This document shows positions 1 to 64,000 of a DNA stretch of 64,000 bases, piece after piece. Both the position numbers and the translations under genes were made by a program. The notes under the pieces were generated by a model, which had not been told where the DNA came from, did no database searches, and saw nothing but the letters and a program-made list of their open reading frames with translations. The stretch covers positions 124,001 to 188,000 of the forward strand of contig NZ_JAMQOT010000005.1 in the NCBI RefSeq assembly GCF_029502005.1, given 5' to 3'. Every line of letters begins with the position of its first letter. Within the stretch, counting starts at the first letter, position 1. The DNA is from Natrinema salsiterrestre (GTDB taxonomy: Archaea; Halobacteriota; Halobacteria; Halobacteriales; Natrialbaceae).

Positions 1-1
1 T

Positions 2-550
2 CTGGTCAGCGACGAGGTGTACGACCACTACGACCTCTCGGGGCGATTCGCGAGCGCGCTCGAGACCGACTCTACCCACCGGGTCGTCACGAACGCCTTT
101 TCGAAGTCGATGGCGATCACCGGCGTCAGAGTGGGCTATGCGATCTTCCCGCCGGAGCTCGTCGCGGACGCCGAGAGCCGGCACATGCTGGTCAACGTGG
201 CTACCACCCGCCCCGGCCAGTACGCGGTTCTGCAGGCGCTGCGCGAGACGGGACCGGACTACTACGAACGCAACCGAAAACGGCTCCGCGAGCGCGTCGA
301 GACGTTCACCGACGCGCTCGATGCCGCCGGAGCGGCGTACACGCGCCCCGACGGCTCGTTTTACGTGATGGCTCGCTTCGACGGCTATCCCGGCACGCTC
401 GAGAACGTCGAACGGCTCATCGACGAGGCCGGCGTCGCCGGAATGCCGGGCGAGGCCTTCGGGAGTTCGCGAGCGGAGTGGCTTCGGTTCGCGCTCGTGA
501 CCCCTCGCGTCGAGGAAGCGGCCGAGCGGCTGGCGACGTTCTTCGACTGA
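2..550 (+). CDS. Class I/II aminotransferase, C-terminal part (5' end outside window)
   Basis: The reading frame is open from the left edge, so the N-terminal half lies outside the window. The fragment opens with a SDEVYDHY segment, the conserved stretch around the PLP-ring-contacting aspartate and tyrosine of fold-type I aminotransferases. NAFSKSMAITGVRVGY follows, and its lysine (codon at 104-106) is the expected Schiff-base residue. An Arg near the C-terminus (LRFALVTPR) fits the substrate carboxylate-binding arginine. Family knowledge supports a pyridoxal-phosphate amino-acid transaminase of the aspartate/aromatic group; the substrate cannot be read from this part. The gene ends with TGA, about 60 bp before the next gene on the same strand. 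Confidence 0.9.
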   Translation: MVSDEVYDHYDLSGRFASALETDSTHRVVTNAFSKSMAITGVRVGYAIFPPELVADAESRHMLVNVATTRPGQYAVLQALRETGPDYYERNRKRLRERVETFTDALDAAGAAYTRPDGSFYVMARFDGYPGTLENVERLIDEAGVAGMPGEAFGSSRAEWLRFALVTPRVEEAAERLATFFD

Positions 551-611
551 CGGCCCGACCGAGTCGATTCGACTCGACTGACAATCCGGCCGAAATACCG
601 ATACGTCGGGG

Positions 612-2075
612 GTGCCGATCCACCGCGTGATGGTGCTCGAGTTCGTCGTCGCGGTGTTCGCCCTGACCCAACTGGCCTACTTCGTCGGTAACTGCGCGCT
701 AGTGACGCTGCTCGTGCACCGGTCCGACACCGTGGTCGACGACGCCACCGTAGATCGGGTCATCGCCGAGGCGGCCGAAAGCGATCGTGAGCGGCCGCTA
801 GCACGAGCGGACGGGGGTTCGGACGCCCGCGTCGATCCGTCGCTGACGGGGGCGGAGAAGCCGATGCGCGGGTCTCGATCCGGAGCCACCTCGGACTGCC
901 GGCTCCCCTCGTCGGCGGTCCGCCGGATCTGCGTCCTGATGCCGATCTATCGCGAGCGGCCGGCCGTCATCGAGGAGACGCTGGAGAACCTCGCGTCCCA
1001 GCGGTATCCGACCGCTGACGTCTCCGTGTACGTGATTTACGAACCGGACGATCCGACCGTGCCGGCGGTCCGCGAGGCGATCGCGGCCCGCGAGGACGGC
1101 CTCAGCGTCGAGTTCGTCGCCGTCGATCGGGAAGCGCTCGCGGCCGACCGCGCGCCCGGCGACTGGACGTTCAGCGGGACTGGCGTCCCGCGGACGAAAG
1201 CGGCCGCCCTGACGTACGCCTTCACGACGCTGTCGTTCGCGGCCGACGACGTCGTGACGGTCTTCGACTCCGACACGCAGGTTCCCCGCGACACGTTCGA
1301 ACTCGCCGTCGCCGGCCTCGCGGAGTACGACATCGTGCAGGCGAAACAGACCGCGCGAAACGTCGCGGACGGCTGGCTCCCGCTGCTCGAGTCGATGGGG
1401 ATCGCGGCGTGGTCGGACACCGTCTACGCGAACTCGACCGACGGGCCCTACCAGCTGCTGGGAAAGGCCTACTTCGTCCCAGCGGGCGTCCTCTACGATC
1501 TCGATCGGTGGCAGCTCGACGCCGTGACAGAGGACATGGCGCTGGGTATCGCCGCCCACGAGCGCGGCTGCACGCTCGGCATCATCGACCGCTACGTGCA
1601 GGACTTCTGTCCGGCCGACTTCGAGGCGTGGATCCGGCAGAAACGCCGCTGGGTTCGCGGCCCCTACCGCCACCTGCTGACACCCGGGTGGTCCGGGCTC
1701 GAGCGCGGGCGGTTCTGGGCCGGGACCGTCCTGACGCAGCTCCTGTCGGTGACGAACGTCTTCGGACTGCCGGTCGGGCTCGTCGTCCTTGGACTGACCG
1801 TCATCGGCTCAGCGGGGACCGTCGTTCCGTCGGCGCTGTTCCCGCTGGTCCTGTTCAACGGCGTCGTCTGGCTGTATTACAGCTGGCGGTCCTACCGCGC
1901 CGCCTGGGACGCCGTCCCCTTCGAGAGCCGATGGGACCGACTTCGGTACTCGCTGGTCTCGAACCCGATCACGCAGGCCCTGTACGCGACGCTGTGGACC
2001 GTCCCGATATGTCTGGCACTGGCCGATGCCCTCCGCGGCGTCGCGCCGACCTTCGACGTGACGCCGAAACGGTAG
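612..2075 (+). CDS. Membrane-anchored family 2 glycosyltransferase
   Basis: This is a 487-residue GT2-type enzyme that should transfer a sugar from a nucleotide donor on the cytoplasmic face of the membrane. It has an N-terminal membrane helix (about residues 9-36), then a low-complexity linker (about 55-100). The GT-A core follows, with PIYRERPAVIEETLENL at about 111-127, the metal-binding DSD at 219-221, TED at 306-308 as the likely catalytic acid region, and QKRRW at 343-347, the Q/RxxRW acceptor-site motif of processive GT2 enzymes. Three hydrophobic segments lie near the C-terminus (about 370-480). The start is GTG at 612; an in-frame ATG at 630 is an alternative. Product and acceptor are unknown. 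Confidence 0.85.
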   Translation: MPIHRVMVLEFVVAVFALTQLAYFVGNCALVTLLVHRSDTVVDDATVDRVIAEAAESDRERPLARADGGSDARVDPSLTGAEKPMRGSRSGATSDCRLPSSAVRRICVLMPIYRERPAVIEETLENLASQRYPTADVSVYVIYEPDDPTVPAVREAIAAREDGLSVEFVAVDREALAADRAPGDWTFSGTGVPRTKAAALTYAFTTLSFAADDVVTVFDSDTQVPRDTFELAVAGLAEYDIVQAKQTARNVADGWLPLLESMGIAAWSDTVYANSTDGPYQLLGKAYFVPAGVLYDLDRWQLDAVTEDMALGIAAHERGCTLGIIDRYVQDFCPADFEAWIRQKRRWVRGPYRHLLTPGWSGLERGRFWAGTVLTQLLSVTNVFGLPVGLVVLGLTVIGSAGTVVPSALFPLVLFNGVVWLYYSWRSYRAAWDAVPFESRWDRLRYSLVSNPITQALYATLWTVPICLALADALRGVAPTFDVTPKR

Positions 2076-2147
2076 CGCCGGGGCGGGTCGGTCCACCGAT
2101 GGCGAGCAATCGACGAATACTCGTGTCCGGACCGGGAAACGCGGCGT

Positions 2148-3401
2148 ATGAGCGGCATCGACGCCGAGTCAACCGACGAGGACGAGGACGTAGCGAGGGA
2201 CAGCGACGGCGGCGGACACACCATCGAGGTGACGCCGACCGATTCCGTCGACGACGCGGAGCCGGACGAGCGCGAGACGATCGACGTCGAGCCGTCCGAC
2301 GAGCCGATCGACGGGCCGGACTACGTCCTCTACGGCGGCAAGGGCGGCGTCGGAAAAACGACGATGGCGGCCGCGACCGCGCTCGACAGCGCCCGCGGCG
2401 GCACTCGGACGCTGGTCGTCTCGACCGACCCGGCCCACTCGCTGTCGGACACGCTCGAGACCGACGTTCCGGCCGAACCGGGACGGATCCGCGACGATAT
2501 CCCGCTCTACGCGGCCGAGATCGATCCCGAAGCCGCGCTCGAGCGCGGGGACACCCCCTTCGGCGGCGCAGGCGCGGGGACGGGAGACGAAACTCCGTTC
2601 GCCGGCGGCGGGGAGAGCGGGTCTCCGTTCTCCGACGATGACGGAAGCGGGTCGCCGTTTCCCGGCGGAGAGGGCGGCGGAGCCGGCCCCCTCGGCGGCC
2701 TCGGCGAACTGCTCGGCGGCGAGTCGCCGATGGACGCCCTCTTCGGCGGTGCGATGCCCGGAGCCGACGAGGCGGCCGCGATGCAGCTGCTGCTCGAGTA
2801 CATGGACGACGAGCGCTTCGACCGCGTCGTCGTCGATACGGCACCGACGGGCCACACCCTGCGGCTGCTCCAGTTGCCCGAAATCATGGACACGATGATG
2901 GGCCGACTCGTGAAGTTCCGCCAGCGTATCAGCGGAATGGTCGACGGAGTCAAGGGGATGTTCGGCGGCGGGGCCCCCGACGACGGAGCGGAGCTCGAGG
3001 ATCTCGAGGAACTCCGCGAGCGCATCGAGCGCCTGCGGGCCGCCCTGCGCGATCCGGCGCGGACCGACTTCCGGATCGTGATGGTTCCCGAGGAGATGAG
3101 CGTCTTCGAATCGAAACGCTTGCGCCAGCAACTCGAGGAGTTCGAGATTCCCGTCGGAACCGTCGTCGTCAACCGGGTGATGGAGCCGCTGTCGAACGTC
3201 ACCGACGACGTCGACGGCGAGTTCCTCCAGCCGAACCTCGATGACTGCGAGTTCTGTCAACGACGCTGGGACGTTCAGCAGTCTGCACTCGCCGAAGCAC
3301 AGGATCTCTTTCGCGGAACAGACGTTCGGCGCGTCCCGCTGTTCGCCGAGGAGGTTCGCGGCGAGGGAATGCTCGAGGTCGTCGCGGCCTGTCTGCGGTA
3401 G
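2148..3401 (+). CDS. Get3/ArsA-family ATPase with a Gly/Ser/Phe-rich insertion
   Basis: The deviant Walker A GGKGGVGKTT (residues 63-72), the DPAHSLSDTL switch I region and DTAPTGHTLRLL switch II (from 230) place this 417-residue protein in the Get3/ArsA family. It carries CEFC (367 and 370), the cysteine pair that binds a shared zinc in Get3 dimers. The single ATPase domain points to Get3 rather than the two-domain arsenite pump ATPase, and there is no arsB nearby. Family knowledge suggests targeting of tail-anchored proteins, though archaeal function is less certain. Residues 1-57 are an acidic extension. Residues about 135-200 are an unusual insertion with four (T/S)PF units, just before the PGADEA segment next to the client-binding helices of Get3. 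Confidence 0.88.
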   Translation: MSGIDAESTDEDEDVARDSDGGGHTIEVTPTDSVDDAEPDERETIDVEPSDEPIDGPDYVLYGGKGGVGKTTMAAATALDSARGGTRTLVVSTDPAHSLSDTLETDVPAEPGRIRDDIPLYAAEIDPEAALERGDTPFGGAGAGTGDETPFAGGGESGSPFSDDDGSGSPFPGGEGGGAGPLGGLGELLGGESPMDALFGGAMPGADEAAAMQLLLEYMDDERFDRVVVDTAPTGHTLRLLQLPEIMDTMMGRLVKFRQRISGMVDGVKGMFGGGAPDDGAELEDLEELRERIERLRAALRDPARTDFRIVMVPEEMSVFESKRLRQQLEEFEIPVGTVVVNRVMEPLSNVTDDVDGEFLQPNLDDCEFCQRRWDVQQSALAEAQDLFRGTDVRRVPLFAEEVRGEGMLEVVAACLR

Positions 3402-3452
3402 TCGCGGTCCGTCCCCGCTTCGGTACTCTACGAGCCGGTTTCGCGTTGTTTC

Positions 3453-3914
3453 TCATTCAGCGTCGGAGGAGACCACAGTCACCGGCCGGTCGCTGTCGAG
3501 AATCACGGCCTGTGCGACGCTCCCGAACAGCACCTTGCCGACCGGCGATCGGTTGCGGACGCCGATAACGATCACGTCACTGTCGTACTCCTCGGCCGCC
3601 GCGAGGATCGTCGCCGCGGGATCGCCCGTCGCCCGCCGAACCGTCCACTCGACGTCACCCGCCTCGAGCGCGTTTGCTGCCGTTTCGACCGAGTTCGGGA
3701 GGGAATCGTCCTCGGTTACTCGTTCCATCTCGGCGGCGTACTCGTCCGCGAACCCGCCGGCCGCCCACTCGGCGTCCGCTTCCGTTTCCGCCTCGCGGAC
3801 GTGGAGGAGGGCGACCGACACGTCGGTCGCAGCGCCCGGGAGTCCGCGGACGGCCGCCGCCTGCGCCCGCGCTCGCGATTCGTCGTCGTCGATCGGACAC
3901 AGCGCGCGGTACAT
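3453..3914 (-). CDS. UspA-type universal stress protein
   Basis: This is a 153-residue single-domain Usp fold protein. It starts MYRALCPID, the usual first beta strand ending in Asp. It contains the mid-protein VALLHVREAE strand and ends with VIGVRNRSPVGKVLFGSVAQ followed by SDRPVTVV. That tail is the G-rich nucleotide-binding segment and last strand typical of ATP-binding Usp proteins. I chose the ATG at 3914 over a longer upstream frame because everything before it is arginine-rich non-coding-like sequence. Its cellular client is unknown. It is the first of two minus-strand genes here and shares no operon with the Get3 gene, which converges on it. Confidence 0.85.
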   Translation of the reverse strand: MYRALCPIDDDESRARAQAAAVRGLPGAATDVSVALLHVREAETEADAEWAAGGFADEYAAEMERVTEDDSLPNSVETAANALEAGDVEWTVRRATGDPAATILAAAEEYDSDVIVIGVRNRSPVGKVLFGSVAQAVILDSDRPVTVVSSDAE

Positions 3915-4019
3915 ACGAGTACGTACGGGAGCGAGACGGATAGTGGTTTCAGCGCCGATTCGGGCAGGTTCCACCGACTCAGATCGACCGCTCGGTCGCC
4001 GACCGCGTGGACTCGAGGG

Positions 4020-4409
4020 TCACCCGGACAGTTCGCCGTCGCCGTTCCACTCGCCGCCGACGCGGTCGACGCCCATCATCGCCTCGCCGGGGTGTTCGGT
4101 GAAGACGACCTTCATGTTCTCGTCGGGAACGTCGAAGGTATCCCCGGCGTACGCCATGGTAGCGAGCGCGAACGACCGTTTTCGCTCGAACGAGCGGCCG
4201 CGACGGATCTCCGCGTCGAGAAAGAGCAGCGGCCCCTCGACGGCGCGCCCGAGGTGGAGGGCTGCCCCGTCGCGCTCGCGGATCGTGACGGCGACGTGTC
4301 CCGCCGTCGTCGACATCTCGGCGGTGTACAGGTCCGTTACTCGCTCGGCGAAGGTCGTCTTCTCCGCGTCCGATAGCGAGAGCGTCGTGTCGAACTGTAA
4401 CAGCGGCAT
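4020..4409 (-). CDS. Tautomerase/MIF superfamily protein
   Basis: This 129-residue protein begins MPLLQF, so removal of Met exposes the N-terminal proline that is the catalytic base of 4-oxalocrotonate tautomerase/MIF enzymes. The HVAVTIRERDG strand and the following FLDAEIRRGRSFERKRSFA helix match the two beta-alpha-beta units of the longer trimeric members. The substrate is unknown. It is a stand-alone gene between the stress protein and the divergent SLC13 carrier. Confidence 0.75.
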   Translation of the reverse strand: MPLLQFDTTLSLSDAEKTTFAERVTDLYTAEMSTTAGHVAVTIRERDGAALHLGRAVEGPLLFLDAEIRRGRSFERKRSFALATMAYAGDTFDVPDENMKVVFTEHPGEAMMGVDRVGGEWNGDGELSG

Positions 4410-4481
4410 ACCGCGACTCGTCCGGCCATCGGTTTGTGCGTTCCGCCGACCGACGAATCCGATCCGTGTAAGCGACCACTA

Positions 4482-4487
4482 TTTATT
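4482..4487 (+). promoter_or_regulatory. TATA box of the SLC13 carrier gene
   Basis: TTTATT lies in an AT-rich dip, 27 bp before the ATG at 4514. This is the spacing for a leaderless haloarchaeal transcript. Confidence 0.6.
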
Positions 4488-4513
4488 GACGTGCTCGTGG
4501 GAGGATCGAGCGT

Positions 4514-6334
4514 ATGGTGGGCGAACGCGAGCGGACCGCTCGAGCGGTTTCGCGGCGGCTGTGGCGATATCTGTGGGTCGCTAACGCCCGAACGAAGGCG
4601 TATCTCACGCTCGATGCACCGGGCATGATCGCTGATCTCGACGGGCTCACCGCCGAAGAACGACGCCTCGCGCGACGGGTGTTTCCCGACGGCGGGCGCG
4701 ACGGAGACCGGAGCGGCGGAACGGGACCGAGAAACGAGGGAGATTCCGGTGGCGGTTCGTCTGGTGGTGGGGCCGGGGGAAGCCGCGGCGACGATTCGCC
4801 GTTCGACGTCGGCGGGACGTACGGTCTCCGACAGCGGATCGGCTTCGTTCTCGGACCGCTCTTGTTCGGTCTCATCTTCCTGTCCCCGACGCCGGACGGG
4901 CTGTCGGCCGCGGGGAAGGCGGTCGCCGCCGTCACCGCGTGGGTCGCCGTCTGGTGGATGTCCGAAGCGATCCCGATCCCCGCGACGTCGCTGCTGCCGA
5001 TCGTCCTGTTCCCGCTGACCGGTGCACTTCCCGTCGCGGACACGACGCCGTCGTACGGTCACCCGTTGATCTTCCTGTTCATGGGCGGGTTCTTCCTCGC
5101 GATGGCGATGCAACGGTGGGGGCTCCACCGGCGGATCGCGCTCCGCACGATCAAGGCCGTCGGCACCGAGCCCTCGAGGCTCATCCTCGGGTTCATGCTC
5201 GCGACGGCGTTCCTCTCGATGTGGGTGTCCAACAGCGCGACCGTCATGATGATGACGCCCATCGCGCTGGCGGTCATTTATCAGACCGCGGACCTGATCG
5301 ACGAGACCGAACTGGCGATCGATACGAGCGAAGGGCATTTCTCCTTCGGGATCGCGCTGATGCTCTGTATCGCCTACGGCGCGTCCGTCGGCGGCGTCGC
5401 GACGCTCATCGGCACGCCGCCGAACGTCCTCTTCGCGGGACAGGCGGACGCGCTCTTCGACCAGTCGGTCTCCTTCGCCGAGTGGATGCTCTACGGCGTT
5501 CCGATCTCACTGATCGGTCTCGCCGCCGTCTACACGTACGTTACGCGCGCAGTGTCGCCGCAGTTCGACGAACTCCCAGCCGGCGCGGACACTATCGACC
5601 GCGAACTCGAGCGACTCGGGCCGATGAAGCGACAGGAGAAACTGGTCGCCGTCGTCTTCGCCGGGATGGCCGCGGCGTGGATCGGCTCGAGCCTGCTCGA
5701 TCCGCTGCTCGGAGTGACGCCGCCCGACGACGCCGATACGATCGTCGCGATCGGCGGCGCGATGGTCCTGTTTACGTTCCCCACGAGAACCCCGGACGGC
5801 GACAGAACCTTCCTCCTCGACTGGACGAACGCCGTCGACATCCCGTGGGGCGTCATCCTCCTGTTCGGCGGCGGCCTCGCGATCGCCACCGGCTTCGGCG
5901 ACACCGGCCTCGCGGAGTGGATCGGCGAAGGGCTCGGGCTCCTCGAGGGCGTGCCGATGATCGCCATCCTGTTCGCCGTGGTCGTGATGACGATCTTCCT
6001 GACGGAGGTCACGTCGAACACGGCGACGACGGCGATGCTCATGCCGATCCTCGCCGGCGTCGCGGTGGGAATCGGCGTCCACCCGTTCGGGCTGATGATC
6101 GCGGGCGCGACCGCCGCCTCGTTCGCGTTCATGCTGCCGGTCGCGACGCCGCCGAACGCGATCGTCTTCGGGAGCGGCTACATCACCCTCCCGCAGATGG
6201 CCAAAATCGGCGTCGGACTCAATCTCATCGGTATCGTCCTCATTACGCTGGTCGCGATCGGCTGGCTCCCGATCGCCTGGGGAATCGAAGTGGGAACCTT
6301 GCCGACCGAGTTCGCGGAGGCGTTCCAGGGGTAA
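4514..6334 (+). CDS. SLC13/DASS-type anion:sodium symporter
   Basis: This is a 606-residue polytopic membrane protein with about a dozen hydrophobic segments. It shows DASS-family features: WMSEAIPIPATSLLPIVLFP early in the membrane domain, a first SNT-type hairpin (MWVSNSATVMMM), a second one (TEVTSNTATTAMLMPI), and the paired GTPPNVLF / ATPPNAIVF loops of the two inverted repeats. Family members carry sulfate, phosphate or di/tricarboxylates with Na+; the substrate is not decidable here. Residues 1-105 form a non-membrane cytoplasmic extension with a Gly/Ser-rich linker at about 70-95, longer than in many relatives. It has its own promoter. Confidence 0.88.
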   Translation: MVGERERTARAVSRRLWRYLWVANARTKAYLTLDAPGMIADLDGLTAEERRLARRVFPDGGRDGDRSGGTGPRNEGDSGGGSSGGGAGGSRGDDSPFDVGGTYGLRQRIGFVLGPLLFGLIFLSPTPDGLSAAGKAVAAVTAWVAVWWMSEAIPIPATSLLPIVLFPLTGALPVADTTPSYGHPLIFLFMGGFFLAMAMQRWGLHRRIALRTIKAVGTEPSRLILGFMLATAFLSMWVSNSATVMMMTPIALAVIYQTADLIDETELAIDTSEGHFSFGIALMLCIAYGASVGGVATLIGTPPNVLFAGQADALFDQSVSFAEWMLYGVPISLIGLAAVYTYVTRAVSPQFDELPAGADTIDRELERLGPMKRQEKLVAVVFAGMAAAWIGSSLLDPLLGVTPPDDADTIVAIGGAMVLFTFPTRTPDGDRTFLLDWTNAVDIPWGVILLFGGGLAIATGFGDTGLAEWIGEGLGLLEGVPMIAILFAVVVMTIFLTEVTSNTATTAMLMPILAGVAVGIGVHPFGLMIAGATAASFAFMLPVATPPNAIVFGSGYITLPQMAKIGVGLNLIGIVLITLVAIGWLPIAWGIEVGTLPTEFAEAFQG

Positions 6335-6469
6335 CAGTGAGAGGGACGGCGATGGATTCCGTTCTCGAACACCGGTCTCTCTCGAGTACCCGATTCGAAC
6401 GGGAGACGAGGACCAGCGGTGAGTTCCGAGATCGGTGTGGTCTTGTGGGTCCCGCGAGTAGGGCCGTAT

Positions 6470-6736
6470 ATGCCCGTCCCGAAATCCGAGTTCGAGGAGC
6501 TCCCGCCGTGTGACTTCTACACGCCGGCGGAGCTCTTCGAGGACGACCAGATGTACACCGTCTACGAGATCGCTCGCATGCTGCAGGGAGTCGAACCCGA
6601 CGCCGAACTCGACCCCGAGACCGAGGACATCCTGCTCGACTGGGCCATCCCGTGGGTCATGACCAACGCCGACGACCTCGTCGTCGCCGAGCCGCGAGAC
6701 GAGGACGAACCCGGCTACTACGGCCTGAAAGAATGA
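6470..6736 (+). CDS. Small conserved haloarchaeal protein (DUF5827-like)
   Basis: This is an 88-residue acidic soluble protein beginning MPVPKSEFEEL and containing CDFYTPAELF and YTVYEIARMLQGV. I recognise it as a haloarchaeal family without known function, probably DUF5827. I placed the start at ATG 6470 rather than GTG 6419 because the family begins MPVPK and the upstream residues look untranslated. Its last codons overlap the next gene by four bases (ATGA), so the two are very likely translated together. Confidence 0.75.
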   Translation: MPVPKSEFEELPPCDFYTPAELFEDDQMYTVYEIARMLQGVEPDAELDPETEDILLDWAIPWVMTNADDLVVAEPRDEDEPGYYGLKE

Positions 6737-7563
6737 TCCTCCTCGTGGTCGGTGGCGATCGCGTCGACGCGGGCAAGACCACGTTCTCGGCCGGCTTGCT
6801 CGAGCGAACCGGCGCGGTCGGCTACAAACCCCGCGCCGGGAACGACTTCTGGTTCGACCACGACGACTGCCGGCGCGCGCTCGCCGACGGCCGGCTCTAC
6901 GGCAAGGACGCGGCGCGCCTCTCGGCGGCTGACGGTCGGGACCGGCCGCCCGAGCGACTCAACCCCGTCCACCGACTGTGGCGGCCCGCCCCCGGCGGCG
7001 GGACCGGATTGCTCGGACGGGCTGACAGGGAGTTCGTCGTCGATCGGATCGGCCGGACCACCGACGACCCGCTGTTCGTCCGCAACGCGACCGCCGACGT
7101 CCCGGACGCGGTCTCCGAGGCGCTCCCGCTCGAGGACGCCGTCGCGGTCGAGACCGTCGACGAGTTCAACGAGCTCGCGGAACGCGAGTACGTCCCCGCC
7201 TTCGATCGGGTCGCGACCGAGATCGAGGAGACGGACGTCGCCGTCGTCGAGTCCTACAGCGACATCGCACGCCCTCTCGAGGGACTTCCGCCGTCGTCGG
7301 TCGCCGCGGTCGCGGTCGTCGAGCCCGGACGCGCGCGGATCTACCCGGGGGATCGCTACTGCCGGGCCTGCGACATCGCCAGCTCCAGTCCCAGAGACGG
7401 GGCCATCGAGAAGCGCGTTCCCGACGTCCTCGACTATCTCGACCCGCTCGAGCGCGTTCCGCTCCCGGCCCTCGAGAGCGATCACCGCGACGATCCCGCC
7501 GGAATCGCGACCGCGTACGCCGATGCATACGACGCCTTACTCGACGCGGCCGGACGGGTCTAA
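6733..7563 (+). CDS. P-loop ATPase of unknown role
   Basis: A 276-residue protein that opens MILLVVGGDRVDAGKTTFSAGLL, whose VDAGKTT matches a dethiobiotin-synthetase/SIMIBI-type P-loop. There is a YRACD-like pair (CRACD) near residue 213 and an acidic C-terminus. The domain lacks signs of a transporter or helicase. Family members are annotated only as haloarchaeal ATPases. The ATG at 6733 is fixed by the ATGA overlap with the upstream gene, and the longer open frame is arginine-rich shadow sequence. Co-translation suggests a shared function. Confidence 0.75.
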   Translation: MILLVVGGDRVDAGKTTFSAGLLERTGAVGYKPRAGNDFWFDHDDCRRALADGRLYGKDAARLSAADGRDRPPERLNPVHRLWRPAPGGGTGLLGRADREFVVDRIGRTTDDPLFVRNATADVPDAVSEALPLEDAVAVETVDEFNELAEREYVPAFDRVATEIEETDVAVVESYSDIARPLEGLPPSSVAAVAVVEPGRARIYPGDRYCRACDIASSSPRDGAIEKRVPDVLDYLDPLERVPLPALESDHRDDPAGIATAYADAYDALLDAAGRV

Positions 7564-7629
7564 CCGGTCTCGAGTCCCACCTCGAGCGGGAGACCACGGA
7601 CGGCGGTCTCGAGTCTCGAACGAGCGATT

Positions 7630-8208
7630 TCAGGCCTGTCGAGCCATCTGTGCGGACAGTTCGACGTGATCGTACGGATCCGTCGTGACGCTCGGTCCGT
7701 GGCCCGTGTGCATCGCCGCGAGGCCGGGGTCGATCCGCTCGAGCACGCGGTCGATGCTCTCGATCAGGGCCTCGCGGTCGCCTTCCTCGAGATCCGTGCG
7801 GCCGAAACTCCCGTTCTGGAAGACGAGGTCGCCCGCGAACAGCACGCTCGCGGCCTCGGAATAGAAACAGAGGTGGTCGTTCTTGTGCCCGGGCGTGTGG
7901 AGCGCGACGTGCTCGTGATCGCCCAGCCGGACGGTTTCCTCGTCCGCGATGGCGCGGTCGACGCCTTCGATCGAGGTGTCGTACCCCCACGCGTCGACGT
8001 CGAAGGCGTCTTTGACGGCCGAGAGGTTGCCGACGTGATCCCGATGCGTGTGGGTCAGGATCACCGCATCGAGGTCGTCGACCTCGGAGCGGACGGCGGC
8101 GACGGCATCGAAATTCGCACCCGTATCGACGAGTACGGTTCGGTCGCCGGATACGAGGAAGACGTTGCTGGTGAACGCCTGTACGCCCTGCGCGAGGTTC
8201 GTGATCAT
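7630..8208 (-). CDS. MBL-fold metallo-hydrolase
   Basis: This 192-residue protein has the metallo-beta-lactamase signature HTHRDH at 53-58 after VLVDTG (25-30). Further metal ligands appear in LHTPGHKNDHLCF and the C-terminal AMHTGHGP. Its size and order match the short glyoxalase-II-like hydrolases rather than RNase Z or beta-CASP nucleases. It probably hydrolyses a thioester or a related small ester in the cytoplasm; the substrate is unknown. It faces the divergent membrane regulator gene. Confidence 0.85.
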   Translation of the reverse strand: MITNLAQGVQAFTSNVFLVSGDRTVLVDTGANFDAVAAVRSEVDDLDAVILTHTHRDHVGNLSAVKDAFDVDAWGYDTSIEGVDRAIADEETVRLGDHEHVALHTPGHKNDHLCFYSEAASVLFAGDLVFQNGSFGRTDLEEGDREALIESIDRVLERIDPGLAAMHTGHGPSVTTDPYDHVELSAQMARQA

Positions 8209-8366
8209 GAGCCCCGATATGGGGTCGACCGATTTGTGCGTGTCGACACGCGATCACGAATCGAAACCATCCCGGGTCCGCAATCAGACCGATCACAAAG
8301 GGGCTGAGGGACCGATACCGGATCCGAAGACGGAACGACCGAGTCGATTCGAAATATTCACAAGGA

Positions 8367-8373
8367 TTTTTAG
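8367..8373 (+). promoter_or_regulatory. TATA box of the membrane winged-helix regulator
   Basis: TTTTTAG is centred 27 bp before the ATG at 8397, which predicts a leaderless transcript. Confidence 0.55.
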
Positions 8374-8396
8374 CTGCGGCACGTAGTGGTAGACGA

Positions 8397-9653
8397 ATGA
8401 TTCGGCCGGTCTCCGTCGGACTCGTCGTTCTCGTGATCTGTGCGTCCGTCGCCGGCATCAGCGGATCGGTCGCCCTCGCGACTGCCGGACCGGCCGCCCC
8501 GTCGACGGCGGAACCCGGTCCCACGGGGGGAGGTCCCGTAGCGACGATCGATCCCGCGGACTCGAGCCCGTTCGTCTCGCAAGAAACGCAGAATTTCGAC
8601 AACACGACGTTCGAAATTACGATTCACGAAAACGGAAGCGCGACGTGGACGTTCCGTCACGAACTGTGGTTCTCGAACGAGGACAACGAAAGGGAGGCGA
8701 AAGAAAACTTCAGAACCTTCGTCGAGGCGTTCGAGGCGAACGAAACTGGGTTGTACGATCGGTTTATCAACCAGTCGCGCCTCCTGACGCAGACCGGCGC
8801 ACAGGAGACCGGCCGGGAAATGGAGGCGACGGATTTCCGGCGGTCCGCTCGGATCGAAGACTGGCCGACGGAACGTGGAGTCGTCGAAATGACGTTTACG
8901 TGGAACGGGTTCGCCGCCGTCAACGACGAGACGATCGTCGCGGGTGACGTCTTTCAGGACATCTACCTCTCGTCCGATCAGGCGATCGTCTTCGAGGCCG
9001 ACGGCGATCTCGTGTTTCGGTCCGTCGAGCCCGATGCGGAGTACGCGGGGACTTCCCTCGAAGAGACGGGATCGGTCCAGTGGAACGGGCAACGGGAGTT
9101 CGTCGATGGTCGTCCTCGTGCGGTCCTCACCCGACCCGACGGTGCCGCCGCTGGCGGTGGGAACGCCGGATTGATCGCGACGATGACCGGCGCTGACGTC
9201 GTCTGGTATCTGGTCGGTGGGCTCCTCGTTGCTGGGGCCATGGTTACCGCAGCCGTCTGGTACCGGCGACACGGATTCGCAACTGACGAGGCCGGTGGGT
9301 CGGCGGGAGACGGAGCGGCCGGGTCGACGGCAGCAGCCGCTGACATGGACGGTCACGGATCGAACGAAGGGGGACCGACGAACGCGGACGACGCAAACGG
9401 AGCCGCTGCCCTCTCGGACGAAGAGCTCATGACCGACGAGGATCGCGTCGTCAAACTGATCCAGGAGAACGGCGGTCGGATGAAACAGGTCAACATCGTC
9501 GACGAAACCGGCTGGTCGAAATCCAAAGTCAGTATGCTGCTCTCGGAAATGGAAGACGAGGGGATCATCAGCAAACTTCGGGTCGGACGCGAGAATATAA
9601 TCAGCCTCGATGGGTTCGAACCGGAGGCGACGAAGTCGCCGTTCGAGGAGTGA
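8397..9653 (+). CDS. Membrane-anchored winged-helix regulator with extracellular sensor
   Basis: This 418-residue protein has a signal-like N-terminus (about 1-31) and an extracytoplasmic domain to about residue 255 with many Asn/Thr. A transmembrane helix follows at about 266-289 (VVWYLVGGLLVAGAMVTAAV). After an acidic Gly/Ala linker there is a winged helix-turn-helix at about 341-403 (NIVDETGWSKSKVSMLLSEM, then a basic wing). This layout matches haloarchaeal DUF7345/DUF7343-type proteins. The inferred role is direct signal transduction from outside to DNA in a single polypeptide. The target genes are unknown, and autoregulation is possible. Confidence 0.8.
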   Translation: MIRPVSVGLVVLVICASVAGISGSVALATAGPAAPSTAEPGPTGGGPVATIDPADSSPFVSQETQNFDNTTFEITIHENGSATWTFRHELWFSNEDNEREAKENFRTFVEAFEANETGLYDRFINQSRLLTQTGAQETGREMEATDFRRSARIEDWPTERGVVEMTFTWNGFAAVNDETIVAGDVFQDIYLSSDQAIVFEADGDLVFRSVEPDAEYAGTSLEETGSVQWNGQREFVDGRPRAVLTRPDGAAAGGGNAGLIATMTGADVVWYLVGGLLVAGAMVTAAVWYRRHGFATDEAGGSAGDGAAGSTAAAADMDGHGSNEGGPTNADDANGAAALSDEELMTDEDRVVKLIQENGGRMKQVNIVDETGWSKSKVSMLLSEMEDEGIISKLRVGRENIISLDGFEPEATKSPFEE

Positions 9654-9724
9654 GGGATCCGGCGACCCGATCACCGACTGGTTCTCCCGTGAGACAGTCC
9701 GACACTCTCGGAACGAAACGGAAT

Positions 9725-9732
9725 GCTTAAAC
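9725..9732 (+). promoter_or_regulatory. TATA-like element before tRNA-Glu
   Basis: GCTTAAAC lies about 40 bp before the mature tRNA 5' end. That allows a short 5' leader, as expected for archaeal tRNA transcription. Confidence 0.45.
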
Positions 9733-9768
9733 ATCGTACTCCGCTACGATTGGGTGTAGACGACGCCC

Positions 9769-9843
9769 GCTCCGGTGGTGTAGTCCGGCCAATCATATTG
9801 CCCTCTCACGGCAATGACCTGGGTTCGAATCCCAGCCGGAGCA
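9769..9843 (+). tRNA. tRNA-Glu (anticodon CTC)
   Basis: The acceptor strands GCTCCGG (9769-9775) and CCGGAGC (9836-9842) pair perfectly, with discriminator A at 9843. The anticodon stem TTGCC/GGCAA encloses the seven-base loop CTCTCAC, giving anticodon CTC, which reads GAG. The T-arm is GGGTTCGAATCCC-like. CCA is not encoded and there is no intron. The last 23 bp are repeated 110 bp downstream. Confidence 0.95.
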
Positions 9844-9930
9844 CTCTTCTGAGGAACGAAGTGACGAAGAAGAAAGCGCACGCTCTGGGATTTGAAGCAC
9901 GGAAATCCGAGCGGAGCAAGGATTTGCATC

Positions 9931-9953
9931 GGGTTCGAATCCCAGCCGGAGCA
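9931..9953. repeat. Direct repeat of the tRNA-Glu 3' end
   Basis: An exact 23-bp copy of the T-arm and acceptor 3' strand of tRNA-Glu (original at 9821-9843), including the discriminator base. The 87 bp between the copies contain GGGATTTGAA (9887-9896), nearly the reverse complement of the T-arm, and the word AGCGGAGC. It resembles an attachment-site duplication, but no integrase or cargo lies between the copies. Confidence 0.85.
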
Positions 9954-10191
9954 TCTCGACTTTCGGGATTTTTCCTGACTCAGAGACGGGACAGTACTTC
10001 GTCCCTCTCGAGAGCAGCCCCAATTAGCGACGAGGAAGCGAGTGAGATCGGTGGGGGGAATCTTGCTTGCGAGCGTCGGATTACGATAGGTATCGATGTG
10101 TCGGGGGATATCGGAGACGGCGGACACGTACCCATCGTTCACATACAACATTTTCGCAAGGTTCGTATGAGACACCTACCTATGAGGGACA

Positions 10192-10800
10192 ATGCCGGAG
10201 TGTGAGTACTGTGATGCGTCGTTCGAGGACGAGGAGAGGTATAACACGCACCTCGAAACGGACCATTACGACGAGCTCGGGCCGATCGATCGGCGGCGAA
10301 TCGGTGCCGAAACCGATGACGAGAACAGCGACCGCCCGATCGGCCTCATCGTTCTCGGCGTCTTTCTCGTGGTCGCCATCGGCGTCGGTGTCTTCGTGTT
10401 CCTGTCGTCCAGCAACGGCTCGTCGGCCGAGTTCGAGGCCGAACAGCAGCCGTCCAACATCGGAAGCGTTCATACGCACGGAACGATCGAGGTCGCTATC
10501 GACGGGCAGCAGATCGATTTCAGCCAAGAGCAGTACCAACTGCAGGCGGACGCGTTCCACTTCGAGAACGGTGAGGGGACTCGCTGGCACGTCCACGCTC
10601 AGGGCGTGACCCTCGAGTACGGGATGGCGACGCTCGGAATCGACGTCACGGAATCGACGGTGACGTTTCAGGGGACCACGTATCGGGATAGCGACTCGAA
10701 TACGAGCGTCACCGTGACCGTGAACGGCGAGTCGGTCACCCCGAGCGACTACGTTCTCCGAGAGGGAGACCGGGTCCGAATTATCGCCGACCGATCGTGA
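10192..10800 (+). CDS. C2H2 zinc finger membrane protein with extracellular His-rich domain
   Basis: This 202-residue protein starts with a C2H2 finger (Cys4, Cys7, His20, His25). An acidic linker and one transmembrane helix (about 50-72) follow, then a beta-rich C-terminal domain with clustered histidines (VHTHGT, FHFENG, RWHVHAQ). The finger should be cytoplasmic and the rest outside the cell, by the positive-inside rule and helix orientation. I do not recognise an enzyme. The histidines could bind a metal. The start is ATG 10192, and the gene stands alone after the tRNA repeat region. Confidence 0.8.
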   Translation: MPECEYCDASFEDEERYNTHLETDHYDELGPIDRRRIGAETDDENSDRPIGLIVLGVFLVVAIGVGVFVFLSSSNGSSAEFEAEQQPSNIGSVHTHGTIEVAIDGQQIDFSQEQYQLQADAFHFENGEGTRWHVHAQGVTLEYGMATLGIDVTESTVTFQGTTYRDSDSNTSVTVTVNGESVTPSDYVLREGDRVRIIADRS

Positions 10801-11009
10801 CGTACCCGACAACTGTGAACTGAGTGGGGCGTAATGACACTTTCTGGATACCGTCTCTCAGTCACGGTGGTTTGGGCTACCGCTCGAAACGACGGTTCCT
10901 CTCGTGGAACGGAATAGTGCTCTACCGACAAATCTCGGACAGCGACCCGTCCCGCGGAAACCGCAACCACTGCCGTCACCCTCTTTTCGCTGGTCACCGA
11001 TCCACCGGT

Positions 11010-11771
11010 ATGGACCTTCCGCGACTCGGACTCGGGACGATGGGGATCGACGACCCCGCGGCCATCGAGACGGCTATCGATCTCGGATACCGCCACCTGG
11101 ATACCGCACAGATATACGACAACGAGGCCGTCGTGGGCGAGGGCATCGAGCGCTCGCCGATCGATCGCGAGGAACTGACCGTCGCGACGAAGCTCTGGGT
11201 CGACCGGCTCGGTGCCGACGCGGTGTCCGAGAGCGTCGAAGCCAGCCTCGAGCGCCTCGGCCTCGATCGCGTCGAACTGCTGTACGTCCACCGCCCCCGC
11301 GGCGAGTACGATCCCGAGGGGACTCTTCCGGCGTTGGCGGAGGTTCGCGAGGACGGCCTCGTTGGCGGCGTCGCCGTCAGTAACTTCGAAGTGAGCCAGC
11401 TGGAACGGTTCCGGGACGTACTGGGACGATCACCGGCCGCCAACCAGGTCGAGTACCACCCGCTCTTCCAGCCCGAAGATCGGCTGGAACACGCCCGCGA
11501 GCACGGCTACCCGCTGGTGGCGTACTCGCCGCTGTCCGGTGGACGAGTCGGCGACGTCGAGGCGGTCGTCGCGGTCGCCGAAAAACACGACGTCTCGCCC
11601 GAGCAGGCCAGCCTCGCCTGGTTACTGGCGAAGGGCATCTACCCGATCCCAAAGGCGTCCAGTCGGGCGCACCTCGAGGCGAACCGCGCGGCCCTGGATA
11701 TCGCGCTGGACGCCGAGGACGTCGCCCGCATCGACGGCGTCGAACGCGAGGAGGAGCTGTATCCCGAGTAG
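11010..11771 (+). CDS. Aldo/keto reductase
   Basis: This 253-residue protein is an NAD(P)H-dependent carbonyl reductase of the AKR TIM-barrel superfamily. The catalytic tetrad is visible: Asp31 and Tyr36 in DTAQIYDNE, Lys61 in TKLW, and His94 in YVHRP. The C-terminal IPKASS segment fits the cofactor phosphate-binding loop. The start is ATG 11010 (MDLPRLGLGTMG), since the open frame before it is not coding-like. Protein length is at the short end for AKRs, as usual for prokaryotic members. The substrate is unknown. Confidence 0.88.
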   Translation: MDLPRLGLGTMGIDDPAAIETAIDLGYRHLDTAQIYDNEAVVGEGIERSPIDREELTVATKLWVDRLGADAVSESVEASLERLGLDRVELLYVHRPRGEYDPEGTLPALAEVREDGLVGGVAVSNFEVSQLERFRDVLGRSPAANQVEYHPLFQPEDRLEHAREHGYPLVAYSPLSGGRVGDVEAVVAVAEKHDVSPEQASLAWLLAKGIYPIPKASSRAHLEANRAALDIALDAEDVARIDGVEREEELYPE

Positions 11772-11869
11772 CACACCATCCCCGTCGACGCGTTCCGAGG
11801 GCCAGCGAGTCCGGCACAGGGGCATCCCTGAACCGGCGGAGCGGCCCGAAAGAGGAGAGAGCGATACCG

Positions 11870-12943
11870 TCACTCGGCTTCTTCGCCGTCGCCCATCCAG
11901 CGCACGCCGAGCATTCGATACCCGTCGAATTCGCCGCTGTCGATCTCGGCTTCGATCTCCTCGTGGGTCTCCGAGTCGATGCGCGCGAGGTGGCAGAGCG
12001 GGTGCCCCGGGAGCGCGACCGGGTTCTCGAGGACCCCGACGAGAAGTCCGGTAAACGGTGCCTCGACGACGTGTTCTTCGGTGCTGAAGTGGTCGCTGAT
12101 CGCACAGATCGTCTCTCCCTCGTGGACGAGCGGCGTCGGTCCCCACTGCATATCGACGAGTCCGCCCGTGTCGGCGCGCAACCAGCGCTTCTCCTGATCG
12201 CCGCCGAGGATCTTCTGCCAGCCCGGCCGCGTGACCGATTCGTCGGGGAGGACGTCGTATTCCGCGAGGACGCTTTCGACGCCCTCGAGCGCCTTGTCGA
12301 TGAGGGGTCGCTGGAACCGGTGTGCCTTCCCCATCTCGATCGTGATCGTAGGGATCCCATCGGCCGTCGCGACCGAGCGCAACGACGTGTCCTCGCCCGC
12401 TCCTGCGAGGATCACGTTGGCACCGAACGCCTCCGCCAGTCGCTCGACCGCCGGATTCGACATGTCCGCACGGCTGTGGTACATCGTCGTTCGGTTGCGC
12501 GTCGACGTGTGAAAGTCGAGTCCGAGATCGCACTGGCTGATGAACCGTTCGTAGATCTGATAGGCCATTCGTTCCGCGGTATTGCTCCGTTCCCTGCCGG
12601 GAAACGAGCGGTTGAGGTCCTGATCGTAGATCGGAATGTCCCGCTGCTGGGCGAGGTAACCCGGAACGTTGACGACGTGAAGACAGACGAGCGTGCCGTG
12701 GAGGTCCGACGGCTCGTATCGGTCGGCGACTTCCTGGAGCACTTTCACGCCGTTCAGTTCGTCGCCGTGGAGCGCCGCCGTCAGGAAGACCGTCGCACCC
12801 GCCTTCTCGCCGTTGACGACCGTTATCGGAATTTCGACTGGATCCCCGAGGTACGTCTCGCCGATTTCGTAGCGGACGTGTCGGGTCTCACCCGGATCGA
12901 CTTCCGCATCGTATCGGAACGGTTCGGGGGACGTATCAGCCAT
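11870..12943 (-). CDS. Succinylglutamate desuccinylase/aspartoacylase family protein
   Basis: A 357-residue zinc carboxypeptidase-like deacylase. Metal ligands are His59 and Glu62 (ALHGDELNG) and His145 (LDFHTS). DLNRSFPG (109-116) carries the substrate-carboxylate Asn-Arg pair, and EMGKAH supplies a likely catalytic glutamate. The C-terminal part (from about 260) is a beta-rich, barrel-sandwich-like domain. Family enzymes cleave N-acyl amino acids, but haloarchaeal members are often adjacent to RimK-type ligases, which are absent here, so the substrate is open. I chose ATG 12943 (MADTSPEP) over 12967 because the upstream residues are basic and atypical. Confidence 0.82.
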   Translation of the reverse strand: MADTSPEPFRYDAEVDPGETRHVRYEIGETYLGDPVEIPITVVNGEKAGATVFLTAALHGDELNGVKVLQEVADRYEPSDLHGTLVCLHVVNVPGYLAQQRDIPIYDQDLNRSFPGRERSNTAERMAYQIYERFISQCDLGLDFHTSTRNRTTMYHSRADMSNPAVERLAEAFGANVILAGAGEDTSLRSVATADGIPTITIEMGKAHRFQRPLIDKALEGVESVLAEYDVLPDESVTRPGWQKILGGDQEKRWLRADTGGLVDMQWGPTPLVHEGETICAISDHFSTEEHVVEAPFTGLLVGVLENPVALPGHPLCHLARIDSETHEEIEAEIDSGEFDGYRMLGVRWMGDGEEAE

Positions 12944-13002
12944 GTACGCCGTTCTCCGCAGCGACATCCATTAAACACGCCGATCGGCCGACGGCGGCGG
13001 GT

Positions 13003-13608
13003 TCAATTCTGCTTGTATCGATTCGGGACGTACTCGTTGACCGATTCGGGAACGGAGCCGAAGACGACCGGCGCGATATTCGCGAGTCGTCGTCGGAGAA
13101 GTCCGTAGAGGCCGCCGACCACGAGTGCCACCCCGACGAGCCACTGGAACGGCTCCTCGAGCACGACCAACAGCGGCAGCCCGACCAGGATCGCGAGCAG
13201 GAGATCCTCGGGTGCACCGTCGTACCGGACCCAGCGTTTCGGTGCACGCCAGCGGCTCCGAACGTGATCGTAGACCGCTCGATCGGAGGTCCCCTCCCAC
13301 GGCCGGAGCTCGAGACCGCCGCCGTATCGGTCCATCCGACAGTGGAGCGCGGCCCCGAGGAACAGGAACGTGAGAGCGACGAGCCACGGCGTCAGGAAGA
13401 GCGCCGTTGCGATGGCGACCGGAACGGCGGCGATCGTGTACAGCGTCGGATAGTGGAGCGTGCGCCGATGTCCCGCGTAGAGATCGAGGTCCGGTAACAG
13501 GCCGCCGGCGAACGCGCCGACGAGCGCCGCCGACGCGAGGTCGGGGGCGACCACGACGAGTGGCGCTGCTATCGCGAGTCCCATCAGCGCGTGCGTCGGA
13601 AGCATCAT
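13003..13608 (-). CDS. Membrane-bound metal-dependent hydrolase-like protein (YdjM/DUF457)
   Basis: This 201-residue protein begins MMLPTHALMGLAIAAP, the YdjM-type start with an early histidine. It continues with GGLLPDLDLYAGHRRTLHYPTLY, matching the conserved Asp/His cluster in which the acidic and histidine residues could bind metal. It has about four or five membrane helices. An LHCRMDRYGGGLELRPW segment lies between helices. Enzymatic activity of the family is largely predicted. It is divergent from the membrane protein gene at 13684. Confidence 0.75.
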   Translation of the reverse strand: MMLPTHALMGLAIAAPLVVVAPDLASAALVGAFAGGLLPDLDLYAGHRRTLHYPTLYTIAAVPVAIATALFLTPWLVALTFLFLGAALHCRMDRYGGGLELRPWEGTSDRAVYDHVRSRWRAPKRWVRYDGAPEDLLLAILVGLPLLVVLEEPFQWLVGVALVVGGLYGLLRRRLANIAPVVFGSVPESVNEYVPNRYKQN

Positions 13609-13683
13609 ATATCGTCTGAAAGGCGTGGGCTCGAGATAAGCCCACCGGCGGATTTATGCCTCGATAGTGTTTGGCTCCTCGAA

Positions 13684-14325
13684 ATGGCAAGGAGCGACGG
13701 AAAGTCGCGATCGGAAGACCGTTCGGACGCGGTGGAGGACGTCCTCGAACGACTGTTTCGGGACAGTCGAACGAACGCCCTCCTCGCGTGGGTCGTGGTC
13801 GGCGTCCTCGCGATGGTTTTCGTCGAGAGCGCGCTCGATTTCGACCGGCAGTGGCTCGCTTTCGTTACCATCGTCGGCGCGATCGTCGTGATTCCGCCCG
13901 CGGCCTACCGCGAATGGCGGGCCATGCTGCCCTGGGAGTTGCTCGTCCTCGCGACGTTACCGATCCTCGTCAGGGGCGTGTTCGACGGTAGCGTCGGTAC
14001 GTTTGCCGCCTATCTCGCCGTGGCCGGTCTCGCCCTGATCATCACGGCGGAACTGCATATGTTCACCTCGCTGCGGGTGAGCCACTGGTTCGCCATCGTC
14101 CTCGTCGTGTTGACGACGTTGGCGTCCGTCGCGGCCTGGACCGTGCTGCGGTGGAACCTGGATCGGCGGTTCGGCACCTCGTATCTCTCGACGAACGACG
14201 CGCTGATGGCCGAGTGGCTCTCCGTGACCGTCGCGGGGCTGGCAGCGGGCGTGCTGTTCGACGCCTACTTCAGACGCCGCGATCGGCAGCTCCGACGGGC
14301 GCTCAGGCGGGTGGTCAGCCGATGA
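13684..14325 (+). CDS. Polytopic membrane protein, unknown function
   Basis: This 213-residue protein has a charged N-terminal cytoplasmic stretch (1-35) and about six hydrophobic segments. I see no catalytic motif. The ATG at 13684 (MARSDGKS) is preferred over upstream frames. The stop overlaps the next start by four bases (ATGA), so the product is probably coupled to the YjdF-like protein that follows, perhaps as a two-subunit membrane assembly; that is inference. Confidence 0.7.
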   Translation: MARSDGKSRSEDRSDAVEDVLERLFRDSRTNALLAWVVVGVLAMVFVESALDFDRQWLAFVTIVGAIVVIPPAAYREWRAMLPWELLVLATLPILVRGVFDGSVGTFAAYLAVAGLALIITAELHMFTSLRVSHWFAIVLVVLTTLASVAAWTVLRWNLDRRFGTSYLSTNDALMAEWLSVTVAGLAAGVLFDAYFRRRDRQLRRALRRVVSR

Positions 14326-14954
14326 CGCGTCTCCCGCGCCCCTCGATGCGAACCCAGCGCCGCCTCACGCGGCTCATGCAACTCGTTCTCGTCGGACTCG
14401 TCGCCTACGGCCTCGTCGACGGCCAGCCGAAAGCGATCGTCAACGGCAGCGTCGCGCTGCTCATCACGTTCTTCCCGGCCCTGCTGGAACGGAACTACGA
14501 CCTGCCGCTGGATCCCTGGCTCGGTCTCTGGATCACCGCCGCCGTGTTCCTCCACACGCTGGGGTCGGCCGGCCTGTACGGCCAGATCGACTGGTGGGAC
14601 CACCTCACGCACGCGCTGTCGGCGTCGCTCGTCGCCGGCGTCGGCTACACGGTTGCCAGAGCGGTCGACCTCCACGCGGACGACATCCACATCCCGAGTC
14701 GGGTCGCGTTCGTCTACATCTTCGTGCTCGTGATGGCCTTCGGCGTCATCTGGGAACTGTTCGAGTTCGCGCTCGACATCATCGCGGCGTCGACCGGCGT
14801 CACTATGCCGCTGGCTCAACACGGACTCGACGACACGGTTCGCGATCTCATGTACAACTCCCTCGGCGCGCTCCTCGTCGGTACCTTCGGACAGGTGTAC
14901 CTCACCGACGTCGCCGAAACGGTTCGCGAGCGCCTGCTATCGGTCGAATCCTGA
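14322..14954 (+). CDS. YjdF/DUF2238-like membrane protein
   Basis: This 210-residue protein has about six membrane helices. DHLTHALSASLVAGVGY and the later GVIWELFEFALD resemble the conserved Asp/His and Glu/Glu positions of the YjdF (DUF2238) family, and DTVRDLMYNSLGALLVG near the end also fits. No biochemical role is established. The start is fixed by the ATGA overlap with the gene before it; the two make a tight pair. Confidence 0.7.
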   Translation: MTRLPRPSMRTQRRLTRLMQLVLVGLVAYGLVDGQPKAIVNGSVALLITFFPALLERNYDLPLDPWLGLWITAAVFLHTLGSAGLYGQIDWWDHLTHALSASLVAGVGYTVARAVDLHADDIHIPSRVAFVYIFVLVMAFGVIWELFEFALDIIAASTGVTMPLAQHGLDDTVRDLMYNSLGALLVGTFGQVYLTDVAETVRERLLSVES

Positions 14955-15102
14955 ATCGAGTACCGCAGCCCGCTCCGCGGCGGCGTTCGTAATCGACTAA
15001 CCGCTTCCCCTGGCCGTCCGCGCCGTCGTCATCGCTGCCTGAAGCATCGATAGTCCTCGAGAGAGTCTCCCACCGCCCTCAGCAACCGCCGTCAGTGGGA
15101 AC

Positions 15103-15555
15103 TTACTCCTCGCCGGGATTCCGACGCGCGATCATGCCGTGGGCGATCCACGAAATGACGACGTCGCCGTCCTGGGTGACACCCTCGAGGCGGCTGTCGA
15201 CGTAGCCCCGTCTCGGATCGCTCTCGGAAACCTGCTTGTCCAGGATCTCCGTGCGAATCGAGAGCGTATCACCGGGTTTGACCGGCTGTTTCCACCGGAG
15301 CTCGTCGACGCCGCGGGCACCCATGCTGGCGCGGTCCTGAATGGGGCCGTCGACGAGCAGCCGCATGCACATCGACGCGGTGTGCCAGCCCGAGGCGACG
15401 AGTTCGCCGAACGCGGAGTCTTCGGCCGCTTCTTCGTCGACGTGGAACGGCTGCGGGTCGTACTTTTCGGCGAACTCGATGATCTCCTCCTTCGTGACGT
15501 GATACTCACCGAACTCCCGAGTGTCGCCGACCTCGAGATCCTCGTAGTAGCGCAT
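15103..15555 (-). CDS. MaoC-like hot-dog dehydratase
   Basis: This 150-residue single hot-dog domain starts MRYYEDLEVGD. It contains the hydratase-2 motif YDPQPFHVDE with the catalytic Asp33/His38 pair, followed by the central helix GELVASGWHTASMCMRL. It probably hydrates a 2-enoyl-CoA, or acts on a related acyl-CoA, in fatty-acid or branched-acid metabolism. I trimmed the frame to ATG 15555 because upstream residues are proline/arginine-rich. The gene stands alone between a membrane pair and an MFS carrier on the same strand. Confidence 0.85.
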   Translation of the reverse strand: MRYYEDLEVGDTREFGEYHVTKEEIIEFAEKYDPQPFHVDEEAAEDSAFGELVASGWHTASMCMRLLVDGPIQDRASMGARGVDELRWKQPVKPGDTLSIRTEILDKQVSESDPRRGYVDSRLEGVTQDGDVVISWIAHGMIARRNPGEE

Positions 15556-15674
15556 GGCCGTGAAATGTGGGACGTACCTGCAAGAACCTGTGGGCCGAGG
15601 CAGAATGGGGTCGGGAAGCGGGTTCGATCGACTCGGTAGCTGATTCCGACGGTCTCGAAACCGACCGGGGGTGG

Positions 15675-16997
15675 TCAACTCGCCGGCTGCTCGACGTCGG
15701 TCTCGGATTCGAGAGGGCGATCGTTGCGCGTCCGGACGTGGAGCGCAATCGCGCAGATCGCGGCGATCAGTCCGGAAGCCGTCGCGATGGCGAACGCGAC
15801 CCGGTACCCGAACTCAGTGTAGACGCGGGTACCGTTGACCGTTTCACCGGTCCAGTAGGCGTCGAGTGCCGCGCCGAGGAGGACCGGGAAGACGGCCGCG
15901 CCGATCCACCCCATCGTGTTGATCAGTCCGATCACGGTGCCGCTCGCACCCTCGGGGTGGCGCTCCTTGATGACGGTAAAGGCGAGCGGAATCCCGCCCC
16001 GCAGGACCCGTGAGAAGAGGAAGATCGCCCCGACGAGCGCCAGCGGAACGACGCCGAAGACGGCGAAGATCCCCCAGCTCAATCCGAACACGACCGTCGA
16101 GAGGACGATGAGGCCCGTTCGGTTTCCCGACCGATCCGAGAGCCAGCCGAACAGTGTCGGACCGATCATGCCGCCGACGTTCCCGACGAGGAGGTAGACC
16201 GACGCCTCCGTCACGGAGATGTCGTGGGTCTGGACGAGATAGGGAATCCCCCACAGACCGAAGATCGTGATGCCGATTCCGGTCATAAAAAAGAGCATGA
16301 TCCCCAGCAGCCACGTTTCGGGTTCGCGGACCGCATCCGCGACGTATCGCCTGAGCGTCGCCGCGGAGGTCACGTCCGGTCGTTCCGGAACGTTTTCGAT
16401 GGGCGGCAGGCCGGCATCGGCGGGCGAATCGTGCGAAAAGAGGACGATACCGACCCCGGTCGCGAGACCGAACAGTCCGAGCCCGACCATCGATGGCCGC
16501 CATCCCGCGCTCGAGACGGCGATCGCCAGCGGCGTCGTCGCGGCCAACCCGCCCAGAATGCCGACGCTGAACGTCACCCCGGTCATCGTCCCGAACTCGT
16601 CGGGACGGAACCAGTTCGCACAGAACCGAAGCGTCGCGACGAACAGGACGCTCGCACCGAACCCGATCAGGAGTCGACCGGTGAAGGCGAGCGCGTACGT
16701 GGGTGCGAGGCCGAAAACGATCGCTCCGATGCTCATCAGACCGGTTCCGATTGCGGCGATCGCCCGCGCCCCGTACCGGTCCGTCAACAGGCCGGCCGGG
16801 ACCTGAAACGCCGCGTAGAGGTAGAAAAATGACGAGTGCAACAATCCGAGACTCGTCCCGGTCGTGTCGAACGATCGCATCAACGCTTCCGAGAGGACCC
16901 CCGTCGACGACCGATGGAGACTGACGAGAAAAAAGGCGGAGACGAGCAATCCCCATCCGATCCACCGTCGTCGATACGGGTCGGCAAGTAGTGTCAC
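15675..16997 (-). CDS. Major facilitator superfamily transporter
   Basis: This 440-residue protein has twelve predicted helices. The cytoplasmic loop 2-3 reads LLTDRYGARAIAA (the MFS D-R-x-G motif), and a related WLSDRSGNRTG loop occurs in the second half. The N-terminus near residue 15 resembles the anion:cation symporter group, but substrate cannot be assigned. The much longer open frame upstream is spurious because it runs across the divergent epimerase gene. I take GTG at 16997 (VTLLADPYRRRW) as the start, there being no ATG close by. Confidence 0.82.
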   Translation of the reverse strand: MTLLADPYRRRWIGWGLLVSAFFLVSLHRSSTGVLSEALMRSFDTTGTSLGLLHSSFFYLYAAFQVPAGLLTDRYGARAIAAIGTGLMSIGAIVFGLAPTYALAFTGRLLIGFGASVLFVATLRFCANWFRPDEFGTMTGVTFSVGILGGLAATTPLAIAVSSAGWRPSMVGLGLFGLATGVGIVLFSHDSPADAGLPPIENVPERPDVTSAATLRRYVADAVREPETWLLGIMLFFMTGIGITIFGLWGIPYLVQTHDISVTEASVYLLVGNVGGMIGPTLFGWLSDRSGNRTGLIVLSTVVFGLSWGIFAVFGVVPLALVGAIFLFSRVLRGGIPLAFTVIKERHPEGASGTVIGLINTMGWIGAAVFPVLLGAALDAYWTGETVNGTRVYTEFGYRVAFAIATASGLIAAICAIALHVRTRNDRPLESETDVEQPAS

Positions 16998-17147
16998 CTG
17001 TGATCGTTTGACAGGGTTTTTATTAAATCTGTGTCCACATTCGGGCTTCGAGACGGGTGCTCGAGACCGAACCGTCGTTCGCGTTCGACCCTCGTCCGTG
17101 CTCGGGTCTTCAAAACATCTATGCGTTGCCGAATGGGGGGTTTCGGT

Positions 17148-18077
17148 ATGACTCTCGAGGACCACTCCGTGCTCGTCACCGGCGGCGCGGGATTCATCGG
17201 ATCGAACCTGGCGAACGAACTCGCGGAAACGAACGACGTGACGGTTGTCGACGACTGTTATCTGGGAACACCGGAAAATCTCACCGAAGACGTCGACTTC
17301 GTGCAGGCGAGCGTGCTGGAGGACGATCTGCCGACGGACGTTGACGTGGTGTTTCACCTCGCGGCGCTGTCCTCGTACGCGATGCACGAAGACGACCCGA
17401 CGACGGGTGCGCGAGTGAACGTCGAAGGGTTCGTCAACGTGGTCGAGCAGGCTCGGCAGGACGGCTGCGAGACGGTCGTCTATGCCTCGACGTCGTCGAT
17501 CTACGGGAGCAGGACGGAACCCTCGCCCGAGGACATGGACGTGAGCGTGAACACCGGATACGAAGCGTCGAAGCTGGCCAGAGAGCGCTACGGCGAGTAC
17601 TTCTCGAACCACTACGATATGTCGATGGCCGGCATGCGCTTCTTCTCGGTCTATCAGGGGTACGGCGGCGCGGAGGAACACAAAGGCGAGTACGCCAACG
17701 TGATCGCGCAGTTCGCCGACGACATCGCCAACGGCGAGTCGCCCGTCCTGTACGGCGACGGCACCCAGACGCGGGACTTCACGCACGTCTCCGATATCGT
17801 CCGCGGGCTCGAGCAGACCGCTGCGGCCGAGCTCGACGGGATTTACAATCTGGGAACGGGCGAGGCCTACGACTTCAATACGGTCGTGGAGATGCTCAAC
17901 GACGAGCTCGGGACCGACGTGGACCCCGAGTACGTCGAAAACCCGATCCCCGACTCGGTCTACGTCCGCGACACCTGTGCCGACGCCGCGAAGATTCGGG
18001 AAGAAACCGGCTGGGAGCCCCAGATCGACTTCGATGAGGGGATCCGGCGGGTCTGCGCCCAGTACGCGGACGAGTGA
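17148..18077 (+). CDS. NAD-dependent epimerase/dehydratase (UDP-sugar type)
   Basis: This 309-residue extended SDR has the Rossmann motif GGAGFIG at 12-18. The catalytic Ser is in STSSIYG (about 114-120), with Tyr138 and Lys142 in GYEASK. GDGTQTRDFTHVSD is the sugar-nucleotide-side segment found in UDP-glucose 4-epimerase and related enzymes. The likely role is cell-surface glycan precursor synthesis. The start is ATG 17148. The upstream region is shared with the divergent MFS gene. Confidence 0.87.
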   Translation: MTLEDHSVLVTGGAGFIGSNLANELAETNDVTVVDDCYLGTPENLTEDVDFVQASVLEDDLPTDVDVVFHLAALSSYAMHEDDPTTGARVNVEGFVNVVEQARQDGCETVVYASTSSIYGSRTEPSPEDMDVSVNTGYEASKLARERYGEYFSNHYDMSMAGMRFFSVYQGYGGAEEHKGEYANVIAQFADDIANGESPVLYGDGTQTRDFTHVSDIVRGLEQTAAAELDGIYNLGTGEAYDFNTVVEMLNDELGTDVDPEYVENPIPDSVYVRDTCADAAKIREETGWEPQIDFDEGIRRVCAQYADE

Positions 18078-18334
18078 ACTCGATCACGCGGTGTCTCGAT
18101 CCGTATCGGACCGTTTCGCATTCGTCTCGTCGCTACCGATAGCCGGGAATCGAAATCCGTCCGCCGCGAGAATAATTTATGATCGTAGTGAATTTTCGGA
18201 TCAGACTGATGGAGTAACCAGTAACGGACGCTCTCTGCGAACGAGCGTCTCGATAATCGGTCATCGACCGAACCCGCTCGCCGGAATCCTTCACGGAAAA
18301 CGATGTATAAGCCAGTTAGCGCACCTGCTAGGGG

Positions 18335-18341
18335 TTTTTAT
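18335..18341 (+). promoter_or_regulatory. TATA box of the PEP carboxylase gene
   Basis: TTTTTAT is centred about 27 bp before the ATG at 18365. The 287 bp between the epimerase and ppc otherwise contain AT-rich patches (for example at 18171-18185) but no gene. Confidence 0.6.
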
Positions 18342-18364
18342 CGTGGCACCCACATCCTCACGAT

Positions 18365-21055
18365 ATGCGACTCCATAACAGGAACGTTCGACAGGACGTC
18401 CGGGAGCTCGGCGCGTTGCTCGGCGACGTCCTCGAGGAACAGACGTCTCGCAAAGCGTTCGAGACGGTCGAATCGTGTCGGCGGGCCGCGATCGATTACC
18501 GCTCCGGGGAGCTCGATTCGCGCGAGCCCCTCGTCACGGAGCTCGAGAACCTCTCGCCCCATCAACAGCGGATCGTCGCTCGCGGGTTCACGACCTACTT
18601 CGAACTGATCAACCTCGCCGAGGAGCGCGAACGGGTCCGGACGATCCGGACGGAATCTCACGAGGGGACCCTCGACGACAGCCTCGAGACGGCGGCCGAG
18701 GAACTCGGCGAGGCCGACGTCGAGACCGTGCGTCAGATCCTCGACGACGTCCTGATCGAACCGACCTTCACCGCGCACCCGACGGAGGCGCGCCGCAAGA
18801 CGGTCAAGTCGAAACTGCGGGACATCTCGACGGATCTCGAGACGCTGGACGAGCGCCTGCTGACCGACAAGGAGGAGAGCCAGCGCTGGCGAGACATCGA
18901 CGCCGAGGTCACGAGCCTCTGGCAGACCCCGCAGGTCCGCAATCGCCAGCCCGAGCCCGAAGACGAGGCGCGCAACGTCCAGTGGTACCTCGAGAACACC
19001 CTCTTCGACGTCGTCGGGGAGATCTACGACGAGCTCGACGACGCGATCGACGAGGAAGTCCCCGGCAACCTCGAGATCCCGAAGCTCTTCGAGTTCCGCT
19101 CGTGGGCCGGAAGCGATCGCGACGGCAACCCGTACGTGACCCCCGACGTGACCGCCAACACCCTCGAGCGCCAGCGCTCGGTCGTCCTCGAGCAGTACCG
19201 CGAGCAGCTCAAGCGCCTCTCGGGCGTGCTGAGCCAGGACGGCAGCCGGATCGACGCCGGCTCCGCGTTCCAGGCCTCGCTCGAGCGGGATCGCGAACGA
19301 CTCCCCGGCAGCGCTCGCACCGCCGAGGATCGCTATCCCGGCGAGCCCTACCGGCAGAAACTCAAGCTCATGCGCGAGCGGATCCGCCGCGTCGGCGACG
19401 TCCGCCCGGGCGGGTACGACGACGTCGACGAACTCCTCGAGGACCTCGAGGTCATCGCCAGGAGCCTGCGGAACAACGGCGCCGAGAGCGTCGTCGACGC
19501 GCACGTCGACCCGATCCGCCGGCAGGTCGCCACGTTCGGCTTCTCGCTGGCCAGTCTGGATCTCCGAGAGCACCAGGCGAAACACACCGACGCCATCGCC
19601 GAAGCCCTCGAGGCAGAGGGGATCGATTACCACGGCTTCTCCGAGGACGAACGCGTCGAGTTCCTGACCGAGGCCGTGTTGCAGGACGAGCCCGTGATCG
19701 ACCTCGGTGACACCGAGGCGCTCTCCGACGACTCGGCGCGGGTCCTCCGGCTGTTCGACAGCCTCGCCGACTGGCAGAGCGAGTACGGCAGCCACGCCAT
19801 CGACACCTATGCCATCTCGATGACCGACGAGCCCAGCCACGTCCTCGAGGTGCTGTTCCTGGCCGATCAGGCCGGCGTCGTCTCCCTGCCCGAGCACTCC
19901 GGGATCGACATCGTTCCCCTGCTCGAGACCGAGTACGCCCTCTCCGGCGCGCGCCGGATCATGGGCACGCTGTTCGAGAACGAGGCCTATGCGCAGGCCC
20001 TCGAAGCCCGCGGCCAGACTCAGGAGATCATGCTGGGGTACTCGGACTCGAACAAGGAGAACGGGTTCCTCGCCGCGAACTGGTCGCTGTACAAGAACCA
20101 GCGCCGGCTCGGGGAGATCTGTGATGACTACGACGTGACGATGCGGCTGTTCCACGGTCGCGGCGGCTCGATTTCGCGCGGCGGCGGCCCGATGAACGAG
20201 GCGCTGCTCGCGCTGCCGAACTCGACCGTCACGGGGCAGGTCAAGTTCACCGAGCAGGGCGAAGCGATCGCCGAAAAATACGCCAACCCGCGTATCGCCG
20301 AGCGAAACATCGAGCAGATGCTCAACGCGCAGCTCCGGGCGCGCAAGCAGTCCCTGGACCAGCCCGAGGAGGAGGTCCACGACGAGTGGGTCGAGGCCAT
20401 GGAATCCATGGCCGACGCCGCCCGACGGGAGTACCGCGATCTCCTCGAGAGCGACGGCTTCGTCCAGTACTTCGAGCAGGCCACGCCGATCACCGTCATC
20501 GAGAACCTCGATCTGGGTTCCCGGCCGGCCTCCCGATCGGGCGAGCGCACCGTCGAGGACCTGCGGGCGATCCCGTGGGTGTTCTCCTGGACCCAGTCGC
20601 GGTGTATTCTGCCGGGCTGGTACGCGATCGCGACCGGCGTCGAGGCCTACCTCGAGGACGGCGGCTCGATGGAGACCTTACAGGAGATGTACGAGGAGTG
20701 GCCGTTCTTCCGCACGACGCTCGACAACGCGGCCCTCTCGCTGTCGCGAACCGAACTCGAGATCGCCGAGCGGTACGCGAACATGGCCGAGGAAGACCTC
20801 CGCGAACGGTTCTTCCCCCGCGTCTCCGACGAGTACGAGCGAACGGCCGATCTGATCACCGAGATCGGCCAACGGGATCGCCTGCACACCCGCGACTGGC
20901 TCGGCGAGAACCTCGAGCGGCGGAACCCCTACGTGGACCCGCTGAACATGCTGCAGGTGTACCTCCTCAATCGAACCCACCGGACGGACATCGAGGAGCG
21001 AACCCTGCGCCTGACGGTGAAGGGGATCGCGGCCGGAATGAAGAACACGGGCTGA
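18365..21055 (+). CDS. ppc: Phosphoenolpyruvate carboxylase
   Basis: This 896-residue protein carboxylates phosphoenolpyruvate with bicarbonate to oxaloacetate, refilling the citric-acid cycle. The first catalytic motif, FTAHPTEARR, has the essential His138. The second is the glycine-rich loop FHGRGGS at 596-602 followed by SRGGGP. GYSDSNKENGFLAANW before it and the C-terminal GMKNTG tail are also canonical. Length is normal for the bacterial-type enzyme (about 880-960 residues), unlike the short archaeal PpcA. It is monocistronic, with its own promoter. Confidence 0.96.
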   Translation: MRLHNRNVRQDVRELGALLGDVLEEQTSRKAFETVESCRRAAIDYRSGELDSREPLVTELENLSPHQQRIVARGFTTYFELINLAEERERVRTIRTESHEGTLDDSLETAAEELGEADVETVRQILDDVLIEPTFTAHPTEARRKTVKSKLRDISTDLETLDERLLTDKEESQRWRDIDAEVTSLWQTPQVRNRQPEPEDEARNVQWYLENTLFDVVGEIYDELDDAIDEEVPGNLEIPKLFEFRSWAGSDRDGNPYVTPDVTANTLERQRSVVLEQYREQLKRLSGVLSQDGSRIDAGSAFQASLERDRERLPGSARTAEDRYPGEPYRQKLKLMRERIRRVGDVRPGGYDDVDELLEDLEVIARSLRNNGAESVVDAHVDPIRRQVATFGFSLASLDLREHQAKHTDAIAEALEAEGIDYHGFSEDERVEFLTEAVLQDEPVIDLGDTEALSDDSARVLRLFDSLADWQSEYGSHAIDTYAISMTDEPSHVLEVLFLADQAGVVSLPEHSGIDIVPLLETEYALSGARRIMGTLFENEAYAQALEARGQTQEIMLGYSDSNKENGFLAANWSLYKNQRRLGEICDDYDVTMRLFHGRGGSISRGGGPMNEALLALPNSTVTGQVKFTEQGEAIAEKYANPRIAERNIEQMLNAQLRARKQSLDQPEEEVHDEWVEAMESMADAARREYRDLLESDGFVQYFEQATPITVIENLDLGSRPASRSGERTVEDLRAIPWVFSWTQSRCILPGWYAIATGVEAYLEDGGSMETLQEMYEEWPFFRTTLDNAALSLSRTELEIAERYANMAEEDLRERFFPRVSDEYERTADLITEIGQRDRLHTRDWLGENLERRNPYVDPLNMLQVYLLNRTHRTDIEERTLRLTVKGIAAGMKNTG

Positions 21056-21166
21056 TCGGAGGCGTCGTCGTCCGTTCGGGCCGGGCTGACCCTCGCGACT
21101 CGAGCGGGCCATCCCTCCCTCGCCGGTGAGACAATCGATCTCAGGGAGAGCGAAGAATCGAAACGG

Positions 21167-21175
21167 GTAAAAACG
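21167..21175 (+). promoter_or_regulatory. TATA-like element before tRNA-Ser
   Basis: GTAAAAACG lies about 26 bp before the tRNA 5' end at 21198. Confidence 0.5.
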
Positions 21176-21197
21176 TCACTCGGGTACGTATGAGTGA

Positions 21198-21282
21198 GCC
21201 GAGATAGCCTAGCCCGGCCAAGGCGGTAGATTCGAAATCTACTGTCCTCACGGACTCGGGAGTTCAAATCTCCCTCTCGGCG
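21198..21282 (+). tRNA. tRNA-Ser (anticodon CGA)
   Basis: The acceptor strands GCCGAGA (21198-21204) and TCTCGGC (21275-21281) pair, with discriminator G at 21282. The anticodon stem GTAGA/TCTAC encloses TTCGAAA, giving CGA, which reads UCG. The long variable arm (TGTCCTCACGGACTC) is the class II feature of serine tRNA. The T-arm is GAGTTCAAATCTC. No intron is present. The T-arm, acceptor and flank are repeated 130 bp downstream. Confidence 0.95.
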
Positions 21283-21391
21283 CTTTTCCACCAGCAAATC
21301 GCTGAGCGTCGCGTAGCGGAGCGAAGTAAACCGTGGCTGGAAAACGATCAGTGATTTGAATCAGGAAGTGAAGCGGAGCGAAACGACCGTG

Positions 21392-21442
21392 GTTCAAATC
21401 TCCCTCTCGGCGCTTTTCCAGCAGCAAACCGCTGAGCGCCGC
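21392..21442. repeat. Direct repeat of the tRNA-Ser 3' end and its flank
   Basis: This copies 21262-21312: the first 29 bp are identical (T-arm, acceptor 3' strand and 8 bp of flank) and the next 22 bp differ at three positions. The segment between the copies has GATTTGAATC (21353-21362), the inverse of the T-loop, and two AGCGGAGCGAA words (around 21315 and 21372) each followed by a CCGTGG word. The rest of the 365-bp interval to the next gene (21443-21647) holds no gene I can support. Confidence 0.85.
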
Positions 21443-21647
21443 CTCAGTTACTCGTCGGCCTCGAGTAGCGCGGAGCGTACTGCGGCGACTCGTCGCCAGA
21501 CGCGGAGTGGACCGCGACCACCGAGACGGCGGGCGGGCCCCCATCACTCGCAAGCAGTGTCACTATGCGAAGACTTGGAATATGTGTGGTGACACGAGCC
21601 ACAATGATCGCCACTCGAGAGACAGCAACTCGACCGCGGTGGGGACG

Positions 21648-23309
21648 ATGAGTGCGGACGACGAGCCGCCGGACGACGAGGCGTTTCACCCGCTCGGTGA
21701 GTCGTGGCAGGACGACCTCGAGGAGTTGCTCGACGACACGGAGTACGACACGGAACTCGGGATGGAGATGGGGCGGGACGCCATGCGAGTCACGAAGGGG
21801 GAGCTCTCGGAGGAAGAGTTCCACGAGCGGTATCACGAGGACGTGATGGCGGAGTTCGGTGAGGACGAGCGACCGATCGCCAGGTCGGACGACGCCGACG
21901 GCGACAAGGAGGGTATCGGGTCGACGCTCTTGCAGCTCACCGACGGCGACGAGTCACGTCGGGAGATGCTCAAAAAGGCGGGAGCCGGGCTGGGATTCGC
22001 GAGCCTGGGCTGGGGTGCGGTCGATCAGCAGGAACCGGAGCCGGAACCCGCAGTCGAGGACGCGGGCGAGGTCCAGGACGCAGACGAGGGGACCCAGTGG
22101 GGGATGACGATCGACCTCGAGCACTGCGACGGCTGTCTCGCCTGCGTAACGGCCTGTAACCAGGAACACGGGTGGGATCAGGGAGCCAACTGGATGTACG
22201 TACTCGCCTACGAGGACGGTCAGGTCGAGTCTCCGGATCCCGACAGCGTCGACGTCGAGCCCGGAGAGTGCTCGCAGAACGATGCCGTCCACGATTTCAA
22301 CTACCTCGTCCGCCCGTGTCAGCACTGCACGGACGCGCCCTGCGAGAAGGTGTGTCCGACCACGGCTCGCCACACGCGCGACGAGGGCGGGCTCGTGCTG
22401 ACCGATTACGAGGTCTGTATCGGCTGTCGGTACTGTCAGGTCGCCTGTCCGTACGGGGTCAACTACTTCCAGTGGGACGATCCGAACGTCGACCGGGAGG
22501 AACTGGACCCGGAGCGGATTTACGACGAGCGCGGCCGACCGGTCAGTCGCCGCGCTCCCCGCGGCGTCATGTCGAAGTGCGTCTTCGATCCGACTCGGCA
22601 GGACGGCAAGGCGGGCGAGGAACTGATCGGAACGAGCGCCTGTGAGCAGGCCTGTCCGCCGAACGTGATCCAGTTCGGCGACAAAAACAACCCCGCGAGC
22701 GACCCGGAACGGTACGCGGACGAGCCGGCCAGGTCGCGAACGATAATCAATCTATTCACGGCGCTTCCGTCCCCGAACTCGGTCGAATCGTCGCTCGAGG
22801 GCGTCGACGGGGAGCTCGACGCCGTCGTCGATGCCGTCGACGAACTTACCGTCGGGTTGATCGCGCTCGCGAAAGCGGTCGATCTCACGCAGGAGGAGTA
22901 CGAGGAGGAACCCCCACCGGGCGATTCCCTGCCGGACAAAGAGCAGACGGTGCTGGACGTCGTGAACGCGATCGAGAACGCCGGAGTCGACCTCGAAAGC
23001 GAGGAAGGCATCAGGGAGATCGGGCTGTCGCCGGAGCAGTTCGAGGGACCGACACAGGACGTTCAGGTCGCCAACCCGGAGGAAGTCGCCTACGAACTGT
23101 TCGAGGACTACGTCGACGCACCGGAGGTGGAGTTCGAACTGCTGGCGGACATCGGAACGAATCCGAACGTCACCTATCTCGGCCACCAACCGGGGCCCGA
23201 AGCCCATCAGGTTCCGGGGCCGGTTTCGTACGACGACGTCGGGTTGCTCGACAAACGACAGAACGCGCTCGACGACGAAACGGTCGGGCTCGGTTTTCGA
23301 GACGCGTAG
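21648..23309 (+). CDS. Multi-[4Fe-4S] ferredoxin-like protein of the DmsB/NrfC class with archaeal N-terminal domain
   Basis: This 553-residue protein has four cysteine groups. The first is CDGCLACVTAC (160-170), followed by CQHCTDAPCEKVC, CIGCRYCQVAC, and a split CVFDP/CEQACPP group. Together they should bind four iron-sulfur clusters in an electron-transfer subunit of a molybdopterin oxidoreductase. An acidic domain (1-100) precedes SRREMLKKAGAGLGFASLG (103-121), which reads like a Tat signal but sits far from the N-terminus. The last 170 residues are an acidic extension without cysteines. No catalytic or NrfD-type membrane subunit is adjacent, so its partner is unknown. ATG 21648 was chosen over a more distant Met at 21582. 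Confidence 0.82.
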   Translation: MSADDEPPDDEAFHPLGESWQDDLEELLDDTEYDTELGMEMGRDAMRVTKGELSEEEFHERYHEDVMAEFGEDERPIARSDDADGDKEGIGSTLLQLTDGDESRREMLKKAGAGLGFASLGWGAVDQQEPEPEPAVEDAGEVQDADEGTQWGMTIDLEHCDGCLACVTACNQEHGWDQGANWMYVLAYEDGQVESPDPDSVDVEPGECSQNDAVHDFNYLVRPCQHCTDAPCEKVCPTTARHTRDEGGLVLTDYEVCIGCRYCQVACPYGVNYFQWDDPNVDREELDPERIYDERGRPVSRRAPRGVMSKCVFDPTRQDGKAGEELIGTSACEQACPPNVIQFGDKNNPASDPERYADEPARSRTIINLFTALPSPNSVESSLEGVDGELDAVVDAVDELTVGLIALAKAVDLTQEEYEEEPPPGDSLPDKEQTVLDVVNAIENAGVDLESEEGIREIGLSPEQFEGPTQDVQVANPEEVAYELFEDYVDAPEVEFELLADIGTNPNVTYLGHQPGPEAHQVPGPVSYDDVGLLDKRQNALDDETVGLGFRDA

Positions 23310-23361
23310 CGCGAGCGATCGGAGTCGTTGAAACGAGTTCCTCACCGCTCGCACTCGAGCG

Positions 23362-23382
23362 GCCAGCACGAACGGTGCTGGC
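23362..23382. repeat. Perfect hairpin after the iron-sulfur gene
   Basis: GCCAGCAC and GTGCTGGC pair perfectly (8 bp) around a 5-nt loop, 53 bp after the stop codon. It could end transcription or stabilise the mRNA, but there is no T tract after it, so the role is uncertain. Confidence 0.5.
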
Positions 23383-23550
23383 AGTTGATTCGCGAGCGGG
23401 AGTGCACTGACGCTCAGCCACTACTATCGCACCTCGGCGGGCTGACTCCGTTTCTCGCCGGCGGGAGCCGCGGGCGCTGTCGGTGAGATTTCCGGCGGCG
23501 ACCTGTTCGAAACCACACGTATTCAAGCGCCTCGAGACGCACCGTCGGGT

Positions 23551-23751
23551 ATGGACCGTCGAAAGCGACTGATCGTCGGGGGGCTCTGGATCGGGGTCGC
23601 GGTGGTGATGGCGACGACCCTCGACGTCGGGATTCCGTCGTCGGCGGACGGCGTCGCTCGTCTGTTCGTCGTCGTTATCGCCCTGTTTCTCGCCAGTGTG
23701 TACCTGCTCGATCCGTGGAACGTCGTTAGCGATCCCTTCCGACAGGGGTAG
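23551..23751 (+). CDS. Small membrane protein
   Basis: This 66-residue protein has a basic N-terminus (MDRRKR) and two hydrophobic helices (about 7-24 and 36-54), followed by a DPWNVVSDPF tail. The composition looks like a real haloarchaeal membrane protein rather than a shadow frame. I do not recognise a family. It is preceded by 240 bp of intergenic DNA, so it is probably not in an operon with the iron-sulfur gene. Confidence 0.6.
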   Translation: MDRRKRLIVGGLWIGVAVVMATTLDVGIPSSADGVARLFVVVIALFLASVYLLDPWNVVSDPFRQG

Positions 23752-23824
23752 CGCGGAGACGTCCGACTGACAGCACGGGATCGGTCGTCGGAAAAACGAG
23801 TCGTCGCGATTGCGGACCGTCGAG

Positions 23825-25357
23825 TCAGTCGTCTGCCGGCGCGAGCGGTTGCTGATCGGCCGCGAGCAGCCGATCGAGGGCGTCGACCATCGCCGTGACG
23901 CTCGCGCGAGTGATGTCGGCCTCGCTGCGGGCGACCGTCACCGAGCGGTCGTTTCGAGCCATCGTCACCTCGACGGTGACGACGGCGTCGGTACCGCCCG
24001 TCACCGCGTCCACGTGGTAGGACTCGAGTTCGGCGTCGGCCATCGGGCCCAGCGCCTCGCGGACGGCGGAGACGGCGGCGTCGACGGGGCCGGAGCCGGT
24101 GCCGCTGGCGACGCGTTCCTCGCCGTCGACGTCCAGTCTGACGCTCGCGGTCGGTACGGCACCGCCGCTGGTGGCGGTGACGTCGAGCAGATCGACGACG
24201 CGCTCGCGATCCGCTCCGGTGACGTCCTCGGCGATCGCCAGCAGATCGGCGTCCGTCACCCTGCGGCCGCGATCACCGAGCTCCGTTACGCGGTTGGCTA
24301 TTTCTGCGACTTCGTCGTCCTCGGCATCGACGCCGTGTTCCTCGAGCGTCGCCGCGACGCCCGCGCGGCCGGTGTGTTTCCCGAGCGCGAGCCGGCGCTC
24401 CCGCCCGACCGTCTCGGGCGCGTAGGGCTCGTACATCTTGTCGTCCTTGAGCGTTCCGTCCGTGTGAATGCCGCTCTCGTGGGTGAAGGCGTTCTCACCG
24501 ATGACGGCCTTGTTCGGCGGGAGCTGAACCCCCGTCGCTCGAGCGACGGTCTGTGCGAGTTCGTAGAGCTCTTCGAGCTCGAGGGTCTCGAGCTCGTAGA
24601 CGTGCGAGAGGGCGATCGCGACCTCCTCCAGGGCGACGTTTCCGGCGCGTTCGCCGAGCCCGTCGACCGTACAGTGGACGAGATCGGCACCGGCCGAGAC
24701 GGCCGCGAGCGCGTTGGTCACGCCCAGCCCGAGATCGTCGTGGGTGTGGGCGCTGACCGGGCCGAGTTCGGCGAGCCGGGAGACCGCCTCGTGGGTGTGT
24801 TCCGGGCCGGTGTGACCGACGGTGTCGGCGAAACAGAACCGATCGGCCCCGGCGTCGAGCGACGATTCGGCCAGCTCCTCGAGGTAGTCGAGATCGGCCC
24901 GGGAGCCGTCCTCGCCGATGACCTCGACCCAGAGGTCGTTCTCTTTCGCGTAGGCGACGAGTTCGGCGGTCTTCTCGAGGTTGTCCTCGCGGGAGGTACC
25001 GACCTTGCCCTCGACGTGGCGGTCGCTTGCGGGAACGACGATGTGAACGCCGTCGACATCGCACTCGAGCGCGAGGTCGATGTCGCCTCGCATCCCGCGA
25101 CAGAAGCTGGTGACGCGCGCGTCGAGATCGAGATCGGTCACCCGCGAGATCGCCTGTCGCTCACCCGCGCCCGTACAGGCGCTCCCGGCTTCGATGACCG
25201 AAACGCCGGCGCGCTCGAGCGAGCGAGCGATCTCGACTTTCTCGTCCGGAGAGAGCGAGACGCCCGGAGCTTGTTCGCCGTCGCGAAGCGTCGTGTCGAG
25301 AAGGCGTACTGTACGGTCCGATGCGATCGTCTGTTCGGGGGAGTGAGTTACAGGCAA
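23825..25357 (-). CDS. 2-isopropylmalate/(R)-citramalate synthase family enzyme
   Basis: This is an enzyme of about 510 residues that condenses acetyl-CoA with a 2-oxo acid in leucine or isoleucine synthesis. The signature RLLDTTLRDGEQAPG opens the TIM barrel, and HTHDDLGLG, with a GLGERAGN loop soon after, supplies metal and substrate contacts. A C-terminal LeuA-type regulatory domain follows (about 390-500). LeuA and CimA cannot be separated reliably by eye, so no symbol is given. The start is uncertain: TTG 25357 (MPVTHSPEQ) is favoured because the TATA box at 25501-25507 would place the mRNA start after the only upstream in-frame ATG (25495). Confidence 0.82.
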   Translation of the reverse strand: MPVTHSPEQTIASDRTVRLLDTTLRDGEQAPGVSLSPDEKVEIARSLERAGVSVIEAGSACTGAGERQAISRVTDLDLDARVTSFCRGMRGDIDLALECDVDGVHIVVPASDRHVEGKVGTSREDNLEKTAELVAYAKENDLWVEVIGEDGSRADLDYLEELAESSLDAGADRFCFADTVGHTGPEHTHEAVSRLAELGPVSAHTHDDLGLGVTNALAAVSAGADLVHCTVDGLGERAGNVALEEVAIALSHVYELETLELEELYELAQTVARATGVQLPPNKAVIGENAFTHESGIHTDGTLKDDKMYEPYAPETVGRERRLALGKHTGRAGVAATLEEHGVDAEDDEVAEIANRVTELGDRGRRVTDADLLAIAEDVTGADRERVVDLLDVTATSGGAVPTASVRLDVDGEERVASGTGSGPVDAAVSAVREALGPMADAELESYHVDAVTGGTDAVVTVEVTMARNDRSVTVARSEADITRASVTAMVDALDRLLAADQQPLAPADD

Positions 25358-25500
25358 GAGTAGTGAACTACGGGTACTGCGGTTACGTTCGTGGGAGAAT
25401 TTCGCATCCAGCCGGGTCGCCCCGACTTCCTCTATCCTCGTCGTGCGGCGATGAGACGGAATCTCGTGCCATTGTACTATGGGCCAACGTATCATGCTGA

Positions 25501-25507
25501 CTTAAAT
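25501..25507 (-). promoter_or_regulatory. TATA box of the LeuA/CimA-type gene
   Basis: Minus-strand ATTTAAG predicts a transcript start near 25478. This leaves a leader of about 120 nt before TTG 25357. The leader holds a possible 29-codon out-of-frame ORF starting at 25472. Confidence 0.45.
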
Positions 25508-25568
25508 CCGCCGGTCACGGCTCGGTCCCGCATTCGACGGGGAGAGTTCGCAGTGACGGTCGACCGTC

Positions 25569-26030
25569 TCACTCCTCGAGAACGAGCCGATCGCCGGGAT
25601 CGACGTCGGCTGCCGTCCCGGCCGGGAGCTCGACGATCAGGTCCGCCTTCTCGCGAGCGAACCCTCGCCACGGGCGGAGCGTCTCGACGCGCTGGACGAC
25701 ACCGTCGACGACCCAGACCGCGTCGATGGGGACGAAGACGAACAGCATGTGGAGATCGCGGGTTTTGGTCGAATCGAACTGGAACGCAAGCCCGTAGTCG
25801 TCCGGTATAGACCGGCGAAACATGAGCCCTAACGTCTGGCTCACGAGCGAATCCGCGAGGTCGACCGTCGTCGCCAGCGTCTCGGGCTCGGTCCCGTCAC
25901 GGGACGCATCGTCGGCGACCGGATCGTGGACGAGTCGCACGCCCTCGAGTCGGTGCGGCGACGGCAAAAACGTTCCCGCCGGAGTCGGTTCGACTCGGAA
26001 CCCATGAACCGGCACACCGTATTTGGCCAC
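25569..26030 (-). CDS. DUF192 domain protein
   Basis: This 153-residue protein is dominated by a DUF192 domain: SQTLGLMFRRSIPDDYGLAFQF, the central MLFVFVPIDAVWVVDG, and a C-terminal ELPAGTAADVDPGDRL. The function of this small beta-barrel family is unknown. The N-terminal 35 residues before VRLVHDPVADD are not typical, so a later start is possible. It follows the CPBP protease gene by 4 bp on the same strand, so the two likely form an operon driven by the strong AT-rich promoter upstream of the protease. Confidence 0.8.
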   Translation of the reverse strand: MAKYGVPVHGFRVEPTPAGTFLPSPHRLEGVRLVHDPVADDASRDGTEPETLATTVDLADSLVSQTLGLMFRRSIPDDYGLAFQFDSTKTRDLHMLFVFVPIDAVWVVDGVVQRVETLRPWRGFAREKADLIVELPAGTAADVDPGDRLVLEE

Positions 26031-26034
26031 GCGG

Positions 26035-26730
26035 TCAGAGGAAGACGGTGGCGACGGCGCTCGCCGAATAGACGGTATTGATCAGTGCGTGCGTAACCGT
26101 GCTGCTCGCAGTACCCCAGCGGTGACGAACGACGCCGAGAAGGAGTCCGAGAGTCAGCAGCATCGTCAGACGGGACACCGACAGATCGACGATGACGTGC
26201 TTGAGAGCGAACGCCACCGACGCGATACCGATGCCAACGACGACACCGAATCCGTCGACGAGGTCGGTCTGGACGATCCCCCGCCACACCTGCTCCTCCG
26301 CGACCGGGACGACGAACCCGTTCCCGACGAGAAAGAGGATCGCGAGTGCGGGCCTGGCTTCGAACGCCGCTGTCAGTGTCTCACCACCAGCCCTGCTCGT
26401 CTCTCCGAACCCGAACAGTACGATATCGATCAGGATAGCACCGTTGAGCAACACGAATCCGACGATGGCGGCGATGAGCCCCCCGGCGAGGGCGCGGGCC
26501 GTCACGTCCCGCTCCCACGACTCGCTTCGCTGTCCCTGCTCGAGTGCGTACAGGGTAAGGATCGCCGCGATGAGCGGAAATCCGATCGCGAGGACCAGAT
26601 AGTCCGCCAGCAGCGGGTCGATTCCGACTGCGGGAGCGACCGAAACGAAGCCCCGCCGCAGTGCGACCTCGAGAACGATCCAGCCCCCGACGACGACCGC
26701 AGCGATTTTGATCGGATTCGAGCGGGCCAT
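26035..26730 (-). CDS. CPBP-family intramembrane glutamic protease
   Basis: This 231-residue membrane protein has about six to eight helices. The Abi/CPBP catalytic motif EEQVWR (Glu145, Glu146, Arg150) is followed by FALKH (His178) and a late NTVYS helix with a preceding HALIN histidine. These are the three motifs of the CAAX-protease-like, Rce1-related group. Prokaryotic members process peptides or membrane proteins; no substrate is evident here. It is the first gene of a two-gene unit with the DUF192 protein. Confidence 0.85.
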   Translation of the reverse strand: MARSNPIKIAAVVVGGWIVLEVALRRGFVSVAPAVGIDPLLADYLVLAIGFPLIAAILTLYALEQGQRSESWERDVTARALAGGLIAAIVGFVLLNGAILIDIVLFGFGETSRAGGETLTAAFEARPALAILFLVGNGFVVPVAEEQVWRGIVQTDLVDGFGVVVGIGIASVAFALKHVIVDLSVSRLTMLLTLGLLLGVVRHRWGTASSTVTHALINTVYSASAVATVFL

Positions 26731-26750
26731 GAGGGGAAATCCGGAACGCT

Positions 26751-26760
26751 AATATATTTA
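26751..26760 (-). promoter_or_regulatory. TATA box of the CPBP/DUF192 operon
   Basis: TAAATATATT on the minus strand lies within a 25-bp A/T run, about 26 bp before the ATG at 26730. It is one of the most AT-rich spots in the window. Confidence 0.6.
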
Positions 26761-26909
26761 TTTTTAAATTTGGATTGGAGAAAGAGTCGCAGGTCGGTAT
26801 GATTCGAGTTCCGGAACTCCGCTCCGGAAGACCGATCGTCAAGGCGCACGCCGATTTTAATCCCGGCAGGCGTCCTCGCGGATTCGGACACGTTCCCTCG
26901 AGGACCCGG

Positions 26910-29360
26910 CTACTCTCCGAACGAAAACGCCGAGTCGTCGGCGTCCGTCTCGGTCCGATCGGGGTCGTCGTCCGTCGGGTCTGGGTCAGCACTGTCCGCT
27001 GCGGCGTCCGTCATCTCGGGAAGCGAGTCGACAGCCGTCGCACTCCCACTGGCGTCGGTCTCGAACCGATCGAGCGCCTCCGAGAGCGCCACTGCCTGCT
27101 GTGAGAGGTCGCCCGCCGATTCGGACACCGCCGTCAGTGCGGACGTCTGTTCTTCGGCCGAGGCGGCGACGGTTTCGGCTTCGGCGGTCGTCTCCTCGGC
27201 GATCGTCGCCACTTCGTCCACCATTGCGACGACTTCCTGCGTCGACGACGCCTGCTCTTCGGTGGCCGTCGAGATCGATTGAACGCCGTCGTTCGTCTCC
27301 TGGGCGTACTCGGCGATTTCCTCGAGCGAGGAGACGGTGTCCGTGACGAGGTCGTGAACGCGTTCGATCTCCTGACTCGTGCGGTCGACCTCCTCCGCCG
27401 ACTGTTCCGTCTGATCCTGGATCCGCTCGAGCCTGGACCCGATCTCGTCGGTCGCGTCTTTGACGTCCTGCGAGAGCTCCTTGACCTCGGCGGCGACCGC
27501 CGCGAACCCGCCGTCGTCGTCGGCGGCGGCCGCGGATCTGGACGCCTCGATGTTTGCGTTGAGCGCGAGCATGTTGGTCTGTTCGGCGATGTCGGCGATG
27601 CTGTCGGTCAGATCGTCGACCTGCGCGACTTCCTCGCGAAGCCGTTCGAACTCCTCGACGACCGCGTCTCGCTCCGTCTCGAGGTGTTCGCAGGCATCGA
27701 TCGCTTCCTGGGCGGCGTCGTGACCCTCGCGACTGGTCCGTGCGGTTCGCTCCGCGGCGGTCGCGACCTCGTTCGACGTGGCGGCGATCTCCTCGGTCGT
27801 CGTCGAGAGGGTGTTCATCTCCGCGTCGACCGAGCGAAGCGATTCGTACTGGTCGTCCGCACCGGTCGAAATCTCCTGGATCGACTCGCTGACCTGTTCG
27901 CTCGCGGATTTGACTTCCTCGCTCGAGGCGGTGACCTGCTCGCTGGCGGTCGCGACGTCGGTGGCGAACCGACTGATCTGTTCGACGGTTCCCTCGAGTT
28001 CGGTGAGCATCTCGTTGAAGTCAGTCGCGATGGCCTGCATGGTATCGTTCGACGACGTCTCCGCATCCATCCGAACGGTGAGGTCGCCGTCGGCGGCCGC
28101 ACCCATCACGTCGCAGTACGAGGCCGCCGCATCCTGGAGATCCTCGTTGATCTCCTCGACGCGCTCGCGTTCGCGTTCGGCGTCCGCTCGCGCCGCTTCG
28201 GCTTCGGTGATCTTCTGTTTCAGTTCGTCTCGCATCGAGGCGAATCCGTCGTACAGCCGACCGATGTTGTCGATCCGTTTCGTTTCGACCGCGACGTCGA
28301 GGTTTCCGTCCTCCATCTCGCCGACGGCTCGAGTCAGCCGATCGATCGATCGCGCCGTGGTCCGACCCAGTACGGCACCGAGCAGGCCGATCAGGAGGAC
28401 GCCGCCGAGCGTGATTCCGGTGCCGAACCGGTTGACCGCGTTGACGAAGCCAAACGCGTCCGACTCGGCGGTATGGACGAGGACCGTCCACCCGTCAGCG
28501 GTCGTGTGATAGCCGACCACGTAGCCGTCGGGGGCGAAGTCGTACGGCTCTCCGTGGAGTATTTCGGGTGGCTTTCCGTCGAGTTTCGTCGCACCCGGTC
28601 CCTCCTGTGCGGATTCGAGGAGGTCGTCGTTGCCCTCGTAGGGCTCGAAAAAGGTCACCGCTTCGCGGCCGTCCTCGTAGCCGAGGTAGGCGTCGTCGCC
28701 GATGATTCTGCCTTCCTCGTCGACGACCGTCATGACGGTGTCCGAGTCCGTGCTCGAGAGAACGTCCGTCGACCGGTCTTCGAGGTTGAAAGTAACGACG
28801 AGCGCCCGATCCTCGCCGACGCCGACGTAGTAGGATACGACGGGACGGGTGTCGAACGCCAGTCCCGACTCGTCGGGCATGGCATACGGTTCAGTTCGCT
28901 GAACGTTGTGCTGTGAAAGGTCCCCGTCGAGTTCGTCAACGGCGGGAAACTGCACCTCCTCGAGGGTCGCGGCGTCGGTGTCGACACGCTCTCGAATCTC
29001 ACCGTTGGACGTATCGACGACCATCGCGTTCATCCGGGAATCCGGGAAGTCGGAATAACTCTCCTGTAGATATGCTTCGATCGCTGCATCGTCGCCCGTG
29101 TCGAAAACCGAGGCGTGGGACGACGATGCGACGAGTTGCGCGTTCCGTTCGTCCCAGTTGTCTATCGCCTGCGCCTCCCGTACCGCAGTATCCTGCTGGT
29201 CGTCGAGCGTCGTCGTTTCGACGCTGTCGGTGAGCGTCGCCGTCGCGACCAGGCCCAACGAGCCCACCGAGATCGCCATGACGAGCAACACGATTCCGAA
29301 TTTCAGCGCGTAACTCTTCCGGATGACCGCGGGTACGACGTTCCGTAGGTCCCCCATCAT
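26910..29360 (-). CDS. Methyl-accepting chemotaxis protein (halobacterial transducer)
   Basis: This 816-residue receptor has TM1 at about 20-42, a periplasmic-side Cache-like sensor (about 45-295) and TM2 at about 305-330. Two HAMP-type segments follow (one right after TM2, one around GDLTVRM), then a long coiled-coil signalling domain. The tip reads EQTNMLALNANIEASR, the CheA/CheW-contact hairpin, with FAAVAAEVKELS on the return arm. Gln/Glu pairs along the coiled coil are likely methylation sites. The signal is unknown, and no other che genes lie nearby. The tail is acidic. Confidence 0.92.
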   Translation of the reverse strand: MMGDLRNVVPAVIRKSYALKFGIVLLVMAISVGSLGLVATATLTDSVETTTLDDQQDTAVREAQAIDNWDERNAQLVASSSHASVFDTGDDAAIEAYLQESYSDFPDSRMNAMVVDTSNGEIRERVDTDAATLEEVQFPAVDELDGDLSQHNVQRTEPYAMPDESGLAFDTRPVVSYYVGVGEDRALVVTFNLEDRSTDVLSSTDSDTVMTVVDEEGRIIGDDAYLGYEDGREAVTFFEPYEGNDDLLESAQEGPGATKLDGKPPEILHGEPYDFAPDGYVVGYHTTADGWTVLVHTAESDAFGFVNAVNRFGTGITLGGVLLIGLLGAVLGRTTARSIDRLTRAVGEMEDGNLDVAVETKRIDNIGRLYDGFASMRDELKQKITEAEAARADAERERERVEEINEDLQDAAASYCDVMGAAADGDLTVRMDAETSSNDTMQAIATDFNEMLTELEGTVEQISRFATDVATASEQVTASSEEVKSASEQVSESIQEISTGADDQYESLRSVDAEMNTLSTTTEEIAATSNEVATAAERTARTSREGHDAAQEAIDACEHLETERDAVVEEFERLREEVAQVDDLTDSIADIAEQTNMLALNANIEASRSAAAADDDGGFAAVAAEVKELSQDVKDATDEIGSRLERIQDQTEQSAEEVDRTSQEIERVHDLVTDTVSSLEEIAEYAQETNDGVQSISTATEEQASSTQEVVAMVDEVATIAEETTAEAETVAASAEEQTSALTAVSESAGDLSQQAVALSEALDRFETDASGSATAVDSLPEMTDAAADSADPDPTDDDPDRTETDADDSAFSFGE

Positions 29361-29488
29361 AACTGATAACTTCCACCAGCTATCTTATTCTTTACGAATT
29401 ATTACATCAGACATTCAGCTTCTGGCAAGGGCCGGGGACCGGACGCTCGGAGCATTCAAATCGACTCGAGCCGAATCCGGAAACCGGT

Positions 29489-30019
29489 ATGGAGAAAACG
29501 CCACGGGGAACGTCCGTCGGCGTCGACGACCCCTACGAGTTCGCGGGCCTCTGTGATTATCTCACGGGCGAGGGTCAGTGTCGGTACGCGCTCGAACACT
29601 ACCAGCAGGATCCGGGATTCGCCAGCGAGCGCGCGGACGACGACTACGAGTGTCCCGTCGTCGATCCCGAATCGGACTGGACGTGGGCCGACTGTCCCCA
29701 CTTCCGTTCGCGCAACCGCGACCGCGAGTGCGTTCGCTGCGGGCTCGAGGAAAAGCGAATGGCCCACGACGACGAGCGCCCGCTGCTCGAGGAACACCAC
29801 CTCTCGTACGATCGCGACGGCGAGACCCTCTCCCACGAGATCACGATCTACCTCTGTCGGTGGTGTCACGCCAACGTCCACAACTCGTGGGCGCGGATCA
29901 CCGACGATGCCGCGCCGGATCCCGACGCGATCGCGGCGCTCGAGGAGCGGCGCAGTCAGGAACAGTCGGAACTGGGGTTCGAGTCGGCGGCCGAGCGGTA
30001 CGACGACACCGACCGATAA
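29489..30019 (+). CDS. HNH-like zinc-binding conserved haloarchaeal protein
   Basis: This 176-residue acidic protein has several Cys pairs (CRYA, CPH, CVRCGLEEKR) and a C-terminal EEHHLSY followed by LCRWCHANVHNSW. HH...C-x2-C-x3-H resembles the beta-beta-alpha metal motif of HNH endonucleases. I recall related proteins annotated DUF7097, without confirmed activity. It could be a nuclease or simply a zinc-stabilised protein. It is divergent from the chemotaxis receptor. Confidence 0.65.
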   Translation: MEKTPRGTSVGVDDPYEFAGLCDYLTGEGQCRYALEHYQQDPGFASERADDDYECPVVDPESDWTWADCPHFRSRNRDRECVRCGLEEKRMAHDDERPLLEEHHLSYDRDGETLSHEITIYLCRWCHANVHNSWARITDDAAPDPDAIAALEERRSQEQSELGFESAAERYDDTDR

Positions 30020-30046
30020 GGGGCGGTGGCCGCGTCGATACGGCGG

Positions 30047-30988
30047 TCAGGCCAGCCTTCGAGCGAGCCCGTAGACCGCATCGCGCAGCCGGTCCGGGAG
30101 ATAACGAGCGTACAGTCCGTATTGGGCGAGCGGCCCGACCGGATACCGCGCCGGCGGATCGGGGCTGGTCGCCGACTCGAGGATCGCGTCCGCGATGTCT
30201 TCGGGCTCGGAGGCGAAGGGGCCGCCGGTTCCGCCGCCGATCAGCTGGGCGTCGTCGTAGAGTTCGTACAGCGATTCGTAGGCCGGGGTTCGTTCGTCAC
30301 CCGGGAGTTCTTCGTCGACGCGGTCGGTGAACTCGGTCTCGACCGGACCGGGTTCGATCAGCACCACGTCGATGTCGAACTCGTCGACCTCCGCGCGGAG
30401 GGAATCGCTCATCGCCTCGAGCGCGTGTTTCGACCCCGAGTACGCGCCCGAGCCCGGGAAGGATATCCGCCCGGCGACGCTCGAGACGTTGACGATTCGA
30501 CCCTCGCCCTGAGCGCGCATGTGCGGCAGTGCGGCGCGGGTGAGCCGATGCGGGCCGTAGACGTTGACGTCGAACTGCCGGTGGAGGTCGACCGTGGCGA
30601 CGTCCTCGAGCGGCCCCATCTGGGCGTAGCCGGCGTTGTTGACGACGCAGTCGATGGAGCCGGCGACGTCGACGGTCTCCTCGACGACCGACGCGACCTG
30701 CTCCGGATCGGTGACGTCCAACTCGAGCGTGTCGCAGCCGGCGTCCTCCAGCGCCTCGATGTCGTCGACGTTGCGGGCCGTCGCGAACACCTGCCAGTTC
30801 TCCTCGAGGAAGGCGCGGGCGGTCGCGCGGCCGATCCCGGACGAGCAGCCGGTAATGAGGACCGATCGCTTGCGCGTATAGCGGCTGTCGTCGGTTCCGG
30901 CGGTGCTCTCGCGACTGCGGTCGTCCTCGACGACGGAGCCCTCCGGCTCGTCGTCTGCTGTCCCGTCGACGTCCTCAGCGGTGGCCAT
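30047..30988 (-). CDS. Short-chain dehydrogenase/reductase
   Basis: This 313-residue classical SDR has TGCSSGIG at 47-53 for NAD(P), NNAG at 117-120, Ser170, and the catalytic Tyr183/Lys187 in YSGSK. Its core starts at about residue 38, so the first 37 residues form an unusual acidic extension; no other in-frame ATG offers a shorter start. The ending LRDAVYGLARRLA suggests membrane association, as in retinol-dehydrogenase-like members. The substrate is unknown. Confidence 0.87.
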   Translation of the reverse strand: MATAEDVDGTADDEPEGSVVEDDRSRESTAGTDDSRYTRKRSVLITGCSSGIGRATARAFLEENWQVFATARNVDDIEALEDAGCDTLELDVTDPEQVASVVEETVDVAGSIDCVVNNAGYAQMGPLEDVATVDLHRQFDVNVYGPHRLTRAALPHMRAQGEGRIVNVSSVAGRISFPGSGAYSGSKHALEAMSDSLRAEVDEFDIDVVLIEPGPVETEFTDRVDEELPGDERTPAYESLYELYDDAQLIGGGTGGPFASEPEDIADAILESATSPDPPARYPVGPLAQYGLYARYLPDRLRDAVYGLARRLA

Positions 30989-31171
30989 ACGGACAGGTTC
31001 GGGAGACGATACCTAAGTATCGACGGTTTGTCGCGCTAACCGTAATTTTCGTCTCCGAGTACGATCCGTCTGGATCGGGCGACCGGATTGCGGCGATAAC
31101 ACCCTCGAAAGTCCCCTCTCAGCCCCGCCCGCCGCAGGCGGATGGTCGTCCGGCTGGAAACGACGGGCGAT

Positions 31172-31963
31172 CTACTCGCCGAGGCTCTTCTTGGCTTCGT
31201 CGGCGTACTGATCGGCCAGTCGAACCGGCTCCGGGAGTTTGTACGACGAGGCGAGCTCGAGGACGATATCGGCCGCCGTCTCGGGGCCGACGCGGTGGCC
31301 CGGGCTGACGTAGAGCGGATTGATGTACCGGTTCGGCGAGTCGTACTGGCGCGTCTGGACGGCGTAGCCGAGCAGCGTGCCGTCTGGCGCGTCGACTCGA
31401 GCGTTCGACTCGATACCGATCGTCGTCCCTGCCGGGAGACCGTCGGTGTCTTCGACCGGCGTGCCACAGAGCAGGCTCTTCGCGACGCCGACGCTCGGCA
31501 CGTCCCTGACGACGCCCATGTGGGTCGCGATTCCGGCCTGCCGGAAGTGAATGCGGCCGCTGCCGTCGAACAAGAGGAGGTCCGGATCGACGGATAGCTC
31601 CTCGAGCGCGGCGAGAATCGGTGCCCCCTCGCGAAAGGAGAGGAGGCCGGGGATGTAGGGAATCTCGAGCGGCGTCACCGCGTGCACGCGCTCGATCACT
31701 TCGCCCCCGCGCATCGCGACGACGGCGCTCAGGGCGCGGTCCTGGTCGCCGTCGTCGTTCGTGAGAAACGACTGGTCGATCCCGACGACGATAGGCGGTT
31801 CGGCTCCGCTCGCGGTCGCCTCGAGCGGGTTCGAGAGGGCACTGGGGTCGAACGAAAAATCGTCCTCGAAGAGGGCGACGTCGGCGATCTCGCGCTGGAG
31901 ATCTTCCATCTCCCCGCGCGAGAGGGCGGCGTCGGGTGCGAGATCGGCACGGGCATGGCTCAT
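31172..31963 (-). CDS. nfi: Endonuclease V (deoxyinosine 3' endonuclease)
   Basis: This 263-residue protein recognises deoxyinosine from adenine deamination and cuts one phosphodiester downstream. Asp63 in GIDQSF and Asp133 in LLFDGSGRIHF are the metal-binding acidic residues. YIPGLLSFRE (103-112) contains the PYIP wedge that reads the lesion strand. AGIATHMGV and the final substrate-pocket residues also match. Length is slightly above the usual 210-230 because of an acidic N-terminal extension. It lies between the SDR and rhomboid genes on the same strand, with no overlap. Confidence 0.93.
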   Translation of the reverse strand: MSHARADLAPDAALSRGEMEDLQREIADVALFEDDFSFDPSALSNPLEATASGAEPPIVVGIDQSFLTNDDGDQDRALSAVVAMRGGEVIERVHAVTPLEIPYIPGLLSFREGAPILAALEELSVDPDLLLFDGSGRIHFRQAGIATHMGVVRDVPSVGVAKSLLCGTPVEDTDGLPAGTTIGIESNARVDAPDGTLLGYAVQTRQYDSPNRYINPLYVSPGHRVGPETAADIVLELASSYKLPEPVRLADQYADEAKKSLGE

Positions 31964-32025
31964 CGGTTAGGGGATGATAGACGCCGTGTGAAAATCAGTT
32001 GCGTGGTTTCGGGAACCGTCGGGAG

Positions 32026-32964
32026 TCAGAACCGGCCGCGTCCGGGACCGCCGGGGCCACCCGGACCGCCGGGGCCGCCACCGCCGCCGAACTCGAGGCG
32101 GTTCGGTGCGCTGACGTTCCGGTTCTGTTTGAGGTACTGTCCGTAGGCGAGCCCGATCGCGAGACCCACGAGGTGGGCCATGTGGGCGACGTTCCCGCCA
32201 CCACCGGTACTGACGAAGAAAATGCTGTACACTGCGTACCCTCCCGTGAGGACCCAGATCGGAACGGGGAGAATGAAGTAGATGTACACCTTGAGATCGG
32301 GGTTGAGGATCGTTAGAACGCCCAGAAGCGCGAGTGCAGCACCGCTCGCTCCGACGACACCCTGTGTGAACGGTGTGACCGTACTGGACTGTAGTATTTG
32401 GATACTGATCTGACCGAGGCCCGCGAGCGCACCGCTCACGAGGAAGAGAATCGCGAATTTTCGCGACCCGACGTACCGCTCGACGAGCGGGCCGAAGAAG
32501 AATATCACGATGCTGTTGAAGACGATGTGGAAGAATCCGCCGTGTGCGAAGATCGAGGTGAACCACGTCCAGACGTACTCCGGATAGTAGGGCCGCAGGA
32601 CGAACAGGGTCTGCATCAGTTCTGGTCCGAAGACGGCACCGACGACGAGTTGACTGAAGAACGTGATCCACATCAGCGCGAGGAACGTGTACGTCGCGTT
32701 CCCGCGGAAGTACGCCAGCGGGCCCCCCGTCCCCGTGTCGATCGGGACCTTGTCGGCGAGACTCGAGGCCCGAGACGTATTCCCGCCCGAATTCACGTCG
32801 TCGTCGAAGCCGCTGTCGAAGACGCCCTGCGGGTCGTTCCAGTTTTGCAGCCCCGAGCAGTCGTGGTTCTCGGGGAGCCGATGGTCGGCACAGTAGGTGC
32901 CGCCGCAGTGCCGACAGTTGTACGGCATGTTTTCGTCTTTCCCACACACGTCGCACTTGGCCAT
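32026..32964 (-). CDS. Rhomboid protease with N-terminal AN1-type zinc finger
   Basis: This 312-residue protein starts with a complete AN1-type pattern (Cys4, 7, 17, 20, 25, His28, His34, Cys36). A linker and a six-helix rhomboid core follow. HGGFFHIVFN (141-150) holds the conserved His and Asn, GASGA has the nucleophile Ser207, and NVAHMAHLVG has the catalytic His264. The C-terminal tail is a Gly/Pro repeat (GGPGGPGGPG). Rhomboids cleave within membranes. The finger should sit in the cytoplasm and may recruit substrates, which is inference. Confidence 0.92.
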   Translation of the reverse strand: MAKCDVCGKDENMPYNCRHCGGTYCADHRLPENHDCSGLQNWNDPQGVFDSGFDDDVNSGGNTSRASSLADKVPIDTGTGGPLAYFRGNATYTFLALMWITFFSQLVVGAVFGPELMQTLFVLRPYYPEYVWTWFTSIFAHGGFFHIVFNSIVIFFFGPLVERYVGSRKFAILFLVSGALAGLGQISIQILQSSTVTPFTQGVVGASGAALALLGVLTILNPDLKVYIYFILPVPIWVLTGGYAVYSIFFVSTGGGGNVAHMAHLVGLAIGLAYGQYLKQNRNVSAPNRLEFGGGGGPGGPGGPGGPGRGRF

Positions 32965-33136
32965 TGAGCGGGAGTATGTGCGGCGTCGCTAAGGGATTTG
33001 GGATTTTTCGCGGGATTCTTTCGGATCGGTCGACCGACTCAGTAGTGGTGGGAGCGCGTCATCGAACGCGATCCCCGTCTGCTCGACCGCCGCCAGGGAC
33101 TGTACATTTTTGCCTCCCCGTCCCCCACACTCGAGT

Positions 33137-33577
33137 GTGCAGGAGTACGAGCGCAAGCAACTGCTCGAGCGCGTCGAGCGCGAGGGCGCGACCGTCGGTG
33201 CGGACATCCCGGAGACGATCGCGGTCCAGGGGGAGGAGATCGACCTCCGGACGTTCGTCTTCGAGATCAAGCGCCGCGAAACGGTCCCCGCCGGCGAACG
33301 CGAGCGCGTCGAGCAGGCGAAGAAGAACCTGCGACGCGAGCGCCTCGAGCGACTCGAGCGGATCGAAGAGGGGGCGATCAGCCGCGAGGAAGGCGAGCAG
33401 ATCGTCCAGAGCATCATCGGAATCGACCGGGCGCTGAACGCCCTCGAGAGCCTCGGGCCGACGGACCTCGAGCGCGAACAGCAGGTCCAGAAAGCCCAGG
33501 ATCGGAAACGCTGGATGTCGTTCCTGAAGAAGGCCCTCGGCCAGGAGGACGACGCCGGCGCACGGAGGGGGCGCTGA
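33137..33577 (+). CDS. DUF5788-type conserved protein
   Basis: This 146-residue highly charged protein is largely helical, with long Arg/Glu runs that suggest a coiled coil (about 45-95). I believe it matches the haloarchaeal DUF5788 family. GTG at 33137 (VQEYERKQ) fits the family start better than ATG 33110. Its stop overlaps the PolX start by one base (TGATG), so it is probably translated with the polymerase and may assist it. Confidence 0.75.
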   Translation: MQEYERKQLLERVEREGATVGADIPETIAVQGEEIDLRTFVFEIKRRETVPAGERERVEQAKKNLRRERLERLERIEEGAISREEGEQIVQSIIGIDRALNALESLGPTDLEREQQVQKAQDRKRWMSFLKKALGQEDDAGARRGR

Positions 33578-35328
33578 TGGCGACCAACGCCGAAATCGCC
33601 GGCCGCTTCGAGGAGTTCGCCGACCTGCTCGAGGCCGACGACGTCGAGTACAAACCCCGCGCGTACCGGCGCGCGGCCGAGAACATCCGCTCGTACCCGT
33701 CGCCGATCGCCGATCGGATCGAGGCCGGCGACCGCGAGGCCGTCGAGAACATCGACGGCGTGGGCGACGCCATCGCCTCGAAGATCGTCGAATACGTCGA
33801 GACCGGGGAGATCGAGGAGCTCGAGGAGCTCCGCGCCGAGCTGCCCATCGACATCGCGGATATCACGCGGATCGAGGGCGTCGGCCCCAAGACCGCGGGC
33901 AAGCTCTATCGCGAACTCGGCGTGCAGAGCCTGGACGATCTCGAGGAGGCCGCCGAGTCCGGCGAGATTCAGGACGTGAAGGGGTTCGGGCCGAAAACCG
34001 AGCAGAACATCCTCGAGAACCTCGAGTTCGCGCGAACCGTCGGGCAGCGCCAACTCCTCGGTGAGGCGCGACCGCTCGCTGACGACGTACTGGCGTTCCT
34101 CGAGTCGATCGACGCGGTCGAGCGCTGTGAGGTAGCGGGCTCGATCCGCCGGTGGCGCGAGACGATCGGCGACGTGGACGTGCTCGCCGCGACGGACGCC
34201 GGCGAGGCGGTCGTCGAGCAGTTCGTCGCGTGGGACTCGGTCGACGACGAGATCGAGTCCGGTCCCGAAAAGGCCAGCATCCGCGTCGGCGAGATCCGCG
34301 TGGACCTGCGCGTGGTGGTCCCCGAGGAGTTCGGCTCGGCGCTGCAGTACTTCACGGGAAGCAAGGACCACAACGTCGCCCTGCGCAACTACGCGATCGA
34401 CCGCGACATGAAGCTGAACGAGTACGGTGCCTTCGACGTGAGCGAGATCGATGACCCCGATGCGGGCCAGCGCGTCGGCGACCGCGTCGCGGGCGAAACC
34501 GAGGCCGGAATGTACGAAGCGCTGGGCTTGCAGTGGATTCCGCCGGAGCTCCGGACGGACCGTGGCGAGATCGCCGCCGCCGAAAGCGGTGACTTACCGG
34601 ATCTCGTCACACGCGACGACATCCGCGGCGATCTCCACAGCCACACCGAGTGGTCGGACGGCAACACGACCATCGAGGCGATGGTCGAGGCCGCGGCGGA
34701 TCGGGGCTACGACTACTTCGGGATCGCGGATCACGCGGAAGGCCCCGGTATCGTCGGCGGGATGGGACTCTCCGATACCGAAATTCTCGAGCAGGTCGAG
34801 GAAATCCGCGAGGTCGCGGCCGCGGCGGATATCGAGGTGTTCGCTGGAATCGAGGCCAACGTGGACGCCGACGGCGAGATCGGACTCTCCGAAGAGGTGA
34901 TCGACGCGCTGGACGTGATCGTCGCCTCGACGCACAGCGCGCTCGATCAGGACGCGGAGACCGCCACCGAGCGGCTCGTCCACGCCGTCGAGAACCCCGC
35001 AGTCGACGTACTGGGCCATCCCAGCGGCCGCATGCTCAACGAGCGGTCCGGGCTCGAGTTCGACGCGAGCGCGCTGGGGAAGGCTGCCGCGGAACACGAC
35101 ACCGCACTCGAGGTCAACAGCAATCCCCACCGCCTCGACCTGTGGGGCAGCGCCGTCCAGGCCGCCCTCGAAGAGGGTGCCGCCATCGCGATCAACACCG
35201 ACTCACACCAGCCGTCGACGCTCGAGTACATGCGCTGGGGCGTCCACACCGCGCGCCGCGGCTGGGCCGAACCGGCCGACGTGATCAACGCGTGGGAGCT
35301 CGCGGAGCTGCGCGAGTTCCTCCACTAA
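33577..35328 (+). CDS. polX: Family X DNA polymerase with PHP exonuclease domain
   Basis: This 583-residue two-domain repair enzyme begins with helix-hairpin-helix units (DGVGDAIASK-like and RIEGVGPKTAGKLY, residues about 48-115). The polymerase palm follows, with SIRRWRETIGDVDVL, whose two Asp bind catalytic metal. From about 345 there is a PHP domain: GDLHSHTEWSDG, FGIADHAEG and further His/Asp residues. That domain provides 3'-5' exonuclease or AP-site processing in bacterial and archaeal PolX. The likely role is base-excision repair gap filling. It is the second gene of an operon with DUF5788. Confidence 0.93.
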   Translation: MATNAEIAGRFEEFADLLEADDVEYKPRAYRRAAENIRSYPSPIADRIEAGDREAVENIDGVGDAIASKIVEYVETGEIEELEELRAELPIDIADITRIEGVGPKTAGKLYRELGVQSLDDLEEAAESGEIQDVKGFGPKTEQNILENLEFARTVGQRQLLGEARPLADDVLAFLESIDAVERCEVAGSIRRWRETIGDVDVLAATDAGEAVVEQFVAWDSVDDEIESGPEKASIRVGEIRVDLRVVVPEEFGSALQYFTGSKDHNVALRNYAIDRDMKLNEYGAFDVSEIDDPDAGQRVGDRVAGETEAGMYEALGLQWIPPELRTDRGEIAAAESGDLPDLVTRDDIRGDLHSHTEWSDGNTTIEAMVEAAADRGYDYFGIADHAEGPGIVGGMGLSDTEILEQVEEIREVAAAADIEVFAGIEANVDADGEIGLSEEVIDALDVIVASTHSALDQDAETATERLVHAVENPAVDVLGHPSGRMLNERSGLEFDASALGKAAAEHDTALEVNSNPHRLDLWGSAVQAALEEGAAIAINTDSHQPSTLEYMRWGVHTARRGWAEPADVINAWELAELREFLH

Positions 35329-35346
35329 CCCGCTTGGGACTGCCTC

Positions 35347-35823
35347 GTGCGCCTCATCCTCGACGTCATGTGTGGCGGACTCGACTCCTACCTGCGGATG
35401 TGCAACCACGACACCGTCTACGCGGGAGACCGCGGGCTCGAGGCCGACGACGACCTGCTCGCCGTCGCTCGGGACGAACGCCGGACGATCGTCACGCGAG
35501 ACGTCGACCTCGCGAGTCGCGCGGACGAGCCGATCCTCCTCGAGTCACGCGACGTCGAGGCCCAACTCGCCGCGCTCGACGCGGCGGGAGTCGACCTCAC
35601 GCTGGCGGCCGAGCCCGAGTTCTGTGGCCGGTGTAACGGCCCGCTCGGGGCTGTCGATCCGACGGAATCGACGCCGGACTACGCGCCCGATCCCGCGGCG
35701 GTCGAGACGTGGCGCTGCCGGGACTGCGGACAGTACTTCTGGCGCGGGAGCCACTGGGAGCGGGTGGAGAAGACCCTCTCTCGGATTCGAACGCGGGGTG
35801 GGGAGTCGACGGACGAATCGTAG
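35347..35823 (+). CDS. Mut7-C RNase domain protein
   Basis: This 158-residue protein begins RLILDVMCGGLDSYLRMC, with YAGDRGLEADDDLLAVARDERRTIVTRD close behind; these are the acidic motifs of the PIN-like Mut7-C domain. A C-terminal zinc ribbon (CGRCN, CRDCG) is also standard. Members are predicted RNases. GTG 35347 is the start. It follows PolX by 18 bp and may be co-transcribed. Its TAG stop ends 1 nt from the stop of the convergent enolase-family gene. Confidence 0.85.
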   Translation: MRLILDVMCGGLDSYLRMCNHDTVYAGDRGLEADDDLLAVARDERRTIVTRDVDLASRADEPILLESRDVEAQLAALDAAGVDLTLAAEPEFCGRCNGPLGAVDPTESTPDYAPDPAAVETWRCRDCGQYFWRGSHWERVEKTLSRIRTRGGESTDES

Positions 35824-35824
35824 C

Positions 35825-37048
35825 TCACTCGAAGCCGTCGGTTCCGGGCAGCAGGTGCTCCTCGAGGACCGCCTCGTCGAGTTCGATACCGAGCCCCGGC
35901 TCCGTCGGAACGTCGATGTGGCCGTCGTCGATCAGCGGCGCGTCGCGTTCGAGCAGGTCGTCCCACCAGTCGACCTCGAGCGCGTGGTACTCCAGCACGT
36001 CGGCGTTGGGAACGGTCGCACAGAGGTGCACGCAGGCCATCGTTCCGACCGGGCTACAGACGTTGTGCGGCGAGAACGGGATGTAGCGCTCCTCGGCGCG
36101 TTGGGCGATTCGTTTGGACTCCGCGAGTCCGCCGCAGGTGGTCGGATCCGGCGTGATCACGTCCACCGCGTACTCGTCGATCAGTTCGCTCAGCTCGTGG
36201 ATGCGAAATCGATTTTCGCCGGTGGCGAGCGGCGTCTCGGTTCGGCGGGCGACCTCGCGTTGGGCCTTCGTTTCCTCCGGGGGAACGACGTCCTCGAGCC
36301 ACATGAGGTCGTAGGGCTCGAGCTTCCGCGCGAGGCGGGTCGCGCTCTCGACGGTGTAGTCCCAGTGGCAGTCGAAGGCGAGGTCGATCTCGTCGCCGAT
36401 CGCGTCGCGAACGGCGGCGACGACGTCGACCTTGTGAGCCAACGCGGCGTTCGTCAGCCGCCCGTTGTAGGGGTCCGGGTCGTTGTCCCGTTCCATGTCG
36501 AGGTCGAACTTGATCGCGTCGAACCCCATGTCGACGACGCGCTCGGCCTCCGCTGCGTAGGCCTCGGGCGTGTACGCCTCGGCGTCGGCGTACTCGGTGA
36601 AACCCCCGTCGTCGACCGCGTACGCTTCGCCGGCGTGGCAATCGCAGTAGATTCGGATTCGATCGCGATACCGGGAGCCGAGGAGCTGATACACCGGCAG
36701 CCCCAGGATCTTGCCGGCGGCGTCCCACAGCGCGATTTCGATGCCCGAGGCGGCGGTGACGACCTTGCCGGTCGTTCCCCCGTGTCCCGACATCTCCTGA
36801 ACGATGTACCGGAACAGGCGTTCGACGTCCAGCGGGTTTTCACCGACGAGGAACCGGTTCGCGTACTCGACGAGTTCGGGGACGCCACCGCCGCGATACG
36901 CCTCGCCGATCCCCGTCACGCCCGCGTCGGTGTGGACTGCCACGAGATTCCACTCGAAGTTCCCCTCGACGACGGCCGATTCGATCCCGGTGATTTCGAC
37001 GTCGTGGTCTGCAGGACGATCCGTCGCGTGATTCGAGAAGTCCCTCAC
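35825..37048 (-). CDS. Enolase-superfamily dehydratase (mandelate racemase-like)
   Basis: This 407-residue protein has a capping domain ending in SGIEIALWDAAGK and a barrel domain. The barrel carries KFDLDM for the base lysine region, FDCHW and LEDVVPPEE and GENRF for the three metal-binding acids, and EYH near the end. This matches sugar-acid dehydratases such as galactonate or gluconate dehydratase. It resembles the enzyme at 52670 throughout but differs enough to suggest another sugar acid. It stands alone; the following 209 bp to the PHP gene hold no gene. Confidence 0.82.
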   Translation of the reverse strand: MRDFSNHATDRPADHDVEITGIESAVVEGNFEWNLVAVHTDAGVTGIGEAYRGGGVPELVEYANRFLVGENPLDVERLFRYIVQEMSGHGGTTGKVVTAASGIEIALWDAAGKILGLPVYQLLGSRYRDRIRIYCDCHAGEAYAVDDGGFTEYADAEAYTPEAYAAEAERVVDMGFDAIKFDLDMERDNDPDPYNGRLTNAALAHKVDVVAAVRDAIGDEIDLAFDCHWDYTVESATRLARKLEPYDLMWLEDVVPPEETKAQREVARRTETPLATGENRFRIHELSELIDEYAVDVITPDPTTCGGLAESKRIAQRAEERYIPFSPHNVCSPVGTMACVHLCATVPNADVLEYHALEVDWWDDLLERDAPLIDDGHIDVPTEPGLGIELDEAVLEEHLLPGTDGFE

Positions 37049-37257
37049 TGCCGATCAACTCCCCGGCGAGTTCCGTCGGTGATACCATTGTACGCGTTCG
37101 CGGGGAGATAGCGAGTCGAACTCATAGTTACAGATGGTGCCATTCGTTACCACGTGTATCTTCCGATCGGGCGGCGATCGGTTCGCCCTCCCTCGATCGG
37201 CGGCGATCGGTCGAGAGAGCGGACGGAGCGTCTCAGAACAGCATTTCCGGACCGTCT

Positions 37258-38022
37258 TCAGTAGACGGCGACGTCATCGAATCGACCGTCGTAGGCGATG
37301 TGGTGGGGATGGGTCGGCTCCGTTCCCGAGAGAAAGAGGCGATCGACCTTCTTCCAGGTGTTTTCGTAGACGAGGTGGCCGAGCTCCGCGGCGGTCGTTC
37401 CCCACCGATCGAGGCCGTTGTCGTAGACGACGCGCCGGGCGGCGCCGTTCCCGAACGCAGTCAAGAGGTCCGCCTCGCCGTCGATCCGCGACTCGAACAC
37501 GGTGTGAGCGATGCCGACGGATCGCGGGAGGTGTGCGTACGAGGACGTAAACGGCGGGATCGAGAGGGTGTCGGCGAGTTCGCGCGCACGGCGATTGTTC
37601 GACGGAAAGTGACGGGGATTGAAAATTTCGATCGCGTCGACCGTCTCCGCGTACGTCCGGAGGTCTCGTTCGGAGAGGCTCACGTTCGCGAACTCCGGAT
37701 GCGGGACCAGCACGGTCGCGTCCTGCCGATCGAACTCGGCCATCGCCGCTTCGAGCGTAATGAAGTCCGGAACCGGATCTTCGAGGCCGATCGCGAGGAC
37801 GTGTTTGCGGTTCCGCCACGTGCCGGTGAACACCTCGCGGCCGGGGATCACCAGCAGGTCTCCGTCGGAGTACGACGCCGCGCGCTCGCGAACCTCGGGG
37901 AGGCGAACGAAGTGCGGTGCGTACACGAGCGCGTCGAGGCCAGCTCGCTTGGCTCGTTCGACGATCGTGTCGTCGAGCACCTTCACGTGACAGTCGACTC
38001 GGAACGTCACTCCATCGGTCAC
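37258..38022 (-). CDS. PHP-domain metal-dependent phosphoesterase-like protein
   Basis: This 254-residue protein reads VDCHVKVLDDT at its N-terminus where PHP enzymes have DxHxH. VIPGREVFTG and VLVPHPEFAN supply further metal-site residues, and GTWRNRKHVLAIGLED also fits. The first motif has CHVK rather than HxH, so catalysis may differ. The C-terminal EPTHPHH histidines are additional. GTG 38022 is the probable start, since it places the gene 26 nt after the upstream gene rather than overlapping it. Confidence 0.72.
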   Translation of the reverse strand: MTDGVTFRVDCHVKVLDDTIVERAKRAGLDALVYAPHFVRLPEVRERAASYSDGDLLVIPGREVFTGTWRNRKHVLAIGLEDPVPDFITLEAAMAEFDRQDATVLVPHPEFANVSLSERDLRTYAETVDAIEIFNPRHFPSNNRRARELADTLSIPPFTSSYAHLPRSVGIAHTVFESRIDGEADLLTAFGNGAARRVVYDNGLDRWGTTAAELGHLVYENTWKKVDRLFLSGTEPTHPHHIAYDGRFDDVAVY

Positions 38023-38047
38023 GAGAGTTCCTTTTGGGACACCCGAG

Positions 38048-38476
38048 TTATGAATTCTGATTTGGTGGCCACTCGAGAGTCGCCTTGATCGCATCGACGA
38101 TCGGAACGACGGGTTCGTCGGGTTCGATCGCGATGAAGAGGCCGTCGTCGTCGATGTACACCCGGAGGACCTTCAGGAAGTCCATCGCGGTGGTGACGTA
38201 CTCGACGCGCTCCGCGTCCGGAAACAGCGTGTTCTTGAAGAGTTCGCTCTGCATGAAGTCCATGTGGACGTGCGTGTGGATCCGCTCGAAGTGCTCGAGC
38301 ATCGCGTCCCGACTGTCGTACATCGAGATCGTCCGATCGTCGACGTAGAGCGGCCGGAACGATTCCGTATCGTACTCACAGAACGTAAGCAGCGGCCCGG
38401 AAACCGTGTCCTGAACGGTCCGTCGGACCGCATCGGCATCGAACGCGGCAAGTTTCGACCTGTTTGTCGCCGGCAT
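38048..38476 (-). CDS. Conserved haloarchaeal protein, unknown function
   Basis: This 142-residue soluble protein has no motif I recognise. It has an alternating alpha/beta pattern and mid-protein THVHMDFMQSELF, with DALKA-like helix at the end. Similar haloarchaeal proteins are annotated only as domains of unknown function. Its stop lies 25 nt before the likely start of the PHP gene, so the two probably form an operon. Confidence 0.6.
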   Translation of the reverse strand: MPATNRSKLAAFDADAVRRTVQDTVSGPLLTFCEYDTESFRPLYVDDRTISMYDSRDAMLEHFERIHTHVHMDFMQSELFKNTLFPDAERVEYVTTAMDFLKVLRVYIDDDGLFIAIEPDEPVVPIVDAIKATLEWPPNQNS

Positions 38477-38587
38477 ACTGCAGACCGACGGCGGCGACGA
38501 CCGAAACCGTATCGGGCACGTGTGTTCTGGCTGATAGCCGTCGCTGCGAAAAGATCATTAGGGCGGCCGTTCGAGTGACAGTATCGA

Positions 38588-38875
38588 ATGGCCTGGGAAT
38601 GCGGGATCGACGGCTGTGGAGCGGTCTTCGAGGACGTCGAGTCAGCCGTCGTCCATCAGGCGACGGAGCACCAGCGACGAGAGTGCGAAGTCTGTGGTAC
38701 CGTCGTCCCCGACGGCTATCTCGCGATCCGCCACGCCTTCACGGAACACAGCCGCGCCGAATACGTCCGCGCGTACGGTGCCAGCTCCGAGGAAGTTCGC
38801 GAACGCGAAGAGCTGCTCGAGGAGGTCGCGTCGGTCGCGGACATGCAGGCGATCGCGACGGAACTGAAACGGTAG
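38588..38875 (+). CDS. Small two-finger zinc protein
   Basis: This 95-residue protein has two C2H2-like fingers. The first is CGIDGC...HQATEH (Cys5, Cys10, His23, His28) and the second is CEVCGTVVPDG...HAFTEH. A charged helix ends the protein. Many haloarchaea encode such short zinc-finger proteins. A nucleic-acid or protein-binding adaptor role is inference. The frame has coding-like GC3, and the start is ATG 38588. Confidence 0.75.
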   Translation: MAWECGIDGCGAVFEDVESAVVHQATEHQRRECEVCGTVVPDGYLAIRHAFTEHSRAEYVRAYGASSEEVREREELLEEVASVADMQAIATELKR

Positions 38876-38962
38876 CGTTCGGTCGGCGGTACCGCTATCG
38901 ACGCCGGTCTCGCTCTCGGAATATTTCCCGATTTCGACACTACGGGCAGCCGCTCGCGGTGC

Positions 38963-39769
38963 TTAGTAGTTGTCGACGATTTTCGACACGCAGCCCGCGC
39001 TCTCCTTGTACGCCGAGTGGCCCGAAACCGAATCGCTCACGTCGACGTCCTCGTAGTTGTCCGGGAGGGTATCGTCACAGTACCAGCCGCTGCAGTCGGC
39101 CGGTCCGCCGCCGAGCTTCGCGATCCAGTCGTTTGTCGAGTAGTAGTTGTGTACCTCGCCGGCGGAGTCCCGAATCGCATCGTAGAAGTCGCCGCATTCG
39201 CAGGGAGCGTCCGACTCTTCGTAGGAGCCGATACTGTCTGCCGTGTCGACCGTAAACGCGCCGTCGATCGCCGCCAGCGTTTCCATCTGGACGATCCCGC
39301 CCATGGAGTGTCCGAGGATGCGGATCGTCGTGTCCGGGTTCGCGTTCGTGTAGTCCTCGAGCCACCCGGCGAACAGGTCGCCGGTCTCCCGGGCGCTATC
39401 TTCGGCCGACCACGGGAGCCCGCTATCGTCCCAGGTCACGGCAGTTACGGTTTCGGTGTAGCCGACGCTTCTGGCGGTTTGCTGGAACGTTTCCGCTCCG
39501 GCGACGCTGTCGGACGACCCCGTGTAGCCGTGGACGACGAACACGACCTCGTCTTCTCCCTGCGGCGCGTCCGAAATCGGTGGCACTCCGCCGCGGAAGT
39601 CGACCTCCATGATCTCGTCGGTGTCGGCCGCTACCGATCCCGACGCGACGCTCAGCCCAGTGCCCGCGACGACCGCCGTTGCCGTGGTCCGGAGGAGCCC
39701 TCGTCTCGAGACGTCGTTCGTGGTATCGCTGTTCCCCGCAGCCGAATCACGTTGTCTGTCGAATGTCAT
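38963..39769 (-). CDS. Tat-exported lipase-like alpha/beta hydrolase
   Basis: This 268-residue protein has a Tat signal (SRRGLLRTTATAVVAGTGLS, Arg22/Arg23), which implies export as a folded protein. The mature enzyme has VVFVVHGYTG (oxyanion region) and GHSMGG with nucleophile Ser155. It also has a C-terminal SGHSAY histidine and several Cys that could form disulfides outside the cell. It likely hydrolyses an ester. ATG 39769 is preferred over 39805, as the TATA box at about 39821-39826 would start the mRNA inside the longer version. Confidence 0.85.
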   Translation of the reverse strand: MTFDRQRDSAAGNSDTTNDVSRRGLLRTTATAVVAGTGLSVASGSVAADTDEIMEVDFRGGVPPISDAPQGEDEVVFVVHGYTGSSDSVAGAETFQQTARSVGYTETVTAVTWDDSGLPWSAEDSARETGDLFAGWLEDYTNANPDTTIRILGHSMGGIVQMETLAAIDGAFTVDTADSIGSYEESDAPCECGDFYDAIRDSAGEVHNYYSTNDWIAKLGGGPADCSGWYCDDTLPDNYEDVDVSDSVSGHSAYKESAGCVSKIVDNY

Positions 39770-39820
39770 CGGTTGTCGTTCGCTTCGTGATGGCGAACAC
39801 CACATTGTTCCACACGGACA

Positions 39821-39826
39821 TATAAA
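39821..39826 (-). promoter_or_regulatory. Promoter region of the lipase-like gene
   Basis: TATAAA on the plus strand reads TTTATA on the minus strand. It lies between the arms of an inverted repeat, TGTTCCACAC (from 39806) and GCGTGGAACA (to about 39873), in an AT-rich region. That arrangement suits an operator. Confidence 0.45.
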
Positions 39827-39991
39827 TTTCTTTCACGTTGTAAACTAGTTATTTTATAAACGGCGTGGAACACGTTCAGCCGGAACTCGTCGGTCGTGAA
39901 ACGAAGTGAGATGTCTTCCGGAGAACGGACGCTTAGTGCTCGTTAAGGTCAGTACGCGGGCGCGTCGCACCCGCTCGCATGGTCCGACGAA

Positions 39992-40429
39992 CTACCGTTC
40001 GTCACTGTCCAGCACGCGAATCTGGTCCCCGCGCACCGTCACGGGAATCGGGACGGTCGCCTCGTACAGTTCGACCGTCACCTGATCTTTGCCCTCGTCG
40101 ATCCGCTGGACCTGCGCTTTCTCGCCCTTGAACGGGCCCGCAATGAGTTCGACGATGTCTCCCTCGGCGATCCCCTCGACGTCCGGCTTCGGCGAGAGGA
40201 AGTGCTCGACCTCCGAGATGTCCGACTCGCCGGGAACGATACTCCGCGCGTGGGGAATGTCCTCGAGGACGCGATTGAGGACGGCGTCGCCCTCGGCCTC
40301 GACCATCACGTAGGATGTCAGCGAGTCGGGAGCGAGCGCGGCGTGAATCTCCGCCTCCTCGCGGTTGATGATCATGTCCGCGACGGTGCGCTCCTGGCTC
40401 GCCGTCGTTTTGACAGCGAAGATGCCCAT
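39992..40429 (-). CDS. spt5: Transcription elongation factor Spt5 (NusG homologue)
   Basis: This 145-residue protein has an NGN domain (about 1-85, starting [20 protein letters not shown]) and a KOW domain (from about 90: [32 protein letters not shown]). Together with Spt4 it clamps RNA polymerase over the DNA to increase processivity and links it to ribosomes. Its ATG shares one base with the SecE stop codon, so the two genes form the classic secE-nusG unit. Confidence 0.95.
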
Positions 40430-40608
40430 TAGATGCCACCACCGCTCGTCAGGAACAGCATAATCGCGCCGATCAGGAATCCGATGAGTCCGACCAGAAG
40501 GACCCCTGCACCGGCGATTTTCGACACCTGGAGGAACTCCTCAGTAGTGGGTGTCGTCGCCATTTTCAACACCCGGATGTACGAGGTGAGGTCGTACGGA
40601 ACGTCCAT
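40429..40608 (-). CDS. secE: Protein translocase subunit SecE (Sec61 gamma)
   Basis: This 59-residue protein begins [20 protein letters not shown] and has an amphipathic helix ([13 protein letters not shown]) followed by a single membrane helix ([19 protein letters not shown]). This is the shape of archaeal SecE, which clamps SecY in the translocon. It is short enough to be missed by length cut-offs. TAATG couples its stop to the spt5 start. A TATA-like GATAAAAG lies about 25 bp upstream on the minus strand. Confidence 0.93.
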
Positions 40609-40776
40609 GTCTGTCTATTCACAGCGTAGGGTCTTTTATCTGTCTTTCGTGTCCCCGCAACGACGACTGCCATCACCGCCCCGTCACCGCCGCTCGAGGA
40701 CGCCGCGAGCGCGGTCGATAGCCACGTTGCACTCGACGGCCCCGAGCCCAAACCGAGCGACGCCGAAGCCGGATTC

Positions 40777-40995
40777 ATGGCCGAAGACGATACCGACAGG
40801 GCGACCGAGCGCGAAGCGGAACGAGAGGCAGAAATCGAGGACGAACTCGAGCGGATCGACCGCGACCCCGACGAGGTCGATGAGGGAGACGACGATCTCG
40901 GGACGCAGAACGCGCCGCGCGAGGACGCCGAGGATCTCGAGGACCTCGAGGAGGAGCCGGACGAAACGGACGGAGAGACGGCCGAGGAGAATTGA
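40777..40995 (+). CDS. Acidic hypothetical protein
   Basis: This 72-residue protein is over one-third Asp/Glu and contains no hydrophobic core, so it may be disordered. Codon choice is haloarchaeal, and coding-like sequence continues upstream in the same frame for about 30 codons without a start codon. Either the true start is unusual or a frameshift has removed it. It sits opposite the SecE promoter side, where other haloarchaea often have ftsZ. No function is proposed. Confidence 0.45.
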   Translation: MAEDDTDRATEREAEREAEIEDELERIDRDPDEVDEGDDDLGTQNAPREDAEDLEDLEEEPDETDGETAEEN

Positions 40996-41085
40996 GACGG
41001 TCACGGAAGCGACGGCGACCGCCCCCGGTGGGCCGCGTCTATCTCGGCGTACTCGACGGATCCGGACGCTGTCGCCGGGCACCGA

Positions 41086-42234
41086 TTACGGCCTGATCGG
41101 CGGTCGTGGGCCCGGTTCGCCACCGATGGGCGGCTGGGGCCGCTCGAACTCCTGCCGTGAAGCGAGCGTCAGTTCGACCGTTTGCCGTTCGCCGTCCCGA
41201 ACGACCTCGAGTTCGATCGTATCGCCGGGCGAGGTCTGGAGCGCGAGATACGACTGGAGCTGTGCCTGAGTCGTCACCGCCTGCCCGTCGACGGCGACGA
41301 TCACGTCACCGCTCGACGGTTGGCCGCGCTGGGCGGGTTGGAGGACGCCGTCCGCCGGTGCGTTCGGAACGACCTCTCCGACCAGCACGCCGATTGCTTC
41401 TTCGAGGCCGATCGCATCGGCGATGTCCGGTCCGACGGGAATCACGCCCACACCCATATACGGGTGTTCGTACGAGCCGTCCTCGAGTAGCGCGGAGACG
41501 ACCCGGTTCGCGAGGCGGGCCGAGATCGCGAATCCGATCGTCTGGTCGGCACCTGCGAAGACGACGCCGATCACCTCTCCCTCGAGGTTGACTAACGGAC
41601 CCCCGCTGTTGCCCGGATTGATCGGCGCGTCCGTCTGGATAGTGGCTGGGATCGAGGTCCCGGCGGGACTGGGCAGTACCCGATCGACGCCGCTGACGAT
41701 TCCCTGCGAGACCGAGGCGTTGAGTCCGAGGGGGTTGCCGATCGCGAGCACCTCCTGGCCGATGGCGGGTTCGGAGTCGACGAGGGAGAGTCCGGCGGCG
41801 ATGTCTGGCATGTCCTCGACCCGCAGGACGGCGAGGTCGCTGTATGCGTCCGCCCCGACGACCGACGCGGTCCGCCACTCCTGATTGTTGAACTGGATTT
41901 CGATACCGCCCTCGCTGGCACCCTGGACGACGTGGTTGTTAGTGACGATGTGCTGTTCGTCGATGACGAATCCGGAACCGAGTCCCCCGCCGCCGCGACC
42001 GATACCCGTCGGAGCGACGGTGACCAGGACGACGGAGTCGATCGTGTTGCGATACGTCTCCGTGTACGGGCTATCGAGAGCGTCACCGTCGGCCTCTCCG
42101 TTCTGCCCGGCGTCGCTCGAGCCGTCGGTTTCGTTCTGTGCCGTGCCGACTCCGGTCCCGCCGATCCCGAGCGCCGTGGCGGCTCCGGCGGCGCGCAATA
42201 CGTGTCTCCGAGTGCATCGGTCTGGATCTGCCAT
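41086..42234 (-). CDS. Secreted HtrA/DegP-like serine protease with PDZ domain
   Basis: This 382-residue S1C protease has a Tat signal (Arg9-Arg10, RRHVLRAAGAA) and a trypsin-like domain with His101 (NNHVV), Asp133 (YSDLAVL) and Ser210 (GNSGG). A PDZ domain follows (about 280-365, GDVIVAVDGQAV). The final residues are proline-rich. It should degrade or refold damaged proteins outside the cytoplasmic membrane. It is monocistronic. Confidence 0.93.
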   Translation of the reverse strand: MADPDRCTRRHVLRAAGAATALGIGGTGVGTAQNETDGSSDAGQNGEADGDALDSPYTETYRNTIDSVVLVTVAPTGIGRGGGGLGSGFVIDEQHIVTNNHVVQGASEGGIEIQFNNQEWRTASVVGADAYSDLAVLRVEDMPDIAAGLSLVDSEPAIGQEVLAIGNPLGLNASVSQGIVSGVDRVLPSPAGTSIPATIQTDAPINPGNSGGPLVNLEGEVIGVVFAGADQTIGFAISARLANRVVSALLEDGSYEHPYMGVGVIPVGPDIADAIGLEEAIGVLVGEVVPNAPADGVLQPAQRGQPSSGDVIVAVDGQAVTTQAQLQSYLALQTSPGDTIELEVVRDGERQTVELTLASRQEFERPQPPIGGEPGPRPPIRP

Positions 42235-42366
42235 TACGCTCCACTCCCACCCCGACGAACGGGATAAAACGATTACCAGCAGCAGTCGGGTGCACTCCGT
42301 CCGGGTAGGTGTCCGCTCGTAGGAATCACGTGTACTCTCGTGGGAAAGACTTCGTGTCGGGGGATT

Positions 42367-43425
42367 TCACTCCTCGAGTTCCCGAATAGTGACCGACTCG
42401 GCCTCGTAGTCCTCCAGGAACGCACCGGTCCCACCGATGGTGTAGCGCTCGCCGTCGACCTCGAGTTCGAACGCGTTCTCGATCGGCAGCGTCGACGTGA
42501 CCGGTCGGACGAGACTCTGGCGGACGTCGACGACCTCGCCGGAGAGCGACGACGGGAGGTCCCGCTCGCCGACCGCGGAACCGGTAACCGACGCTTCGAT
42601 CCGCGTATCCGTCGCTCGATGGAGAGCGATCTGGAAGACCGCGTTTCGGAATCCCTCGTAGGTACAGGGGAGGTCGCGGGGCGTGGTAACGTATCGCTCT
42701 TCGGCGGTCGGCCAGTAATTCGCCAGGAAGGATCCGGCGAGAACGGGCACTAACTGGTCTTGAGAGAGCGAGATCGCCCGCGTATCGCTCGTGGAAGTCG
42801 TCAGTATCTGGCTCGGGGCGAGCAGCCCGTGACGGCCGTCGACAGTCAGCATCGTCGGCACGAGCGCGTCCCAGGTACGGACCGTGCTGGCCGTTCCGGC
42901 CAGCGACGCGATGTCCTGATCGCCCTCGGTCGCGCCCAGCAGGAGGAGGACGAGGACGCCCCGATCGACCGTCTCCTCGAGCGTCGATCGGATTCGCGGG
43001 AGGATCTCCGCCGGCAGGGAGAGGGTCACTTCCGTTTCGGCGTTCGAGAGCAGCGTCTCGATTCGCTTGAGTACCGTCTGACGGGACTTGATCACCTCGA
43101 ACTGCTCGCCCGAGCGCTCGGTCGTCGTGTACCGCGATTGCAGCTCCGGTTCGATCTCCTCGACGCTGTGCGTGAGTCGTTCGATCACGGTTTCGGGCTC
43201 GACGGGCCGAATCAGCGTCGGTACCGAGTGATCGTCGACTTCCGCGAACCCGCGCTCTTCCAGTTCCTCGCTGATGCTGTAGACGTACCGCTTGGAGACG
43301 TCGGCGGCGTCGGCGATCGTGCTGGCTTTCGACTCCCCGTGTTCGAGGATCGCGAGGTAGGTGTCCGTCTCTTTCTCCGACAGTCCGAATCGCTCGAGCA
43401 ACCCGGCGAGCTCGTCGTCGTCCAT
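42367..43425 (-). CDS. TrmB-family transcriptional regulator
   Basis: This 352-residue protein has an N-terminal winged helix (about 1-70: GLSEKETDTYLAILEHGESKAS, then VSKRYVYSISEELEERGF). A coiled-coil linker and a C-terminal sugar-sensing domain follow (about 105-350). TrmB proteins sense maltose, trehalose or glucose and control sugar uptake and central metabolism. It is divergent from the GH15 gene and beside the maltodextrin transporter. The short inverted repeat TCAGT-N5-ACTGA (43432-43446) just before its start could mediate autoregulation. Confidence 0.9.
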   Translation of the reverse strand: MDDDELAGLLERFGLSEKETDTYLAILEHGESKASTIADAADVSKRYVYSISEELEERGFAEVDDHSVPTLIRPVEPETVIERLTHSVEEIEPELQSRYTTTERSGEQFEVIKSRQTVLKRIETLLSNAETEVTLSLPAEILPRIRSTLEETVDRGVLVLLLLGATEGDQDIASLAGTASTVRTWDALVPTMLTVDGRHGLLAPSQILTTSTSDTRAISLSQDQLVPVLAGSFLANYWPTAEERYVTTPRDLPCTYEGFRNAVFQIALHRATDTRIEASVTGSAVGERDLPSSLSGEVVDVRQSLVRPVTSTLPIENAFELEVDGERYTIGGTGAFLEDYEAESVTIRELEE

Positions 43426-43550
43426 AGATGGTCAGTACGTGACTGATTGAGCGGTCGTTGTAAAATATGCTCGGTCCGACCACCCCCTCGAGCTGACGGA
43501 GATCCGACCCGATGCGGCGAGCAGCGATCTCGGGGACGCCGAAAAGTGGG

Positions 43551-43575
43551 AATAAATTTTTCAACAAAGTTTATT
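43551..43575. promoter_or_regulatory. Palindromic AT-rich promoter element of the GH15 gene
   Basis: AATAAATTT and AAGTTTATT form a 9-bp inverted repeat with one mismatch around seven bases. TTTATT in the right arm lies about 26 bp before ATG 43601 and would be the TATA box. A regulator bound here would block transcription; TrmB is the obvious candidate. Confidence 0.5.
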
Positions 43576-43600
43576 GCCCCGGACCTGATCTGAGAGAACG

Positions 43601-45646
43601 ATGGAACTACACGGTGCCCTCAACGACTTCAAGCGCTCGCAGGGGGACCCACAGCGGTTTCCCGGCGAGCGACGGTCGACGACGGGGCTCTTCTCCGGCC
43701 TCGACGAGCGGCTCGTCCACGTTTCGCGGGACGGTTCGGTCAGGGACTACTCCTACCCCCTGTCCGGTCTGACCGGTATCGAACGCTCCCGATTCGGGCT
43801 CGAGCGCGACGGTGACGTCCACTGGTTCGAGAGCGGCGACACTGACCAGCACTACGTTGAAGAGACGGCTGTCGTCGAGACGACCCACACCGTCGGCGAA
43901 TCGACCTGCGTCCAGTACGACCTCACGATCGGGCGGCTCCACCTGACTCACTTCGCGCTCGAGGAGGGAACGGGGGGCGACGACGGCAGCCTGCACGCCT
44001 GCCTCGGATTCGCTCCGGAGGGGCGGGCGGGCCGGATCGGGCAGCTCTGGCACGGCGATGCCATCGAGATTCACCACGACACCGAACACGATTTCCTCGC
44101 GGCCTCGGCCGAACTCTCCGTGACCGGGCAGGTCCCCGAGCGGTTCGCGGAGTTACTCGCGACGGAACCGGCCGACTTTCCGCGGTCACCGACCGACGAC
44201 CGCTACGAGGAGGCCCGCCTCAGTCCGATCGTACTGGGCGAAATCGAACTGACGGAGACGTCCCCGGACGCGACTATCGTGACGCTACTCTCCGACGGCG
44301 GTGACCGGGCCGATGCGCTCGAACGGGTTCGAACCGCTGCGGCCGAGTACGCCGATCTGGAAGCGATACTCGAGGCTGGCCGCGAGCAGGCCCGGGATCG
44401 CCTTCCCGACCCCGATCACGGAATCGAAGGGGGAGTCGCTGATCTCCGCGCGCTCGCGCTCTTGCGCGCGCCGACGGGTGCCCGAATTGCGGGCCCCGAA
44501 TTCGATCCGTTCTACCGGTACTCCGGCGGCTACGGCTACACCTGGTTCCGCGACGACGCCGAAATCTCCCGGTTCCTGCTCGACGCCGATCGGCGGCTCG
44601 GACTCGGCCTCGAGGAGTGGCACGCGAAGAGCGCCCAATTTTACATCGAAACGCAGCTGTCGGACGGGACCTGGCCCCACCGTGTGTGGCCGTCTAACGG
44701 CGACCTCGCACCCGGGTGGGCTCACGGCCGAATCGAGGAGGGTGACTCCGAAGAGTATCAGGCCGACCAGACCGCGAGCGTCGCGGCCTATCTGGCCGCA
44801 TCTCTCCGTCACGTCGATCAGACCGACGAGCGGGTGCGGGAAACGCTCGCTGCCGCCCTCGACGGACTGGACGACTCCCTCGCGGCCGACGGCCTGCCCG
44901 TCCGGGTCCAGAACGCCTGGGAGAACATGACCGGCCGGTTCGCACACACCGCGGCGACGTTCCTCGAGGCGTACGCCGCGATCGCCCGGGCACCGATCGA
45001 CGACGCGCTCGCGGCGCGGGCGCGCGAGAACGCCCGGTCCGTCTACGAGAGCCTCGACGACCTCTGGGTCCCCGAACGCGGGATCTACGCCATGCGGACG
45101 GCAGACGGCGACGTGGACGACCGGATCGACGGGAGCACGCTCGCGCTGGTCTCCGCCCACCGCGAGTACGATGCGCTCGAGGACGTCGACGACGAGCGGC
45201 TCGATCGGTTGGTCTCTCACGTCGAGACGACCCTCGACGAACTCTATCGGAACCCGGAGGGTCCGGTCGAGGGCCTCGCTCGGTTCGAGGGCGACCCGTG
45301 GCGAGTGCGCGATCAGAACGCGGCAAAGATCTGGACGGTGACGACGGCGTGGGGAGCCAATGCCGCCGTCTCGCTGAGTGAGCTACTGGCAGCACACGGT
45401 CGAACCGAGGAGGCGCAGGCGTTCGAAGAGCGCGGTCGGACGCTGCTGGCGCTCGTCGGTCCCGGCGGTCCCCTCCGTCGACCCGGCGGGTACCTCCCCG
45501 AGCAAGTGTTCGACGACGGCACGGCCGACAGCGCGACGCCGCTCGGGTGGCCCCACGCGATCCGGCTCGCGACGGCGAGCGCGCTGGAATCGACGGGGAC
45601 GTCAGCGCTGGCGGATACCGAAACCCGTCCGCAACTCCGGGAGTAA
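43601..45646 (+). CDS. GH15 glucoamylase-like glycosidase
   Basis: This 681-residue protein has an N-terminal beta-sandwich-like domain (about 1-270) and a C-terminal (alpha/alpha)6-barrel. The barrel contains GYGYTWFRDDAEISRF and AKSAQFYIETQLSDGTWPHRVWPSNG, with the first catalytic Glu expected downstream in the DQTASVAAYL region. It probably releases glucose from maltodextrins or trehalose. It has no signal peptide, so it works in the cytoplasm. It is the first plus-strand gene after the regulator and is followed by the inverted malK-like gene. Confidence 0.88.
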   Translation: MELHGALNDFKRSQGDPQRFPGERRSTTGLFSGLDERLVHVSRDGSVRDYSYPLSGLTGIERSRFGLERDGDVHWFESGDTDQHYVEETAVVETTHTVGESTCVQYDLTIGRLHLTHFALEEGTGGDDGSLHACLGFAPEGRAGRIGQLWHGDAIEIHHDTEHDFLAASAELSVTGQVPERFAELLATEPADFPRSPTDDRYEEARLSPIVLGEIELTETSPDATIVTLLSDGGDRADALERVRTAAAEYADLEAILEAGREQARDRLPDPDHGIEGGVADLRALALLRAPTGARIAGPEFDPFYRYSGGYGYTWFRDDAEISRFLLDADRRLGLGLEEWHAKSAQFYIETQLSDGTWPHRVWPSNGDLAPGWAHGRIEEGDSEEYQADQTASVAAYLAASLRHVDQTDERVRETLAAALDGLDDSLAADGLPVRVQNAWENMTGRFAHTAATFLEAYAAIARAPIDDALAARARENARSVYESLDDLWVPERGIYAMRTADGDVDDRIDGSTLALVSAHREYDALEDVDDERLDRLVSHVETTLDELYRNPEGPVEGLARFEGDPWRVRDQNAAKIWTVTTAWGANAAVSLSELLAAHGRTEEAQAFEERGRTLLALVGPGGPLRRPGGYLPEQVFDDGTADSATPLGWPHAIRLATASALESTGTSALADTETRPQLRE

Positions 45647-45731
45647 CGACGGGGCAGCGCTGTCGCTCGGCCACTGGTTCTTTCGGGACGATAGAACGGG
45701 CGATAGCGGCAGTTCGAGAGCGCAACCTCGC

Positions 45732-46871
45732 TCAGTCGGACGCGACTGTCCGAGCACCGACCTCCTCGTCGAGGACGTTTCGGCCCGTTTCCGGATCGAA
45801 CAGGTGGACGTCGGACTCGTCGAACGTGAGCGTCACCCGATCGCCCGGCTCGAGGCCGACGTCGGAATCGACGCGGGCGATGAATTCGTTACTCACGTCG
45901 AGGTGGAGGAAGTTGTCGGAGCCGACGGGTTCGACGACGTCGATAGCCGCCGTGATCGTGTTGGAACCGCCCCCGTCCGCGATTCGCACGTTCTCCGGAC
46001 GGATGCCGAGCGTGTACCGGCTCGAGTCGAGTTCCTCTCGATGTCGTCCGACGTACGCCCCCGAGAGCTCGAACTCGAACCCGCCGTCGGGGCCAGTCAA
46101 GCGGAGTCGATCACCCGTCGGTTCGACGGCGACGTCGACGAAGTTCATCGACGGCGAACCGACGAAGCCGGCGACGAACTCGTTGACCGGATTCTCGTAG
46201 ACCTCGGTCGGCTTCCCCTGTTGCTGGAGTTCGCCGCCGTCGAGGATGACGATCCGATCGCCCATCGTCATCGCCTCGTGTTGGTCGTGCGTGACGTAGA
46301 CGGCGGTGATCCCGAGCTCGTTCTGGAGCCGCTGAATCTCGGCGCGCATGCTCGTTCGGAGCTTGGCGTCGAGATTGCTCAGCGGTTCGTCGAACAGGAA
46401 CAGGTCGGGTTCCCTGACGATCGCCCGACCGAGCGCGACCCGCTGTTTCTGGCCGCCGGAGAGCTCGTCCGGTCTGTCCTCGAGGAGGTCCTCGATGTCC
46501 ATCATCTCGGCCGTGTCGACGACCCGCTGCTCTCGCTCGGACTCGCTCAGATCGGTGCTCATCCGGAGCCCGAACGCCATGTTCTCGAAGACCGTTTTGT
46601 GGGGATAGAGCGCGTAGTTCTGGAACACCATCGCCACGTTCCGGTTCTTCGCGTGGACGTCCGTGACGTCGTCGTCACCGATTTCGATCCGCCCGGACGT
46701 GGGCTTCTCGAGGCCGGCCAGCATTCGCAGCGTCGTCGTTTTTCCGCAGCCAGACGGCCCGACGACGGTCACGAACTCGCCGTCCTCGATCTCGAGATCG
46801 AGGTCGTTGACGGCGACGACGGAGCCGGCGTCGTATTCCCTCCGCAGCGATTCGACCGTTACTCGTGCCAT
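45732..46871 (-). CDS. Sugar ABC importer ATPase (MalK/UgpC type)
   Basis: This 379-residue protein has Walker A GPSGCGKTT (38-46), Q-loop MVFQNYALYPH, signature LSGGQKQRV, Walker B LFLFDEPLSNLD, and the H-loop THDQHEA. The C-terminal TOBE/regulatory domain (about 240-379) is standard for MalK-type ATPases. It powers the MalE/F/G-like importer encoded divergently at 47170-50343. ATG 46871 (MARVTVESL) was taken because upstream residues lack coding character. Confidence 0.93.
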   Translation of the reverse strand: MARVTVESLRREYDAGSVVAVNDLDLEIEDGEFVTVVGPSGCGKTTTLRMLAGLEKPTSGRIEIGDDDVTDVHAKNRNVAMVFQNYALYPHKTVFENMAFGLRMSTDLSESEREQRVVDTAEMMDIEDLLEDRPDELSGGQKQRVALGRAIVREPDLFLFDEPLSNLDAKLRTSMRAEIQRLQNELGITAVYVTHDQHEAMTMGDRIVILDGGELQQQGKPTEVYENPVNEFVAGFVGSPSMNFVDVAVEPTGDRLRLTGPDGGFEFELSGAYVGRHREELDSSRYTLGIRPENVRIADGGGSNTITAAIDVVEPVGSDNFLHLDVSNEFIARVDSDVGLEPGDRVTLTFDESDVHLFDPETGRNVLDEEVGARTVASD

Positions 46872-46895
46872 TTCACTGGTCGTTCGGAGAGGGTG

Positions 46896-46903
46896 CGTAA
46901 AAC
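46896..46903 (-). promoter_or_regulatory. TATA-like box of the malK-type gene
   Basis: Minus-strand GTTTTACG lies about 28 bp before ATG 46871. A perfect 10-bp palindrome (46931-46940) lies about 28 bp further upstream. Confidence 0.45.
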
Positions 46904-46930
46904 CTTTTCCCAAATAGTGGAATTTGAGAA

Positions 46931-46940
46931 GTAATATTAC
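46931..46940. promoter_or_regulatory. Perfect palindrome GTAATATTAC between malK- and malE-type genes
   Basis: It is a 10-bp perfect palindrome in the 298-bp divergent intergenic region. It could be an operator for the sugar regulator or simply AT-rich promoter DNA. Nothing else supports a gene in this interval. Confidence 0.4.
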
Positions 46941-47132
46941 ACCAAATATATTCGTCTCTCGCTGGTCGTGCGCCGGGCGGGGACCAGTGGCTCCGATCCG
47001 CCGATACATAGATGTATCTCAAGTACAGTTACGTGATGAAACTCGGAACAGACCACCGAAAAAATCGGTACGGGAGGCAAAACGCCGCGTTCGTCCAGTA
47101 CGGATCGCGGCGGCGAGTCGCCATCCTAACAA

Positions 47133-47142
47133 TTAAATATAT
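47133..47142 (+). promoter_or_regulatory. TATA box of the malE-F-G-type operon
   Basis: TTAAATATAT is centred about 32 bp before ATG 47170 and is followed by ATATTATT. No strong Shine-Dalgarno sequence is needed, given the near-leaderless spacing. Confidence 0.55.
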
Positions 47143-47169
47143 GAAGATATTATTCATCACTGATTGCCC

Positions 47170-48384
47170 ATGACACTGCATCGCAGGAACGTACTCGCGG
47201 GGATCGGCGGGGTTGCATCACTGACAACGGCGGGGTGTCTCAGCGGAGCGCTCGGCGAAAGCTCCCAGGAGACGACGCTCTGGAACCAGTTCACGGGGAG
47301 CGAGCAGGACAGCCTCGAGACGCACCTCGAGACGTTCAACGAGGGACGGGACGATACGATGGTCTCGGAGAACCTCTCGGACGTCAAAAAGCAACTCAAG
47401 ACGGCGATTCCGGCGGGGAACGGCCCTCACACCTTCCCGTGGGCCCACGATCGAATCGGCAAGTATCAGAGTCAGGACTTCCTCTACGACGGGAGCGACG
47501 ATCTGGAGCTCGACCTCGAAGGGACGTTCACCGACAACGCCGCCTCCGCAGTTCAGTGGGAGGGCGGCGTATACGGACTCCCCTACGCGTCCGAGACGGT
47601 GTCGCTCATGTACAACCCCGATCTGGTCGACGAACCGCCGGAGACCCTCTCGGAGATGGTCTCCATCATGGAAGACCACCACGATCCCGAGAACAGCTCG
47701 TGGGGACTCTCGTGTCCGCCGAAGACGGCGTACTTCGTCAGTGCGTTCTTGCACGCCTTCGGCGGGCGGATCTACGACGAGGAGAGCCGCGAACTCGGTA
47801 TCGAAACCGACGAGTTCATTCGGGGAATCGAACTCCTCCAGGACTCGATCTGGCCGTACGTCGCGGACGATACCACGTACAACGGACAGATGCCGCCGTT
47901 CGCCGACGGCAACGCACCGTTCGCGATCAACGGCCCGTGGCAACTCGGTAGCTTCCGCGACAGCGGCGTCGACGCGACCGTCGCACCGCTTCCCGACGTC
48001 GACGGTGGTAGCCCAACGCCGTACACGGGCGTACAGACGTGGTACTTCACGGCACAGCTCAACGGCGCGAGCGAGGCGTCGTTCGACACGACGCTGGAGT
48101 GGGCCGAGTGGTACACGACCGACGAAGACGTGATCACTGGCAACGCACGGAATCACGGCTTGATCCCCGTTCACACGGATCACGTCGAGTCCGACGAGCT
48201 CGGCGACGACGTCCCGATGTTCGCTGAAACCGTCGATATGGGGACGCCGATGCCGGCCGATCCGCGTATGGATACCGTCTGGACGCCGTTCGAGAACGCC
48301 CTCGAGCGGGTCTTCAACGATCAGTCGGAGGCCGACGAGGCGATGAAATCGGCCGCCGACGAGATCCGCAGCCGCTGGGAGTAA
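47170..48384 (+). CDS. Sugar-binding lipoprotein of an ABC importer (MalE type)
   Basis: This 404-residue protein has a Tat signal (HRRNVLAGIGG, Arg5-Arg6) ending in a lipobox TAGC (Cys23), so it should be exported folded and anchored by lipid. The mature part is a two-lobed solute-binding fold (WNQFTG near the start, GVYGLPYASETVSLMYNP, FAINGPWQLG). These are features of family 1 maltose/multiple-sugar binders. ATG 47170 is chosen over TTG 47164. The permease genes follow directly. Confidence 0.92.
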   Translation: MTLHRRNVLAGIGGVASLTTAGCLSGALGESSQETTLWNQFTGSEQDSLETHLETFNEGRDDTMVSENLSDVKKQLKTAIPAGNGPHTFPWAHDRIGKYQSQDFLYDGSDDLELDLEGTFTDNAASAVQWEGGVYGLPYASETVSLMYNPDLVDEPPETLSEMVSIMEDHHDPENSSWGLSCPPKTAYFVSAFLHAFGGRIYDEESRELGIETDEFIRGIELLQDSIWPYVADDTTYNGQMPPFADGNAPFAINGPWQLGSFRDSGVDATVAPLPDVDGGSPTPYTGVQTWYFTAQLNGASEASFDTTLEWAEWYTTDEDVITGNARNHGLIPVHTDHVESDELGDDVPMFAETVDMGTPMPADPRMDTVWTPFENALERVFNDQSEADEAMKSAADEIRSRWE

Positions 48385-48409
48385 CTGACTGCGCTCACTA
48401 CGCACCTTC

Positions 48410-49441
48410 ATGTCAACATCGTCATTCCTCAGCCGCGTATCAAAGCGGAGTCAGCAGCCGCTTTCGGGTATCCTGGACGATCTATTCGGTCTCCTCCTCG
48501 TGTTACCCGGTGCCGTCCTCTTCGGCTCGTTCATGCTGTTCCCGATCACGTTCCTGATTTACCTGTCGCTGACCGACGCGACTCACGCGGGGACGGTCAT
48601 CGGAAGCGGGTCGAACGTGGTCGGCCTCGAGAACTACAGGGCGCTCTACACGGACATCCAGTTCTGGAACTCGTTAGCCATCACCTGGTTGTTCGTCCTG
48701 GTGAGTCTGGTGATCAAGATCGCGCTCTCGATCGGACTCGCGATGGTGCTCACGCACGCCCGCGTCGTAGGCAAGCGGTTCATGCGGGCCGTCGTCATCG
48801 TTCCGATGGGATTTCCGACGATCTTTACGATCACGGTCTGGAAGGGGCTGTTCAGTAGTGCCCGGTTCGGTCCGCTGAATCAGTTACTCGACTACTACAA
48901 CGGTATCGTCACTGGCCTCGCGAGCGGGGTCGATACGGTCGTCGTCTTCGCGACGATCAACGCCCCCGAACTACTGCTCGCCGACGTCCCGGTTTCGTGG
49001 CTCAGCGGTGGCCGGTGGAGCGCGTTCTTCGCGTACGTTACGACGGAAGTCTGGCTGGCGTATCCGTTCATGGTCATCATCATCGTGAGCGCGCTGCAGG
49101 ACGTTCCGGGCGAGCTCCACGACGCGGCGAAGGTCGACGGCGCGGGGTTCCTTCACCGGTTCCGTCACGTCACGCTTCCGTCGATCAAGCGCCCGGTCAT
49201 GTTCGGCGCGATCCTGACCGCGGCGACGTCGTTTCAGCAGTTCCTCGTCCCGTGGATCTTCAATCAGGGCGGTCCCTCGCGGCAGAACGAACTCCTCCTC
49301 GTCTACGGCTACCGTGAAGCGACCGCCCTCGACGAATACGCGTTCGGCTCCGCGATCATGGTGACTGCCATCGCGTTCATCGGCATGTTCATGTGGCTCG
49401 CAGTGCGGAAAGGGGACCTCGCAGAGGGGGTGAACTCGTAA
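48410..49441 (+). CDS. Sugar ABC importer permease (MalF type)
   Basis: This 343-residue protein has about six to eight membrane helices. The cytoplasmic EAA loop reads LHDAAKVDGAGFLHRFRHVTLP, where it couples to the ATPase. It starts 25 bp after the binding-protein gene and its stop shares one base with the next gene (TAATG), so it belongs to the same operon. A long second loop before the EAA helix may face outside, as in MalF. Confidence 0.92.
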   Translation: MSTSSFLSRVSKRSQQPLSGILDDLFGLLLVLPGAVLFGSFMLFPITFLIYLSLTDATHAGTVIGSGSNVVGLENYRALYTDIQFWNSLAITWLFVLVSLVIKIALSIGLAMVLTHARVVGKRFMRAVVIVPMGFPTIFTITVWKGLFSSARFGPLNQLLDYYNGIVTGLASGVDTVVVFATINAPELLLADVPVSWLSGGRWSAFFAYVTTEVWLAYPFMVIIIVSALQDVPGELHDAAKVDGAGFLHRFRHVTLPSIKRPVMFGAILTAATSFQQFLVPWIFNQGGPSRQNELLLVYGYREATALDEYAFGSAIMVTAIAFIGMFMWLAVRKGDLAEGVNS

Positions 49442-50343
49442 TGACGCCATCCGAATCCGAGACGCAGGCCGACGACCGGCTCAGGAATCGACTCCGAAAT
49501 CCGCGGGACACCGCCAAAACGGTCGCCGGGACCGGCGGTGCCATCGGCATTCTACTGGTCCTCATGTTCCCCGTCTACTGGGTTCTCAGCGCATCGCTCT
49601 CCCAGGGCTCGGGTCTGATGAGTACCGAGGGGATATTCGCCGATCCCTCCACCTACAATCTCGATGCCTACCGGTGGGTGCTCTTCGAGTCTGCGTTCCG
49701 GGACGCACTCGTCAACAGTCTGGTCGTGGTGACCGTCACCGTCCTCGTCTCGATGTCGGTCGTCATTCCCGGTGCGTACGCGCTCTCGCGGCGGGAATTC
49801 ATCGGTCGCGAGAAGATCCTCTACGGCTACGTCCTGTTCACACAGGTCGGGGCCGGCCTCTCGATCGCGACGCTGATCGCCCTGTACGCGCTGTTCGTCA
49901 ATCTCGGGCTGAGCAACAACCTGCTCGTGCTGGGGCTGTTCTACGCGGCCGGAGCGATCCCGTTCAACACGTGGTTGCTCAAGACCTTCATGGACAACAT
50001 CCCGGTCTCCTACGAGGAGGCCGCAATTGTCGACGGTGCCGGCCGGTGGGACGTCATCCGCGAGGTGATCCTGCCGCTGTCGAAACCCGGTATCGCCGTC
50101 GTGCTGGTCTTTACCTTCCTGGCGGGGTGGAACGAGTTCATCATCGCACAGACGCTGCTCCGACCGGACAACTACACGCTCGCGGTCGAACTGTTCTCGC
50201 TCGCCCAATCCGGCCGGTTCGAGACGCCGTGGACTCAGTTCTCGGCGTTCGCGATCCTGTTCGCCTCCCCGGTGGCGATCATCTACTTCTTCGCGCAGAG
50301 TTACGTCGAGAGCGGCCTCTCCTTCGGCGGCATGGAAGGCTGA
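49441..50343 (+). CDS. Sugar ABC importer permease (MalG type)
   Basis: This 300-residue protein has six helices, with the EAA loop YEEAAIVDGAGRWDVIREVILPLSKPG. It pairs with the MalF-type protein to form the membrane channel. The ATG at 49441 is set by the TAATG overlap with the previous gene; the longer frame starts inside the upstream gene. It is the last gene of the binding-protein/permease operon. Confidence 0.92.
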   Translation: MTPSESETQADDRLRNRLRNPRDTAKTVAGTGGAIGILLVLMFPVYWVLSASLSQGSGLMSTEGIFADPSTYNLDAYRWVLFESAFRDALVNSLVVVTVTVLVSMSVVIPGAYALSRREFIGREKILYGYVLFTQVGAGLSIATLIALYALFVNLGLSNNLLVLGLFYAAGAIPFNTWLLKTFMDNIPVSYEEAAIVDGAGRWDVIREVILPLSKPGIAVVLVFTFLAGWNEFIIAQTLLRPDNYTLAVELFSLAQSGRFETPWTQFSAFAILFASPVAIIYFFAQSYVESGLSFGGMEG

Positions 50344-50385
50344 CCCACCGACCGGCCGCTCGCTTCGATTTCTTCGGAGTTCGTC

Positions 50386-52458
50386 TCACTCGAGGGTGCG
50401 CGAGCCATCGACGTGGCCATCACCGTCCGCGTCGAGGACGGCGACCGAATCCACTGCGACCGTGCGCTCCCACTCGAGCCCGTCCGTCCCGATTAGCAGA
50501 TCGGTTTCGCCGACCGATTCTTCGAGCTCGACCGTTGCAGTCCCCGTTCCGAAGTGAAGCACTACGACGACGCGGCGATCCGTTTCGGAATCCGTCCGAG
50601 CGAAGGCGACGGCGGCGGCGGTGTCCGCTTCGTACGGAATCCGCTCGAGGTCCGCGCCGGCCTGTAACGCCGGATGCGATTTCCGAAGGTCGATCAATCG
50701 CTCGTAGTGCTCGAGCAGGTCCTCGTCGAACGCCCCCCAGTTCATCGGATCGCGTCGACCCGTCACGCCGGTTTCCTGCCCGTAGTAGAGCATCGGCGAG
50801 CCGGGAAGCGTGAGCGTCGCCGCGCCAGCTGCCAGTTGCGCGTCCCGTCCGTACTCGGCGAGGTACCGATCGGTGTCGTGGTTCTCCACGTACAGTAACC
50901 ACTCCGAGTCGGGATGGGCACCGCGGCGTTGTCGATCCTCGATGGCCTCGAGGATCGCGTCGGCGGTCGTCGTGTCCAGCCCGGCCGCGGAATCGGTGAA
51001 CTCGTCCGCGACCGCGTCCTCTTCGTCTTTCCTCCCCGTCTCGTCGGACTCGTCCGTTCCGTCGCCCGCGACCGACTCGCCCAACTGCTCGAGCGTGTCG
51101 TGGAGGACGTCGTCGTGGTGCATGTGGAATCGGCCGCCCCCCATCTCGGTATCGGAGGGAAGCGTCTCGTCCAGCAGGAAGAAGTCGCTGTCCCTGCCCG
51201 TCAATCGATCGGAGACCTCGGTCCAGAAACTCAGCGGAACGCCCCACGCGACGTCGGCCCGGAAGCCGTCGACTCTGCCGGCCCAGAAGTCCACGACTCC
51301 GAGCAAATATTCCCTCACCGCGGGATTGGCGTAGTTCAGATTGGGAATCCCGTCCCAGCCGAAGTACGTGTCCGCGTCTCGCTCGTCGAAATCGACCCAG
51401 CGATACCAGTCGCGGTAGCGCTCGTGATCGGGGTGGGACTCGTCGACTGCGGCCTCGTAGAACGGATGCGTCTCCGCCGTGTGGTTGATCACGAGATCGA
51501 AAACGACCCGGATACCCCGCTCGTGACAGGCGTCGACCAGTGCCTCGAAGTCGGCCATCGTCCCGAGGTCCGGATCGACCCGGAAGTAGTCCGTCGTGTT
51601 GTACCCGTGCGGACCACCGGCCTCCATCGGCGTTCCGAACCCGCTCTCGGCCGCGAGAAACGGCGTCAGCCAGAGGACGTCGATCCCGAGGTCCTCGAGG
51701 TGGTCGAGTCGATCCGCGATCGTCTCGAACGTGGGGTCATCCTGATCCGGGAACCGGCGCGTGAAGATCTCGTAGACGATCGCGTCGACGGCCCACTCGG
51801 GCGGTTCGAAGGGATATTCGATGGCGACGGACTGCGTATCCGTGCCCTCGCTGGCGGGAACGAGTTCGACCGCGTCCGGCACCGAATGTCGTTCGTCCAC
51901 GGCGACTGCGTAGACCCGAGTCGGTTCGTCGGTCGCGCTGACGGGAATCGTGCCGTCGGCCTCGAGCACGTCTCCGTGCCGGTCGTCGACGTAGAACTCG
52001 ATATCGGGGTCGCCGGTGCCAACGACGCTCGCGGTTGCCGAGAGCGACACGCGGCCGTCCTCGACCGTCGCGTCGAGTTCGACCTGCGGTCGCGGCGCGT
52101 CATCGTCTGCCTCGGGAAACGCGCGGACCGTCAGCTCGTGCGTTCCGTCGGGTGCCTCGAGCCCGAGCGTGTACTCGCCCGGTACGTCCGGTTCGAACTC
52201 GGCGACCGGGCCGTCGGTCGGTACAGCAGTCGAACCCGGCGGTGACTCGAGGACTCGCCAGTCGTACGTCGTATCGCTGTCCGGGTTCCAGGGGGCCAGC
52301 GAGTCGCGCGTCTCCATTTCGTTCCCGTTCGGGTCGACGATTCCCTCACCGACGGTGACGAAACGGGGCGGGCCGGGATGGGACGACCCGTCGCCGCTCT
52401 CGAAGGACGTTTTGAACTCGGTTTCCCCGCCGTCGGTACGTAGCCGTCGCCAGTCCAT
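50386..52458 (-). CDS. GH13 alpha-amylase family enzyme with N-terminal beta domains
   Basis: This 690-residue protein has about 225 residues of beta-sandwich modules (PKD-like and starch-binding-like), then the TIM barrel. The four GH13 regions are FDLVINHTAE, GFRADVAW (nucleophile Asp), FLLDETLP (acid/base Glu) and YVENHDTDR (third Asp). An acidic insertion after the Glu (about 470-515) is lineage-specific. There is no signal peptide, so it should hydrolyse imported maltodextrin or cyclodextrin in the cytoplasm. It converges on the permease operon. Confidence 0.92.
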   Translation of the reverse strand: MDWRRLRTDGGETEFKTSFESGDGSSHPGPPRFVTVGEGIVDPNGNEMETRDSLAPWNPDSDTTYDWRVLESPPGSTAVPTDGPVAEFEPDVPGEYTLGLEAPDGTHELTVRAFPEADDDAPRPQVELDATVEDGRVSLSATASVVGTGDPDIEFYVDDRHGDVLEADGTIPVSATDEPTRVYAVAVDERHSVPDAVELVPASEGTDTQSVAIEYPFEPPEWAVDAIVYEIFTRRFPDQDDPTFETIADRLDHLEDLGIDVLWLTPFLAAESGFGTPMEAGGPHGYNTTDYFRVDPDLGTMADFEALVDACHERGIRVVFDLVINHTAETHPFYEAAVDESHPDHERYRDWYRWVDFDERDADTYFGWDGIPNLNYANPAVREYLLGVVDFWAGRVDGFRADVAWGVPLSFWTEVSDRLTGRDSDFFLLDETLPSDTEMGGGRFHMHHDDVLHDTLEQLGESVAGDGTDESDETGRKDEEDAVADEFTDSAAGLDTTTADAILEAIEDRQRRGAHPDSEWLLYVENHDTDRYLAEYGRDAQLAAGAATLTLPGSPMLYYGQETGVTGRRDPMNWGAFDEDLLEHYERLIDLRKSHPALQAGADLERIPYEADTAAAVAFARTDSETDRRVVVVLHFGTGTATVELEESVGETDLLIGTDGLEWERTVAVDSVAVLDADGDGHVDGSRTLE

Positions 52459-52488
52459 GGGACACCTTTCGCCCCGGAAATTAAATGT

Positions 52489-52508
52489 GTGGTGTACTGG
52501 TATACCAC
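52489..52508. promoter_or_regulatory. Near-perfect palindrome upstream of the amylase promoter
   Basis: GTGGTGTAC-TG-GTATACCAC has 9-bp arms with one mismatch. It sits just upstream of the amylase TATA-like ATTTAATT (52479-52486 on the minus strand), a position suited to an activator or competing regulator. Confidence 0.55.
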
Positions 52509-52669
52509 GATATTCGAAATGCCATCGACTGACCCTGACCGGTGGCGGCGGAATCGGCAGCGGTCAGCGTTCGTCGACGGCCACGGAACGAAGCGCCGCG
52601 GGTGCGACGCGACTTACACCTCGTCGAACAACGGAAGATCGCGACGCTCGTCTTCCGAACTCGACGAAG

Positions 52670-53908
52670 CTACGCTTCGTCGAACAGCTCTTCGCCCTCG
52701 ACCATGTGCTCCTCGACGGCGTCCATGTCGAGCGTCACGCCGAGGCCGGGTTCCTCCGGAATCTCGATGTAGCCCTCCTCGATGACGTCTTCTTCGACGA
52801 GGTCCTCCCACCAGCCGAGCTCGTAGGAGTGGTACTCGACGGCCAGCGAGTTCGGAATCGCCGCACCGACGTGCGCGCTGGCGACCGTCGCGACGGGGGA
52901 TGCGACGTTGTGCATCGCGACCGGCACGTAGTACATATCGGCCAGATCCGCGATCTTCCGCGTCTCGCGCATGCCGCCGACCTTGGGCATGTCCGGGGCG
53001 ATCATGTCGACGGCCTGCTCCTCGATCAGGCGGCGCTGGCCGTGTTTCCGGTAGACGTTCTCGCCGACGGTGATCGGCGTCGACGTCGACTGCGTGACCT
53101 CCCGCTGGACGTCGTGGTTCTCCGGCGGGACGGGGTCCTCGAGCCACCAGACGTCGTAGTCCTCCAGGCGCTTCGCGAGGCGCTTCGCGCTGCCCCCGGA
53201 GAAGGTCCAGTGACAGTCGAAGGCGACGTCGGCGCGGGAGCCGACGCGCTCGGTGACCGCTTCGACGATCGAGACCTTGTGGTCGATTTCGGGGCCGCGG
53301 AGGTGGCGGTTCGCGCGATCCTTCTCGTGGCCGCTGGGGACGTCGAGGTCGAACTTCAGGGCGTCGTAGCCCAGCTCCTCGACGACCCGTTCGGCCTCGT
53401 CGGCGCAGGCGATCGGGTCGGCTTCCTCCTCGGTGTGGCAGTCACAGTAGACCCGCATCTCGTCGCGGTACTTGCCGCCCAGCAGCTGGTAGGCCGGCAC
53501 CTCGAGGATCTTGCCGGCGAGGTCGTGGAGCGCGACCTCGATGCCGGAGATCGCGGTGACGGTGACGCCGCCGATCGAGCCTTCGCCGGACATCTTCTGG
53601 ACGAGGTGCTCGGTGAGTCGGTCGATATCCAGCGGGTTCTCGCCCTGCAGGAACGGCGTCATCCGTTCGATCAGTTCCGGCGCGCCGGCACCCCAGTAGG
53701 CTTCGCCGGTGCCGACGACTCCCGCGTCGGTGTAGATCCGGACGAGCGTCCACGGGAAGTTCCCGTCGACCATCGTCGTCTGGATGTCGGTGATTTCGAC
53801 GTCCCGTCCCCCGCCGCGCTCGCGCGTGACCCCCATCGTCTCCGACGAGAGGTCTCGCATCGTGTACTCGGCGTTCGGATCGTGTAAGTCAGAGTAGTCT
53901 ACTCCCAT
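52670..53908 (-). CDS. Gluconate/galactonate dehydratase-like enzyme (enolase superfamily)
   Basis: This 412-residue protein closely matches my recollection of the haloarchaeal gluconate dehydratase, which makes 2-keto-3-deoxygluconate in the semi-phosphorylative Entner-Doudoroff pathway. The capping domain reads MVDGNFPWTLVRIYTDAG. The barrel has KFDLDV, FDCHW, WLEDPVPPEN and GENVYRKHG as base and metal ligands, and EYHSYELGWW near the end. ATG 53908 (MGVDYSDLHDP) fits family starts. Its position beside the amylase and transporter links sugar import to catabolism. Confidence 0.87.
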   Translation of the reverse strand: MGVDYSDLHDPNAEYTMRDLSSETMGVTRERGGGRDVEITDIQTTMVDGNFPWTLVRIYTDAGVVGTGEAYWGAGAPELIERMTPFLQGENPLDIDRLTEHLVQKMSGEGSIGGVTVTAISGIEVALHDLAGKILEVPAYQLLGGKYRDEMRVYCDCHTEEEADPIACADEAERVVEELGYDALKFDLDVPSGHEKDRANRHLRGPEIDHKVSIVEAVTERVGSRADVAFDCHWTFSGGSAKRLAKRLEDYDVWWLEDPVPPENHDVQREVTQSTSTPITVGENVYRKHGQRRLIEEQAVDMIAPDMPKVGGMRETRKIADLADMYYVPVAMHNVASPVATVASAHVGAAIPNSLAVEYHSYELGWWEDLVEEDVIEEGYIEIPEEPGLGVTLDMDAVEEHMVEGEELFDEA

Positions 53909-54069
53909 GGATGGATATTCACTCCGAAGATAGTAATAGTTTCTACCTTTCCTCGGCAAGGTTTCGGACGCGGACTCGATCGGCGTGCGACTCGCTTCGG
54001 TGACACAATACTGGCCGAGGAACCTGAACGCACTGCTTGCAACGAGACCCGTGACCCCTCGATCGAGAC

Positions 54070-54957
54070 TCAGCGACTACGGGCAGTTCTCACGCGCTCG
54101 AGTTCGTCGGTCACGTTCTCTAACTCGACGTCCAACGCCGCAGTCGCGGCGAGGGCGGCCCGTTTTTCGGCCGTCCGGTGGTCGATCGCCTGCGGTCCGA
54201 CGGCGAATTCGATCCGGGTCACGCCGTCGGTCGACCTCGAGCGGCCGAGCACCGTCACGGGGCCGACTTCGCGAGTGTTCCGAACGTGCGTGCCGCCACA
54301 GGCCGTGACGTCCCACGGATCGGCCGAGCCGTTCATATCGGAGAGTCGATTCCGATTGCGGTTGTCGTTCTCGTCTTCGATCGTGACGACGCGAACCCGT
54401 CCCTTCTCGACGGCGGCGGCGTCGAGTTCGGCATCGACGGTAATCCCGTCGCGCTCGCGTGCGCTCGAGAGCGGCATATCGTCCCACGACACCGGTCGCG
54501 ACTCCCAGACCACGCGGTTGACCAGTTCGTCCAGTTCGATTAGCGTCTCGTCGTCGAGGGTCGCGCTCGTCTCGAGATCGACGGCGACGGTTTGTGCGCC
54601 GATATCGAGTCCGACGCAGGTCGGTTCCTCGAGCAGTCGCCGCGCTGCACCGGCGAGGACGTGACTGGCCGTGTGGGCCCGCATGCAGTACATCCGGAAC
54701 GACCAGTCGACCGAACAGAGGACGCGGTGACCCGTCCGAAACGACGGCTCCTCGGCCAGCACGTGAACTTGCTCGCCGTCGGCGTACTGGACGTCCGTGA
54801 CGGCGATGTCTCCGACGGTCCCGCGGTCGGCCGGCTGCCCGCCGCTCGCCCCGAAGAAGTGGCTGCGCTCGAGCCAGACCCGTCGGCCGTCGATCGACGT
54901 TACCTCGGTTTCGAACCGCGTGGCGTACGGTTCCGCTGCCGCCCGTTGCCCGGTCAT
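54070..54957 (-). CDS. AlaX-type alanyl-tRNA editing protein
   Basis: This 295-residue protein hydrolyses mischarged Ser- or Gly-tRNA-Ala in trans. It has FFGASGGQPADRG (the GGQP motif of AlaRS editing domains) and the zinc-binding HTASH (His95, His99) and CGGTH. The C-terminal helix is charged. ATG 54957 is used because the upstream residues are not conserved. The length fits the longer AlaX group that retains part of the glycine-rich domain. It is a stand-alone gene. Confidence 0.9.
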   Translation of the reverse strand: MTGQRAAAEPYATRFETEVTSIDGRRVWLERSHFFGASGGQPADRGTVGDIAVTDVQYADGEQVHVLAEEPSFRTGHRVLCSVDWSFRMYCMRAHTASHVLAGAARRLLEEPTCVGLDIGAQTVAVDLETSATLDDETLIELDELVNRVVWESRPVSWDDMPLSSARERDGITVDAELDAAAVEKGRVRVVTIEDENDNRNRNRLSDMNGSADPWDVTACGGTHVRNTREVGPVTVLGRSRSTDGVTRIEFAVGPQAIDHRTAEKRAALAATAALDVELENVTDELERVRTARSR

Positions 54958-55029
54958 CGGTTGAAATGTGTCGTCAGCGGTTAAAAGTCTGCTCGCCGAT
55001 ACTGTCACCGGAGACGAACGGGCCGTCGC

Positions 55030-55554
55030 TTACTCCGCGAGCGTCACGTCGAGTCGGTCCTCGAGGGCCTCGATCAGGCCGCCACCGATGCCGGCCTGCG
55101 CCGCCCGCCCCTGTTCGACCGCGAGGACGTCTTTCTCCGGTGCATCGAGTTCCTCGGCGAGCTCCTCGCGCTGGAGCCCGGCGTCCCGTCGGGCCTCGAC
55201 GAGCGCGTCGCCGTAGTCCGAAACCAGGTACGGCAGCGGGTCGTCGTCGTAGTTCGTCCCCTCGCTCTCCCAGTGTTCGGAGTCACCGTCCCAGACCGGG
55301 TTCGCTTTCGCGACGTTCTGGGCCGCCTTTCGTTTGCGGCTCGGTTCGTCGTCGGTGCCCGCGTCCTGCTCGCTCCGGTTCTCGGTCCGGTCTTGGCCGC
55401 GCGCGTTGGAATCGTCGTGTGGCGCGCAGTCCGGACAGACCTCGAGTTCGGCTCCGGCGACCGACGCGAGCGTGAGCGAACTACTCTCGGCACCGCAGAG
55501 TTCGCAGTTCGTCCCGCCACCGCTACCGGACGAACCGGTCGAGTATTTGGCCAT
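55030..55554 (-). CDS. Multiprotein bridging factor 1 (aMBF1)
   Basis: This 174-residue archaeal MBF1 homologue has an N-terminal zinc ribbon (Cys17, Cys20, Cys40, Cys43). A charged linker rich in Arg and Glu follows, then a C-terminal XRE-type helix-turn-helix (EARRDAGLQREELAEELDAPEKDVLAVEQG). In eukaryotes MBF1 bridges activators to TBP; in archaea it is linked to translation and transcription. ATG 55554 (MAKYST) matches family starts. Confidence 0.9.
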   Translation of the reverse strand: MAKYSTGSSGSGGGTNCELCGAESSSLTLASVAGAELEVCPDCAPHDDSNARGQDRTENRSEQDAGTDDEPSRKRKAAQNVAKANPVWDGDSEHWESEGTNYDDDPLPYLVSDYGDALVEARRDAGLQREELAEELDAPEKDVLAVEQGRAAQAGIGGGLIEALEDRLDVTLAE

Positions 55555-55698
55555 GCGAGTGTTTGGCATCTGTCGCATTTCAACTAATCGGTAGCGCGGA
55601 CCTCGATGAGGGTCCCACTCACACGGCCGATAGTGTCGGATTCGGCTCGTCTCCTGCGGGCCACGGACCACGCCGCGCCCTCGCGGCAGCGAGACCGG

Positions 55699-56373
55699 TC
55701 AGAGAGTCGGACCGAAATCGTCCATGGCGGCGCGAACGAGTTTCGCCTCCGCTTTCTGCAGGTGACCGCTGGCCGTCGCGGGCGCACAGTCGAGTTCCGC
55801 AGCGATATCCTCGTGAGTCGCGCGACGGGGCCGTTCGTAGTATCCCATCTCGAAGGCGACCGAAAGCGCCTCGCGTTGTCTGTCGCTGAGCGCTCGCACC
55901 GGGTCGTCGAGTTCGCCCCTGAACTCCCCGATCTCGTCGACCCGAATCTCCATCACGTCGGACGTCTCCTCGAGTGCCGCCTGAATCTGCTGCGGGTCGC
56001 CGACCCCGCTGCCGTACATCTCGCCGTCCCGGTAGATGATCGGGGTCCGAACGATCAGTTCGAGACGAGAACTCGCTCGCAGGATGCTGTCGTACATCGG
56101 CATCTCCAGCGAGCGCGCGACGACGAGCGCGTAGGTGCGGCCCCGGCTCGATTCGGACAGCCGTACCGACTCGAGGCCCTCGATCTCCGGTGCTCGCTCC
56201 GCGAGGACGGTCGCGTCGCCGTCGATCGAGAACAGATAATTGTCGACGCCGTCCAGCGTCGTGTTCACCTCGAGCACGCGCGCCTCCTCGATCGCGGGCG
56301 TATTGGCGAGGAGATCGAAAAACGGCGGTGCCCTGTCGGGGTCGACACGAACGGTGACTCGGAGCCGCTTCAT
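55699..56373 (-). CDS. Bat-type helix-turn-helix regulator (HTH_10)
   Basis: This 224-residue protein has an N-terminal alpha/beta sensor-like domain (about 1-155). The C-terminal HTH of the bacterio-opsin-activator type reads LSDRQREALSVAFEMGYYERPRRATHEDIAAELDC, followed by a recognition helix APATASGHLQKAEAKL. Its target is unknown, but it faces the divergent MMPL exporter, which it could control. Confidence 0.85.
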   Translation of the reverse strand: MKRLRVTVRVDPDRAPPFFDLLANTPAIEEARVLEVNTTLDGVDNYLFSIDGDATVLAERAPEIEGLESVRLSESSRGRTYALVVARSLEMPMYDSILRASSRLELIVRTPIIYRDGEMYGSGVGDPQQIQAALEETSDVMEIRVDEIGEFRGELDDPVRALSDRQREALSVAFEMGYYERPRRATHEDIAAELDCAPATASGHLQKAEAKLVRAAMDDFGPTL

Positions 56374-56656
56374 ACGTCACCTCGTCCGGTGGTACCCCAT
56401 AAATCCCGCTTCTATACGTGGCAGAATCCTCTCGATAAACGGACGGTTTCCGTACGACGATGCGAACGAAACCGCGAACGGCAGCGGACGTGACGAGCCG
56501 ATTGAAAGGGGACGAGACGCAGTGGAGCAGTGTCCACTCATCGATCCGCCGGTCCGGGAACTCGAGCGTGACCCAGATCGCAAAGAGCGCGCGTGATCGC
56601 TGGCTCGATCCAGTGTCCGACAGGCGACTCGAGCCGAACGGGGAGGTGAGGTCGTA

Positions 56657-59290
56657 ATGTCCCGGATCGATCGCATCGCGACGGTGGTCACCGAATACAG
56701 CTGGATCGTCATCGCCGTGATGGTGCTGACGACGGCTGCCGTCGGCGCTGGAACGGGCGCGATGGAAGAATCGTCGTCAGTAACCGGTCTCTCGGACGAT
56801 TCGGAGGTCTCGAATGCGTACGACGTCGCCAGGACAGACTTCTCACCCCGAGAGGCCAACACGACGACGTCGGTGATCGCGATCAGCAACGAGAGCGGGA
56901 ACGCGCTCTCGAAGGCGACGCTCGTGCGGACGCTTCGATACCAGCAGAAGCTCCGGGAGAACGGGACGCTCAACGCCACGCTGGTCGACGACCGGCCGAC
57001 CGTCAGCGTGGCGAACCTCGTTGCGACGGCGGCGATCGCGAGCGACCGTCGACACCCCGATCGGAACACCACGGCCGCGACGACCGGGCGGCGGACTGCC
57101 CCGCCGCTCGAGGAGCAGATCGCACGACTGGAATCGATGGACGACGCCGAGGTGGCGGCCGTCGTACGACGGGTACTCGACCCCGAGCGTCCCACGGCCG
57201 CGAGTCGGACGGCATCGCGGCTGCTGCCGCGGACGTACGAGCCGGGATCCGCGACGGCCGCGAGTCACCTCCTCGTGCTCACGCAGGAGACCGACGGGGC
57301 AGTGCAGGTCGACGTGGCGCTTTCGAAACCGGTCTCGGACGGGCAACGGGCAGCGCGCTCGCTGGCCGCGACCCAGCCCGGAACCGAGGCGTATCACGTG
57401 TTCGGCGGCGGCCTCGTGAGCGGCCAGCAGAGCGCTGCGATATCAGATAGCCTCGCGTTGCTGGGGCCGCTGGCACTGGCTTTCGTCCTCGTCTCGCTAT
57501 CGGTCGCCTACCGCGATCCGATCGACGTGGTGCTCGGGTTGGTCGGTGTCGTCGCCGTGTTGCTCTGGACGTTCGGCGCGATGGGCTGGCTCGGTATCGC
57601 GTTCAATCAGACGATGATCGCCGTCCCGATCCTGCTGATCGGGCTCTCGGTCGATTACGCGCTACACGTGTTCATGCGGTATCGAGAGGAACGCGCCGCG
57701 GACGAGATCGGGACGAGACCCGCAATGGCCCGGTCGCTACGGCGCGTGGGCCCGGCCCTCGTGGTAGTCACGGTGACCACTGCGATCGGGTTCCTCGCGA
57801 ACCTCACGAGTCCGATGGGCGACATTCGCTCGTTCGGGCTCGTCGCCGCCATCGGAATCACCGCGACCCTGATGGTCTTCGGGCTGTTCGTGCCGGCCCT
57901 CAAATTCGCGATCTCCTCGCGTCTGGATCGGTCGGGATCGGATCGGACCCCGTCGCCGCCGGGATCGGCCGGACGTCTCGGGCGAGTACTCGGCGCGAGC
58001 GCGTCGATCGCCAGCGCCGCACCGCTGGCAGTGGTCGTGTTCGCTCTCGTCCTCAGCGCGGGTGCCGCGTACGGGGCGACGGGGGTCGACGTCGCCAGCC
58101 CGGACGAGGCCTTCATGGCCGACGATCCGCCGGAGTGGACCGCTAGCCTCCCGGATGCGGTCCGGCCCGGCGAGTTCTACCTCAAGGAAAATCGCCGCTA
58201 TATCGACTCGCGCTTCCAGACGCCCGATACGCAAGGTTACGTTCTCGTCGAGGGGAACGTAACCGATCCGGAGGCGCTCGAGCGAGTCGCCGCCGCCGAA
58301 CGGACAGCGAGCCGATCCGAGGCCGTCGCGACTGGCCCGAACGGAGCGGCGACGATCGTGACGCCGCTGTCGGCGATGGAGCGGGCTGCGGCGCAGAATC
58401 GGACGTTCAACGAGACGTTCCACGCCGCCGATACCGACGGCGACGGCGTCCCCGACGCCGACCTTCGACCGCTCTACGACGAGTTCTACGCGGCGACACC
58501 GGACCTCGCAACGCGGACGATCCATCGAACGGACGAGGACGGGCAGGCGTCGGGAGACGCTGCGAGCGGGAGATACACTGCAGTTCGGCTCCGGATAGCC
58601 GTCGACGGAGACGTCGACCGGGCGACCGCCGTTGCACCGCTCCGCGATAGCGCAGCCGCGTTCGACGAAACCGACGATGTCGACGCGACTGCGACCGGTC
58701 AGCCGGTCATCGCGAAGGAGCTGAACGACCGCCTCGCGATGACGTTGCTCGAGGGTCTGGGGCTCACACTCGTCGTCGTCCTCGGATTCCTGCTGATCAG
58801 CTTCCGCCTGCGAGAGGGAACCGCCTCGCTCGGAGCCGTGACGCTCGTCCCGGTCGCGTTCAGCGTCAGCTGGCTGCTCGGAACGATGGCGCTGCTCGAG
58901 ATCCCGATCGGACTCGTCACCGCTCTCGTCGGGAGCATCTCCGTCGGGCTCGGCGTCGACTACGCGATTCACGTCAGCGAACGCTTCGCGGAGGAGTACG
59001 GCACCCGCGCCGATGCGGAGACGGCCCTCGCGAGGACGGTGAGGGGGACCGGCGGTGCGCTGTCGAGCAGCGCCGTCACCACGGCCGCGGGGTTCGGCGT
59101 GCTGTCGTTTGCGCTGCTGCCCGCGCTTCGCCAGTTCGGGTTCATCCTCGCGGTCGGGATCGGGTACTCGTTCCTGGCGAGCGTATTCATCCAGCCGAGC
59201 CTGCTGCTGCTCTGGACGCGCTACGGCGCCGGGTCGACGGTCTCAGAGAACGTAGACGGCGGGACGGCCGAGAACGTCTCCCATCGATAG
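56657..59290 (+). CDS. RND/MMPL-family exporter
   Basis: This 877-residue protein has a duplicated RND layout. Each half has an extracytoplasmic domain followed by a membrane bundle, with SVDYALHVFMRYREE and GVDYAIHVSERFAEE as the two GxxxDYxx motifs containing the proton-relay Asp. It resembles lipid, hopanoid or sterol exporters more than AcrB. Residues 592-602 (DTDGDGVPDAD) in the second outer domain form an EF-hand-like calcium loop. The start is ATG 56657, placed in a TAATG context. Confidence 0.88.
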   Translation: MSRIDRIATVVTEYSWIVIAVMVLTTAAVGAGTGAMEESSSVTGLSDDSEVSNAYDVARTDFSPREANTTTSVIAISNESGNALSKATLVRTLRYQQKLRENGTLNATLVDDRPTVSVANLVATAAIASDRRHPDRNTTAATTGRRTAPPLEEQIARLESMDDAEVAAVVRRVLDPERPTAASRTASRLLPRTYEPGSATAASHLLVLTQETDGAVQVDVALSKPVSDGQRAARSLAATQPGTEAYHVFGGGLVSGQQSAAISDSLALLGPLALAFVLVSLSVAYRDPIDVVLGLVGVVAVLLWTFGAMGWLGIAFNQTMIAVPILLIGLSVDYALHVFMRYREERAADEIGTRPAMARSLRRVGPALVVVTVTTAIGFLANLTSPMGDIRSFGLVAAIGITATLMVFGLFVPALKFAISSRLDRSGSDRTPSPPGSAGRLGRVLGASASIASAAPLAVVVFALVLSAGAAYGATGVDVASPDEAFMADDPPEWTASLPDAVRPGEFYLKENRRYIDSRFQTPDTQGYVLVEGNVTDPEALERVAAAERTASRSEAVATGPNGAATIVTPLSAMERAAAQNRTFNETFHAADTDGDGVPDADLRPLYDEFYAATPDLATRTIHRTDEDGQASGDAASGRYTAVRLRIAVDGDVDRATAVAPLRDSAAAFDETDDVDATATGQPVIAKELNDRLAMTLLEGLGLTLVVVLGFLLISFRLREGTASLGAVTLVPVAFSVSWLLGTMALLEIPIGLVTALVGSISVGLGVDYAIHVSERFAEEYGTRADAETALARTVRGTGGALSSSAVTTAAGFGVLSFALLPALRQFGFILAVGIGYSFLASVFIQPSLLLLWTRYGAGSTVSENVDGGTAENVSHR

Positions 59291-59367
59291 GTCAACCGCA
59301 AACTCGAGTCAACCCCGAACTGACGCTCCCGATCGGTTCGGCGCTGTCTCGTGCCCGCGGGAGGGCG

Positions 59368-60600
59368 CTACCGGCCGACGTGTTTCTTGAGCGTTGCCCG
59401 CAACGGTAACGCTACGCCACCGCCGATCGGGAGGAGCACGAACGCGACGAGATCGACGGGTACCGTACCATAGCTCGCCGCGGATAACCCCACCCCAGCG
59501 AGCGGTGCGAACACCGGAAATACGTACAGATACGACGGTTTCCAGCCCGGTCCGCGCCTCGTGTGGCGGACGACGACGCCGAACAGCAACGGCATGAGCA
59601 GTGCACCCGCGAGCAGCGGGCCGCCGACGAGCGTCGCGGTGACTCCCACTGCGAGCGCGACGACGATCGTCTCGTCGATCGTCACCGGCCCCCAGCTGTG
59701 CTCCCGACTGACGACGCGGACGACGAGCAACGCACCGACCGCGACCGCCACGACGCCCGCGAGCGCGCCGTACCAAAGCGTCGGCTCCACCGGCGGCGCC
59801 ACGATTTCGACGCCTCGGAAGAACGCGGTCATCGTCTCGAGTCCGTGGCGGCTCTCGGAAAGCAGCGTCCAGATCCCGGCCGGATCGGCACCCACTGCAC
59901 GGAGATCGGCCCAGAGCGATTCCAGTGGTCCCCGGTTCTCGTGTCCGAACTGGCCGAGGCCGGCGGCGTAGGCGAGTACCGAGAGCCAGAGCAGCGGCAG
60001 CGAGAAGTTCTGTCGCCGCCACCAGCGTGCGACGGCATTGTCCGGTCCGGCGCTGGAGGTCGTCCTCGATCGACCGGTACTCGAGGTGGTCGCGCCGCTC
60101 GTACTGCCGGTTCGACTGGTCGACGCCGAGCCGCTACCCCCCGTCTGTCCCGTCCCGGTCCCGGTCCCGGTCGCACTCGAGGCACCACCGGCGGTTCCGG
60201 CCGAGGCCGATGCCGCGCCGGCAGCCGCTTTCGACCCGTTCGATCCCGTCGCGGACGACGATCGGCCGGCGGTCGTCGATCCCGACGCCGTCGAGGCGGC
60301 CGCCGGCGTCGCCGCGGTCGCCGATGCGTCGTCGTCGCTCTGCCAGACGTCGGGGGAGGGCAGGCCGCTGGTTCGCTTCGCGACGTAGTCCTCGTGGCCG
60401 AGACGGTCGTAGGCCTGTCGTTCGACCGGATCGCCGAGGATGTCGTAGGCGGTCTTGACCGCGGTGAACTGGGCCTGCGCGCGGTCGTCGTCGTTCAGAT
60501 CGGGGTGGTAGACCCGGACCTGATCGCGGTAGGCGTCCTTGATCTCGTCCTGGGAGGCGTCGGGCGGGATTTCCAGCAAGTCGTAAAAGTCCTCAGTCAT
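59368..60600 (-). CDS. Membrane-anchored J-domain protein
   Basis: This 410-residue protein begins with a J domain (about 1-70; the HPD tripeptide is at 32-34), which should stimulate DnaK ATPase. A Ser/Ala/Thr/Gly-rich linker of about 110 residues follows (85-195), then about six membrane helices. It lacks the G/F region, zinc fingers and C-terminal domains of true DnaJ. The inferred role is to recruit DnaK to the membrane or to a membrane client. A TATA-like ATTATAAC precedes it at about 60645-60652. Confidence 0.85.
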   Translation of the reverse strand: MTEDFYDLLEIPPDASQDEIKDAYRDQVRVYHPDLNDDDRAQAQFTAVKTAYDILGDPVERQAYDRLGHEDYVAKRTSGLPSPDVWQSDDDASATAATPAAASTASGSTTAGRSSSATGSNGSKAAAGAASASAGTAGGASSATGTGTGTGQTGGSGSASTSRTGSTSGATTSSTGRSRTTSSAGPDNAVARWWRRQNFSLPLLWLSVLAYAAGLGQFGHENRGPLESLWADLRAVGADPAGIWTLLSESRHGLETMTAFFRGVEIVAPPVEPTLWYGALAGVVAVAVGALLVVRVVSREHSWGPVTIDETIVVALAVGVTATLVGGPLLAGALLMPLLFGVVVRHTRRGPGWKPSYLYVFPVFAPLAGVGLSAASYGTVPVDLVAFVLLPIGGGVALPLRATLKKHVGR

Positions 60601-60748
60601 GTGAGCATAGGGCGGTTTGTTTGCTACGGTGATTGTCGGGGTGGGGTTATAATTTCGGTGTTCTGTCCGGTTCGGTTGCGTATGGTCATCGCTCGAGGGT
60701 TGTGGGTATTTCGGCCGTTCGGCTGTGGTTCCGCGAGACCAGTCCCGC

Positions 60749-62038
60749 TCAGGAGAAGTCCGCGAGCGACGACTGACCGGCCGTTCGGTCGTCGCGGACC
60801 GGGTTTGCGCCCGGATCGGATTCCTCGGTCTCCCCCTCGTCCGCCCCGGTTCCGGTCCCGCTGGCGTCGCGTTCCCACCCGTCGAGACTCGCCTGATCGG
60901 CGGCCGCGAACTCGAGGTTGGCCACCCGGACGCCGAGCTTGCGGACGGGATCGGTCTCGAACTCGGTGAACAGGTCCCGAGCGATTCGGTCGACGAGGTC
61001 GGGGTCGTCGACCGGGCCCGGCAGGGACCGCTCGCGCGTGTTGACGTCGTACGGCGGCGTCACGGCTTTGACACCGATGGTCCGGTAAAGTGCGCCCTCT
61101 CGCCGCGCGCGGTCGGCCACGGCCGCTGCGAGCGTTTCGATCAGCTCGTATTTCGGTGTCGGGTCCTCGACCGGGTCGGCGAAGGCCGACTCGCGGGAGA
61201 AGCTCTTCGGATCGCCTTTCGGCTCGACGCGGCGGTCGTCTTCGCCGCGCGCGCGGTCGAACAGTTCCCGGCCGCGCTCGCCGAAGCGTTCGACCAGCGG
61301 CTCCGGGTCCGTTTCGGCGACGTCGCCCGCGGTCTCCAGGCCCATCTCACGCAGCTCGCGTGCCGTCACGGGGCCGACGCCGTGAAGCAGCTCCACCTCG
61401 AGCGGCGCGAGAAACTCGCGGATCTCGCCGGGCTCGACGACGGTGAGCCCGTCGGGTTTGTCGAAGTCGCTGGCGATCTTGGCCGTGCTCATCGTCGGGG
61501 CGACGCCGACGCTGACCGTGACGCCGACTTCCCTGCGGATTCTGTCCCGGATGTGACGGGCGAACCCGTCCGCGACGCCCCAGGCTGTTCTGTCGGTCAC
61601 GTCGAGGTACGCCTCGTCGATGCTCACCTCGCGGACGACGTCGGCACAGTCGTGGAGGATCTCTCGGACGTCGGCCGCGACCGACTCGTAGTAATCCATG
61701 TCCACCGGCCGGTAGTAGCCGGTCTCCCCGCGATCGAGGTCCGACTCGTCGATCTCACCGTTTTCGAACGCCGCGCGTCGGGGGAGTCGCTCGAGGGCCG
61801 TCGAGATCGCCTGTGCGCTCTCGACGCCGAACTCGCGGGCCTCGTAGCTGGCGGTGGCGACCGCGCCGTTGGTCGCTCCCGCCTCGTACCCCATCCCGAC
61901 GACGAGCGGTTCGTCGCGGAGTTCGGGCTCGCGCAGTCGCTCGCAGGAGGCGTAGAAGCAGTCGGCGTCGACGTGGCAGACGATCCGGTCTTCCTCGTCC
62001 GCTTCGTCGACGCCCGGTAGCCGCGGCCCGTCGGACAT
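60749..62038 (-). CDS. dinB: DNA polymerase IV (Y-family translesion polymerase)
   Basis: This 429-residue protein has VCHVDADCFYASCERL (Asp24 metal ligand and the YAS steric-gate region) and VSIDEAYLDV with the other catalytic acids. Fingers, thumb (HGVGPVTARELREMGL helix-hairpin-helix) and little-finger domains follow. The last residues, QSSLADF (422-428), fit a PCNA-interacting box (Q-x2-L-x2-F), so it is probably loaded by PCNA. It copies past lesions with low fidelity. ATG 62038 is chosen, as the upstream extension looks untranslated. Confidence 0.94.
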   Translation of the reverse strand: MSDGPRLPGVDEADEEDRIVCHVDADCFYASCERLREPELRDEPLVVGMGYEAGATNGAVATASYEAREFGVESAQAISTALERLPRRAAFENGEIDESDLDRGETGYYRPVDMDYYESVAADVREILHDCADVVREVSIDEAYLDVTDRTAWGVADGFARHIRDRIRREVGVTVSVGVAPTMSTAKIASDFDKPDGLTVVEPGEIREFLAPLEVELLHGVGPVTARELREMGLETAGDVAETDPEPLVERFGERGRELFDRARGEDDRRVEPKGDPKSFSRESAFADPVEDPTPKYELIETLAAAVADRARREGALYRTIGVKAVTPPYDVNTRERSLPGPVDDPDLVDRIARDLFTEFETDPVRKLGVRVANLEFAAADQASLDGWERDASGTGTGADEGETEESDPGANPVRDDRTAGQSSLADFS

Positions 62039-62195
62039 TCGTCTATCGGTCGATTCGTCCGGACCGACGTGAACGTTGCGCCCGCGACGTGCCCGCCGGA
62101 AGTAGCGTCCGCGCGACCGATACCGCAGAATACCGGCGTGGAAAACAACGCTCGTCAGTTTCGCCAGTTTTGGGCGGCCGGCACCCATCTTCGAT

Positions 62196-63488
62196 CTACT
62201 TCCCGTCGACGTCGTCCTCGGCGGTAACGACGGCCTCATCGACTACCGTTTGGTCGTCGGCTGTGCGGTACGGTCCGTCTTCTTCTCCTTCGGTTTCGAG
62301 CAAGTCGAACTCCTGATTGTCGTTCGTATCGCGATGGGCGACCGCGATCAGCGTCTCGTCCGCTTCGATGGACTCGTCGAGTTCGATTTCGCTATTCTCC
62401 CGTGTTCCCGGATCGTGGAAGTCGGAGACACCGCGGAAACTGGCCGTGATTTGTCCCTCGAGCAGCCCGCTGTCGTAGACCGCTACGAACCCACCGTCGG
62501 GTAGCGTCGCGGTTTCGATATCGATCGTGTCGCCGTCACTCGTCTGGTCGCCGAAGGTCACGCTGGCCTGTCCGCTGTCGCCGTCTTCGTCCCGGGCGTC
62601 CACCGCATCGGCGTCCTCGTCCGCGGCCTCTTCATCGTCGACATCTACTTCTTCGCCGTCGTCGCCGTCCTCCTCTTTGGGACCGGTCGGTCCTTCGGGT
62701 CCCGTGAGTTCTTCGTCGGTTTCGCTGGGTTCCGCTTCGATTTCGGTCTCTTCGTCGGTTTCGTTTGGCTCGTCTTCGGTCTCTTCGTCGGGTTCCGCTT
62801 CGGCTTCGCTCTCCCCGATGACGAAGACATCCACCCGTTCGATGAGGATTTCGAGGAAGCGGTCGCCGTCCACGGTTCTCTCATCGTCTCCGAGCATCTC
62901 TTCCGCCGGTTCGTCCTCGACACCGTCGAGGGAGACGACGGCGTCGTCGGTCACCGGTTCGTCGTCGGGCGTTCGGTACGGGACGTCCAGTCGTCCCTCA
63001 GTTTCGACGAAATCGTATTCCCGATTGTCGTTCGTGTCGCGGTGTGGCATCGCGAGCAGCGTCTCCGCGTCCGTGAGCGGCTCGTCGAGGGTCACCGCGA
63101 CGTTCTCGTGCGTTCCCGGCCCGAGAAACGCCGACACGCCGATGACACTGCCGACGACCTCGCCCTCGAGCAGCGTACTGTCGTGGATCACCACGAACCC
63201 CCCACTGGCCATCGTGACCTCGTCGACGACGACCGAGTTGCCGTCGCTCGTTTGATTTTCGAACGTCACTGTCGCTCCTTGCTGTTCGTGATCTCGCTCC
63301 ACGTCTCGGTCGTCCGCAAGCGCCGCGTCGTCGGCCGCCGATCCCCTGTCATCGGTTTGTTCAGCATCCCCGATCCCGTTTCCACTGACGGCGTTCGTCC
63401 CGGACGCCGTGCCGGCGGCTATCGCCCCGCTCGAGCACGCGACCAGTAACGCGACGGTCAGCGCCAGTGCCTGTTTGCGTGTATTCAT
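62196..63488 (-). CDS. Secreted surface protein with two DUF7282-like domains
   Basis: This 430-residue acidic protein has a Sec-type signal peptide (MNTRKQALALTVALLVACSS). Two similar domains (about 70-225 and 320-425) share FxxQTSDG, a (L)LEG segment, PGTxEN and AHRDTNDNxExDxxETEG motifs. An Asp/Glu/Thr-rich stalk of about 90 residues separates them. I believe the repeats correspond to DUF7282. It should sit outside the membrane, perhaps as a surface adhesin; no anchor helix is seen. Confidence 0.82.
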   Translation of the reverse strand: MNTRKQALALTVALLVACSSGAIAAGTASGTNAVSGNGIGDAEQTDDRGSAADDAALADDRDVERDHEQQGATVTFENQTSDGNSVVVDEVTMASGGFVVIHDSTLLEGEVVGSVIGVSAFLGPGTHENVAVTLDEPLTDAETLLAMPHRDTNDNREYDFVETEGRLDVPYRTPDDEPVTDDAVVSLDGVEDEPAEEMLGDDERTVDGDRFLEILIERVDVFVIGESEAEAEPDEETEDEPNETDEETEIEAEPSETDEELTGPEGPTGPKEEDGDDGEEVDVDDEEAADEDADAVDARDEDGDSGQASVTFGDQTSDGDTIDIETATLPDGGFVAVYDSGLLEGQITASFRGVSDFHDPGTRENSEIELDESIEADETLIAVAHRDTNDNQEFDLLETEGEEDGPYRTADDQTVVDEAVVTAEDDVDGK

Positions 63489-63653
63489 GGTGGCGTCCGG
63501 TACTCATCCTCGAGACAGCAAATGATAAACTGAGGTCACCTTTCCAGTGAGAAACCGAAAAATGCGGTCGGGAAGCGGTTCGTCGGGTACCTCTTTCGAA
63601 TCCGGAAAACGACTCTTATCGATATTTCTCCGCATCGCATCCGACCGTTGTAG

Positions 63654-63880
63654 CTGGCCTACGAGAACCTCACCGTTTCGAACGGCGAACCGACGGCGAC
63701 CTGCGGTGCCGTCCCGGTCGAAGATGCCGACCCCTCGGTCGGTGAAATCGCGGTTACCGCCGAAGGAGTGCCGGCATATCCGAGATCGTCGATACGGGTA
63801 TCGGAGACGAGATCGGCGAATTCGAGGACGTCACGCTCGAGCAGGCGCACCCATCCGAACTCCAGAACGCCGCCTGCTAA
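63654..63880 (+). pseudogene. Frameshifted 3' remnant of an acidic protein gene
   Basis: From 63654 the plus strand encodes LAYENLTVSNGEPTATCGAV and continues acidic to about 63766. The same style of sequence then resumes one frame back (SAGISEIVDTGIGDEI through SELQNAAC) to TAA at 63878-63880. A stop codon directly precedes 63654, so the 5' part is lost. A one-base loss near 63762-63768 would explain the shift. The parent family is not recognised. Confidence 0.65.
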
Positions 63881-64000
63881 CCGAGTCACCGCTCGGGTGA
63901 CCCGTTCGAGCTTGTCCTGTAGTACCGTTTCACACGATTTATCGTGACCAACGCAAAATTGCCATCGAGTGACGCCCGCCGATCCGCATCGCAATTCGAC

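Follow-up and report, generated by a model that had tools for sequence, protein, structure and literature searches.

The 3' end of the tRNA-Ser(CGA) gene of Natrinema salsiterrestre recurs a short distance downstream of the gene, which raises the question of whether the second copy arose by local tandem duplication, as the original prediction held, or belongs to something wider. The gene (21198-21283, forward strand; called by ARAGORN, with Rfam RF00005 at 56.9 bits over 21198-21282) lies in a window of 64,000 nucleotides, i.e., the whole stretch of DNA analysed, to which the coordinates of the two loci described below refer. A repeat search agreed with the predicted coordinates and counts: a 51-nt direct repeat (21262-21312 and 21392-21442) with 94% identity, 3 mismatches and a spacing of 130 bp, the initial 29 nt being identical between the copies and both AGCGGAGCGAA words confirmed. 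The repeat anatomy also bore out that the unit is bounded by the tRNA end. The idea of a simple tandem duplication did not hold, since a constant non-tRNA core and an inverted tRNA copy are present, and the unit is one of a class-wide family whose members follow many different tRNAs. An inverted T-loop copy between the direct copies, two hairpins and a second unit behind tRNA-Glu were features beyond those predicted.

All parts of the locus are on the forward strand. The first tail copy, D1 (21263-21282), comprises tRNA positions T54-73, that is, the T-loop, the 3' T-stem strand and the 3' acceptor strand; it was delimited by sequence, with its edges taken from 77 core-anchored units. Immediately 3' of the tRNA, RNAfold predicted hairpin A (TTTTCCACC ... 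GGCTGGAAAA; 21284-21344), the arms of which are perfect in relatives though their sequence differs, for example TTTTGCAGCAAC/GTTGCTGCAAAA in G002. The inverted complement of the tRNA T-loop, I (GATTTGAA; 21353-21360), spans 8 bp here and approximately 12 bp family-wide. It is followed by the core TCAGGAAGTGAAGCGGAGCGAAACGACCGTGG (21361-21392), a near-invariant 32-nt hairpin with GA-rich internal loops, and by D2 (21393-21412), a 20-nt exact copy of D1 according to both the sequence and the repeat search. In the remaining stretch (21413-21442), hairpin A begins anew with its left arm, and no complete second unit follows. Besides hairpin A, RNAfold predicted an I-core-D2 hairpin with internal loops. 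The predicted fold of the isolated 130-nt stretch was not unusually stable (z −1.2), and that of tRNA plus unit was (z −3.9), a figure that includes the tRNA itself. Open reading frames across 21248-21553 are chance reading frames.

A second anchored tRNA of the window, tRNA-Glu(CTC) (9769-9844, forward strand; ARAGORN), is followed on the same strand by another unit of the family (9845-9953), consisting of a hairpin, I (9885-9896), core (9897-9933) and D2 (9934-9953), which repeats the tRNA-Glu tail (9824-9843) exactly over 20 nt. A covariance model of I-core-D2, built from 38 sequences, recovered the tRNA-Ser and tRNA-Glu units with E-values of 3.4e-18 and 0.006 (9881-9955), respectively, and all other weak matches in the window overlapped one of these two loci. 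When the tRNA-Ser locus was used as a query against the rest of the genome, three more places were found, each directly behind another tRNA, and inspection of the flanks of all detected tRNAs showed that about half of these genes are followed by an I and a D matching their own tail. The copied tails are diverse (His TTCGATTCTCGC vs. Val TTCAAATCTGCC), and the core is common to different tRNAs, with variants of TCAGGGAGTG...ACGACCGTGG behind Ser, Val, Leu and His. The best 17 model matches in the genome (E up to 1.15) were all located 32-294 bp downstream of a same-strand tRNA; two partial matches at E 1.63 lay elsewhere. Two tRNA-Met genes, L058 and L059, are nearly identical in hairpin A and in I but have unrelated cores, so that only the apical core is exchanged between them.

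Across Halobacteria, the covariance model matched 273 of 292 genomes and 74 of 77 genera, with no match in 19 genomes. Its pull to tRNA tails is partly built in because D positions are included, and the core pattern TCAGGGAGTGNNGCNNNGCGNAACGACCGTGGTTC served as an independent test: it was found exactly at 36 loci (40 sites) in many haloarchaeal genera, 37 of the 40 sites being 45-299 bp downstream of a same-strand tRNA and the remaining three being placed at the edge of a contig or after a degraded tail. None of the 40 sites represented a core-bearing D2 far from its own tRNA. No core-bearing unit was found on viral contigs with the exact pattern, or in phages or plasmids by blastn, and Rfam gave no match other than tRNA above the cut-off. 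A tRNA-anchored palindromic repeat family that is class-wide in haloarchaea is well supported.

The copies are precise and sharply bounded. In 77 units anchored on the core alone, identity of D2 to the tRNA was 0.81-1.0 at each position from T54 to 73 and then fell to approximately 0.5 and 0.3; position 53 was always G, similarity ahead of G53 was patchy, and I matched approximately 12 nt corresponding to T54-65. The reach of the repeat past the tRNA, as originally described, is real at tRNA-Ser (approximately 30 bp of flank similarity) and atypical of the family, whose copies end sharply at the tRNA 3' end. Simple tandem duplication was rejected as a general explanation because similarity usually ends at this edge and the core is shared among tRNAs. 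Tail copies with at most 4 substitutions were present downstream of 84 of 133 tRNAs, a proportion that is no frequency estimate since loci were partly chosen for having units; the upstream count was 1 of 133, and the flank of an unrelated tRNA gave 0. In a unit-enriched set of 163 tRNA flanks, 116 tRNAs had at least one real tail copy, compared to 2 chance copies in shuffled flanks, and spacing was narrow (median 113 bp, quartiles 104-133), with a typical unit length of approximately 105-135 bp.

At the positions covered by I in which D1 and D2 disagree, I sided with D1 23 times and with D2 once, indicating that I goes with D1 and that I-D2 pairing is not restored by compensation; only 1 of 25 D2 changes was matched by I. 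Strong covariation across loci (57 cells changed on both sides, against 22 in shuffles; 0/500) was dropped as evidence of RNA selection, as I and D are both copies of tRNA tails, which differ between loci, and changes arising later are uncompensated. Arrays reach 6 extra copies, with block repeats. When decay was scored by an unbiased semi-global scan, the second extra copy was more decayed than the first in 32 cases and less decayed in 4. The sense strand folded better than the antisense strand in 45 of 45 instances.

Copy number varied among relatives, as had been anticipated. The tRNA-Ser(CGA) gene was found in all 29 Natrinema genomes, and 15 of these carried 1-2 extra tail copies in units of 117-197 bp with the order D-A-I-core-D; in the rest there was no extra tail copy, or it was decayed or interrupted. 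Spacing as well as copy number thus differs across the genus, instead of one identical spacing in all relatives. At the tRNA-His locus, hairpin A and I are alike in much of Natrinema, with at least 4 kinds of core. Within a single genus, presence/absence and core type both differ between orthologous loci, at tRNA-Ser as well as at tRNA-His. Three further observations concern tRNA-Ser(CGA). In G022 (L011), one of the 15 genomes with extra copies, a whole unit approximately 100-200 bp behind the gene is inverted, as if flipped between inverted tail copies. In G008, G010, G011 and G021 (L076-L079), the DNA behind the gene is unlike the usual ferredoxin-gene flank, pointing to an insertion or rearrangement there, and no distant second end with core was found within the approximately 19 kb examined. 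In G011, the break lies within the core, after TCAGGG.

The units are class-wide, non-coding and palindromic, they lie 3' of tRNA genes, and they are most likely a non-autonomous, site-specific mobile repeat, a reading to which we assign a probability of roughly 0.5. It is supported by the tRNA linkage, the class-wide spread, the sharp edges at T54 and tRNA position 73, presence/absence at loci, the same core behind different tRNAs, the decay polarity and the multi-unit arrays; from such features we infer mobility, a crossover point and recognition of the hairpin. The unit is laid out as hairpin A, I (the inverse of tRNA T54-65), hairpin core and D2 (the copy of T54-73). An incoming unit would bring a functional tail (D1), the inverted copy I and the core, and would enter at the G53/T54 edge of the T-loop; it would supply the 3' end of the tRNA gene, and the old tail would stay behind as D2. 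Supplying a new tRNA tail by insertion is the logic of T-loop attachment sites. Arrival of D1 together with I, with D2 as the old tail, fits the siding of I with D1, and a left edge at T54 with a right edge at the tRNA end fits an insertion that brings D1 and leaves D2, the trailers differing in that case because of their different sources. Later units would enter beside the tRNA, so that older ones would be displaced outward and decay, and the I-core-D hairpin may be the recognition site of a hypothetical recombinase acting in trans.

Several observations weigh against mobility. No recombinase, cargo or circle was found, nor were any copies on plasmids, phages or viral contigs; in the window, the extension of the D repeat approximately 30 bp past the tRNA end resembles tandem duplication. 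The main difficulty is posed by I, which matches the local tRNA although the parts on either side of it, A and core, are common ones; a change of tRNA requires rewriting of I, which might occur on retargeting by, e.g., quasi-palindrome correction. Hairpin A and I at tRNA-His look vertically conserved and only the core changes, so that exchange may involve no more than the core. Decay polarity could alternatively result from homogenisation nearest the tRNA.

A more specific version of the mobile repeat is tentative and less likely than not: a previously undescribed, class-wide haloarchaeal system that would add ORF-less hairpin cassettes at the tRNA T-loop in an integron-like manner, with a folded I-core-D site rewritten for each tRNA. 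Integron cassette arrays with attC hairpins provide the features for comparison. Both systems show an array beside a fixed anchor, and both have an imperfect-palindrome site with a variable apical part and a junction before TT. The newest-first polarity of integron arrays would be matched by the stronger decay of distal copies if that decay reflects age rather than homogenisation near the tRNA. In contrast to integron arrays, the haloarchaeal units are archaeal, have no ORFs and no identified integrase, and are anchored on a tRNA gene.

Function as an RNA is a less probable reading, which we regard as unlikely. The unit would be part of the pre-tRNA transcript, forming a structured trailer that would tune tRNA folding, 3' processing or termination, with I antisense to the T-arm and D2 as a decoy tail. 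This agrees with the invariable position of units on the tRNA strand and their better folding in the sense strand (45/45), with the span of I, which covers just the T-loop and the 3' T-stem strand, and with the near-invariance of the core across orders and its tandem GA-type internal loops. It is harder to reconcile with the lack of a unit behind approximately half of the tRNAs of the same genome and at tRNA-Ser(CGA) in approximately half of Natrinema, with the 19 of 292 genomes lacking a match, with the lack of compensatory I/D2 changes inside units and with the decay of distal copies.

Slightly less probable again is that the units are by-products of replication or repair, in which template switching at palindromes near tRNA genes would generate inverted and direct tail copies with no dedicated enzyme. 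The core would then be copied from other tRNA loci via the T-loop word TTCRAATC, and arrays would grow by unequal exchange. That I and D always copy the local tRNA, the zig-zag order D-I-D-I-D, the block duplications in arrays, the core junctions within a T-loop word common to tRNAs and the twin tRNA-Met genes with common A and I and different cores would all follow from such a process; the stop of D2 at the tRNA 3' end, with differing trailers, and the strict placement downstream of the gene (1 upstream copy among 133 tRNAs at ≤4 substitutions) would be left unexplained. That the locus is what an ordinary provirus or integrative plasmid targeting tRNAs left behind, with D1 and D2 as attL and attR and the interior deleted, is disfavoured and very improbable. 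Duplication of the tRNA 3' part in direct orientation is the classic signature of such elements, known in haloarchaea (PMC7921747, PMC3119063, PMC7230728), and the unusual downstream DNA in G008, G010, G011 and G021 would fit. However, the interior does not consist of random remnants, as hairpin, I and core recur behind many tRNAs in 74 genera; the spacing is narrow, none of the 40 sites holds a distant core-bearing D2, and viral or plasmid copies were not found.

Among known systems, the nearest anatomical relative of the haloarchaeal unit is, we presume, the repeat of E. coli tyrT (rtT RNA), which reportedly consists of tandem 178-bp repeats, each with the last 19 bp of tRNA-Tyr. In both cases, a tRNA gene is followed by non-coding tandem repeats that each carry a tRNA 3' end of approximately 20 nt; however, tyrT is one enterobacterial locus, whereas the haloarchaeal family covers many tRNAs in a whole archaeal class, and its unit has an inverted copy and a common hairpin core, with no Rfam match. 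The tRNA-targeting integrative elements of haloarchaea, which use tyrosine recombinases (PMC8371274, PMC7921747), share direct tRNA 3' repeats that leave the tRNA intact; they differ from the present units, which are approximately 110 bp long, form tandem arrays, contain conserved internal hairpins and were not found on viruses or plasmids. No integrase is encoded in the unit, as approximately 110 bp leaves no room for a gene, and no cargo was found. REP/BIME, MITE, SMR and PATE repeats, of which MITE, PATE and SMR are described in Haloquadratum (PMC3119063), are likewise short, non-coding and palindromic and lack a transposase, but they are dispersed and have fixed ends or IS605-like palindromes, whereas the flanks of the haloarchaeal core match each tRNA. 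REP/BIME dispersal is untied to one gene class, whereas 17/17 of the best own-genome matches were tRNA-linked. At the unit ends, the sequence varies with the tRNA, where a MITE would be expected to show a fixed TIR shared with a transposon.

Partial tRNA repeats have been described at haloarchaeal proviruses, and partial tRNAs or remnants adjoining a full tRNA are mentioned once (PMC7921747); no earlier description of a tRNA-tracking palindromic family was found in the open-access literature searched. Recurrence of a single repeat family downstream of many tRNAs in 74 of 77 genera would affect the annotation of proviruses and attachment sites and would alter the reading of tRNA trailers and terminators. 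It would also bear on the explanation of repeats whose sequence follows that of the gene ahead of them, and it sharpens the question to a recombinase acting on folded T-loop hairpins vs. an RNA element of tRNA maturation.

Outside Halobacteria, among 197 genomes drawn across the phylum, the model matched only seven genomes of one family, and these matches are marginal (E 8e-4 to 1e-3). G346, G362, G372, G393, G397, G401 and G456 had one match each at E of approximately 9e-4, and the near-constancy of these values is suggestive of a single conserved locus, not of the repeat family. In three genomes from families other than that of Natrinema, model matches were mostly tRNA-linked. Among the matches that seemed to lack a tRNA, six were examined; four were at tRNA-Pro or tRNA-Trp genes missing from the Rfam list, one was an orphan tail and one a 50-bp array. 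The array, in G188 (L152, C1:1471300-1473200), repeats a 50-bp unit (TTCGATCC...GGCTCGAATCAGGGAGTGAAACGACCGTGG) 11 times in tandem; no tRNA was found within the 1.9 kb examined, and we read the array as core spreading away from a tRNA.
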